A DNA stretch of 42,675 nucleotides, from IMG/VR virus record IMGVR_UViG_3300043410_001498, positions 1-42,675 of that record, one strand, 5' to 3'. Origin of the DNA: a virus. The notes beneath the pieces were generated by a model. It was not told the origin of the DNA, ran no database searches, and was given only the letters and a program-made list of their open reading frames with translations. Made by a program: the position numbers and the translations under genes. Below are positions 1 through 42,675 of the stretch, piece after piece (within the stretch, counting starts at the first letter, position 1; each line of letters starts with the position of its first letter).

Positions 1-88
1 TTCGCTTGTTGACCTTCAGTTCATAAATTACCGCTTCAAAGAAGTTGGGCATATACATGAACCCGTTAGATGGTATGTGATACGTCAT
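1..88 (-). CDS. Small hypothetical phage protein, 3' end beyond the window
   Basis: A minus-strand reading frame opens with ATG at 88-86 and stays open to the window edge. It reads MTYHIPSNGFMYMPNFFEAV and onward for 29 codons. An AAGGGG ribosome-binding site lies 7 nt upstream at 101-96. The gene starts 15 bp past a terminator-like hairpin that follows the gene at 137-370, so it may depend on read-through or regulated termination. No family is recognised. If the window ends join as a circle, the frame would continue for eight codons past residue 29 and stop, giving about 37 residues. Confidence 0.55.
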   Translation of the reverse strand, partial: MTYHIPSNGFMYMPNFFEAVIYELKVNKR

Positions 89-95
89 GGTTTTT

Positions 96-130
96 CCCCT
101 TGAAAAAAGGGGGCAGCTTTCACCGCCCCC
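96..130 (-). terminator. Rho-independent terminator / possible RBS-sequestering switch
   Basis: On the minus strand a GGGGGC / GCCCCC stem (130-125 with 114-109, 10-nt loop) is followed directly by six T residues (108-103). This is a textbook intrinsic terminator for the gene at 137-370. The 3' arm (CCCCTT, 112-107) can instead pair with the AAGGGG ribosome-binding site of the next gene (101-96) across a 5-nt loop. The two folds exclude each other, which would let the element act as an attenuator. The terminator is seen directly; the switch is inference. Confidence 0.7.
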
Positions 131-136
131 AGATGA

Positions 137-370
137 TCAGCATGATGATGTTGAGCCGATAATTCTGGCCAAACGAGCAAAGAATTCCGAAGCCTCTTCG
201 CAAGCACTTTTTGTGAAATACCAGTCAGTCTCACTGAAGTCTTGGTTCAACCCAACCTTGAACGCCCCATCACTAGAGCGTTGGGCGTATAGCTGGGCGG
301 AATTATTTGTGTAAAGATGAACAACACCATCAAGTGGTTTGTTTTGATAGTCATCGCGCTTAATAGGCAT
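137..370 (-). CDS. Hypothetical 77-aa phage protein
   Basis: An acidic-to-neutral soluble protein beginning MPIKRDDYQNKPLDGVVHLY, with no signal peptide or membrane segment. Its start is supported by a GGAGAA ribosome-binding site 8 nt upstream, by an extended -10 promoter at 411-419 on the same strand, and by the intrinsic terminator directly after its stop codon. It therefore looks like a one-gene transcription unit. The N-terminal half could form beta strands and the C-terminal third an amphipathic helix (CEEASEFFARLARII). I do not recognise a family, and the role is unknown. Expression from its own promoter with an operator-like dyad suggests an early or regulated gene. Confidence 0.7.
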   Translation of the reverse strand: MPIKRDDYQNKPLDGVVHLYTNNSAQLYAQRSSDGAFKVGLNQDFSETDWYFTKSACEEASEFFARLARIIGSTSSC

Positions 371-410
371 AGTCAGTTCTCCAATGCAGGGCGGAATTGC
401 CCTAGGGATG

Positions 411-439
411 GTTATAGCATAATCAACAAATAGTTGATA
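411..439 (-). promoter_or_regulatory. Extended -10 promoter with operator-like dyad
   Basis: The minus strand has TGC-TATAAC (419-411), an extended -10 motif, about 40 bp upstream of the start codon at 370. A perfect inverted repeat ATCAAC-AAATA-GTTGAT (422-438) covers the stretch where the -35 and spacer would be, as expected for a repressor-binding site. The motif is seen; activity and the binding protein are inferred. Confidence 0.45.
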
Positions 440-474
440 ATGAATTGTTGTTATGACCCTATTAATGGTATTAA

Positions 475-611
475 TACCTTACGGAACGTAAGGTATGGGA
501 CGATAGTCCTATCCAGGCAAAGCCTGGATAGAAAAGGCTAATGATTACAATGGCTTAGGCTAGGAATATATTCCGTCAAAATTTTGACACCCATCGTCAC
601 GAAGTGACGAT
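475..611. repeat. Cluster of three perfect triloop hairpins and two palindromes
   Basis: This is the core of a 327-bp stretch (371-697) with no gene. Three perfect hairpins lie in a row: a 9-bp stem at 475-483/487-495 (loop GAA), a 9-bp stem at 510-518/522-530 (loop AAA), and an 8-bp stem at 593-600/604-611 (loop GAA). Between them are perfect palindromes GGAATATATTCC (563-574) and GTCAAAATTTTGAC (575-588). None is followed by a T tract, so they are not classical terminators. They could be protein-binding sites, RNA processing or stability elements, or part of a replication origin. Confidence 0.6.
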
Positions 612-617
612 ATAGAA

Positions 618-692
618 CCCCCTATACCCCCCTAATAAGACCCCCATATATATATTCCAGGGACCCCCCACCCCCCAAAAAGGGTCCCCCCC
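618..692 (-). other. G-tract-rich segment (possible G-quadruplex) after the coiled-coil gene
   Basis: On the minus strand six runs of 5 to 7 G residues fall at 692-686, 676-671, 669-664, 645-641, 632-627 and 622-618, separated by AT-rich spacers. An imperfect GGGACCC/GGGTCCC inverted repeat (660-666/682-688) overlaps them. The segment lies just past the stop codon of the gene at 698-988. G-quadruplex formation is possible from tract number and length but is not demonstrated. Confidence 0.4.
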
Positions 693-697
693 TCCCA

Positions 698-988
698 CTA
701 CTTCGCAAATATGCGAACTACTGATGAATAATCACATTCCAATGCTTTATTGGCAAAATCACGGATCATATCAATGTCTGCGTGTTCAGCGACTTCATTA
801 TTGGCTATCGTGCGAAGTGCCGCCGCGTAACGGAGTTTTGCATCTATTTCTATCCGGCCAATCTGATTGACCAGATCAAGGTCTTCCCGCAACCGTTCAA
901 TCTCGTCGGCGGCTCTCTCCCCAATGCTAGACACTTCTTTGGGGGTATGCATGGAATTTAATTCCCGCAAGTCATCAACGATGTCCAT
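698..988 (-). CDS. Small coiled-coil phage protein
   Basis: The preferred start (MDIVDDLRELNSM) gives 96 residues. ATG at 988 overlaps the preceding stop as TAATG, and a strong GGAGGAGG ribosome-binding site lies within the end of the upstream gene. A start five codons earlier is possible but lacks such a site. The protein is helical, with a heptad-like central part (AADEIERLREDLDLVNQIG). It resembles the short 'AADEIERLR' proteins common in phage accessory regions, whose function is not known. It is the last gene of the ATGA-coupled minus-strand cassette and is followed by the hairpin-rich non-coding region. Confidence 0.75.
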   Translation of the reverse strand: MDIVDDLRELNSMHTPKEVSSIGERAADEIERLREDLDLVNQIGRIEIDAKLRYAAALRTIANNEVAEHADIDMIRDFANKALECDYSSVVRIFAK

Positions 989-1569
989 TATTCCTCCTCC
1001 CATTCAATAACTTGCCATTCTTCCAGCGGCCCAGGTTCCCCGTTTCCAAACAACCAAGATGGCTTTCCCTCATTCCAATTCTCATAAACCAGTCGACCTC
1101 TTTTGCAGATCAATGAGCAATTGCTGTCCATGTAATTCACAGTGACAAAATTTATTTCCTCAAACTTGGCGGTTAAAAACTTTGACACATTCTCAACGTC
1201 AAACCACCGACGGGTGTCGTGGACAACCATCATCCCGCCTGCCCTTATCATCGGCCATGCTTCTTCCATGAACCTAAAACGATTTGGCCAATCACCGTCC
1301 ACAAAAACAAAATCATAAGTGTCCAACGGGATCTTGTCGTAAAGATAAATTTCCGCCTGGTCAGCAACGCCAAGCGTGTCAAGATTTTGACGGGTTCGAT
1401 CAATCCATTCTTGGCTATTGTCCAAAGACACAAGCCTCTTTGGTTTCTTTTGCGCAAAGATTTGCGTACTGCCACCAACACCAAATTCCAAAATGCGGGA
1501 ATTTGTGGACGTAAATCCCCACAGAACCTGAGCATCAGCATTGCTAAGATCGCCAATAAACCTGATCAT
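988..1569 (-). CDS. Class I SAM-dependent methyltransferase
   Basis: A 193-residue Rossmann-fold methyltransferase. The SAM-binding glycine motif is ILEFGVGGST (about residues 27-36), followed by the acidic ribose-binding position in RLVSLDNSQEW. The strand-4 motif is YDFVFVDGDW and the post-motif is GGMMVVHDT. The layout resembles the Methyltransf_24 / TylF-like group, which often acts on sugars or small molecules, so modification of a glycan is a reasonable guess. The start ATG overlaps the stop of the glycosyltransferase gene by four bases (ATGA), implying translational coupling and a shared pathway. The substrate cannot be read from sequence; a DNA methyltransferase is unlikely because no NPPY/DPPY or PC catalytic motif is visible. 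Confidence 0.85.
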   Translation of the reverse strand: MIRFIGDLSNADAQVLWGFTSTNSRILEFGVGGSTQIFAQKKPKRLVSLDNSQEWIDRTRQNLDTLGVADQAEIYLYDKIPLDTYDFVFVDGDWPNRFRFMEEAWPMIRAGGMMVVHDTRRWFDVENVSKFLTAKFEEINFVTVNYMDSNCSLICKRGRLVYENWNEGKPSWLFGNGEPGPLEEWQVIEWEEE

Positions 1570-2312
1570 ATAACCAACCTGCTAAATAATGTGTCGTTAC
1601 TCTTGCACCATTCCGGAGAAACAATGCCTGCGAATGTCCGCCAATACGTCTCGTAACCATGGATGGAATATGAGTTGCGGGTCTTTTCTTCCGCTTCCGC
1701 AATTACTGCCGGGTCCGTATCAAACAGCCAATTCTTGCTTAAATCCAACGGACAAAAATGTTCCGCCGGGTACATCATGGCCAAATCAGGATGCTCCTGT
1801 TGCAACTTAAAAGGAACAACAACACCGCCATACGCCCATATCGGCATACGCAAAGCCATTTCCATGTTTTCAAGCCACAGGCCGGTGAATTCAGAACCCG
1901 CTTCCGAAATCATCAAAGCATTACAGGCGGAATCTCCCGAAGGTTCAAAACTCATCGCAAAGTTTTCGCCCAAGAATTCATCCAATGGCTTCAACAACAG
2001 CATATCCGTGTCCATATAAATCCCGCCCTCACGGTGCAGGATCTCAAGACGGGCCACATCAGACCGCAGTTGCGGGTACATCATTATGGTTGAACGCCAT
2101 AATTCATCCATGTCGATCAAATGAATTTCAACCAGCGGCTTGATCAAATCCCAATACGGAGAGGGGACAGGCTCTTTGTTGACCCAGAACTTGATCCTCT
2201 CCGGATTGTGAATTTCCTTGGCCCGTTTCACCGCCATGTAATTCATAAATGACAATGGGCGGGTATTCGGCCAAACCGGATAAATGAAATGTATGATATT
2301 TGGTACGCTCAT
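1566..2312 (-). CDS. DXD glycosyltransferase (Gly_transf_sug / GT32-like)
   Basis: A 248-residue GT-A type glycosyltransferase. The N-terminus has the family-typical PNIIHFIYPVWPNTRP, followed by the diagnostic block SDVARLEILHREGGIYMDTD (about residues 83-102), in which the DTD binds the metal and nucleotide sugar. This arrangement matches the mannosyltransferase OCH1-like / 'glycosyltransferase with DXD motif' family. The start at 2312 is chosen because it overlaps the preceding stop as ATGA; a TTG four codons earlier is less likely. It lies directly upstream of the methyltransferase, so the pair may build and methylate a sugar on the virion or on host surface glycans. Donor and acceptor are unknown. 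Confidence 0.88.
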   Translation of the reverse strand: MSVPNIIHFIYPVWPNTRPLSFMNYMAVKRAKEIHNPERIKFWVNKEPVPSPYWDLIKPLVEIHLIDMDELWRSTIMMYPQLRSDVARLEILHREGGIYMDTDMLLLKPLDEFLGENFAMSFEPSGDSACNALMISEAGSEFTGLWLENMEMALRMPIWAYGGVVVPFKLQQEHPDLAMMYPAEHFCPLDLSKNWLFDTDPAVIAEAEEKTRNSYSIHGYETYWRTFAGIVSPEWCKSNDTLFSRLVI

Positions 2313-2644
2313 CTGAACCTGCAACTTACTGGGTGGGTTTGAAATTTGTCGCTGATGCTGATCATCATTGACCCGCTACTGTCCGGCTTCAAATTCAATA
2401 TGAATCCGCCGTCTCTGAAGGTCGCCGTGACAATCAAAAGCTTGCCCATCATCATGGATGACCCGTCAAAATAATTGCCACCGTTAATTTGAATGAGGAC
2501 ATCGTTTGTTGTGGCGCTTTTGCTCACAATATCAATGTATTCGTTTGTGTCCGTGGTTTTGCAAAGTACGGATGATTGATCTGCTAACGCCGCAGTCGAT
2601 GCGATGCAGGCCGCAGACACCAATAAAGTCTTTATTTTATTCAT
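2309..2644 (-). CDS. Small exported protein with Sec signal peptide
   Basis: The start at 2644 (MNKIKTLLVSAACIASTAALA) is set by a strong AAGGAGG site 6-7 nt upstream; an upstream extension would bury the signal. Residues 1-21 form a clear Sec signal peptide with a likely signal peptidase I cut after ALA, leaving about 90 residues. The mature part has one cysteine near each end (SVLCK and PVSCRFR), well placed for a disulphide, and otherwise looks beta-rich. No lipobox is present. I do not recognise a family. A secreted periplasmic phage protein could act in superinfection exclusion or envelope protection, but that is inference. It lies inside an overlapping cassette between a nuclease and a glycosyltransferase. 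Confidence 0.75.
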   Translation of the reverse strand: MNKIKTLLVSAACIASTAALADQSSVLCKTTDTNEYIDIVSKSATTNDVLIQINGGNYFDGSSMMMGKLLIVTATFRDGGFILNLKPDSSGSMMISISDKFQTHPVSCRFR

Positions 2645-3125
2645 TCCCCGCCTCCTTCCATGGCGATAATCTGTCTTGGGTGACCGCATAGGTCGAGCCA
2701 TGCCCAAGATTGGTTAAATTCTCTTCCTTGTAGAACCGCTTGGCGGAAATGTAGCCGGGAAAAACAAATTCGCTCCCGCCATCCCGCGCAATCGCCAAAA
2801 CAAACACATCAATGTCCGTATTGCCCTTAACCGTGGCAATCAGCTTGCCGTCCAAGTAGGCGGTTGTTTTGACATCAATCCTTTGACCGCGCAGAACACA
2901 GTCTGCGCCGCCCGCCCTCGCATAGGTTGTAGGGTCAAAGAAGATGTTGAAATGCTTGCAAAAAGCATACTCACCCATCACCCCCAACTCGTCTATCTCA
3001 AGTGGATTTTGTTTCCCCATCTGGACATCAACAATCCCCGTCCCGCGTGACGAAATGGAACGAAGATTACCCAGTATCCGACAGGTCGCCATTTCCTTTG
3101 GCGACAATCTGACACTGAATGTCAT
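2637..3125 (-). CDS. Putative PD-(D/E)XK-type endonuclease
   Basis: 162 residues from an ATG that overlaps the preceding stop as ATGA. The order of conserved residues fits a restriction-like nuclease fold: a helix with Glu (GVMGEYAFCKHF, about residues 47-58), then GGADCVLRGQ with Asp, a strand ending in RIDVKTT (the D-X-K triplet), and a further hydrophobic strand IDVFVLAIA. Such proteins in phage cassettes cut or process DNA, for example as resolvase-like or homing-type nucleases, or degrade host DNA. The fold call rests on motif spacing only. The gene overlaps the start of the exported-protein gene by 8 nt. Confidence 0.6.
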   Translation of the reverse strand: MTFSVRLSPKEMATCRILGNLRSISSRGTGIVDVQMGKQNPLEIDELGVMGEYAFCKHFNIFFDPTTYARAGGADCVLRGQRIDVKTTAYLDGKLIATVKGNTDIDVFVLAIARDGGSEFVFPGYISAKRFYKEENLTNLGHGSTYAVTQDRLSPWKEAGNE

Positions 3126-3334
3126 TTTGAGGTCTTTCCAGGTTTTTGTGGCGTAAATTCTTCGCACACTTCCGTCTTGCCGACGTTTGCGACACGCCGC
3201 AAATTGGTCGTTACGTCGCCGGTTCCTGTATTGAAATAATCAAACAACTCGTCATTACATGGATTCATGCAAACGCCATGCATTGGCGTTGTCTGGCGAT
3301 ACCACTTGCAAATACCACAGGCTTTATTGCTCAT
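3122..3334 (-). CDS. Small Cys-rich (zinc-binding-like) phage protein
   Basis: First gene of the leftward cassette. The start ATG at 3334 has a GAGGAA site 8 nt upstream; a TTG seven codons earlier is less likely. The 70-residue protein opens with KACGICKWYRQ, followed by HGVCMNPC and a late VCEEF. This gives C-x2-C plus later cysteines, the layout of small phage proteins that begin 'CgxCrwf' and end 'vCeeF' and are thought to bind metal. No enzymatic motif is seen. It is preceded by a TTGACA/TAGAGA promoter and its stop overlaps the nuclease start by four bases. Confidence 0.7.
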   Translation of the reverse strand: MSNKACGICKWYRQTTPMHGVCMNPCNDELFDYFNTGTGDVTTNLRRVANVGKTEVCEEFTPQKPGKTSK

Positions 3335-3357
3335 TGCTATTTTCCTCTTCCCCAAAT

Positions 3358-3389
3358 CATCTCTATCACCCCTCTTGCAGGTCTGTCAA
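3358..3389 (-). promoter_or_regulatory. Leftward promoter of the accessory cassette
   Basis: The minus strand carries a consensus -35 TTGACA (3389-3384), an 18-bp spacer and a TAGAGA -10 (3365-3360), with the first start codon at 3334. It overlaps a rightward promoter, so the two may compete. Identified by eye from sigma70 consensus. Confidence 0.5.
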
Positions 3390-3404
3390 CTTTTAGGTTA
3401 TAGA
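3375..3404 (+). promoter_or_regulatory. Rightward promoter upstream of terS
   Basis: TTGCAG (3375-3380), a 17-18 bp spacer and TTATAG/TATAGA (3398-3404) precede the terS start by about 20 bp. It faces the leftward promoter in the only intergenic gap between the two divergent gene blocks, supporting a role as origin of the late rightward transcript. Confidence 0.4.
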
Positions 3405-3422
3405 TAAATCAAGGAGATGAAA

Positions 3423-3956
3423 ATGCCAAAGACAAAAGCAACTTTTGACAACCGGCTTTCAGATGAAAAGAAGACCCGGAAACATCGCATTGAAATTACA
3501 CCACAAATTCGCAGAGCCATATTTGGATTGGCCAAAATGGGACATACGCTGGATAAAATCGCAGATACGGTGGGTGTCAGCAGGACGTTCTTAAAAACGC
3601 ACTTCCAGCATGAAATTAAAAATGGCCGCGAATTGGCTAACGCCTTGGTTACAGAGAATATTTACCAGCAGGCCATGAAAGATTCGCCAGCAGCTATGCC
3701 CGCCGCCATGTTTATCGCTAAAACCCGCATGGGATGGGGGGCGGATGAAGAAAAGAAAAACCAGAACACAGTCATTTTTGACTTTGGAAATCTTTCTCCG
3801 GAAGAACGCTCTCTTCTCCGCGAACAGCTGATTATGAAAATCACTTCAAAAAACAAACCAAATGACGATATAATCGAAGGCGAAATTCTTGATGATGATC
3901 AAGAAGATAATCACGATTATGTATTCGCGGATAGCGATGGAGAGGATGATGCGTAA
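3423..3956 (+). CDS. terS: Terminase small subunit
   Basis: 177 residues. The start at 3423 is preferred over the ATG at 3417 because AAGGAG (3411-3416) sits 6 nt before it. An N-terminal helix-turn-helix (LDKIADTVGVSRTFLKTHF) would recognise packaging DNA. The motif PAAMFIAKTRMGWG, typical of phage small terminase subunits, follows in the middle, and the C-terminus is strongly acidic (DDDQEDN, DSDGEDDA). The protein forms a ring that binds viral DNA and hands it to the large subunit. The gene overlaps terL by 8 nt and starts the rightward virion unit. Confidence 0.88.
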   Translation: MPKTKATFDNRLSDEKKTRKHRIEITPQIRRAIFGLAKMGHTLDKIADTVGVSRTFLKTHFQHEIKNGRELANALVTENIYQQAMKDSPAAMPAAMFIAKTRMGWGADEEKKNQNTVIFDFGNLSPEERSLLREQLIMKITSKNKPNDDIIEGEILDDDQEDNHDYVFADSDGEDDA

Positions 3957-5547
3957 CGAAGGATTTACAGCCGCCTATCTGTCACACGCCATAGAACAAT
4001 ACCCGGAAGAGGCGTTAAAACACCTTGAGCGGCTGGAATACGAAGACAACATGGTCGATTTTGTTGAAGGCGCATGGAAATATATCGACCCTAATCCTTA
4101 CCAATACGGATGGCATCTCGAAGCAATTGCTGAACATTTACAAGCAGTTGCAAGGGGGGAGATTCGCAGGCTCGTTATTAACGTGCCGCCGCGCACATCA
4201 AAATCGTCTATGGTTTCTGTTTGTTTCCCGGCTTGGGTCTGGTCGCAATCTGATATTGGCCCGTTATCCGGCCCTCATGTCCAGTTTCTTTTTGCTTCAT
4301 ATGCCCAGACATTGTCGATTCGCGACTCTGTCAAAACCCGTCGTCTTATTGAATCGCCGTGGTATCAGAAATATTGGGGCAGCAAATACAAAATTACATC
4401 CGACCAGAACACCAAGGTCCGCTTTGATAATAACAAAGGCGGCTATCGCCTTGCGACATCTGTTGACGGCGCACTGACCGGTGAAGGCGGATCTATCATT
4501 GTCATCGACGATCCGCACAACGCCAATGAGGTTGAATCGGATCTTGTCCGCCAAGGAACTTTGGAGTGGTGGGACCAATCCATGTCCACTCGTCTTAACG
4601 ATCCGAAGACCGGCGCGTACATCGTAATTATGCAGAGATTGCATGAAGAAGACCTGACAGGCCACGTTTTAGCCAAAGATATTGGGAATTGGACACATTT
4701 GTGCCTCCCGATGCGCATGGAAACTGACCGGCGCTGTATCACGCCATGGTTTGTTGATGAACGTGAAGAAGGTGAACTTCTTGTTCCGGAGCGGTTTGGC
4801 GAAGAGCAGGTCAGCGAATTGGAAGCCAGCCTTGGGCCGTTTGCGGCGGCTGGCCAGCTTCAACAACGTCCCCGTCCAAAAGGCGGCGGTATTATAAAAC
4901 GGGATTGGTGGGTGCTTTGGGACGAGCAAGTTTCCGGCGCTGAAGGCATTGCAAAGAATGTGTTCCCGCCATTTGAATATGTAATCGGGTCCCTCGACAC
5001 AGCTTATACGACAAAACAGGAAAACGATTATTCCGCCATGACGATATGGGGGGTGTGGACAGACCGCCAGGAAAACCGGCGGATTATGCTTATATACGCA
5101 TGGCAAGATCGCCTTGAATTTCCGCAATTAGTCAAAAAAGTCCTGGAATCATCCAACAAATTTAAAATTGACAAGCTTTTAATCGAATCCAAAGCTGCCG
5201 GTATTTCTGTAGCGCAAGAATTAAGAAGCCATTTTGCCCGTGAGGATTGGGGTATTCAGCTTGTAGACCCGGGTCGTGGTGACAAGGTGGCTCGCGCTTA
5301 CGCAATCCAGCATTTGTTTTCAGAAGGAATGATTTACGCCCCCGATATGGAATGGGCGGAAAAAGTAATCACTCAAGCTGAATCTTTTCCTAAAGCTGCT
5401 CACGATGACTTGGTTGACAGCATGACCCAAGCTTTGATTCATTTGCGTCTTTTGGGCTTTGCACAAAAACCCGTTGAAATAGTAGCGGAAAAAACAGAAA
5501 GTATGATATACAAACCCCATAGGCCCACCCAACTTTACCCGGTGTAA
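3949..5547 (+). CDS. terL: Terminase large subunit (packaging ATPase / nuclease)
   Basis: 532 residues from ATG 3949. GGAGAGG (3939-3945) inside terS gives the correct spacing to this start, although an open frame extends upstream to 3889. The ATPase domain shows a Walker A-like PPRTSKSS (residues 80-87) and Walker B IIVIDD (183-188). The RNase H-like nuclease domain shows SLDTAY (Asp about 350), LLIESKA (Glu about 413) and HDDLVDS (Asp about 486-490). It drives DNA into the prohead and cuts concatemers at the portal. It is followed by the portal gene after 3 nt. Confidence 0.95.
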   Translation: MRNEGFTAAYLSHAIEQYPEEALKHLERLEYEDNMVDFVEGAWKYIDPNPYQYGWHLEAIAEHLQAVARGEIRRLVINVPPRTSKSSMVSVCFPAWVWSQSDIGPLSGPHVQFLFASYAQTLSIRDSVKTRRLIESPWYQKYWGSKYKITSDQNTKVRFDNNKGGYRLATSVDGALTGEGGSIIVIDDPHNANEVESDLVRQGTLEWWDQSMSTRLNDPKTGAYIVIMQRLHEEDLTGHVLAKDIGNWTHLCLPMRMETDRRCITPWFVDEREEGELLVPERFGEEQVSELEASLGPFAAAGQLQQRPRPKGGGIIKRDWWVLWDEQVSGAEGIAKNVFPPFEYVIGSLDTAYTTKQENDYSAMTIWGVWTDRQENRRIMLIYAWQDRLEFPQLVKKVLESSNKFKIDKLLIESKAAGISVAQELRSHFAREDWGIQLVDPGRGDKVARAYAIQHLFSEGMIYAPDMEWAEKVITQAESFPKAAHDDLVDSMTQALIHLRLLGFAQKPVEIVAEKTESMIYKPHRPTQLYPV

Positions 5548-5550
5548 TCC

Positions 5551-7719
5551 ATGCCGCTTGCTCCGATGAACCTTCGCCAAGTCCCTGTTCTTGGCAACAC
5601 GACCCCGGAATACGAAGCTATCGACATGGATATGTTGGTTCATGGCGATGCGGAAACAGAAGTAGATCCGACATCTCCATACATCAAAGTTGAAATGCCT
5701 GATGGCTCTGTAACAATCAGTCTTGGGCCACCGAAAGCAAAAGAAGAAGGCGAAGATGACGATTTCCATCGCAATTTGGCCATGGAAATTGACCCGTCGT
5801 CTCTTGGTTCAATCGGCAGCGAATTAACGCGCCTGATCCAGCAAGATGATGAATCCCGTCAAGAACTTCTCCAGCAATACACTTCCGGTCTTGAACTTCT
5901 TGGCACAAAAATCGAGCAGCCAAGGAACAATGCAGCAGACGGCTCAACGGCGGTCGAAGGCCAGGCCACAGTCCGTCACCCACTTCTTCTTGAATCAATT
6001 GTCCGGTTTCAGTCTAACGCTCAAGGCGAACTTTTACCGGCAAATGGCCCCGTTAAAGTCCGCAACGATGGTTTGAACAGTCAAAATATTGACGTTCAAG
6101 CGCAGGCTTTTGAAGCTGATTTCAATCATTATCTCACAGTAACCGCCGCAGAATACTACCCCGATACGGAAAGAATGTTCTTTTCTCTTGGATTTGGCGG
6201 CACTGCTTTCAAAAAGGTTTATTACTGCCCAATCCGCCGCAGGCCGGTGTCGGAATTTGTCAGCATCCCGGAAATTATCATTTCCAACGCTGAAACAAAC
6301 GCTCAAACAGCGCAACGCATTACCCATGTGATCAAGATGCCGCCTTCAACGGTCAAGCGTCTGCAATTGGTCGGGATGTATCGCAATATTCAATTGAATA
6401 CGCCAACACCACCAAAAGAGAACATGGTGGAAGAAAAAATTAAACAATTACAAGGCGTTATCCCAAATAACATTTCGACAACGGAAAACCAAATCCGTGA
6501 AATTTATGAATGCTATTGTGAATTGGATATACCTGGATACGAGCATCGCGATGAAAATGGAGAGGCGACAGGGTTGGCACTCCCGTATCGCGTAACTATC
6601 GACAAAACATCGTCTGAAATTTTGGAAATTAGGCGTTGGTGGAAGCAGGATGACCCGCTTTGCATCCGCCGTCAGGTTTTTGTCGATTACATTTTTGTTC
6701 CCGGTTTTGGTTTTTACGGCCTTGGCCTGCTCCATCTTGTGGGGAACACGACCATGGCCCTGACCGCTGGTTGGCGGTTGTGTATCGACAACGGGATGTT
6801 CGCAAACTTCCCCGGATTTTTGTATGCAAAGCAAGCCGGTCGCCAGAACACAAACGAATTTCGTGTGCCTCCTGGCGGCGGTATGCCAATCGAAACAGGC
6901 GGCCAGCCAATTCAGAACATGATTATGAATTTGCCGTACCGCAGTGTGGACGGACAATTCCTCAATTTGCTTGGTTTGATTGAGCAATCAGGCCAAAGAT
7001 TGGCTTCTACAGCCGATATGAACGTCGGTGACGGAAATCAGGAATCCCCTGTCGGCACCACAATCGCAATGATTGAGCAGGCTCAAAAGGTCATTTCGGC
7101 GGTGCATAAACGTATGCATGCCGCCCAGGCCCGTGAGTTTCAGTTGTTAAAGGAATTGTTTAAAGATTGCCCTGAATCTTTTTGGGAAAATAATCAGTAC
7201 CCGGCTTATCAATGGACGGAAGAAACGCTGATTACTGCAATCAATAACGTAAATCTTGTTCCGGTTGCGGACCCGAATACTCCTTCACAGTCGGCCCGTA
7301 TCCAAAAAGCGATGGCCATCAAGCAAATGCAGCAACAAAACCCGGCGCTTTACGATCCCCGTAAAGTTGATGAGCGGATTTTGACCATGCTTGGCATTGA
7401 GGATGCGGCTTCGCTGTTTGTGCCTCCGCAACCTCCTGGGCCTCCGCCGCCTGATCCGATGTTGATCATGGCGCAGGCAAAAATGGCTGATTCTGAAGCC
7501 AAAAAGGTTGACTCTGAGACCAAAATAGCGGAAGTTAAGGTGAAGGAAATGGATGCTGCGGCTGATGCTCAGAACCGTGCAGCGGACAGGGAAAGCAAGG
7601 AACGGATTGCGATGTTCCAACTTGCCCGGGAAATTGCTGTTCATCCGGAGAGTGCTTCTCTGGCAGAGCAGTTTATTCAACCTGAAATGGTAGGTTTGAA
7701 AAACAACCCCAATGTCTGA
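5551..7719 (+). CDS. Portal protein (podovirus type)
   Basis: 722 residues, in the expected place directly after terL and in the size range of P22-like portals. Recognisable family traits are the N-terminal region with SLGSIGSELTRLIQQDDESR, the core LPYRSVDGQFLNLLGLIEQS and the segment VGTTIAMIEQAQKVISAVHKR typical of the portal stem and wing. The C-terminal 120 residues begin with a proline run (PPQPPGPPPPDP) and continue as a charged helix likely to form a coiled coil or barrel. Twelve copies would form the DNA channel and the docking site for terminase and head-tail adaptor. No strong ribosome-binding site is seen, so translation may be coupled to terL. Confidence 0.9.
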   Translation: MPLAPMNLRQVPVLGNTTPEYEAIDMDMLVHGDAETEVDPTSPYIKVEMPDGSVTISLGPPKAKEEGEDDDFHRNLAMEIDPSSLGSIGSELTRLIQQDDESRQELLQQYTSGLELLGTKIEQPRNNAADGSTAVEGQATVRHPLLLESIVRFQSNAQGELLPANGPVKVRNDGLNSQNIDVQAQAFEADFNHYLTVTAAEYYPDTERMFFSLGFGGTAFKKVYYCPIRRRPVSEFVSIPEIIISNAETNAQTAQRITHVIKMPPSTVKRLQLVGMYRNIQLNTPTPPKENMVEEKIKQLQGVIPNNISTTENQIREIYECYCELDIPGYEHRDENGEATGLALPYRVTIDKTSSEILEIRRWWKQDDPLCIRRQVFVDYIFVPGFGFYGLGLLHLVGNTTMALTAGWRLCIDNGMFANFPGFLYAKQAGRQNTNEFRVPPGGGMPIETGGQPIQNMIMNLPYRSVDGQFLNLLGLIEQSGQRLASTADMNVGDGNQESPVGTTIAMIEQAQKVISAVHKRMHAAQAREFQLLKELFKDCPESFWENNQYPAYQWTEETLITAINNVNLVPVADPNTPSQSARIQKAMAIKQMQQQNPALYDPRKVDERILTMLGIEDAASLFVPPQPPGPPPPDPMLIMAQAKMADSEAKKVDSETKIAEVKVKEMDAAADAQNRAADRESKERIAMFQLAREIAVHPESASLAEQFIQPEMVGLKNNPNV

Positions 7720-7727
7720 GGACGAAC

Positions 7728-9770
7728 ATGAGCAATTACAAGGCAGAGGCCAAAAAATCGCGGGCTGATAGGCTGAAAATTTACGGTGGCAAAGCCCATC
7801 CTCGCGGCGATATTTTTGATGACGCAAGCCCCTATGATGGGGTTGAGCAGCTTTCAACGCAACCGCCAGCTGGGAAAATGCCGGTTGGCAAACAACGCTT
7901 CCGTCGTGGCGGCAAAGTTGCTCACATGGAAGGTTTGAAAGCCAAGCATCATCTTGGCAAATCCCCGCGCCGCAAGCGCGAAGATGGCGGTGGATTGCAA
8001 GAAAAAGATAAATTTACAATTGGTGATTTGACAGCGGCTCCCAAAAGCCCGTTTGCAAGCACGTTCAAAAAGCCGCCAGCACAGTCGGAAGAACAACGTC
8101 GCGCAAATATTGCAAAGCAATATGAAGAAGCCAACCCGAATGAAAGAAAAGATTTGGGTTCTCCTGGTGTGGGTTACAAAAAAGGTGGCCGTGCGCACAA
8201 GCTTTCTGGTGGCGCTTTGCGTAATTACATTGAAAAAGCTGGCGACGATTACGATACGCAGAAGAAATTTTCTAAACGTGCGCGTGTCGCAAACATGATG
8301 TCGGAAGCTTTTGAACGTCCGTCAAAACCTTATAGTTCGCAATCAATTAGAGATGCGGAAAGCCGTGTTGGCCGCCGGTCAAAAGGCATTCGCATGGCCA
8401 CAGATAAACTTGCTGGCCGCGCTATGATTCCTGCGGAAGACGAAGATGATGAAACGATGTACGCCCGTGGCGGCGTTGCAGCGATGAACCCGTCTGCTCG
8501 CAAAAGCCAAGCTGCGGCTATTGCTTACAAGAAAAAAGGTCAGCCAGGAATGGGGTCAAAAGGCGGCGTTCCTGGCCTTATTGGCGCTGCTTCAGTTAAG
8601 CAAAACCCAATTCCGCAAATTGGCCGCAAAAAAGGCGGCAAAGTAAGCCATATGGAATGGGAACATTCCAAAAAGGATCTTGCTGAAGATCGCAAGCTTG
8701 CCAAAAAACATGGCATGTCCCTTGAAAAGTGGGAAAAATCAGAATTGGATGCGAAGCATGACCGTCAACAGTCTACAAAAGGGCTGAAGCATGGCGGTCG
8801 CGCAGATGAAAAATGCTCCGGTGGTCGCGCAAAACGCAATACCGGTGGCCGTGTGAAAAAGTATTACGGCGGTGCTTTAACATCCAACGCTATGCCCCAA
8901 CAATCAGGCGCTGGTTTTGGCACAACAATGCCTGGTTATAGCGGTCAGCCTGTAACTGGCGGCGGGTTTGGAATGGCTCCTGCACAATCCGGAATGCAAG
9001 TTAGTTCTGTGCCGACGACAGGCAGTGTAACTTCTATGTTGGGTTCACAGCCTGGATTTGGCCCGATGTACCCTCAAGTCCCCAACATTGTCGGCATTGG
9101 AAAAGGAACCCCTCCAAATGGCGGGTTTGGCCCAATGAACCCAACAGATCCAAGGCTCCCACCTGAAAGGTTCCCAATTGATCCTGTTCTTGAAAGAGGC
9201 AGTTTCGGTCGCGCCGGTCGTGGCGGTCGCGGTGGCCGTGGTGGCGTAGGGACCCCAATGGGTGGCGGCAATCCAAATGTATTTAACCCCCCGGCCCTTG
9301 GCCAGTTTGGGGCAACTGGCGGACCAGATCCGTTTATGCCTAACGGTGGCGCACCAATGTATAACACTGGTGGCCGTATCCAACGGGCTAGAGGCGGTCG
9401 GGCTAAAGGCAAGACAACCGTTAATATTATGATTTCCCCGCAACAAGGTGGGCAGCAGCAACCTCCGTTAGGTGCTGGTGTTGGTATGGGCATGCCGCCC
9501 ATGGTACCTCCGATGCCCCCTGCTCCTCCGGCACCTCCTCCTGGAATGCCGCCGATGATGGGTCCTGCTGGAGCAGGCCCTGGTCTTGGCGCAATGGGTG
9601 CGATGATGCCTGGTGGCCCGGGAATGTCCGCTCCTGTTCCCCCGATGCGTAAATCCGGCGGTCGGGTTAAGAACTGGATGCCCAAATATCAGGAAGAGGA
9701 CTACGGTTCTGGTTCCGGTTTGGGCCGTCTGGAAAAGACGAAATGGCCCACTGCGGATGGCACTGAATAA
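7728..9770 (+). CDS. Basic GGR-repeat protein, unknown function
   Basis: 680 residues with a GAGGA site 6 nt upstream. The first two thirds are Lys/Arg-rich and carry many short GG[R/K] motifs: RRGGKVAHMEG, YKKGGRAHKLSGG, RKKGGKVSHMEW, KHGGRADEKCSGGRAKR, NTGGRVKKYYGG. The last third is Gly/Pro/Met-rich, with more copies (YNTGGRIQRARGGRAKG, RKSGGRVKNWMPK) and a run of [13 protein letters not shown]. It appears intrinsically disordered apart from helices near residues 300-340. No catalytic domain is recognised. Its location between portal and scaffold suggests a virion or assembly protein, and the charge suggests binding to nucleic acid. The same motif recurs in five other proteins of this genome. 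Confidence 0.75.
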   Translation: MSNYKAEAKKSRADRLKIYGGKAHPRGDIFDDASPYDGVEQLSTQPPAGKMPVGKQRFRRGGKVAHMEGLKAKHHLGKSPRRKREDGGGLQEKDKFTIGDLTAAPKSPFASTFKKPPAQSEEQRRANIAKQYEEANPNERKDLGSPGVGYKKGGRAHKLSGGALRNYIEKAGDDYDTQKKFSKRARVANMMSEAFERPSKPYSSQSIRDAESRVGRRSKGIRMATDKLAGRAMIPAEDEDDETMYARGGVAAMNPSARKSQAAAIAYKKKGQPGMGSKGGVPGLIGAASVKQNPIPQIGRKKGGKVSHMEWEHSKKDLAEDRKLAKKHGMSLEKWEKSELDAKHDRQQSTKGLKHGGRADEKCSGGRAKRNTGGRVKKYYGGALTSNAMPQQSGAGFGTTMPGYSGQPVTGGGFGMAPAQSGMQVSSVPTTGSVTSMLGSQPGFGPMYPQVPNIVGIGKGTPPNGGFGPMNPTDPRLPPERFPIDPVLERGSFGRAGRGGRGGRGGVGTPMGGGNPNVFNPPALGQFGATGGPDPFMPNGGAPMYNTGGRIQRARGGRAKGKTTVNIMISPQQGGQQQPPLGAGVGMGMPPMVPPMPPAPPAPPPGMPPMMGPAGAGPGLGAMGAMMPGGPGMSAPVPPMRKSGGRVKNWMPKYQEEDYGSGSGLGRLEKTKWPTADGTE

Positions 9771-9779
9771 GGAGGCCAC

Positions 9780-9992
9780 TTGGCATCTTTAGACCTTCTC
9801 CTCTTCCGCAAGTTAGAGGAGAAAATAAACGAAGAAAGGCGGGGTCTGGCGGATAATATCCTTCAAGGCTCCGCTCAAAACTACGAGGAATACAAAAACC
9901 GTGTCGGATACCTGAAAGGGCTGTCCGATGCTCTTATCTGGGCGACAGAGATCAACGATGAGTTGATCGGCATTGATAGAAAAGCGAGATGA
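9780..9992 (+). CDS. Small helical phage protein, TTG start
   Basis: 70 residues starting MASLDLLLFRKLEEKINEER from TTG at 9780. The start is supported by a perfect AAGGAGG at the end of the previous gene, 5 nt upstream. The protein is all-helical (QNYEEYKNRVGYLKGLSDAL) and matches in shape the short proteins found between portal and scaffold genes in related phages, whose role is not established. Its stop lies 1 nt before the GroES-like start, so translation is likely coupled. Confidence 0.7.
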   Translation: MASLDLLLFRKLEEKINEERRGLADNILQGSAQNYEEYKNRVGYLKGLSDALIWATEINDELIGIDRKAR

Positions 9993-9993
9993 G

Positions 9994-10392
9994 ATGAAAA
10001 CATCGACGATGAAAATGTTTCATGCGGCAGATCCGCGTGAAGAACTGAAACGCGCCGTTGGCGATTTGTCCGACATCAATATTTTTAACAACTATTTGTT
10101 GTGCGCGGTTTACCGGCGGCCTGAAAAGTTGGCCTCTGGTCTCCACCTTCCTGACACAGTCCGTAAAGAAGACGATTATCAGGGCAAAGTTGTGCTGGTT
10201 TTGAAGAAAGGCCCGCTTGCTTTTGTCGATGATGACAGTACGCGCTTTGCCGGACAGGATGTTAACGTTGGCGATTGGGTTGTTGTGCGGTCTTCAGACG
10301 GCTGGAAACTCAATATTAACGGTCAATTGTGTCACATGATTCAAGATATTCAGGTCCGGATGACAATTCCGGAGCCGGATATTGCTTTCTAA
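9994..10392 (+). CDS. GroES-like co-chaperonin (Cpn10 fold)
   Basis: About 132 residues from ATG 9994 (a TTG at 9973 and an ATG at 10009 are alternatives). The body follows the Cpn10 pattern: NNYLLCAVYRRPEKLASGLH with a mobile-loop-like SGLHLP, then YQGKVVLVLKKGP, VNVGDWVVVRSSDGW and the closing MIQDIQVRMTIPEPD. GroES-like proteins cap host GroEL; phage versions such as T4 gp31 adapt the chamber to fold capsid protein. The gene sits in the head-assembly block just before the scaffold-like gene, matching that role. No GroEL gene is present, so it would work with host GroEL. Confidence 0.75.
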   Translation: MKTSTMKMFHAADPREELKRAVGDLSDINIFNNYLLCAVYRRPEKLASGLHLPDTVRKEDDYQGKVVLVLKKGPLAFVDDDSTRFAGQDVNVGDWVVVRSSDGWKLNINGQLCHMIQDIQVRMTIPEPDIAF

Positions 10393-10402
10393 GGGGGAAA
10401 CT

Positions 10403-11362
10403 ATGTCAGATACATACGAAGCCGCAGAAATTAGTGTCAAAATACCGGCACCGCCAATTCAGCAAGAGTTGGATCTTGGTGCAGACACGGTAAAAGTTGA
10501 ATCAGCGCAGCCAATTGAGAAGGCACCGGAAAAAGAACCGGATGAAGGCGTTGAACTTTTACGCAGACAGCTTGAAGAAAAGAAGCGGGAAGCAGAAGAA
10601 GCCCGCAGATTGAAGACGGAAGCCGAAAAATTGGCCCGGCTTCGCGAAACTGAAGCCAAAACCTATCAGGTTCAGGCTCAAGACAATCAAGTTACGGCAT
10701 TTACCAACGCAATCGCCAGCTATGAACGCGATGCGGAGATGCTGGAACGCGATTATGCCAACAAATTGGCGGAAGGTGATTACACTCAAGCCGCCAGAAT
10801 ACAGCGTAGCATGGCCCAAATTGAATCTCGCTTGATTCAATTGGCTCAAGGCAAAGAAGCTTTGGAAGAAAAGTTGAAATACGAGCGTGATGCGCTTGAA
10901 CATCAACGCCGCCAGCCTCTTCCTCAATACGAACCGCAACCAGTTGACCCTATTGAGGCTCAAATTGCTCAGGTTCAAAGCCCAACATCGCAAGCTTGGC
11001 TTCGTTCTCACCGTGATGTGCTTGCAGATCCGGTTAAAACTAAGCTTATGACCGCTGCTCATTGGGAAAGTCAGGCAAAAAACATCCAGCCAGACACGCC
11101 AGAATACTTTTCATTCATTGAATCAAAGGTTTACGGCGGTGAAACAGAGGATGTCGCGCCTCAAACACGCCCTGTTCGCCAATCCATGGCGGCTGCACCC
11201 GTGTCTCGTACTGCTTCCGGCCAAGTTTTGCGTCAGGGGCAGACTGTAACCATGCGTATTTCAGCCGCAGAACGTGAAATGGCTGCTGCAAACGACATGA
11301 CAGACGAAGAATGGATGCAAGCCAAGCTGGAAATGATCCAAAGAGGTAAATTAAATGCTTGA
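10403..11362 (+). CDS. Putative capsid scaffolding protein
   Basis: 319 residues from ATG 10403 with AGGGGG upstream (an ATG seven codons earlier has no site). The protein is highly charged and helical. It has a long coiled coil from about residue 45 to 170 (LLRRQLEEKKREAEEARRL and on), a linker rich in Pro/Gln, and a C-terminal helix-turn-helix-like tail (AANDMTDEEWMQAKLEMIQR). Elongated coiled coils with a basic or charged C-terminal capsid-binding helix are typical of scaffold proteins, and the position two genes before the capsid protein agrees. It overlaps the next gene by 8 nt. Confidence 0.7.
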   Translation: MSDTYEAAEISVKIPAPPIQQELDLGADTVKVESAQPIEKAPEKEPDEGVELLRRQLEEKKREAEEARRLKTEAEKLARLRETEAKTYQVQAQDNQVTAFTNAIASYERDAEMLERDYANKLAEGDYTQAARIQRSMAQIESRLIQLAQGKEALEEKLKYERDALEHQRRQPLPQYEPQPVDPIEAQIAQVQSPTSQAWLRSHRDVLADPVKTKLMTAAHWESQAKNIQPDTPEYFSFIESKVYGGETEDVAPQTRPVRQSMAAAPVSRTASGQVLRQGQTVTMRISAAEREMAAANDMTDEEWMQAKLEMIQRGKLNA

Positions 11363-11933
11363 AGGCACCAAAAAGGGGCCTGGGCGGCCTCGTAAAGATC
11401 AAATTATCGAACAAAATGAGGGACTTATGTCAAATAACGACGAACCAAATGAAAAAATGGCCCCTGTATCACGCGGTTTGCGTGAAGCGGCCCTTCGTGC
11501 TGAAGAAATTCGCGCCAAATTGCGCGATGATCAGTTTGATTCGCAGATGTATGACGAATTCCACATTGATCCTCGCATGGTCCCGGAAGGTTGGGACTAT
11601 AATTGGAAGCGTGAATTTGTTGCAGGCCAGGCAGAAGACGATCATTTGACAGAAATGCGTCTTGCAGGCTGGGAACCTGTCGATGCAAAGCGTCATCCGT
11701 CAATGATGCCGCCAGGATATGCTGGTCCTATCCGCAAAAAAGGCATGATTCTGATGGAACGTCCTTTGGAAATCACCAATATGGCCAAAGAACGTGAATT
11801 GGCTACCGCCCGTGAGGTTGTCGCGTCGAAAGAACGTGCGCTTGGTATGTCACCAGGCGGCACATTTGAGCGTGACCGGAATAAAACCGGGGTACGGAAA
11901 AGCTACCAGCCCCTTAATATCCCGCAATCCTAA
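11355..11933 (+). CDS. Structural protein with AT-hook-like N-terminus
   Basis: 192 residues starting MLEGTKKGPGRPRKDQIIEQ, overlapping the scaffold gene by 8 nt. Residues 6-14 (KKGPGRPRK) match the AT-hook core GRP flanked by basic residues, a minor-groove DNA-binding element. The rest is a mix of charged helices and a conserved-looking middle part (FHIDPRMVPEGWDYNWKRE, GWEPVDAKRHPSMMPPGY) also seen in phage head-region proteins of unknown role. A second start at ATG 11428 (MSNNDEPNEKM) would remove the hook, so two forms are possible. It is the last gene before a strong terminator. Confidence 0.7.
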   Translation: MLEGTKKGPGRPRKDQIIEQNEGLMSNNDEPNEKMAPVSRGLREAALRAEEIRAKLRDDQFDSQMYDEFHIDPRMVPEGWDYNWKREFVAGQAEDDHLTEMRLAGWEPVDAKRHPSMMPPGYAGPIRKKGMILMERPLEITNMAKERELATAREVVASKERALGMSPGGTFERDRNKTGVRKSYQPLNIPQS

Positions 11934-11936
11934 GTC

Positions 11937-11960
11937 AAAAGCCCCTTCGGGGGCTTTTTT
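11937..11960 (+). terminator. Strong intrinsic terminator before the capsid genes
   Basis: GCCCC-TTCG-GGGGC (11941-11954) preceded by AAAA and followed by six T residues. The UUCG-type loop and T tract are textbook. It separates packaging and scaffold genes from the capsid transcript. Confidence 0.9.
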
Positions 11961-11964
11961 CTTA

Positions 11965-11993
11965 TTGCAAACTCAAAAACCCGATAGTATACA
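11965..11993 (+). promoter_or_regulatory. Promoter for the capsid gene cluster
   Basis: TTGCAA (11965-11970), a 17-bp spacer and TATACA (11988-11993), immediately after the terminator and about 95 bp before the decoration-protein start. It would allow extra expression of the abundant capsid proteins. Confidence 0.6.
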
Positions 11994-12006
11994 AGTCTTT
12001 GTACTC

Positions 12007-12060
12007 CGCTACGCGCCGTAGTGGGCTTCCTCATTGGGCTAATACAAACACGCTGTTTGT
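12007..12060 (+). other. Two CGC-loop hairpins in the capsid mRNA leader
   Basis: CGCTACG-CGC-CGTAGTG (12007-12023, one G-U pair) and ACAAACA-CGC-TGTTTGT (12044-12060) share a 7-bp stem length and an identical CGC triloop. They fall in the predicted 5' leader of the capsid transcript, upstream of the AAGGAG site at about 12076. They may protect the mRNA from decay or be processed; this is inference. Confidence 0.5.
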
Positions 12061-12087
12061 GCAGGCTTAAGTGAAAAGGAGCATCCT

Positions 12088-12690
12088 ATGGCGAATACTT
12101 ACGCGCCTTTTGGATTCCAACTCGCCGGGTTTCTTGACGGCAGAACTGGCAATCTTGGCCAGTCGCAGTGGCAGATTGCCTCCGGCAACACATACAATAT
12201 TTATTCTGGTGACCCTGTAACTCTGACAAACGGCTACGTTGTCGCAGCCGGTACGTCTGATGTGATTTTGGGCGTGTTTATTGGCTGCGAATACTATTCG
12301 TCGGCTGTTAACCGCAAAGTCTGGTCTCCCTTCTATCCTGCTGGCACCAACGTTCCGACCGGAACGACAATTGATGCCTGGGTTATCACTGACCCGCAGG
12401 CAACGTTCCGCGTTCAAACCAACGCTACGTCGGCTCTTGCGCAGTCTGTTCTCAACAACAGCTACACGTTTGGTGGCAACGGCACGACAGGTGCTGCACC
12501 GACATCTCAAGCACTCAGCGGCCAGTCCGTTGCGTATCTTGACACTGTTGCTGGCGCTGGTTCGACCAAGCAATTCCGCGTTATTTCGTTTGTGACTGCC
12601 CCTCCGGGTGCAAACGGAACGGACACGACTTCAGCGTATCAAACTGTGATTGTCGGTTACAATAACCAGACATATCGCGTGAACGCATAA
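12088..12690 (+). CDS. Putative head decoration / capsid-accessory protein
   Basis: 200 residues opening MANTYAPFGFQLAGFLDGRT, with AAGGAG 7 nt upstream. Beta-rich and Gly/Thr/Ser-rich, with few charged residues, as expected of a surface-exposed structural protein (YSGDPVTLTNGYVVAAGTSD, then FIGCEYYS and FYPAGTNVPTG). It is the first gene behind the capsid promoter and lies 15 bp before the major capsid gene, the usual place for decoration proteins in such phages. The 'SGDPV..tngyv.aa' stretch resembles structural proteins next to capsid genes. The family assignment is inferred from context. Confidence 0.7.
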   Translation: MANTYAPFGFQLAGFLDGRTGNLGQSQWQIASGNTYNIYSGDPVTLTNGYVVAAGTSDVILGVFIGCEYYSSAVNRKVWSPFYPAGTNVPTGTTIDAWVITDPQATFRVQTNATSALAQSVLNNSYTFGGNGTTGAAPTSQALSGQSVAYLDTVAGAGSTKQFRVISFVTAPPGANGTDTTSAYQTVIVGYNNQTYRVNA

Positions 12691-12705
12691 AGGGAGTAAG
12701 GACAC

Positions 12706-13620
12706 ATGGCTATTAATCTTTCACAAATCCGTGACCTTCTCCTCCCCGGCTTGCGTGGCGTTGAAGGCAAGTACACGATGATCCCAAGCCAGTACGACAA
12801 GGTGTTTGAAATCACCAAGTCAAACATGGCTTTGGAACGCACAGTTGATATGCGTTACCTTGGTCTCGCTCAGTTGAAGACGGAAGGTGGCAACACCACG
12901 TTTGATAACGCAGCTGGCGAGCGTTATGTTTACAATCAGGAACATAATGAAATTGCCCTTGGTTACGCGATCACCCGTAAGGCAATTGATGACAACCTCT
13001 ACAAGGCTCAGTTTAAGCCGACCAACCTTGGCCTCATTGAATCTTTCCATCAGACGAAAGAAATCTATGCAGCCAACGTGTTGAACACTGCTCAGACGTA
13101 TAATGCGGCTGTTGGCGGTGACGGCGTTGCGCTTTGCTCGACTGCTCACCCGATTGATGGTGGCACGATTGCAAATACGCCGACTACGCAGGTTGATCTC
13201 AATGAATCAACGCTCCTCAATGCAATGGTTGCGATCCGTCAGAATTTCCGCGATATCGCTGGCAACAAGATTTTTGCCCGTGGCCGGAAGCTGATTGTTC
13301 CGCCGTCTCTTGAGCCTGTTGCGATCCGTCTTACAAAGACTCAGTTGCGTCCAGGAACTGCCGACAACGATACGAATGCTATTCTTTTTACGGGTGGCGG
13401 TCTGTCGGAAGGCTACATGGTAATGGACTTTTTGACATCCAATTACGCATGGTTCCTGCTCACCAACATTAAAGGTCTGGTGTATATGGAACGTATTCCC
13501 TTTGAAATGGACATGCAAGTTGACTTTACGACAGATAACTTGCTTGTTAAGGGCTATGAGCGTTACTCTGTGGGCTATTACAACTGGCGTTCAATCTACG
13601 GCTCGTTCCCAACCTCGTAA
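12706..13620 (+). CDS. Major capsid protein (HK97 fold, Mu-type head subunit-like)
   Basis: 304 residues with AAGGA upstream. Hallmarks of the Mu-like prohead subunit group are visible: an N-terminal segment without a long delta domain (MAINLSQIRDLLLPGLRGVE), the central CSTAHPIDGG, the strand RGRKLIVPPSLEPVAIRL and the terminal YERYSVGYYNWRSIYGSFPT. These proteins self-assemble into the icosahedral shell. No protease gene is found nearby, and the short N-terminus suggests assembly on the separate scaffold gene product rather than proteolysis of a fused delta domain. Surrounded by decoration and scaffold genes as expected. Confidence 0.92.
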   Translation: MAINLSQIRDLLLPGLRGVEGKYTMIPSQYDKVFEITKSNMALERTVDMRYLGLAQLKTEGGNTTFDNAAGERYVYNQEHNEIALGYAITRKAIDDNLYKAQFKPTNLGLIESFHQTKEIYAANVLNTAQTYNAAVGGDGVALCSTAHPIDGGTIANTPTTQVDLNESTLLNAMVAIRQNFRDIAGNKIFARGRKLIVPPSLEPVAIRLTKTQLRPGTADNDTNAILFTGGGLSEGYMVMDFLTSNYAWFLLTNIKGLVYMERIPFEMDMQVDFTTDNLLVKGYERYSVGYYNWRSIYGSFPTS

Positions 13621-13632
13621 GGAGATAAGCAC

Positions 13633-14769
13633 ATGACTATTTCAGCTTTCTCCGGTCCTCTGATTGCTTACGGCCAAAACACCATTGGTACCGTAACCGA
13701 TTACAACCCCGATTGTGGCCCGTCCCTCTTCTGGGGCGGTGCGGGCCGCATCGACCCTCGTCCGAATTTCAACTATATCCCTGGTTCAAACTTTGGGGTT
13801 CCTACAGTTGGCTTCGGCACATCTGATGCGATGACCATCAACTACGCTCCGTATGCGTTGAACACGGCTGCTATTGCTGCCTTGGCCAACGTTGTGAGCG
13901 GCACTGCAATGACACTGGTATCGACTGGATCGACTTCAACTGGTGTTTCTGCTGGTGCAACGTGCATTAACTACAATACAGGCGCGACTGTAACAGGTCT
14001 CGTTTTGATTGAAGGTTATGCATCGTTCACAGGCGTGGTCGCCAGCAACATTCTGACTGTTTCATCCCTTACAGGAACTGTAACTGTCGGCATGACATTG
14101 TCTGGCACAGGTGTTGCGACGGGTACAAAGGTTGTCAATCAGCTTACCGGTCCTGCTGGTGGCGCTGGCACCTATACAGTCACGGGCAACGCGACAGTAT
14201 CTTCCACAACGATTACGGGCCAGATGACTGGCGGCTATACTGCTTTGGCACAGCCGTTTGGTCAATCAAACACCGTATACTTGTGGAATCCTCAAGCGAT
14301 GGTCTCCCGGGCAGTCTGCGTGAAAGGTTCTACTTCTGCGACAGGCGGTGATTTCCTTATCAGCGGTTACGACATCTATGGAGTACCGATGACGGAAACC
14401 ATCACCCATGCAGGTGGAACAGCAACGACGAATGGTAAGAAAGCATTCAAATATATTGCGTCGGTAACGCCGCAATTTACTGATGCCCACAACTATTCGA
14501 TTGGCACGACTGACATTTATGGTCTCCCGCTTCGGTCTGATTTCTTTGGTGATGTAGCAATCAACTACAACGCCACGGCAGTCACCGCCAACACGGGATA
14601 TGTCGCTGCTGACACGACCAGCCCTGCAACAGCTACAACGGGTGACGTACGCGGCACCTATGCTTTGCAATCGGCGGCTGATGGCTCAAAACGCCTTATC
14701 ATCCGTCAATTTGTTCTCGCCGCCAATGCAGGTTCGATCAACGGCCTGTTTGGTGTCACCCAAGCGTAA
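13633..14769 (+). CDS. Virion structural protein with inserted GTYTV module
   Basis: 378 residues starting MTISAFSGPLIAYGQNTIGT, with AAGGAG upstream and 12 nt behind the capsid gene. The N-terminal 80 and C-terminal 180 residues look like a capsid-associated beta protein of unknown role (YDIYGVPMTETITHAGGTAT, then FKYIASVTPQFTD). Residues about 131-198 are a separable module ending [20 protein letters not shown] that recurs in three other proteins here. A linker rich in Thr/Ser/Gly (about 90-128) precedes it. It may be a second decoration protein or head spike whose exposed loop carries the module. Confidence 0.75.
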   Translation: MTISAFSGPLIAYGQNTIGTVTDYNPDCGPSLFWGGAGRIDPRPNFNYIPGSNFGVPTVGFGTSDAMTINYAPYALNTAAIAALANVVSGTAMTLVSTGSTSTGVSAGATCINYNTGATVTGLVLIEGYASFTGVVASNILTVSSLTGTVTVGMTLSGTGVATGTKVVNQLTGPAGGAGTYTVTGNATVSSTTITGQMTGGYTALAQPFGQSNTVYLWNPQAMVSRAVCVKGSTSATGGDFLISGYDIYGVPMTETITHAGGTATTNGKKAFKYIASVTPQFTDAHNYSIGTTDIYGLPLRSDFFGDVAINYNATAVTANTGYVAADTTSPATATTGDVRGTYALQSAADGSKRLIIRQFVLAANAGSINGLFGVTQA

Positions 14770-14780
14770 GGAGACCCAGT

Positions 14781-15185
14781 ATGAAGGGTAAATCACACCA
14801 CGCGCATCACGCTCACGGCGGACATGCGCATCACATGGTAAAAAAGCACTCCATGCATGCGATGAAGCACCGCTCGCACCACGCGAAAGGCGGTAAAGTT
14901 CATCACGATGAACATGGCGTTGCCGAGTGGGAATCGGACAAGACTCCTTCTGAAGTCTATGCCGGTGCTGGTTCAAACGTTGTCAAAGAAGCTTCTCACA
15001 AGAAGCGCGGCGGCAAGGTTCACCACGGCAAGCATGTTGATATGCATGGCCACTCAGCGCACCACCGCCTTGACCGTCCGAAGCGTAAAAGCGGCGGCGG
15101 CGTAGGTTCGGAAATGCGTCCGTTCTCTGCGGCTCACAGCGTCAAGTCACCGGCTGGACGCGATGTGGACCCGGGGGAGTCGTAA
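14781..15185 (+). CDS. His-rich GGK-motif protein (zero-frame product)
   Basis: 134 residues, of which 25 are histidine, mostly in the first 60 (SHHAHHAHGGHAHHM). GGK/GGG motifs recur: HAKGGKVHHDEHG, KKRGGKVHHGKH, RKSGGGVGSE. AAGGAG lies upstream. The protein is basic and probably unstructured; the clustered His would bind divalent metal. Its end carries the heptamer CCCGGGG (15170-15176) in the X-XXY-YYZ register, followed after nine bases by a GC-rich stem, so it probably also yields a longer -1 frame fusion (to 15388). Function unknown; context is the head-completion block. Confidence 0.75.
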   Translation: MKGKSHHAHHAHGGHAHHMVKKHSMHAMKHRSHHAKGGKVHHDEHGVAEWESDKTPSEVYAGAGSNVVKEASHKKRGGKVHHGKHVDMHGHSAHHRLDRPKRKSGGGVGSEMRPFSAAHSVKSPAGRDVDPGES

Positions 15186-15214
15186 GCCGTTCCCACAAGT
15201 CCCACGGGGGCGGC
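15170..15214 (+). promoter_or_regulatory. Candidate -1 programmed ribosomal frameshift site
   Basis: The heptamer C-CCG-GGG (15170-15176) is in the canonical slippery register relative to the His-rich gene. Nine bases (15177-15185, ending in the TAA stop) separate it from a stem of nine pairs, two of them G-U: GCCGTTCCC (15186-15194) with GGGGGCGGC (15206-15214), loop 11 nt. A -1 slip would bypass the stop and add 70 residues. CCCGGGG is not among the best-known bacterial slip sites, and a one-base assembly or natural indel would look the same. Confidence 0.6.
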
Positions 15215-15388
15215 GAAAAGTGGATTCAAGGTGCCATCAAGCATCCTGGAGCATTGCATAAAGCATTGCATGTTCCGGAAGGGGAGAAGATCCCCGCCAA
15301 AAAGCTTGCAAAGGCAGCGCATAGCGAGAACCCCAAGCTTGCTCGTCGTGCGCGACTCGCTCAGACCTTGAAAAAACTGCACCATTAA
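15176..15388 (+). CDS. -1 frame extension: conserved KWIQ..IPAKKLAKAAH domain
   Basis: This frame encodes a compact basic domain: GEKWIQGAIKHPGALHKAL, then VPEGEKIPAKKLAKAAH and KLARRARLAQTLKKLHH before TAA at 15386-15388. The same 'kWIQgAIKkPGaLhk' sequence is a recurrent small phage domain, often preceded by GGR/GGK-rich sequence. The frame has no ATG, GTG or TTG between an upstream in-frame stop (15086) and the start of the domain, so it cannot be made alone at full length. Reading through the -1 site would give a fusion of 132 + 70 = 202 residues. Alternatives are a sequencing or natural indel that broke a single gene. Confidence 0.7.
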   Translation, partial: GVVSRSHKSHGGGEKWIQGAIKHPGALHKALHVPEGEKIPAKKLAKAAHSENPKLARRARLAQTLKKLHH

Positions 15389-15389
15389 G

Positions 15390-15417
15390 AAGGGGGGAGA
15401 AATCCCCCCTTTTCTTC
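15390..15417 (+). terminator. Intrinsic terminator after the frameshift gene
   Basis: AAGGGGGG (15390-15397), a 6-nt loop AGAAAT and CCCCCCTT (15404-15411), then TTTCTTC. The strong stem with a T-rich tail follows the -1 frame stop by two bases, supporting 15388 as the true gene end. Confidence 0.8.
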
Positions 15418-15432
15418 TAATTGGAGGGCGTA

Positions 15433-15678
15433 ATGACGGCTGCATGGACGCGTAAAGAAGGCAAGTCTGAATCTGGCGGGTTAAACGCCAAAGGACGCGC
15501 TTCTTATCATTCTGAAACAGGCGGCACGTTAAAAGCGCCGACAAAAGACACGCATAATTCCCGCCACAAATCATTTTGTGCAAGAATGGAAGGTATGCGG
15601 TCAAAACTCACTAATCACAAGAACGCGCATGACCCGGAAAGCCGGATCAATAAGGCGCTTCGTAAATGGGGATGCTGA
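15433..15678 (+). CDS. DUF6321-like small phage protein
   Basis: 81 residues from ATG 15433, with GGAGGG 4 nt upstream (a TTG four codons earlier is less likely). Conserved-looking blocks run through the whole length: TAAWTRKEGKSESGGLNAKG, then TGGTLKAPTK, SFCARMEGMRSKLT and DPESRINKALRKWGC. This is the pattern of a small family common in phages and annotated as a domain of unknown function. It is basic and has two cysteines. Its stop overlaps the next start by one base (TGATG). Likely a head or packaging accessory protein, by context only. Confidence 0.8.
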   Translation: MTAAWTRKEGKSESGGLNAKGRASYHSETGGTLKAPTKDTHNSRHKSFCARMEGMRSKLTNHKNAHDPESRINKALRKWGC

Positions 15679-15842
15679 TGGTTGAGAAGCCGTTTTGGGA
15701 ACACCCGGTGGAGAAAAAAGCCCACCAAAAACATTTAAGCGAAAAGCAGATTAAGTCTGCAAAAGCTAAAGCCCGTGCGCATGGGCGGCCATATCCGAAT
15801 TTGGTCGATAATGTCGCCGCAATGAGGAAGAAAAAGGGATGA
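15678..15842 (+). CDS. Short basic phage protein (54 aa)
   Basis: A 54-residue gene squeezed between two overlapping neighbours. Its ATG shares a base with the previous stop, and its stop overlaps the next start as ATGA. It begins MVEKPFWEHPVEKKAHQKHL and ends with ARAHGRPYPNLVDNVAAMRK. The 'A.A.GRPYPNLVDN' ending is a recurring signature of short proteins upstream of phage adaptor genes. Strongly basic and probably helical, with no known function. The start-stop overlaps on both sides and the recognisable C-terminus support it as real despite its size. Confidence 0.8.
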   Translation: MVEKPFWEHPVEKKAHQKHLSEKQIKSAKAKARAHGRPYPNLVDNVAAMRKKKG

Positions 15843-16561
15843 CAACGAGCGGCACCTATAATTTTAACCCAAGTTTGGGTGAAGTTGTTCTCAACGCTTT
15901 TGCGCGTTGCGGGGTGCGCCGTACTGCCCTTTTGCAGGAACATATGGAAGATGCCCGGTTTGAGGCCAATCTGATGTTTTCAGATTGGGCAAATAAGGGC
16001 GTAAATCTTTGGAAGGTTGACCGGCAAAGCATTCCTTTGGTTCAAGGTGTAACAACCTATTATGCTGCTACGCCTTCAGTAAATTGGGCGGCAGATTCTC
16101 AACGCACAGTTATGGTTCTTGATGCCGTCATTACAACCGGCACCGGGCAATCACAATTTGACCGCGTAATCATGCCAATTTCGCGTACTGAATACAGCCA
16201 AACGCCAAACAAAAATCTTCAAGCGCCGCCTACAGTGTTTTGGTTTGACCGTTTGATTCAGCCTACGCTGACGGTTTGGCCTGTTCCTGATCAATCAGAT
16301 TACTATACTCTCAATTTTTATAGGGTCATTCAGATCCAGGATGCGGAGTTATCAAATGGACAAACTTTGGACATTCCTTATCGCTGGCTGGACGCTCTTT
16401 GTGCGGGCCTTGCGGCGCGTTTGGGAGCAATATATTCGCCTGATAGGACTCCTGTTTTAGAAGCTAAGGCGGAGCAAGCTTACATCACAGCATCAACTCA
16501 AGACACCGAAAACGTACCTCTTTACGTCATGCCCGGCTTGTCCGGTTATTATAGGACTTAA
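15839..16561 (+). CDS. Head-tail adaptor, P22 gp4-like
   Basis: 240 residues. The N-terminal helices (GEVVLNAFARCGVRRTALLQ, then EANLMFSDWANKGVNLWKVD), the hydrophobic VQGVTTYYAAT and the proline-rich PPTVFWFDRLIQPTLTVWPV, followed by a closing helix region (PYRWLDALCAGLAARLG), correspond to the adaptor that binds under the portal ring in short-tailed phages (packaged-DNA stabilisation protein gp4 / head completion type). It plugs the DNA-filled head and gives the nozzle a docking ring. The start overlaps the upstream stop by four bases. Confidence 0.8.
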   Translation: MTTSGTYNFNPSLGEVVLNAFARCGVRRTALLQEHMEDARFEANLMFSDWANKGVNLWKVDRQSIPLVQGVTTYYAATPSVNWAADSQRTVMVLDAVITTGTGQSQFDRVIMPISRTEYSQTPNKNLQAPPTVFWFDRLIQPTLTVWPVPDQSDYYTLNFYRVIQIQDAELSNGQTLDIPYRWLDALCAGLAARLGAIYSPDRTPVLEAKAEQAYITASTQDTENVPLYVMPGLSGYYRT

Positions 16562-16563
16562 AG

Positions 16564-17175
16564 ATGGCATATAGACCGCATGGCCGCGCAACAGTAAATG
16601 GCAACGCACCAAGTGCATTTGCGCGGTGCGACCGTTGCGGTTTTATCTATAATCATAAAAGCTTGCAGTTTCAGTTTGATTATCGCGGCCCTCGACTGAC
16701 GAATTTGCGCATTCTTGTTTGTCAGCCATGCTACGACAAACCACAGCCGCAATTAAAACCGTTGATGATTACGCAAGATCCGTTGCCGGTCATCAATGCT
16801 AGGCCCGAAGACTACGACTATGCAAATAACGATTATCGCACGACTGAGAATGGCGAATACCGCATAACTCAGGGCGGCGATGATTTCATTGGGTCTGTAA
16901 CAATTTCCGGAAATGTTCTTACGGTTTTATCCGTAACCGCCGGGTCGATCACGCTTGATCAAACAACACCCGTTGTCACGTTGACAGGAAATGGTCTTTT
17001 TACGCCAACTTTAGTGACCGGATATCTCACAGGCACTGGCGGAATAGGCACTTATACGATATCAACATCACAGAATATTCCTATTCCAACAACCGTTTAT
17101 GGATCTTTCGATGGGTCGTTCCGCGTCGTTCAAGAAGCTGGTCCGACTCCAATTCAAATTTTGATAGAGCCTTAA
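16564..17175 (+). CDS. Zinc-ribbon structural protein with GTYTV-like module
   Basis: 203 residues starting 2 nt after the adaptor stop. Residues 20-60 hold a four-cysteine zinc ribbon (ARCDRCGFIYNHKSLQFQFD and, 30 residues on, LVCQPCYDKP), followed by a conserved-looking stretch (MITQDPLPVINARPE). From about residue 107 to 180 lies a divergent copy of the GTYTV module (GNVLTVLSVTAGSITLDQTT, then YLTGTGGIGTYTISTSQN). The C-terminal 20 residues form a final strand. The two halves look like a fusion of a small metal-binding phage protein and a surface module. Probably a minor head-neck or tail component, from its place between adaptor and fibre genes. Confidence 0.75.
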   Translation: MAYRPHGRATVNGNAPSAFARCDRCGFIYNHKSLQFQFDYRGPRLTNLRILVCQPCYDKPQPQLKPLMITQDPLPVINARPEDYDYANNDYRTTENGEYRITQGGDDFIGSVTISGNVLTVLSVTAGSITLDQTTPVVTLTGNGLFTPTLVTGYLTGTGGIGTYTISTSQNIPIPTTVYGSFDGSFRVVQEAGPTPIQILIEP

Positions 17176-17194
17176 GAAGTAAGGGGTTAAAATC

Positions 17195-17830
17195 ATGCAA
17201 CCAGTTTTCGCAACAGTAGGCCCGCTTGATGCAGCAAACGATGCAAGTATTGCGGCGGTTCAATCTCCTGGTTCAGGAGCGATTGTTTTGACCGCAAATC
17301 CTGTCGTTCTTGACGCTCCTCGACAAGTTGTTTTGACATCTGCTGGCGATGATACTGGCATTACTTTTACAATTGTCGGCACAACCTACGGCGGGGAATC
17401 TCAAACAGAAGTTCTCGACGGCGTAAATGGTGGGACTGTTGCGACGATTTTGAATTTTCTGACAGTGTCTTCGATAACCGCCAGCGGCACTGTTGCAGGC
17501 GCTTTCAAGGCTGGCACGACATCTGTTGCAGGTTCACGTTGGGTTCGTCTTGATAGCTGGATGTATCCGACAACAGCAATCCAGGCGGATGTTACTGGGT
17601 CTGTAAATTATACAATTCAAACAACTCTTGATGACCCGAATAGCCCGACCAACCCGGTCGCTCCTGTTGACGTTGCTTGGTTTAATTCAACAGACGGCAA
17701 TGTTGTCAACGCGATTGCCAGCAAGCAATCAAGTTTTACGGTTACCCCGACATTCGCCCGTGTTGTATTAAATTCCGGCACCGGCAGCGTCACTACAACG
17801 TTTGCTCAATTTGGTAACGTTCCTCAATAA
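17195..17830 (+). CDS. Beta-rich phage structural protein
   Basis: 211 residues with AAGGGG upstream. It opens MQPVFATVGPLDAANDASIA and is almost entirely Val/Thr/Gly/Ser-rich strands: GDDTGITFTIVGTTYGGESQ, FLTVSSITASG, SRWVRLDSWMYPTT and GSVNYTIQTTLDDPN. The 'tgItFtvvGt.yGG.s.tEvl.G' and 'vnYTIqtTlDDp' patterns recur in structural proteins of related short-tailed phages, but no function is assigned. Followed by a weak hairpin and then the collagen-like fibre. Confidence 0.7.
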   Translation: MQPVFATVGPLDAANDASIAAVQSPGSGAIVLTANPVVLDAPRQVVLTSAGDDTGITFTIVGTTYGGESQTEVLDGVNGGTVATILNFLTVSSITASGTVAGAFKAGTTSVAGSRWVRLDSWMYPTTAIQADVTGSVNYTIQTTLDDPNSPTNPVAPVDVAWFNSTDGNVVNAIASKQSSFTVTPTFARVVLNSGTGSVTTTFAQFGNVPQ

Positions 17831-17862
17831 AGTATTGAAATATAAGAAGTTTCAGTATTTTT
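17831..17862 (+). terminator. Weak AU-rich hairpin, possible attenuator
   Basis: AGTATTGAAA (17831-17840) pairs with TTTCAGTATT (17850-17859) in ten pairs including two G-U, with a 9-nt loop and a short T run after it. It sits between the beta-rich gene and the fibre gene. Termination would be partial at best. Confidence 0.35.
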
Positions 17863-17872
17863 GGTTTGGTGA

Positions 17873-19501
<1,629 letters not shown>

Positions 19502-19514
19502 TGGGGGATAAGCG

Positions 19515-20396
19515 GTGTCTATTGCTCGTTACCTCAGTCTGTTTGCAGATTTCCTGAACAGTTCAGGTATCGCTGGTATTGGCGGGGGTGGAACAAACCT
19601 TACAACTTATACGACTGGCAACATACCATATGCATCAGCCACTAATACTTTGTCCGCCCTCTCTGTAGGCTCAAGTAATCAAGTTCTTACTGTCGCATCA
19701 GGGTTGCCATCTTGGGCAACCGCCCCATCAAATAACGGCTCAACTGTTGTTACATCAGCAGGTTCTGGCACTTGGACAAGACCATCAGCTGGAACATTTG
19801 TTCTTGTGCGGCTTTGGGCTGGCGGGGGTTCTGGATACAAAGGAGCAACTACCAGCAATGGCGGCGGCGGTGGAGGAATGTACACCCAAAGAATGTATCT
19901 TTTGTCTGATTTTGTTGGAAACCAATCATATACTGTTGGGGCTGGCGGAACGAGTGTTACTTCGGGCAGCGGAAACGTAGGCGGGAATAGCACGTTTAGT
20001 TCTGGCACAACTTTGTTGACCGCATACGGCGGCGGCGGCGGGACAAGTGCTAACGGCGGCGATACGGGTGGATTGTTTGCCGCAGGTGGGGCTACTTCAA
20101 CAGGTGTTGACGCAACGCAACCTTATTTTGGTGGCGGTGGGTCACGAAATGTTGCTTCAGTAGGCGGTAAAGGGTTTATGGGCGGCGGTGGAGGCGGAGG
20201 AGCAAACTCTTTGTCGAGCGGAACGGGCGGTTCTTCCGTTGCTGCTGGCGCAGGTGGCAATGGCGCAGGTGGGTCAACAGGCAGTGCATCGCCGGGATCT
20301 GCCCCAAGTGGCGGTGGTGGCGGGTGCTATTCTACTAATGCTGCTCACGCAAGCGGAGCGGGTGGTGACGGTCGCATAGAAATTTGGGTGTGGTGA
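19515..20396 (+). CDS. Glycine-rich tail adhesin candidate, copy 1
   Basis: 293 residues from a GTG with GGGGGA upstream. Residues 1-75 form a conserved anchor (SIARYLSLFADFLNSSGIAG, NIPYASATNTLSALSVGSSN, VLTVASGLPSWATAP) shared with the next two genes. After a strand block (GTWTRPSAGTFVLVRLWAGG) come poly-glycine patches (NGGGGGGMY, FMGGGGGGGANS, SGGGGGC), ending GDGRIEIWVW. This resembles phage adhesins that use packed polyglycine helices with exposed variable loops to bind receptors, as in the S16 gp38 type. First of three tandem copies; likely receptor-binding tip. Confidence 0.8.
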   Translation: MSIARYLSLFADFLNSSGIAGIGGGGTNLTTYTTGNIPYASATNTLSALSVGSSNQVLTVASGLPSWATAPSNNGSTVVTSAGSGTWTRPSAGTFVLVRLWAGGGSGYKGATTSNGGGGGGMYTQRMYLLSDFVGNQSYTVGAGGTSVTSGSGNVGGNSTFSSGTTLLTAYGGGGGTSANGGDTGGLFAAGGATSTGVDATQPYFGGGGSRNVASVGGKGFMGGGGGGGANSLSSGTGGSSVAAGAGGNGAGGSTGSASPGSAPSGGGGGCYSTNAAHASGAGGDGRIEIWVW

Positions 20397-20399
20397 ACC

Positions 20400-21275
20400 A
20401 TGACAGTCGCACGATACCTTAGTTCATTTGTTAATTTTTTAACCAGTGCGGGAGTTATTAACCCAACAGGTGGTGGCACAGGAAATTCGTCATACACAAA
20501 AGGCGATATTCTTTATGCCTCTGGTACAAATACACTTTCAAAATTGGCAATTGGATCAACTGGTCAAGTTCTTTCCGTATCATCAGGATTGCCTGCTTGG
20601 ACTGCGGCTCCAACCAATGCAACTAGAGTTGTTCTTTCAGGATCGGGAAATTGGGACCCAACAAGTGTAACGGGGACGTTTGTTCTTGTAAGAATGTGGG
20701 GCGGAGGAGGAGCGGGAAGAAAAAGCAATTCAGGAACAAACGCTGGCGGCGGCGGCGGCGGCATTTATGTTGAAAGGTATTATTCCCTTTCTGCATTCGG
20801 TTCTACTTTGCAACCATATTCTGTTGCCACTGGAGGCGCGGGCGTTACCACGCAAGCAAACGGCAACCCCGGCGGCAGTAGCACTTTTGGCACAGGCGTA
20901 AATGCATTTACGGCTTATGGCGGCAACGGTGGGACTACAGGTGGCGCAGACGCAGGTGGTTTTTTCGCGACTGGTGGCGCAGGTCTTTCAACAGGGACAA
21001 GCGCGACAATTCCAAATTTTGGAGGCGCAGGGGGGAACCAAACACTCAACGCAGGGAATGGTTATTATGGCGGCGGTGGAGGCGGTGGTGCAGCAGGTAC
21101 AGGCGGCACAACAACTTCAGCAGGAACATCTTTGACTGGTGGGGCAGGAGGAGCCGCAGGATCTAGCGTAAGTGGAACAGCAGGGTCTACGCCGGGTGGC
21201 GGTGGAGGGGCTACAGTCGCAGGAACAATAAGCGGCGCAGGTGGAGATGGCCGCATAGAACTTTGGGTATGGTAA
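20400..21275 (+). CDS. Glycine-rich tail adhesin candidate, copy 2
   Basis: 291 residues, three bases after copy 1. The anchor (TVARYLSSFVNFLTSAGVIN, then KGDILYASGTNTLSKLAIGS), the strand block (NWDPTSVTGTFVLVRMWGGG) and the end (GDGRIELWVW) align with its neighbours. The glycine blocks and the loops between them (FATGGAGLSTGTSATIPNFG, TGGTTTSAGTSLTGG) differ. This is the pattern expected after tandem duplication with diversification of receptor-contact loops. The N-terminal domain probably docks onto the tail and the C-terminal domain faces the host. Confidence 0.8.
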   Translation: MTVARYLSSFVNFLTSAGVINPTGGGTGNSSYTKGDILYASGTNTLSKLAIGSTGQVLSVSSGLPAWTAAPTNATRVVLSGSGNWDPTSVTGTFVLVRMWGGGGAGRKSNSGTNAGGGGGGIYVERYYSLSAFGSTLQPYSVATGGAGVTTQANGNPGGSSTFGTGVNAFTAYGGNGGTTGGADAGGFFATGGAGLSTGTSATIPNFGGAGGNQTLNAGNGYYGGGGGGGAAGTGGTTTSAGTSLTGGAGGAAGSSVSGTAGSTPGGGGGATVAGTISGAGGDGRIELWVW

Positions 21276-21278
21276 AAA

Positions 21279-22181
21279 ATGTCAATATCCCGGTATCTTA
21301 GTTTGTTCTCAAATTTTCTTAATAGTTCCGGAGTGCTGGGCATTTCTGGCGGAGGAACCAATTTGTCATCTTATACAACTGGTGACACACTTTACGCTTC
21401 AGGATCAAATACGCTTGCCAAACGTGCAATTGGATCAAGTAACCAGGTTCTTTTAGTTTCAGGAGGAATTCCTGTTTGGGGTGCGTTGCCATCAAGTGCA
21501 ACTTTAACCGCTTATACGTCTGGTTCTGGGAATTGGGACCCAACAAGCGTAACAGGAACATTTGTTTTAGTTCGTATGTGGGCGGGTGGAGGGTCTGGTG
21601 GTAAAGCATCCGCAACTCAAACTCCGGGTGGCGGGGGTGGCGGCTCGTATATGGAAAGATTTTATTTGCTTTCAGGATTTTCAACAACATTGCAACCATA
21701 CAGCGTTGGTGCAGGCGGTGCGGCTGTTTCGGGGGCGGCAGGTATTAGTGGAAACCCCGGCAATAATTCAACATTTGGCACTGGCTCAAATGCGTTTACT
21801 GCTTATGGTGGCGGAGCAGGTCAAACTGGCGGTTCATCTGGTGGTCAGGCAGGGCAATTATTCGCAGTAGGGGCTGCCGCATTTACCCAAACTGGTATTG
21901 ATGCAACTCAGTATTGGCTTGGCGGGAGTGGCGGAGGCAATGCCAGAGCGGGTGGTAACGGTTGGATGGGCGGCGGTGGAGGCGGTGGTGCATCCGCAGG
22001 CGCTTCTCCATTGGCTGGAGGCACTTCTGTAGGCGGCGGCGCAGGAGGAGCAGCTGCGGCAAACGCTAATGCTACTGATGGTTCTGTGCCGGGCGGAGGA
22101 GGGGGAGGTTGCACTTCGTCAACTTCGGGTCATACAAGTGGAAAAGGCGGCGATGGTCGTATTGAGGTATGGGTGTGGTAA
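21279..22181 (+). CDS. Glycine-rich tail adhesin candidate, copy 3
   Basis: 300 residues, again three bases after its neighbour. Same order: anchor (SISRYLSLFSNFLNSSGVLG, SGSNTLAKRAIGSSNQVLLV), strand block (GNWDPTSVTGTFVLVRMWAG), glycine-rich loops (GGGGGGSYME, WMGGGGGGGASAGASPLAGG) and the end GDGRIEVWVW. Its anchor is closer to copy 1, its strand block to copy 2, which suggests recombination among the copies. Whether all three are present in one virion or are alternatives cannot be told; a single transcript is likely because there is no gap for a promoter. Confidence 0.8.
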   Translation: MSISRYLSLFSNFLNSSGVLGISGGGTNLSSYTTGDTLYASGSNTLAKRAIGSSNQVLLVSGGIPVWGALPSSATLTAYTSGSGNWDPTSVTGTFVLVRMWAGGGSGGKASATQTPGGGGGGSYMERFYLLSGFSTTLQPYSVGAGGAAVSGAAGISGNPGNNSTFGTGSNAFTAYGGGAGQTGGSSGGQAGQLFAVGAAAFTQTGIDATQYWLGGSGGGNARAGGNGWMGGGGGGGASAGASPLAGGTSVGGGAGGAAAANANATDGSVPGGGGGGCTSSTSGHTSGKGGDGRIEVWVW

Positions 22182-22375
22182 TGATTGATCGTTATGCAGT
22201 AATTGATGAGAACAATATTGCTCACAATTTTATTCTCTGGGATGGAGTTTCAGAGTATAATCCTGGAGAAGGATTGCGTTGCGTTCCTTTGAAGGCTGAA
22301 AATTATGGTTTTGGTTGGGTTTATGACCCGGTTACGGAGACGTTTACCAACCCAAATCCAGAACCAAATGAGTGA
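22181..22375 (+). CDS. Small fibre-associated protein / putative assembly chaperone
   Basis: 64 residues from ATG 22181, which shares its A with the TAA stop of adhesin copy 3. The sequence (MIDRYAVIDENNIAHNFILW, then GEGLRCVPLKAENYGFGWVY and TETFTNPNPEPNE) has the 'yAvid.nn.v.NiilWdg ... iGw.yd....f..P' pattern of the short proteins that follow many phage tail-fibre genes. These are usually taken as fibre assembly chaperones or small fibre-tip proteins. Coupled translation with the adhesin supports this. Function not proven. Confidence 0.7.
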   Translation: MIDRYAVIDENNIAHNFILWDGVSEYNPGEGLRCVPLKAENYGFGWVYDPVTETFTNPNPEPNE

Positions 22376-22386
22376 AGGAAAATAAC

Positions 22387-23478
22387 TTGTCTTTGAAAAT
22401 CGCAGTATATGCAATCAGCAAAAATGAAGCACACTTTGTGGAGCGTTTTTGTCAATCAGCAAAAGAAGCTGATTTGATTTTGATTGCAGATACAGGTTCA
22501 ACTGATGGTTTACCTGACGAAGCCCGTAAACACGGAGCAGTTGTGCATGATATATGCATAACGCCGTGGAGGTTTGACCTTGCAAGAAATGCCGCCATGG
22601 CACTTATTCCGCGTGACATTGATGTCTGCATCAGCTTAGACATTGACGAAGTTCTTCAACCAGGATGGCGCGAAGAAATTGAGCGTGTTTGGAAAAAAGG
22701 CGAAACAACTCGCCTCCGGTATATGTTCGACTGGGGGTCTGGAATTGCTTTTTACTATGAGAAAATTCATGCTCGTCACGGTTATATGTGGCATCACCCC
22801 TGCCATGAATACCCGATTCCGGATGGCCGGATTACGGAAGTGTGGTCACAGACCGATATGTTGCTGGCGGTTCATAAACCAGATCCGACAAAGTCTCGCG
22901 GCCAATACATGGGTCTCTTGGAATTGTCAGTTAAAGAAGATCCAAATTGCCCACGCAACGCATTTTACTATGCGCGTGAATTAAGCTTTCACGGTCGCTG
23001 GCAAGAATCAATTGCCGCCTGTGAGAAATACCTCAAAATGCCAAATGCAACATGGCCGAATGAAAGATGCTACGCCTATCGTGTCATGGGGCGGTGTTAC
23101 AATGAATTAAGCGATCCAAGCAACGCCGAAAAATCTTTTCAAATGGCGGCATCTGAAGCCCCAAATACACGCGAACCTTGGTGTGAATTGGCTGGCTTGA
23201 TGTACCGCCAGCACCGTTGGGAAGAGTGTTTTGCTTACTCCATGCGGGCTTTAAGAATTACTGACCGCGCCATGGTTTATACATGCGACCCTGATGTCTG
23301 GGGTCATCAACCTCACGACTATGCTTCAATCGCTGCGTGGAATCTTGGTCTTAAAGATATTGCACTGCAACAAGCACAATTGGCGTTGGAGAAAACGCCA
23401 TCAGACCGCAGGCTTGCAGCTAATCTTGAATTTATAGAGCGGGAGATCAACCCGCAGTTAAAAAACGAGGCTGCATGA
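22387..23478 (+). CDS. Family 2 glycosyltransferase with TPR-like C-terminus
   Basis: 363 residues from TTG 22387, which has AAGGAA 6 nt upstream (SLKIAVYAISKNEAHFVERF). A GTG at 22372 overlaps the previous stop and is an alternative start. The GT-A domain shows DTGSTDGLPDEA, the metal-site motif SLDIDEVLQPGW and HHPCHEYPIP. The C-terminal 170 residues form helical repeats (GRWQESIAACEKYLKM, MGRCYNELSDPSNAEKSFQM) of TPR type that could hold a protein acceptor. It lies among fibre genes and could glycosylate the collagen-like fibre or the adhesins. Donor sugar unknown. Well conserved catalytic residues argue for activity. Confidence 0.88.
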   Translation: MSLKIAVYAISKNEAHFVERFCQSAKEADLILIADTGSTDGLPDEARKHGAVVHDICITPWRFDLARNAAMALIPRDIDVCISLDIDEVLQPGWREEIERVWKKGETTRLRYMFDWGSGIAFYYEKIHARHGYMWHHPCHEYPIPDGRITEVWSQTDMLLAVHKPDPTKSRGQYMGLLELSVKEDPNCPRNAFYYARELSFHGRWQESIAACEKYLKMPNATWPNERCYAYRVMGRCYNELSDPSNAEKSFQMAASEAPNTREPWCELAGLMYRQHRWEECFAYSMRALRITDRAMVYTCDPDVWGHQPHDYASIAAWNLGLKDIALQQAQLALEKTPSDRRLAANLEFIEREINPQLKNEAA

Positions 23479-23705
23479 TGGATACGCAATCTTTTATTAA
23501 TCTTCTTGCTGGTTCTGCCCTTTTGGTTTCGGGATGGTTTTTGCGCGAGATGTGGCAGGCCGTAAAAGAATTAAGAAAAGATTTGCATGATTTGGAAGTT
23601 AGTGTTGTTCCAAGAACGGAATTTATGGAAAATATCCGCCACATTGAGAATATATGCAGTCAAATCTTCACCAGGATTGATGATTTGCGAAGGGATAGAC
23701 AATGA
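23475..23705 (+). CDS. Membrane-anchored coiled-coil protein
   Basis: 76 residues. The start overlaps the previous stop (ATGATG; either ATG is possible). One N-terminal membrane segment ([20 protein letters not shown], about residues 7-26) is followed by a charged coiled coil ([20 protein letters not shown], then [20 protein letters not shown]). This is the shape of small phage inner-membrane proteins, including some holin-associated or i-spanin-like ones, but no partner o-spanin or lipoprotein gene is visible next to it. Its position among fibre genes is unusual for lysis. Its stop overlaps the next gene's start by four bases. Confidence 0.7.
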
Positions 23706-25096
23706 CCGCGACCACCAATCTTCAGCTTAATCAGCCTGCATATAATTCGTCAGGTTGGGATGTCCCGTTAAATAATAACGAAGACATCCTTGAAAACCAG
23801 TTGACTAAAACGGTTTCTATTGCTCTTCCGACTGGCGCAACGGCTACAACAACTTTGACATCTCCGACAACTGCCGGGGCTGGGCAAACGCAAGCTATGC
23901 GCATTGTGTTGACAGGTGCGTTGGCAAACGATCAAACACTTGCTGTTCCAAGTGGCATCAGTGGCCGTTGGATTATTTACAACACAACAACCGGTGGCAA
24001 AACCGTAACAATTTCGTCTGGCGGTGGCGGGACATCAGTTACTGCTCCTGCAAATCTTAATATCCAAGTTTACTCTGACGGTACAAATATAAGATTTTGT
24101 GATGACGGAATTCTTCCAACATATCCTGTAACAGTTTCGCAAGGTGGAACTGGATTAACCACTTTATCGGCTGGCAGTCTTTATGTTGGCAACGGAACAA
24201 GTGTTCCTCTCCCGGTTGCTCCTGGTGCCAATGGAACAGCTTTAGCGGCAATAAACGCGGTTTACACAGGCTCTATTGCTGGCACAACGATGACGGTGAC
24301 TGCTGTCACGACTGGTTATGTTGTAATTGGTCAAACAATTTCAGGGACAAACGTTACTGCCGGTACAACTGTTACGGCATTTTTGACAGGGACCGGCGGG
24401 GCAGGAACATATACGGTCAGTGCGTCCCAAACCGTTTCATCTACAACAATTACGGGTACTCCTGTTTGGACTGCATCCGCAGTTACGGGCGGCAGACTTT
24501 TGCGCACTCCGCAACTCATTACAAACACAGCAACAACTACATACACTCCTCCTACAGGATGCACGGCGCTTTACATTGAAATGCTTGGAGGCGGCGGTGG
24601 CGGTGGTGGCTCTACATCGTCAAATAGAGGCGGTTGTGGTGGCGGTGCTGCTTATGGTTTTGTTTATGTTACGCCTGTTTCGTCGGCTACGACATATACA
24701 ATTGCTGTAGGTGCTGGCGGCACAGGTGGTGCTAATACCGGGACAGATGGCGGAGACGGTGGAGACACAAAAATTATTGTAGGCGCTACAACCTATACTG
24801 CTGGTGGCGGAAAAGGCGGCAAAGGGTCTACAAATGGTGGTGCAGGTGGCGCTGGTGGTACGGCATCAAATTTAAATCAGTTAAGTTTTTCAGGCACAGA
24901 CGGTCAAAAAAATCAAAATGGTAATACCGGCGGTAACCCACAATTTATCTATTTGATTGGTGGTGGCGCTGTTCCAAGTGGTGGTGGTGTTGGTGGAAAT
25001 GCTACGCTTTACGGGTGCGGTGGCGGTGGAGCAAACGCCGCCAATGTCGGCGGCACCGGATCGCAAGGTTACATGAAAATTTGGGAATACTCGTAA
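23702..25096 (+). CDS. Glycine-rich tail fibre with GTYTV module
   Basis: 464 residues. The N-terminal block ([33 protein letters not shown]) is the usual attachment domain of 'TATTNLgL..P' phage fibre proteins. A linker domain ([20 protein letters not shown]) follows, then residues 187-253 carry the recurrent module ([20 protein letters not shown] ... [20 protein letters not shown]). The C-terminal 190 residues form a polyglycine adhesin-like domain ([34 protein letters not shown]) ending [12 protein letters not shown]. It appears to combine a generic fibre stem with a tip like those of the three tandem adhesins. Start overlaps the previous stop (ATGA). Confidence 0.82.
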
Positions 25097-25106
25097 GGAG
25101 TGAGTC

Positions 25107-25814
25107 GTGGATTACAACACATATGTTCAGCAAATTGCGACGTTGGCGGTTGTCCCCCAGACAGATCCCAATTTCCAAATTATTCTTCCGCAGGCGATTT
25201 CTTACGCAGAACTTCGCATGCAAAGAGAATTGGATTTTTTGTCAACGCAAACAAGCAATTCAAACTACACGCTGACTGTTGGTTCAAATTCTCTTTCAAT
25301 CCCAACAAGTTCATTTGTAACAATTCAAACGATCAATGTTGTAAATGGTGGGCAAAACTATCCGCTTGTTCCAGCTGCAAAACAGTATCTGGAATATGTT
25401 TGGGGTAGCAATACAAATGCTGGAATACCAAAATTTTTCGCAGTTTACGGTGGTGACCAGGCTTCTGCCGGTTTAACCAATCAAAATTTTATTGTTGGGC
25501 CGTGGCCAGACCAGTCTTATAATCTTTTGATTACAGGGACAATTCGGTCTCAGCCATTGTCTTCAACCAACACATCAACATTCATTTCTACATACTTGCC
25601 AGATTTATTTATAGCGGCAAGCATGGTTTATGTTTCCGGTTATCAAAGAAACTTTTCTGCTTCAGGTGCAGACCCGCAAATGCCTGTTAACTGGGAACAG
25701 CAATATCAAACGCTCCTTAAAGGCGCGACGGTTGAAGAATTTCGCAAGAAATTTGAATCGGTTGCATGGTCTTCGCAATCTCCGTCACCGGTTGCAACTC
25801 CGCCAAGGAACTAA
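25107..25814 (+). CDS. Second phage adaptor-like protein
   Basis: 235 residues from GTG 25107 with AAGGAG 7 nt upstream. The N-terminus (MDYNTYVQQIATLAVVPQTD) and helix (ISYAELRMQRELDFLSTQTS), the middle (VNGGQNYPLVPAAKQYLEYV), and the 'FIVGPWPDQSYNLLITGTIR ... STYLPDLFIAASMVYVSGYQ' stretch match phage adaptor / connector proteins found before nozzle genes. With the gp4-like protein at 15839 it would be the second connector component. The C-terminal part (LLKGATVEEFRKKFESVAW) is helical. Tail-neck role inferred from pattern and order. Confidence 0.7.
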   Translation: MDYNTYVQQIATLAVVPQTDPNFQIILPQAISYAELRMQRELDFLSTQTSNSNYTLTVGSNSLSIPTSSFVTIQTINVVNGGQNYPLVPAAKQYLEYVWGSNTNAGIPKFFAVYGGDQASAGLTNQNFIVGPWPDQSYNLLITGTIRSQPLSSTNTSTFISTYLPDLFIAASMVYVSGYQRNFSASGADPQMPVNWEQQYQTLLKGATVEEFRKKFESVAWSSQSPSPVATPPRN

Positions 25815-25817
25815 TCA

Positions 25818-28109
25818 ATGGCCAGGCAGTTACTCAAACTTCTCGCTGGTGTTGATACGATAAAAACGCCGACGTTAAACCAAGCGTCTTTATCGGAAAG
25901 CAACCTTATTCGGTTTATGCCGGATAAGGATAACCTTGGCTTGGTCCAAAAATTGGGCGGCTGGATTGCATATTACAGTTCTGCTTTTGCATCAAAAATT
26001 CGTTGCCTTAAAGGCTGGTCAGATCTTTCAGCAAATAATCACCTTGCAATTGGCGCAGAATCATCTTTGAACGTTTTAACTTCAAACGTTCTTCAAATTA
26101 TTACTCCTCAAATTGCACAAACCAATTCGTCTCCTAACTTTTCAACAGTAAGCGGTTCAAATCTTGTAACTGTAGTTGACCCAAATTTCATTCCAAGCAC
26201 CACCGATTATGTTTATTACGCAACTCCGGTGTCAGTTGGCGGGATTATTTTGACCGGCAACTATCTGGTTTACACTTCAACAGGTTCAAGTTATCAAATT
26301 CTTGCTGGATCAAATGCAACGTCAACCGTAAACAACGGCGGCCTTTCGTATAAATTTACAACAATAAGCGGTTCAAGCATTGTTGTAGTTACATTTGCAA
26401 ACCACGGATATACTGTTGGCTCGACAATTTACGTCGCGGTTTCAACGACTGTAGGCGGTATTCCAATTTATGGGGTTTATGAAGTTGTTTCATTGGGCGA
26501 CCAATCTGGCGCAGACCCAACAAACAAATTTTGCATTGCTGCTGATGCTGTCGCAACTGCTTCGGCTGGTCCAACAGCAATCAATAGCGGAAATATCCAA
26601 GCAGATTTTTATGTAGGTGTTGGACCTGTTCCGACAAGCACAGGTTTTGGCGTTGGCGGATTTGGTGTTGGTGGTTTTGGTTCAGGTGTCTCTGCAAATG
26701 CGGTATTTACCGGATCAATATCAGGAACAACTTTGACAGTTAGTGCTGTAACATCTGGCACCGTTCTTGTTGGTCAACAAATAACAGGATCTGGTATATC
26801 CTCAGGAACAATTATAACTGCACTTGGGACCGGTACAGGTGGTGCTGGGACATATACGGTTAACAATAGCCAAACTGTATCATCAACAACAATTACTGCC
26901 ACTCTTTATTCAAGTGGCACACCAATCACCGCCACTGATTGGACTCTTGATAATTATGGTTCGTTTCTTGTTGCATGCCCGGCTGGTGGTGCTGTTTATT
27001 ATTGGGACCCAGCTGGGCAAGTACAAAATGCGCAGATTGTCGGCGGACAAGCACCATTAAAGAATGACGGCATTTTTGTTGCAATGCCTGAACGGCAAGT
27101 TGTTGCGTGGGGTTCTAGCGTCCCTGGGCTTCTTACCCAAGACCCTCTTTTATTGCGCTGGTCTGATGTTGGAGATTTAACAACATGGATAGGCACAGCA
27201 ACCAATCAGGCGGGTTCATATCGCATTCCTTCAGGGTCGAAAATTGTAACTTGTATTCAAGGGCCGCAACAGGCTTTAATTTGGACTGACCTTGACCTTT
27301 GGGCCATGCAATATGTTGGCCCTCCTTTGGTTTACGGGTTCAATAAGATTGGCTCAAACTGTGGTGCAGTCAGCCGCCATTGTGTTGGGCAGCTTGGGAA
27401 TGTCCAATATTGGATGAGCCAGAAGAATTTTTACGTCAATTCTTCCAATGGTCCTATGCCGTTGCCATGCCCAATATGGGATCAAATTTTTCAAAATATC
27501 AAAACGGACGCAAATGGTACGCCGTATACAAACCGTGTTGTTTGTGCAGTAAATACGCAATTCAACGAAATTATGTGGTTCTATCCGTCTGCGGCGGGTA
27601 ATGGCGAAAATGACAGTTATGTAAAGGTCAATATTGTAACGCAGGCTTGGGACTATGGTTCCATGGGCAGAACTGCTTGGATTGACCAATCTGTTCTGGG
27701 TCCGCCAATCGGGTCGGGAACAGACAACTTTGTTTATCAGCATGAAATTGGCAATGATGCCTCAAATGGTACTCAGCCCGTTGCAATGGAATCAAACGCC
27801 GTGACAGGATATTTTGCCATGTCAGAGGCGGACAATATGATGTTTATTGACCAAATCTGGCCTGACATGAAATGGGGTACAGTCAGTGGCAATAAAAATG
27901 CTACTGTAAATATGACATTTTACGCGACAAATTATCCTGATGACGACCCGATTGTTTATGGGCCGTACACAATGACCAAAGCAACCGAATACATTTCGGT
28001 TCGCATTCGTGCGCGGTTGATAAAAATAGGAATATCTTCCAATGACGTAGGAACGTTCTGGCGGCTTGGAGGCATCCGGTATCGCGCCGCACCTGATGGG
28101 AAATACTGA
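25818..28109 (+). CDS. Tail nozzle-like protein (gp10-like) with GTYTV module
   Basis: 763 residues. The N-terminus ([40 protein letters not shown], then [13 protein letters not shown]) and the large beta-propeller-like C-terminal half ([60 protein letters not shown]) match the gp10-like 'packaged DNA stabilisation' or nozzle proteins of short-tailed phages. Residues about 296-362 are the mobile module ([20 protein letters not shown] ... [20 protein letters not shown]), which interrupts the protein between halves. It would form the tube under the adaptor through which DNA leaves. Confidence 0.8.
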
Positions 28110-28111
28110 CT

Positions 28112-28537
28112 ATGGCTACGTTAGATGACGTTTTAACCGTCCAAAAAAACGGCGTGATTGCAATCAATGGCCTCAATCAAACCATGACTGGGGTAAAAAA
28201 TGATCTTGATCAGTTAGTTATTAATACTGGAGTTGCCATACCATCTTTGGTCAGCCCTACAGTTTTAGCATCTACAACAACTTTAATTGTTGCCGGTGCT
28301 GGTCGAATTTACGGGATTTCAATACCAGCGCATGGCGGTTCAGGGCAGGTTTTTGTTTACAATTCTGCTACCACAGGCGGCATATCAGCTTCCAATTGCA
28401 TTTTTGCTTCTGATGCAGCAAACGCAGCAAACTTCCAAGTTTATTACTCTGTAAACCTGGCATACACCGCAGGTCTTGTAATAAAAACTGATGCGGCAAT
28501 GAATTGTTGTGTCTCGTATTCACCAAATCCAACTTAA
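28112..28537 (+). CDS. Phage structural protein, head or tail accessory
   Basis: 141 residues beginning MATLDDVLTVQKNGVIAING, two bases after the nozzle gene stop. Residues 1-45 are helical (NQTMTGVKNDLDQLVINTGV) and the rest is a small beta domain (GAGRIYGISIPAHGGSGQVF, then AANFQVYYSVNLAYTAG). The 'MATLdDvLtvqKngV.aingl' start is common in short virion proteins following nozzle genes, with no defined function. Last gene before a small hairpin at 28540, closing the tail block. Confidence 0.7.
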   Translation: MATLDDVLTVQKNGVIAINGLNQTMTGVKNDLDQLVINTGVAIPSLVSPTVLASTTTLIVAGAGRIYGISIPAHGGSGQVFVYNSATTGGISASNCIFASDAANAANFQVYYSVNLAYTAGLVIKTDAAMNCCVSYSPNPT

Positions 28538-28539
28538 TT

Positions 28540-28556
28540 TAGCCCTTTAAGGGCTA
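28540..28556 (+). terminator. Short hairpin after the tail gene block
   Basis: TAGCCCT-TTA-AGGGCTA, a perfect 7-bp stem with 3-nt loop, lies 2 nt past the stop codon. No T tract follows, so it may be a weak or factor-assisted terminator or an RNA end-protecting element. Confidence 0.4.
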
Positions 28557-28603
28557 TCAAATATGCGGAATTTAATGTAATTTGAATACTTTAGGAGCGG
28601 CAA

Positions 28604-29296
28604 ATGGACGGACCTTATTCAAAACCCCCTATGAACCCTGAAGCCATTCTCAACGCCGCCCGTGTTTTGAAAACAATGCGGCCAAAAATGGCTGTTCGCC
28701 CACAAATGCCTGACATGCCCCAAATGAGGGCATCCGGCGGTGCGGCTGACAAAATCGCCCGTGAAAAGCGCACCCCCTGCCATACCGGCCTGATCACAAT
28801 GGCCGTTGGCGGCAGAACCGACCACATTCCCATGAATGTCCTGGAAGGCTCTTACGTCCTCCCGGCAGACATTGTTTCCGGCCTTGGAGAAGGCAATACG
28901 CTGGCCGGGTCAAAAATCATCGACAATATGTTTACCGCCGGTCCTTTTGGAACAAAGGTGCCAAACGTCCGTTTTGCGGCACCGCAACAGGCAAGAACGC
29001 CGTTTTCTAGTACACTCCCATTTGACCTTGTAAAACAATATCAAAGTGGGATGAGCATCCCAAGCATGCTTCAAAAAAGAACCGCCGCAGAAGGTGGGGC
29101 TATTGAGGCAAAAAACTATAAGCCCGTACCAATCGTCGCAGCTGGCGGCGAATATGTAATTCACCCGGATGTGGTCAAAAAACTGGGTGGCGGAGACGTT
29201 AACAAAGGCCACAACTATCTGGACAATTTCGTCAAATACGTCCGCAATCATTTGATCAAAACCCTCAAAAAGCTTCCTGGGCCTAAGAGGGACTAA
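28604..29296 (+). CDS. Duplicated GGEYV-motif virion protein
   Basis: 230 residues with AGGAG 6-7 nt upstream. Two similar blocks are seen: VLEGSYVLPADIVSGLGEGN followed by TLAGSKIIDNMF (about 80-115), and AAGGEYVIHPDVVKKLGGGD followed by NKGHNYLDNFVKYV (about 180-215). They share the pattern GxYV-x2-D-[IV]-V-x2-LG-x-G-[ND]. This looks like an internal duplication. GGEYV-type motifs occur in phage tape-measure and internal virion proteins. GG motifs (RASGGAADK, AEGGAIEAK) link it to the GGR set, and the basic end (TLKKLPGPKRD) could touch DNA. It precedes the acetyltransferase and the giant internal proteins. Confidence 0.7.
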   Translation: MDGPYSKPPMNPEAILNAARVLKTMRPKMAVRPQMPDMPQMRASGGAADKIAREKRTPCHTGLITMAVGGRTDHIPMNVLEGSYVLPADIVSGLGEGNTLAGSKIIDNMFTAGPFGTKVPNVRFAAPQQARTPFSSTLPFDLVKQYQSGMSIPSMLQKRTAAEGGAIEAKNYKPVPIVAAGGEYVIHPDVVKKLGGGDVNKGHNYLDNFVKYVRNHLIKTLKKLPGPKRD

Positions 29297-29305
29297 GGGG
29301 AGAAA

Positions 29306-29788
29306 ATGAGTAACGAAGATTACAAAGTACGGCTGGCAAAGCCGGAAGATGAAGAAGCAATCTATAATCTCCTTGTGCTGATGCATGAGGAGAATGGCTT
29401 GTTTGCTATGGATGAGGAAACGGTCAAAGACCTTATTCACGACATCGTTACAAATAAAAAAGGCGTTGTCGGAATCATTATGGAAAATGGCGAACTTCAA
29501 GGCGCTATTTGCTTGATGATTAATAATCTTTGGTACACCAGAGAATACTGCATTAGCGATTTGTTCAATTTTGTGGCCCCTGATTATCGCAAGTCTACAA
29601 GGGCTAAGTCATTGATACAATTTGCAAAAAACTACGCGGATGAAATTGGAATACCTCTGTTTATGGGCATCGTGTCAAATGTCAGAACAGAGGCAAAGAT
29701 CAAATTGTTTGAACGGCAAATGGAGAAGGCGGGTGCATTCTTCATTTATAACTACCACGGTCATAGCGCCGAAACACATATTCAATAA
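29306..29788 (+). CDS. GNAT-family acetyltransferase
   Basis: 160 residues with AAGGGGAG upstream. It follows the GNAT layout: an N-terminal strand-helix (KVRLAKPEDEEAIYNLLVLM), the central strands (GVVGIIMENGELQGAICLMI), an acetyl-CoA-region motif (FNFVAPDYRKSTRAKSLIQF, where Arg-Lys-Ser-Thr-Arg-Ala-Lys stands for the pyrophosphate loop) and a closing helix (LFERQMEKAGAFFIYNYHG). GNAT enzymes transfer acetyl from acetyl-CoA to amines of proteins or small molecules. Phages with this gene order often carry one here. The target is unknown and could be a virion protein or host factor. Confidence 0.85.
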   Translation: MSNEDYKVRLAKPEDEEAIYNLLVLMHEENGLFAMDEETVKDLIHDIVTNKKGVVGIIMENGELQGAICLMINNLWYTREYCISDLFNFVAPDYRKSTRAKSLIQFAKNYADEIGIPLFMGIVSNVRTEAKIKLFERQMEKAGAFFIYNYHGHSAETHIQ

Positions 29789-29799
29789 CGGATCTCGTC

Positions 29800-32700
29800 A
29801 TGGGCAGTTTATGTACACAGATGTTTGGGCAGTCCCAATCATCCAGAATCACACCAGATCCCGCAATCCGCGAAGCGATGATGGATATATTGAAGCGGGC
29901 GGCTGTCCAATCAAAGGAGCCGTACCCTCAGTATACGCCTGAAAAAGCCGCAGAGTACATGAACTATGTGCCTGGTCTTGTTTCTGCCATGAACCCAAAT
30001 CAGGTCGGCGCGGGTCAGGCGATTGCCGGTTTGAGAGGCTATACAGACCCGTTTATTGGTAACGCTGCCGGTCTTACTATGGCTGGCGCACGACCGATTC
30101 AACTTCAGCAATTCAGCCCTCGCGCTGTTAATCAATATATGTCGCCCTACATGAGCAACGTCGTTGATGCGGCGGTTGCAAATATTAATATGACAAATGC
30201 CCAACAACAACAGCAAGTGTTGGGCAACGCGCTTTCCAAAGGTGCTTACGGCGGTGACCGTGCAGGCATTGCGCAAGCAGAATTGGCTCGTCAGCAAAAC
30301 CTGGCCAACAACGCGACAATCGCGAACTTGTTAAACCAAGGTTACGGCCAGGCTTTGAACGAATTCAATACGCAACAGCAGATTGACGCAAACGCTCAAC
30401 TTCAAAGCAATCAGTTGGCGCAGGCCGCTGCAGGAACTCTGGGTAATCTTGGTCTTCGTGGCCAGGAAGCCGCCATGCAGCAGGCGCAGGCGCAATATCA
30501 ATACGGTATGGCGCAGCAGCAAATGCAACAAGCTGCTCTCTCGACTGCATACCAGCAATATCTGCAACAGCAGGCATTTCCGTATCAGCAATTGTCCTAT
30601 TATGCTGGCCTTGTTTCTGGTGCCGCTCCGGGCATGGGAAGCACCACGACAGCCTACACGCCAACGTTGTCAGGAATGCAACAGGCTATGGGCGGTATTG
30701 GCTTGCTTGGGTCTCTTGGTTCTCTTGGACAAATGGGGTCAAGCCTTGGCTCCGCATTCGGATTTGGTGGCTACGGTGGTGGCGCAGGCGGTGCAGCCGG
30801 TGGCGGTGTCAATCCTCTTTCATTTGGACAATGGAAAGATGGTGGCCGCGTTGGTTATGCTGAAGGTGGCGTTACTGCCCGCAAAGACCCGGCAACGGCT
30901 TATAAAGAATATAATGATGCTGTTGCGAGTGGTGCATCTTCAAGCGAAGTGCAGCGTCTTTATGATGCTTATCTTGAATCATTCCAAGGTGCAGCAAAAC
31001 CATGGGAACCAACATCAACAACAACTACTCCTCCTGAAGAAGGCAGCGGGAAAACTCCGTTTGAAGGGCCAAGAACAACTGATTTCAGGCCAAATCTTAC
31101 TGGCGGTAATACCGGCGGTAGTGGCGCTACTCCGCCTCTTCCTCCAATGGGTGAAGATGCCAACAAATATGAAGGAACGTCTGGTCTCTTCAATGCTTTG
31201 GGCGATGCCGGTAAAATGCTTGGTGGGGTTCTTTTCCAAGGACCAATGGGCCTCATTTATCAGGCTTTAAATCAAGATCCTAAAAAAGTGGCTGCAAGCC
31301 TTAGCCAATCATATTCAAGTCCAAATCCTGTCGCAGATACATCCGGCGGGCAAGAATTTGCTAATACAACATCGGGCCAAACTCTTCGCGAGTATATGGA
31401 CCAAATGAAAGTGACAGATCCAAGTCAGGTAAAAGTTGGATACTCTAACGTTAATGGTCGGTGGCAACCTGAATTTTTCTTGGCAAATGCTCCGGGTGGA
31501 TTTTTGCATGCCAACGCCGTCCCTGTGACGAGCGTTCCATCCATTATGGAAGATTTTAACAAAACACCACACCCGGCATATGACCCTGAAACAGACAGAA
31601 TTGTGAACAAATTCACTGATTCAAGTGGCATGACTCATACATACCCACGCCCTGAAGAAGAGCCTGGAACGACAGAAGATTTGCCAGCAGTGAAAGCAGC
31701 AAAAGGATGGGGTGATTTAACACCTGTTTCATCAGGCCCTGTTGGAGGCACAAAAACAGGATTCACAGGTGAGTTGGCTGCTTTGCAGCATCAACTTGAA
31801 CGTGATTATAGTCTTCCAACTGGTATACTTTCCGGTACTGCCAATGTTGAAACAGGCGGGAAATATGACCCGAATGCAATAAATAAATCTGGTTCTGCTG
31901 GGCTGTTCCAATTTACTCCGTCAACCGGCAAATCGTATGGTTTGGAAAACCCTCTTGATCCCGCACAAGCGATGAAAAAAGCCGCAGAGTATTTTGCCGA
32001 TTTGGCAAATCAACAGGGAAATTCTGCAACGAGAGGATCGTTGTATACTGCATATAATCAAGGACCTGGAGGTTATGGCGCATTAGTAAACGCTGATCCA
32101 AACAGAAGAGTTGTTGATGTATATAGTGAAAAAGGCATTAACACTCAAAACTTTGACCAAAATCGGTTTGGATTAGGTCCTGATGCGACTGTTGGCCAAT
32201 ATTTAGAAGCAATAAAACGTGCTGTTGAGAAAGGTGCTGTTCCTGGTATGGCACCTGATACAAGTCAGATTCCGCTTCCTACTCGCAGACCTATTGATTT
32301 GGGAGGAATTGCTCCGCCTACTCCAAATGAAGGTGTCGTAGGTTTTGGCAATACAGCCGATAGAATTATCGGACAAAATGCTCAGAATCAAAGTGCTGAA
32401 AGTTTTGGTAATACAGCCGATAGAATTGTAACACCAACTACGCAGAGTGAAGGTATTGGAAGCGCAGGGCAAGCTGGTTATTCATCAGTTCCAGGTTCCC
32501 AGTCTGCGGATAGAAGAGCCGGAGAAGGCGGAGAGCCTTCGTCAGGCATTGGCAGTGCTGGCGAAGGCGGCGGTGGCGTAACAGGAGGCGGAAATTATAA
32601 TTTAGGGAATGGTTACTCCGTAACTCCTGATGGAGATGTTGTATCAAATAGTGATTCAGAAGGGTCTTCTTCATCCGAAGGCGAAAATCGCGGTGGCCGC

Positions 32701-34995
32701 ATTTACAAGGCGGACGCTGGCGGCATCAGCATGCAATATGGATTATCAACTAGCCAGGATCTTCAAGATCTTGCTCAATCGCTTGCAGGTGCAGGAGTTT
32801 ACGGTTTGACGGGAAGCCAAGAAGCATTGGCAGCCAAAGGTGTGTTGCCGGGTGAACGTCGTGGCGGTCGCATCCATAAACAGTATGCTGGCAGCATTTC
32901 TGCGACTGATACTCCTGAAGAGCCAAGCGTATTCAAAAAAATCAGCGATTTCCTTTATCCCGGCGCAGACACAGATGCGATGCGCAATGAGATGATGGGT
33001 CTTAATCCTGATGGCACACCAAAATATACATTAACAAGAACTTCTGCTGCTCAACCTGAGCCAAGGCCAGAATCGCGTGAACCTACGCCCCGTGCGTTAA
33101 ATCTTGCTGGTTATCCAACAAGTGATAATCCCGCTACTCAGCAAGAAGATTATGAGACAAGATTAAATCAAATTATTGCTGGTGAGGCCGGTGAAACTTT
33201 CAATGGCCCTCAACGTCGTAACAGCGCCGTTGTCCCTGGAAGCACAAGAGAGCCGATTGAAAAATACACCAGAACAGTTGTTGAACCCGCAATAGAAAGA
33301 ATGATGGCTACTGAAGCATATCCGGGTAGGCCTGATGCTTCAGCAGCGCCGTCTGTTCCTCTTGCGCAAGCCGCAAGCACACCTACGGCTGGCTATGAAC
33401 CTGTAAAACTGAGCAAAACTCCGATTGTAAATCCAAACGAAGCATATGGCGGTTATACAAGATCAGAGAGAACCGCTGCTGAGTACGAAACGGCTATGGG
33501 TGGTGATGGTAAACAACCTGCCGCAACCGCCCCTGCGGCACCTGCCGAAGATCAAGGATTGGCTGTTCAAGGCAAGAGAGGATCATTAATTCAACCGGCA
33601 GCGGCAATTACTCGCTCTGACGTTGGTGGCGAAGGATACCGTCGTTATATTGCCCCGACACCGCTTGAGTTAGCGAACCGCCCAAGTGCAGATTCTCTTT
33701 TGAATTTGCAATTCTTCTCGTCACTCATCCCGGGTGCGGGTGGCGCACAGCTGGCAAATGCTGCCCGTAACTATGCTGAAAATGTCCAACAACTTCAGGA
33801 CAAACAAGAAGGTTACCAGAAGGCGCAAATCGAAGCCGAAAAAGGGGTCACAGAGGCGGAAAAGAGCCGCGTCGAGGCCCGGGTTTCAAAACCGGCAGCG
33901 GCGGCAAAAGATTGGGCAGCAGCGTCTATGCAAGGATTGGGGCAGACGATGTTCCCGGTCATTGGCGAAGGCGGTCAGCCTCCTGGTCTTGTCGGCGTTC
34001 CATGGCCGAAAAAAGGCCAGGCGACAGGTGCGCCAGGCACAGCAGGAACCGCTGTTATCACCGGAAGGGGAGAAGCACCAATTACTGGGGAAGGCAACGC
34101 ACCTATTTCCGGCGGCGGCGCGAAACCTCCGGCTGCGGGTACACCAGAAATGCCTATGTCCTTTGGTCCTCAAATGGGGCCGGAAGGCACGAAAAAAGCT
34201 ATTGATACGATTGATAGGTATGTGGCGCAGGATATGGAAACAAACAGTGCGCCTGGTCGTGCTGATGCTGCATATAAAGCTTTCGATACAGATTACGCGC
34301 AGGCAAAAGCTGAAGCTGATCAGGCAATGACCCGCCGTAGAGATTTGAATACCTCTATTGGCGCTTACACTATGCTTGGTGATTCAAAAGATGCTGATTT
34401 CACATCAAGCGGTCCATTCTCTGGTGAACGTCAAAACCTCGCAAATTATGTTGGTTTCTTGAATAATATGCTTGGCCTTAAAGACAATGATCCAAATCGT
34501 ATCACTGAAGCAGATATCACTGCCGGTCAGCTGTATAAGAAAATGAGTACGCTTCAGATCCAAAATGCTTCGGCAAGAGAAGCATTGGGTTGGAAGGAAA
34601 ATCTGCAAGCATCTTATCCAAACGCGGATCAGACAAAGCTTACTCAAGCTTCAATTTTGGCAACCTTCTTGGTCAATAATCAGTCTCCGATTGATAAACG
34701 CAATTTCATGGATTTCTATGCAAGCCGCATGGGTGTGAGAGCGGGAACATTGACCGGCCAGGCTTATGACAAAGTTGCAAGCCAGGCTCAAGCAATGGAA
34801 AAAGAAGCAATTATTAAAATGCTCATGGCCACTGGCGGTAAAGGTTATGAACGTAAAAATGCGATTTCTATGCTTCTTGAAGATGTATCAAATCCTGATC
34901 CAAAAGCCCGTGAAAGAGCGATTAAACAATTTAACGATGCCGCATTTAAGATATATGGTATTTCAAATATGTCCCGCATCTTCATCGGTGAGTAA
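29800..34995 (+). CDS. Giant internal virion protein with lytic transglycosylase domain
   Basis: 1731 residues. The N-terminal 300 residues are Ala/Gln-rich helices (NLANNATIANLLNQGYGQAL, then YQQYLQQQAFPYQQL). A Gly-rich segment leads to WKDGGRVGYAEGGV near residue 348. Around residues 655-770 lies a soluble lytic transglycosylase-type domain: NVETGGKYDPNAINKSGSAG with catalytic Glu about 684, then LFQFTPSTGKSYG and YTAYNQGPGGYGALV. Two further tags (NRGGRIYKADAGG, ERRGGRIHKQYAG) follow, and helical coiled coils end the protein. It probably travels in the head, is ejected, and opens peptidoglycan for DNA entry. Two bases separate it from the next giant gene. Confidence 0.85.
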   Translation: MGSLCTQMFGQSQSSRITPDPAIREAMMDILKRAAVQSKEPYPQYTPEKAAEYMNYVPGLVSAMNPNQVGAGQAIAGLRGYTDPFIGNAAGLTMAGARPIQLQQFSPRAVNQYMSPYMSNVVDAAVANINMTNAQQQQQVLGNALSKGAYGGDRAGIAQAELARQQNLANNATIANLLNQGYGQALNEFNTQQQIDANAQLQSNQLAQAAAGTLGNLGLRGQEAAMQQAQAQYQYGMAQQQMQQAALSTAYQQYLQQQAFPYQQLSYYAGLVSGAAPGMGSTTTAYTPTLSGMQQAMGGIGLLGSLGSLGQMGSSLGSAFGFGGYGGGAGGAAGGGVNPLSFGQWKDGGRVGYAEGGVTARKDPATAYKEYNDAVASGASSSEVQRLYDAYLESFQGAAKPWEPTSTTTTPPEEGSGKTPFEGPRTTDFRPNLTGGNTGGSGATPPLPPMGEDANKYEGTSGLFNALGDAGKMLGGVLFQGPMGLIYQALNQDPKKVAASLSQSYSSPNPVADTSGGQEFANTTSGQTLREYMDQMKVTDPSQVKVGYSNVNGRWQPEFFLANAPGGFLHANAVPVTSVPSIMEDFNKTPHPAYDPETDRIVNKFTDSSGMTHTYPRPEEEPGTTEDLPAVKAAKGWGDLTPVSSGPVGGTKTGFTGELAALQHQLERDYSLPTGILSGTANVETGGKYDPNAINKSGSAGLFQFTPSTGKSYGLENPLDPAQAMKKAAEYFADLANQQGNSATRGSLYTAYNQGPGGYGALVNADPNRRVVDVYSEKGINTQNFDQNRFGLGPDATVGQYLEAIKRAVEKGAVPGMAPDTSQIPLPTRRPIDLGGIAPPTPNEGVVGFGNTADRIIGQNAQNQSAESFGNTADRIVTPTTQSEGIGSAGQAGYSSVPGSQSADRRAGEGGEPSSGIGSAGEGGGGVTGGGNYNLGNGYSVTPDGDVVSNSDSEGSSSSEGENRGGRIYKADAGGISMQYGLSTSQDLQDLAQSLAGAGVYGLTGSQEALAAKGVLPGERRGGRIHKQYAGSISATDTPEEPSVFKKISDFLYPGADTDAMRNEMMGLNPDGTPKYTLTRTSAAQPEPRPESREPTPRALNLAGYPTSDNPATQQEDYETRLNQIIAGEAGETFNGPQRRNSAVVPGSTREPIEKYTRTVVEPAIERMMATEAYPGRPDASAAPSVPLAQAASTPTAGYEPVKLSKTPIVNPNEAYGGYTRSERTAAEYETAMGGDGKQPAATAPAAPAEDQGLAVQGKRGSLIQPAAAITRSDVGGEGYRRYIAPTPLELANRPSADSLLNLQFFSSLIPGAGGAQLANAARNYAENVQQLQDKQEGYQKAQIEAEKGVTEAEKSRVEARVSKPAAAAKDWAAASMQGLGQTMFPVIGEGGQPPGLVGVPWPKKGQATGAPGTAGTAVITGRGEAPITGEGNAPISGGGAKPPAAGTPEMPMSFGPQMGPEGTKKAIDTIDRYVAQDMETNSAPGRADAAYKAFDTDYAQAKAEADQAMTRRRDLNTSIGAYTMLGDSKDADFTSSGPFSGERQNLANYVGFLNNMLGLKDNDPNRITEADITAGQLYKKMSTLQIQNASAREALGWKENLQASYPNADQTKLTQASILATFLVNNQSPIDKRNFMDFYASRMGVRAGTLTGQAYDKVASQAQAMEKEAIIKMLMATGGKGYERKNAISMLLEDVSNPDPKARERAIKQFNDAAFKIYGISNMSRIFIGE

Positions 34996-34997
34996 TC

Positions 34998-37900
34998 ATG
35001 GCAACTTCTGAAGAAGAAAACAAATATGAAGCAATGATGCCGCCTGTAAAGGATGTGAGCAATGCACCTCCTTCTGCTCAACCGCATCCATCTGAAGAGA
35101 CGGGCAATAAATACGAAGCATTGATGCCATCTGCATCAACGCCAATATCTAAAATTGGTGTTGGCGAACACGAAGAGCCGCCTGTAGGACTTGGTGAAGA
35201 CGTTCTTCGCGCAGGCGGCGCTGGCTTGGAACGCGGTGCTGCGGCTCTTGTGGGGCTTCCTGGAGACATTGGTGCGCTTGGTCGGTGGGGCGGAGAATAC
35301 GCCAAGTATTACGGCAAGAGAGCGATGGAAAAAGCCGGGTATTCACCCGAAGGCGGCGCTGAAGAGTATTGGAAAGAAGTTGAGAAGGAACGTGCTGCTC
35401 CGGAGCGGGATTATGTTGGCCCCGTACCTACAAGCGCCGCTACAATAAAATGGGCAGAGGAAAATCTCCCAGGCGCTGAGTATGAAGCAAAAACAGTTCC
35501 CGGCAAGTATGCGCAATCTATCGGGGAAATGGTCCCGACTGCGGCGACTGCCCTTATTCCTGGTTTGCAGGAGCCTTTTGTTGCTGCTCTTGGTCGCGCA
35601 GCTGTTGCCGGGGCCGGTGGTGAATTGGCGGCTGAACTTGCCCCTAAAGAATATGAACCGTATGCGCGTTTGGCCGGTGCAATTGTATCGCCAATGGCAG
35701 CCACAAAATTTGCAGCACCTGCACTTAGCACCTTTGCGTCAAAAGCTGGATTGGCTGACGATGCAATTCGTGCCATGGGAATGAAAGCGCCGACTGATTA
35801 TATGGTTGAAAGGGCTGCAAAAGACATTCAAAGAATGAAGCAGCTTGGTACGTTTACAGGAAAACAGTCAGAAGAATTACAGAATCTTTTGGATGCTGAA
35901 GCTGCGGCTGGCATTCCATTAGATAGATCTCGCATTATGGCAACAATGGCTTTGGGAGATTCTCCTTCAGACATTATTTCACGGTTTGTCAGCCAAAATT
36001 CTTTGATGAATTCAAAAGTGCAGGCGGAGGTTGAAAATCTCCTTGCAAACTGGAACAAGAACGCCGCGACAAAAGATCAGTTTATTGACCAAATCCTTGG
36101 CACAATTGGTGATGATGCGTTGACCGGAGCGGTAAATAATTTCCGCCGGGCAAACGGAATTCGAGAAGCAATTGATCAGCCCATGACTTTTGCTGAAGCA
36201 AAGAAATTTGCCAACGAAGTCAGAGATGATTTGTATACTAAAACATATGGTAAAGTGTACGCAGAAAATCCTTCTGTTAAATCTGCGCGGTTGATTTCTT
36301 TGTTTGAAAACAGCCCTACGGCTCAAAATATGTCACAAATGGTATTGCGTGACATGAATGAAAGCCGCGCAGCAAAAGGGCTGCCTCCTCTTGATTTTCT
36401 TTCATACGATCAAGAAAACTCTCTTTGGAGAATTGGTCGTGAAACACCTGATGGAATGATTACGGGTGCGCCGTTAGAATTTTGGGACAAGCTTGCGAAA
36501 AAACTTTTCTCCCTCAAAGAGACAGGTCCAGTTGATACGGCAAAAGCATTGCGCAAAGGTCTTGACGATTTATATGCCGCAAAGGGCATTGAAAATCCTC
36601 TTAAAAAAGCCCAAGAACTTTATGGCGATATTAAAACAGGATCTAATGCTTTGGATGAAGGCGCAAGCCTTTTGCAAAGCCTTGGCTTGACACCAAGCCC
36701 TGCCAAACGTCAGCGTGTATTGAGCGATTTTGACAAGATGAATGATGCTGAAAAGGGCCTTTATCAGGCCGGTTTCCTTCAGCAGGTCAATGCAATGCTC
36801 ACACAGGCTGACGGGTATAAGGCATTCGACAAAATTATGAAGACATCTGATAACCGTGAATTGGTTAAAAGAGTTTTGAATTGGAATGAACCCGGTGCGG
36901 CAGCCCGTACAGGTATTTCTAACTTTGATCGCTTTGAGGCGGCTCTGAATATTGGCAAAACCATGAAGATGGAAGATGCCGCCAATCTGTTGGGCAACAC
37001 TACTCCTGTTCGTCGGTTCTTCCGCACGTTTACTGCTCCAAGTTCATTTGGGATTGCCGGGGTTGTTCTTAATGCCATGGAAAGCGCATTTTTCCTTGGG
37101 AAGCCTCTTGGTATCGCGTCAATGGCCTATGGCGGCTACAAATACGCCAAACAGGTTCTTGAAGATCAACGCGCAAGAAAATTCTTGAATATGCTTCAAT
37201 CACGCGATCCAAAAGACGCGATAGCATTGGCTGAAGCAATTAACAAAACACCGGCTGACCGCAAAAGTTGGCAAAAGGTATTGTCGCTTTTCGACTTTGG
37301 AAACAAAGCTACACAACGCGCTTACCGCCAGGCAACTGCGGCTTATACAGGCACACGCCCCGGATCTATGAGAGATGTAATCCCTGGCCATAAAGCTGGC
37401 GGTCGTATCAAATACGGACCGGGCGGGTCTGTAGATGATGAAACCCCAGCAATGGGCAATAACAATCCACCGGAAGAGGATGACCGTCCTGCTACGGATT
37501 TGGATGAAAACAGAATGTTCAGCCCGACGATGAGGGCCGGAGCAGCATTGCGTCCTGCTGTTGCAAATCAAAAGATGGGTATACTGGATGCGATGAGGAC
37601 AATCATCAACAAAGAACCTCGTTCTTTGTATGAAATGATTCATCAGGGCAGTTTGCACCCATCGTCAACGCCAGACAATCTCATCCATGATCTTGGTGAA
37701 GATTATGATGAAAACGCCAAGATTACACCGTTTGAGTTGGCACAAAGAATAGGAGAAACATCTCCCGTTGCGAAGCCTGTTGAATTTAATGAAGAGAAAG
37801 CGCCTTATTGGAAATGGCCTTCTCGTCGCTATAAGCACGGTCGCGGGTATTTTGAAATGCCGGTTATTGTTGAGCCGCGCAAACCCGCAAGTGAAAAATC

Positions 37901-39566
37901 TCAAGATTCTGATATTTTTTTGCCAAGCATGGAAGATCTTTCCGTTGCAAAAAATTCATTTCAAAACGTTGAAGGTAAAGAACGTCATTCTTATACGGTT
38001 TTAGATAAAGCGCGGAATCATTTGCTTAACAAAACTTATGATGAGCCTTTGTCTGAAGGCCAAGTTGAATCTTTAAAAGATCTTGCATTAGCAACTGCTA
38101 CAGCAATGCACAAAGACCTTGCAAAAAAAAGCAAAACATATCCGAAAACTCATTATCCTAATGAGGGTTTGAATGCTTTTCATGTTCGCGGTCAAACCAT
38201 TTCTCCTTTTGATGGTTCAACATTTAACCATAACGAACCTTTTTTAAATATTGATGAAGTTCAATCTGACGTTAATCAAAAATCAAGAAAGTATAAGCCA
38301 GAAGAATTGCATAAAATGCAATACTCTCCTTCTGCTTTGCGCAAATCATATGACGATATTGCATCTTCGTTTGAAGAGGCAGAAAAAACAAAAAAAGAAT
38401 TTTATGATTTGATGCAGCAAATTGATGAAAAATCAAAAAAAATCAGAGGTACTCCAGGCTGGCATTTAGACAGAGCAAAACTTTCAAGAGAAAGAGATGA
38501 TTTGCTTAAAAAAGTAGCATCAATACCTAATTGGAGCAAGTTAGAGGGTGAAGCTTTTTCAAAAAAATCCAATTATCAAAGCGCATTGTCAAATATGGGC
38601 AAGGTTCCGCCACTTGCCCCTTATTCGGATGATGAAAAAAAATATACTGAAATGGCCATCAAGCTTATGCTTCAGAGGGCCGCCGACTATCGTCATGCCG
38701 GTATCAGTTTAACACCGTGGCAAGAACAGCTTATTCGTAATGGATTTGCAACACCTGTTACAGGTATGGCTTTTGATCCAAAAGAAAGTATTTTGGCCGT
38801 TGAAGACAATGGCAGCGTGAAAAAAATTAAAGTTGATTATCAGGATATGCTGAAACAATATGGCGATCCGTTAGAAGAATTTGTTGGGAAAAATCTTACG
38901 TCAATTTTGCGTAAAAATCCAAACAGGCTCATCACTGATAAAGAACATCCTCTTTTTTATGTTAAAGACAATCCAAGAAACGCCAGCAAAGCTGAAAGAA
39001 CGGTTCAATATTATCACAAAACTCTTCCAAATGAGTTGATAAAGTATCTGCGCAAAATTGATCCGTCAGTGAAACAGGAGCAAATCGGATATTTTGAGTC
39101 AAACGACAGAGGCAACGGTAATTTATTGTTTCCGCATTACGGTGTGCGCCTGACTGACAAGATCATTAAGCACATCAATAAGCATGGGCAACCGGCGTAT
39201 GCAAATGGCGGTGAAGTTGGTGGGTCAATTTTAGATAACGCCACACCGATTGAAATGCCAAAGTCATTGAAGGAACTTGAGGATTGGTCGAAGAATCATC
39301 CTGCTCGTAACTTGCAAAATGCAATGGATGCTGCATTTTCTGGACGCATGACCGGCGTTGATGGCGGCGATACTATTTCCATGCCAACTAGTTTGGCGGA
39401 GTTGATGAGATACCGTCCAACCCGCGCCACAGGCGGTCGTATCCCGGAAGTGGATAAAATGTTCAAAGCCGCCAAAAAAGAATTGGACGGTGAAACAAAG
39501 CCCATGCTGAATGTCCATGACGACGACATCGTCAAGGCTCTCAGGATCTTGCAGGGGAGAGTATAA
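34998..39566 (+). CDS. Giant internal/polyvalent protein with EVQSD domain
   Basis: 1522 residues. The N-terminus has a repeated tag (NKYEAMMPPV, NKYEALMPSA). Long helical parts follow, then a hydrophobic stretch near 683-730 (FGIAGVVLNAMESAFFLGKP) that could insert in a membrane, and HKAGGRIKYGPGGS. From about 990 to 1400 a domain resembles that of large phage polyvalent proteins, with FHVRGQTISPFDG, FLNIDEVQSDVNQKSRKY (Glu about 1087), VPPLAPYSDDEKKYTEMAIK and VQYYHKTLPNELIKYLRKID. The end repeats 'EMPKSLKEL' / 'SMPTSLAEL' and has RATGGRIPEVDKMF. Ejection or host-takeover protein by context; the domain's reaction is not known to me. Confidence 0.75.
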   Translation: MATSEEENKYEAMMPPVKDVSNAPPSAQPHPSEETGNKYEALMPSASTPISKIGVGEHEEPPVGLGEDVLRAGGAGLERGAAALVGLPGDIGALGRWGGEYAKYYGKRAMEKAGYSPEGGAEEYWKEVEKERAAPERDYVGPVPTSAATIKWAEENLPGAEYEAKTVPGKYAQSIGEMVPTAATALIPGLQEPFVAALGRAAVAGAGGELAAELAPKEYEPYARLAGAIVSPMAATKFAAPALSTFASKAGLADDAIRAMGMKAPTDYMVERAAKDIQRMKQLGTFTGKQSEELQNLLDAEAAAGIPLDRSRIMATMALGDSPSDIISRFVSQNSLMNSKVQAEVENLLANWNKNAATKDQFIDQILGTIGDDALTGAVNNFRRANGIREAIDQPMTFAEAKKFANEVRDDLYTKTYGKVYAENPSVKSARLISLFENSPTAQNMSQMVLRDMNESRAAKGLPPLDFLSYDQENSLWRIGRETPDGMITGAPLEFWDKLAKKLFSLKETGPVDTAKALRKGLDDLYAAKGIENPLKKAQELYGDIKTGSNALDEGASLLQSLGLTPSPAKRQRVLSDFDKMNDAEKGLYQAGFLQQVNAMLTQADGYKAFDKIMKTSDNRELVKRVLNWNEPGAAARTGISNFDRFEAALNIGKTMKMEDAANLLGNTTPVRRFFRTFTAPSSFGIAGVVLNAMESAFFLGKPLGIASMAYGGYKYAKQVLEDQRARKFLNMLQSRDPKDAIALAEAINKTPADRKSWQKVLSLFDFGNKATQRAYRQATAAYTGTRPGSMRDVIPGHKAGGRIKYGPGGSVDDETPAMGNNNPPEEDDRPATDLDENRMFSPTMRAGAALRPAVANQKMGILDAMRTIINKEPRSLYEMIHQGSLHPSSTPDNLIHDLGEDYDENAKITPFELAQRIGETSPVAKPVEFNEEKAPYWKWPSRRYKHGRGYFEMPVIVEPRKPASEKSQDSDIFLPSMEDLSVAKNSFQNVEGKERHSYTVLDKARNHLLNKTYDEPLSEGQVESLKDLALATATAMHKDLAKKSKTYPKTHYPNEGLNAFHVRGQTISPFDGSTFNHNEPFLNIDEVQSDVNQKSRKYKPEELHKMQYSPSALRKSYDDIASSFEEAEKTKKEFYDLMQQIDEKSKKIRGTPGWHLDRAKLSRERDDLLKKVASIPNWSKLEGEAFSKKSNYQSALSNMGKVPPLAPYSDDEKKYTEMAIKLMLQRAADYRHAGISLTPWQEQLIRNGFATPVTGMAFDPKESILAVEDNGSVKKIKVDYQDMLKQYGDPLEEFVGKNLTSILRKNPNRLITDKEHPLFYVKDNPRNASKAERTVQYYHKTLPNELIKYLRKIDPSVKQEQIGYFESNDRGNGNLLFPHYGVRLTDKIIKHINKHGQPAYANGGEVGGSILDNATPIEMPKSLKELEDWSKNHPARNLQNAMDAAFSGRMTGVDGGDTISMPTSLAELMRYRPTRATGGRIPEVDKMFKAAKKELDGETKPMLNVHDDDIVKALRILQGRV

Positions 39567-39937
39567 TGGCATTCGGTATTGATGACGTTGTAGCTGCCGG
39601 TCTGAAGATTCTGGACAAATTTGTTTCGGACCCGCAGGCCAAAGCGCAGTACGAAGCGGAGTTGCGAGATGCTCTCAAGGGGTGGGACCAACAACAGGCC
39701 GACATCAATGTGGCAGAAGCTTCAAACCCTAATCTTTTTGTTAGCGGCTGGCGGCCTGCTATTGGCTGGATTGGGGCTGCTGGATTGGCGTATCAATATG
39801 TGGTGCGGCCATTGGCCATTGGCGCAGGATGGCACGATTTGCCTGCTCTTGATTCATCATTAATGGAATTGGTGGTTGGAATGCTTGGTATGGCGGGTCT
39901 CCGCACATATGAAAAAATTAAAAAAGTTACGCGATAA
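39566..39937 (+). CDS. 3-TM-type holin
   Basis: 123 residues. The start shares its A with the previous stop (TAATG), and AGGGGAG lies upstream. The family pattern is clear: an amphipathic N-terminal helix (DPQAKAQYEAELRDALKGWD), then NVAEASNPNLFVSGWRPAIG leading into a first membrane segment (about 61-83) and VRPL, and a second (about 97-113, MELVVGMLGMAGLRTYEK). This is the GTA_holin_3TM type found in alphaproteobacterial gene-transfer agents and phages. It permeabilises the inner membrane so that endolysin can act. The endolysin follows one gene later. Confidence 0.88.
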   Translation: MAFGIDDVVAAGLKILDKFVSDPQAKAQYEAELRDALKGWDQQQADINVAEASNPNLFVSGWRPAIGWIGAAGLAYQYVVRPLAIGAGWHDLPALDSSLMELVVGMLGMAGLRTYEKIKKVTR

Positions 39938-39948
39938 GGACAGGTTTC

Positions 39949-41238
39949 ATGGCTTACCCTAAAAATCTTGGCAACATGACACCAAATCAAAATCAGCAAC
40001 AAGGTGTTTTGCCGAAAAATCAAGTTGCCATGTTTTTTGGTCCGAATGCAGAAACTTCTGATCCGGTGAAGCAAGCTATTGCTCGCCAGATGGAATCAAG
40101 TGGATACACGCCAGGGCAAATTTATCACGAAACAGGTCTTTTTAAACATGGCCCAAGTGGCCAGTTTTTAAGTTATTCTCCTGACACAAATGTTACGTTT
40201 AACCAGGATGCTTATAAAAAATTAACTGAAACTCCGCTTGATCGTTGGGAGCAGCCAACGGTTACATTTGATCAATTGATTGATAAACCGGATCTTTTTA
40301 AAGCTTATCCGCAATTGGCAAAAGCGCCAGTTAACGCATTTTATGATCAAAATGGGTATCGCATTGGCGGCTATTATCCTGACACAAATAAAATTGATTT
40401 AAATATGAGTAAAGATTACCCTGTTGAAGAAGGTTTTAATACACGACAAGATATGCAAATGGGATTTTTATTGCACGAAGGTCAGCACGGTGTGCAAACA
40501 TTAGAAAATAAATTAGATCCCAAAGTAGATATTGGCGGCGCACCGTATTATTCACTTTTTAATCTTTATAACACTTTATCAGACCGTTATGAGTCTGGGT
40601 TGCCTCCAGCAAATATGGCTTATGATAAAAGCCAACAAGCAAGAGAGCAGGCTGTTCAAGATTTAACTACGAATGCTTTTAATTCTTATATGTTAAGCAA
40701 AGGTACTGATCCAAACAATTTATCGCCAACCGGTGTTAATATGACTAAAGTTGCATACCCGATTTATGATCGTCTCGCGGGAGAAGTTCAAGGCGATCTT
40801 GTTAAAAATATGTACATGAATAAAGACTCGCTTGGAGGAACATTTTATCCAGGTATGGCGACTGCAATGCAACGTCAACCTGACATAAATCAAATTAATC
40901 CGTATGAATGGTCAAGAATGCCACTTCCTGGTTTAACTCAAAAAACTGAACCAGTTATTCCAACGCCAGAATCAAGACCATATGATTTAAGCGGGAAGAT
41001 CCCAACGCCCACTCCTAGACCGGCTGATTTAATGGGCAATTTTGCTGACTCATCAAATCGTGCAAGTGACAATTACTCGCCCAGAAGTTCAACAGAATTG
41101 TCAACAAATTATACTGGTGGGTATGGACGGCCAGGAGGAGACAGTGATACATCCGACAATGATACAGAAACTGATCATGGCGGGGCCTTTTCCTCATCAT
41201 ACAATGCTCGCGAAAAACGCGGTGGTAGAATCTGGTAG
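39949..41238 (+). CDS. Zincin-like metallopeptidase (polyvalent-protein type)
   Basis: 429 residues with AAGGA upstream. A region near 60-70 (IYHETGLFKHGPSGQFLSY) and a block at 110-150 (DKPDLFKAYPQLAKAPVNAF) lead to the metal site LLHEGQHGVQTLENK (His176, Glu177, His180) and a later RLAGEVQGDLVKN (Glu279), a likely third ligand. This order, 'etGlf.g ... hpeLf.aYP.l ... HEiQHaiQ ... laGEveAr', is that of a zincin domain usually fused into giant phage proteins. Here it stands alone. The end is Pro/Ser-rich and stops with the tag KRGGRIW. It may be co-ejected or process virion or host proteins. Confidence 0.75.
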   Translation: MAYPKNLGNMTPNQNQQQGVLPKNQVAMFFGPNAETSDPVKQAIARQMESSGYTPGQIYHETGLFKHGPSGQFLSYSPDTNVTFNQDAYKKLTETPLDRWEQPTVTFDQLIDKPDLFKAYPQLAKAPVNAFYDQNGYRIGGYYPDTNKIDLNMSKDYPVEEGFNTRQDMQMGFLLHEGQHGVQTLENKLDPKVDIGGAPYYSLFNLYNTLSDRYESGLPPANMAYDKSQQAREQAVQDLTTNAFNSYMLSKGTDPNNLSPTGVNMTKVAYPIYDRLAGEVQGDLVKNMYMNKDSLGGTFYPGMATAMQRQPDINQINPYEWSRMPLPGLTQKTEPVIPTPESRPYDLSGKIPTPTPRPADLMGNFADSSNRASDNYSPRSSTELSTNYTGGYGRPGGDSDTSDNDTETDHGGAFSSSYNAREKRGGRIW

Positions 41239-41243
41239 AGACA

Positions 41244-41753
41244 ATGAAAGATAATTTTGAGCAATGCCTTGCCTTTGTTTTAAGGGAAGAAGGCGGGTTC
41301 GTTAATAATCCAAAAGATCCGGGAGGAGCGACAAATCATGGCATCACCAAAAAAACCTGGGAAGCCTACACAGGCAAAGAAGCGACCGTTGAAGATATCA
41401 AAAATCTCACAATTGAAGACGTTACGCCCGTCTACAAAACAAGATACTGGGACAAAATCAAAGGTGACGATCTCCCAGAAGGTTTGGATTACGCTGTTTT
41501 TGATTTCGCCGTTAATAGCGGCAATTCTCGCGCCGCGAAATACCTTCAATCTTGCCTTGGAGTTGTGGCGGATGGGATCATCGGTGATAAAACGTTAGAG
41601 GCTGTTGGCCTCCGCTCTACCCGGGATCTGGTCACAGAATTATGCGAAAAAAGGTTGGAATACCTTCAATCCCTGGGGACATGGCAGACATTTGGTAAAG
41701 GATGGTCCGCCCGGGTGGCTCGCGTTGAAGAACGCGCCTTCCATATGGTATAA
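41244..41753 (+). CDS. Endolysin, GH108 family with C-terminal PG-binding domain
   Basis: 169 residues. The N-terminal domain begins FEQCLAFVLREEGGFVNNPK with the catalytic Glu of EGGF (residue 16), followed by DPGGATNHGITKKTWEAYTG and YKTRYWDKIKGDDLP, all marks of glycoside hydrolase family 108. The C-terminal half (GLDYAVFDFAVNSGNSRAAK, LGVVADGIIGDKTLEAV) matches the peptidoglycan-binding domain paired with it. No signal peptide or anchor is present, so export should depend on the holin. It cleaves peptidoglycan at lysis and ends the rightward unit. Confidence 0.93.
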   Translation: MKDNFEQCLAFVLREEGGFVNNPKDPGGATNHGITKKTWEAYTGKEATVEDIKNLTIEDVTPVYKTRYWDKIKGDDLPEGLDYAVFDFAVNSGNSRAAKYLQSCLGVVADGIIGDKTLEAVGLRSTRDLVTELCEKRLEYLQSLGTWQTFGKGWSARVARVEERAFHMV

Positions 41754-41760
41754 TGAGGTT

Positions 41761-41828
41761 GCCTCCGGTTTTTAGGTTTCTCCGGAGGCTTCCTCCCGTG
41801 ACTTGGCCTGCCATCAATCGGTGGCAGG
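41761..41828. terminator. Twin hairpins between convergent genes (bidirectional terminator)
   Basis: Two perfect stems follow the endolysin: GCCTCCGG/CCGGAGGC (41761-41768/41782-41789, 13-nt loop) and CCTGCCA/TGGCAGG (41807-41813/41822-41828, 8-nt loop). The second is followed by TCCTTTTCC on the plus strand and overlaps the stop codon of the leftward gene at 41814. They likely end transcription from the right-moving unit and possibly from the opposite one. Confidence 0.55.
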
Positions 41829-42116
41829 TCCTTTTCCAATAATGATCTGATATACGCACTTTTTTACTATCGGCAGGTTATAACTGCCGTTTTTTTCGTA
41901 CATTCTATCACTCTGGATATACCCAAGGTCCTTAAGGCCCTTGAGGCATCTCACTACGGTGTCCCTATGGAACCCCGTATGTGTAGCAATCTCCTCCAAC
42001 GTCGCCGCGAAGCTTTCAAGACCATAAACGTCAAGCAAACGAAGCAAGAAGATCTGCTCCCTATGCTTTGCGTTGTTTGTCCAGATGACCGTCTGGATTG
42101 GCGTTAATTGTTCCAT
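41814..42116 (-). CDS. Winged helix-turn-helix regulator or replication-type protein
   Basis: 100 residues from ATG 42116 (GGAAAG upstream). A longer frame to 42185 lacks a ribosome-binding site and its extra part covers a neighbour. The sequence MEQLTPIQTVIWTNNAKHRE, then QIFLLRLLDVYGLESFAATL and EEIATHTGFHRDTVVRCLKG with LKDLGYIQSD is a classic winged HTH: 'iA..tGfhr.TV.R.lk.L..lGyI'. Such domains occur in phage repressors and in replication initiators of the O-protein or helicase-loader type. It is the last gene of the leftward unit. Target unknown. Confidence 0.75.
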   Translation of the reverse strand: MEQLTPIQTVIWTNNAKHREQIFLLRLLDVYGLESFAATLEEIATHTGFHRDTVVRCLKGLKDLGYIQSDRMYEKNGSYNLPIVKKCVYQIIIGKGPATD

Positions 42117-42342
42117 GGCGGCTTTCCAATTCAGGAGGATGAACCAATGGCCGCCCCATTGTCGGGTTTGAAGTCCCCCTGACATCGGGATTTGGCCAAG
42201 TCCATATTTCTCCAGTTTTGTTTTGTATGCAGACCCACATCAAGTGATGCTCTGCCCCGTAATCAAGGACGAGAACAGCAAGAGCGGGGCCTTTAGGAGT
42301 TAAGAGCGGTATCGGAGGTTCCAACTGCGTCATCGTCATCAT
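42061..42342 (-). CDS. Small conserved-type phage protein
   Basis: 93 residues; the start could be ATG 42342 or the next one at 42339, where AGGGGA has better spacing. The core (PLLTPKGPALAVLVLDYGAE, then HHLMWVCIQNKTGEIWTWPN and PDVRGTSNPTMGR) matches a short family frequent in phage early regions and without known function. A single compact beta domain is expected. It overlaps its upstream neighbour by about 50 nt and the HTH gene by 56 nt, so the three are probably translated from one mRNA. Confidence 0.7.
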   Translation of the reverse strand: MMTMTQLEPPIPLLTPKGPALAVLVLDYGAEHHLMWVCIQNKTGEIWTWPNPDVRGTSNPTMGRPLVHPPELESRHGTINANPDGHLDKQRKA

Positions 42343-42637
42343 CTTCCCCTTTTCTTTCTCGCGGAAGATTCAGAACATGAGCAAGGTAATCATGCGTGAT
42401 GCTTTTTACCTTTCTAAATGTCGCTTCCAAATCTCCCGTGTCCAAAACTTCACGATTCATCATGCAAATCATCAGCATCAAAGATACTGTATGCACGATA
42501 ATTGCGTCCGTGATTGACACTGGCATTTTTTCGTTAGCAACCATCTTTTTGATTGAATTATTTACAAGGACGGACAACTCATCCGCCAATGGGAATGCAT
42601 GGTCAAAAATGTTGTTTAATGGTGATTCACTTGTCAT
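42293..42637 (-). CDS. Hypothetical helical phage protein
   Basis: 114 residues. The start ATG overlaps the stop of the gene entering from the right as ATGA, and an AAGGGA site lies 6 nt upstream. Helical throughout (LADELSVLVNNSIKKMVANE, DAIIVHTVSLMLMICMMNRE, DLEATFRKVKSITHDYLAHV), with a Met-rich hydrophobic helix in the middle and an acidic tail (GEDDDDDAVG). The hydrophobic helix is probably buried rather than membrane-spanning. No family recognised; it belongs to the leftward early-type unit. Confidence 0.65.
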   Translation of the reverse strand: MTSESPLNNIFDHAFPLADELSVLVNNSIKKMVANEKMPVSITDAIIVHTVSLMLMICMMNREVLDTGDLEATFRKVKSITHDYLAHVLNLPRERKGEDDDDDAVGTSDTALNS

Positions 42638-42675
42638 TCTTCGTCCCTTCTAACGACCGTACCGTCCATTTTTCG
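42634..42675 (-). CDS. 3' end of a leftward gene entering the window
   Basis: The minus-strand frame ending RKMDGTVVRRDEE-stop reaches the window edge open and overlaps the next start as ATGA, like other joints in this unit. Only 13 codons are visible. An alternative reading exists if the window is circular: the frame of the gene at 1-88 would then run in here and stop at TAG about 25 bp before 42637. Confidence 0.4.
   Translation of the reverse strand, partial: RKMDGTVVRRDEE

Follow-up and report, generated by a model that had tools for sequence, protein, structure and literature searches.

This locus raises the question of how a conserved phage domain comes to be translated when it lies without a dedicated start codon in the -1 frame behind a His-rich gene. 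The window (the whole 42,675-nt stretch of DNA that was analyzed) contains an ORF at 14781-15185, which encodes 134 residues, 25 of them histidines, and ends in the codons GAC CCG GGG GAG TCG TAA. In the -1 frame, an open stretch running from 15173 to the stop codon at 15386-15388 encodes GGVVSRSHKSHGGGEKWIQGAIKHPGALHK... (Table 1); upstream of the domain, back to the preceding -1 stop, this frame contains no ATG, GTG, or TTG. The preliminary description had proposed that a -1 programmed frameshift at C CCG GGG fuses the two parts into a longer product, and most of the layout on which it drew was recovered: the zero-frame gene and its start-less -1 domain are present, the codons listed above confirm that CCCGGGG at 15170-15176 lies in the register of a -1 heptamer, the predicted product lengths of 134 and 202 residues are correct, and where an intrinsic terminator had been placed just 3' of the -1 stop there is a terminator-like GGGGGGA/TCCCCCC followed by TTTT. 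About one occurrence of CGGGGGAG is expected by chance in the window, and the case for a slip motif from this window alone is weak and at most suggestive. The site gains its significance because relatives share both the gene pair and its phase.

Table 1 Features around the junction of the His-rich gene and the -1 frame domain (window coordinates)
Feature	Position	Strand	Remarks
Zero-frame gene, His/Lys/Gly-rich basic protein, 134 aa	14781..15185	+	C-terminal part conserved (RLDRPxRKSGG...PAGRDVDxGES)
C CCG GGG, earlier-proposed heptamer	15170..15176	+	Present in this phage, not conserved
Slippery heptamer G GGG GAG, most likely site	15173..15179	+	Invariant in ~50 contigs; synonymously broken in domain-less relatives
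G run (G5) at junction	15173-15177	+	
Predicted -1 frame extension: GGVVSRSHKSHGGG linker and KWIQGAIKHPGALHK domain	15173..15388	+	Stop TAA 15386-15388; pN/pS 0.126 in this frame
Spacer TCGTAA, 6 nt	15180..15185	+	Includes zero-frame stop TAA (15183-15185)
Hairpin, 9 bp with 11-nt loop, probable frameshift stimulator	15186..15214	+	
Terminator-like hairpin with T run, adjoining the extension	15392..15413	+	GGGGGGA/TCCCCCC and TTTT; starts ~3 nt after the -1 stop

To place the locus among its relatives, IMG/VR was scanned with the domain (80 loci), with a profile of the zero-frame protein (74 loci), and with the exact pattern CGGGGGAGTCnTAAGCC (45 contigs). Of the 45 contigs matching the pattern, 44 carry this gene pair with its phase unchanged, and six further contigs have it with TCC TGA replacing TCn TAA. 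The resulting class A comprises ~50 IMG/VR contigs with 20 distinct sequences at the site, which are interrelated, and counts within class A are not independent. All of its members share the string nCG-GGG-GAG-TCn-stop-GCC, and the -1 frame domain core always begins 38 nt past the stop. A scan of genome contigs with the zero-frame profile found no relative. Seen in a single genome, such a break could suggest that an intact reading frame was disrupted by a sequencing error or by a recent indel that inactivated the gene. However, the same break recurs in ~50 contigs from many metagenomes, with DNA identity of the domain as low as 69%, and the domain is under purifying selection, which leaves this explanation with practically no credibility; the concern about an indel in the G run is answered because the break is conserved across many metagenome assemblies. 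No in-frame fusion of the His-rich gene and the domain was seen among the relatives. Beyond the hairpin, pN/pS was 0.126 in the -1 frame, whereas the two remaining frames gave 1.6 and 4.2; purifying selection acts on the -1 frame, which indicates that the domain is translated.

The relatives also bear on the position of the slip. The preliminary description had called for homologues with the same break and the same heptamer, and the break was found in ~50 contigs, whereas the heptamer C CCG GGG was not conserved. The codon preceding GGG is CCG, GCG, or TCG in class A, so that C CCG GGG is not maintained among relatives with the fused domain and is rejected as the operative slip site; the string that is invariant instead, G GGG GAG, begins three bases farther on. 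GGG accounts for 30 of 30 Gly codons at the site, compared with 2 of 465 elsewhere in these genes. In three class A contigs (L012, L021, and L034), a -1 frame TGA lies two codons upstream of GGG GGA, and the shift is therefore confined to a few codons. On this conservation, the heptamer is probably G GGG GAG rather than C CCG GGG.

A 9-bp GC-rich stem after the zero-frame stop, another element of the preliminary description, was verified (15186-15194 paired with 15206-15214), and its energy of -16.5 kcal/mol was equalled by 4 of 200 dinucleotide shuffles. In all 20 distinct class A sequences, the 5' arm begins immediately behind the zero-frame stop, with minimum energies between -14 and -21 kcal/mol, and the conserved hairpin thus begins 6 nt past G GGG GAG, within the ∼5 to 9 nt looked for in a stimulatory structure. 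Its stability exceeded the mean of -1 frame synonymous recodings in 20/20 sequences, with p<0.05 in 17, the combined p value being inflated by the kinship of the sequences. An uninterrupted anchored stem of at least 7 pairs occurred in 20/20 class A sequences; among background positions the frequency was 2%, and of the 13 control relatives one had such a stem. The 3' arm was found at four different places across class A, and the stem is therefore kept via different partner segments. Strict double changes within one register were few (one pair in A5 and none in A6); since formal covariation is weak in one register, the structural claim rests on the anchored stems and the synonymous recoding. 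No match was found in Rfam around the slip site.

Relatives without the domain serve as natural controls. Six contigs (L109, L130, L133, L138, L142, and L143), which amount to five distinct sequences, as L142 and L143 are identical at the site, retain the zero-frame protein, still ending in Gly-Glu-Ser, but lack the downstream domain. No copy was found at any other position of these records, which include some fragments, while a remnant-like stretch lies downstream of the zero-frame gene in L142/L143. The G run is synonymously interrupted in all six (GGT GAA, GGC GAG, GGA GAG, GGA GAA, or GGC GAA), and the hairpin is also absent. A second group, class D, was found through the domain and profiles A2 and A3; it has a shorter His-rich protein with an HPFSSA-like end and the domain again in the -1 phase. 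Among class D members without a nearby ATG/GTG start, 13 of 16 carry the canonical heptamer C CCT TTC in the zero-frame register 21 to 45 nt before the stop. CCT TTC is otherwise rare at the same Pro-Phe codons: one of the 44 relatives without a -1 domain has it, as do 4 of 30 class A genes. The sequence C_CC.U_UU.C is reported to be efficient in E. coli (PMC4066793). Within class D, L225 (and the matching L226) reads ACG GGG GAA GAG TAG, resembling class A, and no recognized heptamer was found in L307 and L323.

Given the homopolymer run at the junction, transcriptional slippage on G5 might be considered, whereby an mRNA with an extra G would carry the domain in frame. Five G is short for transcriptional slippage; moreover, the hairpin at frameshift-stimulator distance would be left unexplained, and the diverged relatives use C CCT TTC, which contains no long homopolymer, making this explanation very improbable. 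Cryptic internal initiation deserves more attention. On this view, GGGGGAG would serve as the Shine-Dalgarno element for a separate domain protein, whose translation would start, possibly coupled to termination, at a -1 frame codon other than AUG that spans the stop (GTA, ATA, or CTG). There is some precedent for this, as a -1 signal from G-run constructs in E. coli was ascribed to AUA initiation (PMC4066793), and a start codon does overlap the stop in L025, L036, L136, and L264. Nevertheless, in the 30 contexts, the -1 codon spanning the stop was GTA (23), CTG (5), or ATA (2); ATG, GTG, and TTG were absent, even though a synonymous TCA TGA, TCG TGA, or TCT TGA would create a standard start. 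A strong hairpin beginning at most 2 nt from this codon would hinder initiation, and the invariant third-position G of the nCG codon is unneeded for a Shine-Dalgarno sequence. Furthermore, L133 with GGAGAG has a Shine-Dalgarno core at least as good, yet the domain is absent, and the C CCT TTC site of class D lacks a G run of this kind. Considering these features, we regard internal initiation as unlikely.

Programmed -1 ribosomal frameshifting is the best explanation of the gene pair, with a probability of roughly 0.86, and conservation lends strong support to the earlier proposal that it joins the His-rich protein to the domain, stimulated by the stem. During translation of the His-rich gene, ribosomes would meet the hairpin that starts right after the stop, and a fraction would slip back one base at GGG-GAG (15174-15179). 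The conserved sequence allows -1 tRNA re-pairing, in which tRNA-Gly would re-pair fully on GGG and A-site re-pairing of tRNA-Glu on GGA would depend on a middle G:U pair; alternatively, the P-site tRNA may slip before GAG is decoded. Slipped ribosomes would read 69 further codons through the domain, with the majority stopping at TAA to give the 134-aa form and the minority yielding the 202-aa fusion. The junction would be VDPG-E-VVSR (VDPGEVVSR) if both tRNAs slip and VDPG-G-VVSR (VDPGGVVSR) if the P-site tRNA slips alone or the slip occurs on C CCG GGG, the long product having 202 residues whichever route is taken. We infer slippage itself, its efficiency, and the exact slip codon from these sequence comparisons. 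The related GGGGGAA, called the 'fivetwo' motif, is common at annotated actinophage tail-chaperone frameshifts, for which the same G:U argument has been made (PMC10885494). In E. coli reporters, the G_GG.G tetramer was not shifty, its signal being put down to initiation (PMC4066793); G GGG GAG was not among the motifs seen to be tested in that study, and E. coli may not be the host of these phages.

The other ARRANGEMENTS include class B (L025, L036, L038, L136, and L264), which has the domain in the +1 phase. In four of these five, an ATG or GTG overlaps the stop (L025, L036, L136, and L264), while the only candidate in L038 is a TTG downstream, and the stop context is GAY TGA C in all members. 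L073/L075 and L140 share the class B phase and the GAY-TGA-C stop and have no start codon, with AAG or TAG where relatives have ATG/GTG. Their domain would be reachable by a +1 shift or by a 4-nt hop between Asp codons (GAY U GAC); re-pairing of tRNA-Asp on ACU is poor. In L078, the domain is in frame after a TAG that lies 45 nt before the domain core (GAA GAC TAG CCT GAC), again without a start codon, and readthrough of TAG is possible in this one phage. A tentative reading of these arrangements, which we hold to be possible but on the doubtful side, is that the pair has been kept as a recoding-dependent fusion while the signal was replaced, the forms being -1 at GGGGGAG, -1 at CCCUUUC, +1 at the start-less GAY-UGA-C (L073/L075 and L140), and perhaps UAG readthrough (L078). 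If so, selection would favor the presence of a minority of C-terminally extended molecules and would not act on any single signal. Some relatives (class B, L063, and L296) have the domain with its own start codon, indicating that a separate domain protein is tolerated, which counts against the frameshift explanation.

As for the domain itself, each domain-bearing record searched held one copy. Structure prediction gave three short helices with a mean pLDDT of 61.5, too uncertain for a fold search, and the domain is small, basic, and perhaps helical. Searches of Pfam and PHROGs found no family for the His-rich protein and weak or partial matches for the domain, among which the Fusellovirus VP2 family (PF25632) was rejected, with 21.9 bits against a gathering cutoff of 27 and over just 19 residues. 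In L023, L027, L035, L037, L040, and others, the domain lies in frame inside a ∼450-aa Gly/Lys-rich protein; the homologous position in the window (7728-9770) holds a 680-aa gene, seemingly without the domain. The domain appears to move between genes, with one copy per record.

The gene at 14781-15185 is located downstream of the major capsid gene (12706-13620; phrog_371 in PHROGs) and upstream of DUF6321 and SU10-type adaptor genes, and this setting makes it plausible that the gene pair functions in assembling the head or packaging DNA. On the earlier analogy with T7 10A/10B, the products might be virion proteins, a reading drawn from gene order downstream of the major capsid gene. Right after the terminator, 15433-15678 encodes a small DUF6321-family protein (Pfam E=1.5e-20), a domain that in PHROGs also terminates much larger proteins. 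Farther along, 17876-19501 encodes a 541-aa collagen-like protein consisting largely of GPTGPTG repeats, and 19515-22181 contains three genes in tandem (293, 291, and 300 aa) that resemble one another at the N terminus, have Gly-rich bodies, and are probably duplicated fiber-type genes.

Recoding of the -1 kind is already known, and the gene pair described here appears, from its comparative support, to be a new and well-supported case, which would add a recoded pair to phage head modules. The annotated phage records in the collection yielded no relative of the His-rich protein, no such pair was present in the stretch read of MW202675, the nearest genome by capsid, and no paper describing the pair was found in the open-licence literature. 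Gene calling from standard starts would report the short protein alone and miss the domain. The natural knockouts, in which domain and slip run are lost together, and the second slip signal make the link between signal and domain directly testable. The pair also supports, by comparison, the view that GGGGGA(G/A), previously inferred from actinophage annotations, is a genuine slip motif.

Among known systems, T7 10A/10B is similar in that a late phage gene gains a C-terminal extension through a -1 frameshift close to its end and in that the motif departs from a plain XXXYYYZ, T7 using G_GU (PMC5009743). It differs in that the gene here is not the major capsid gene, the slip sequence is another, and the hairpin directly follows the stop, whereas a distant terminator sequence is involved in T7 (PMC5009743). 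The tail-assembly-chaperone frameshifts (lambda G/GT and actinophage homologues) likewise yield a short form and a -1 extended form and commonly have GGGGGAA at annotated actinophage sites (PMC10885494); by contrast, no tape-measure gene follows here, and the unrelated basic His-rich and KWIQ-type proteins lie in the head module. Pelagibacter phage HTVC027P has related portal and capsid genes, and its gp44 is a relative of the domain (KFIQKAIKKPGSLRKSLG), although in that phage the domain forms a gene by itself, located behind the portal gene.
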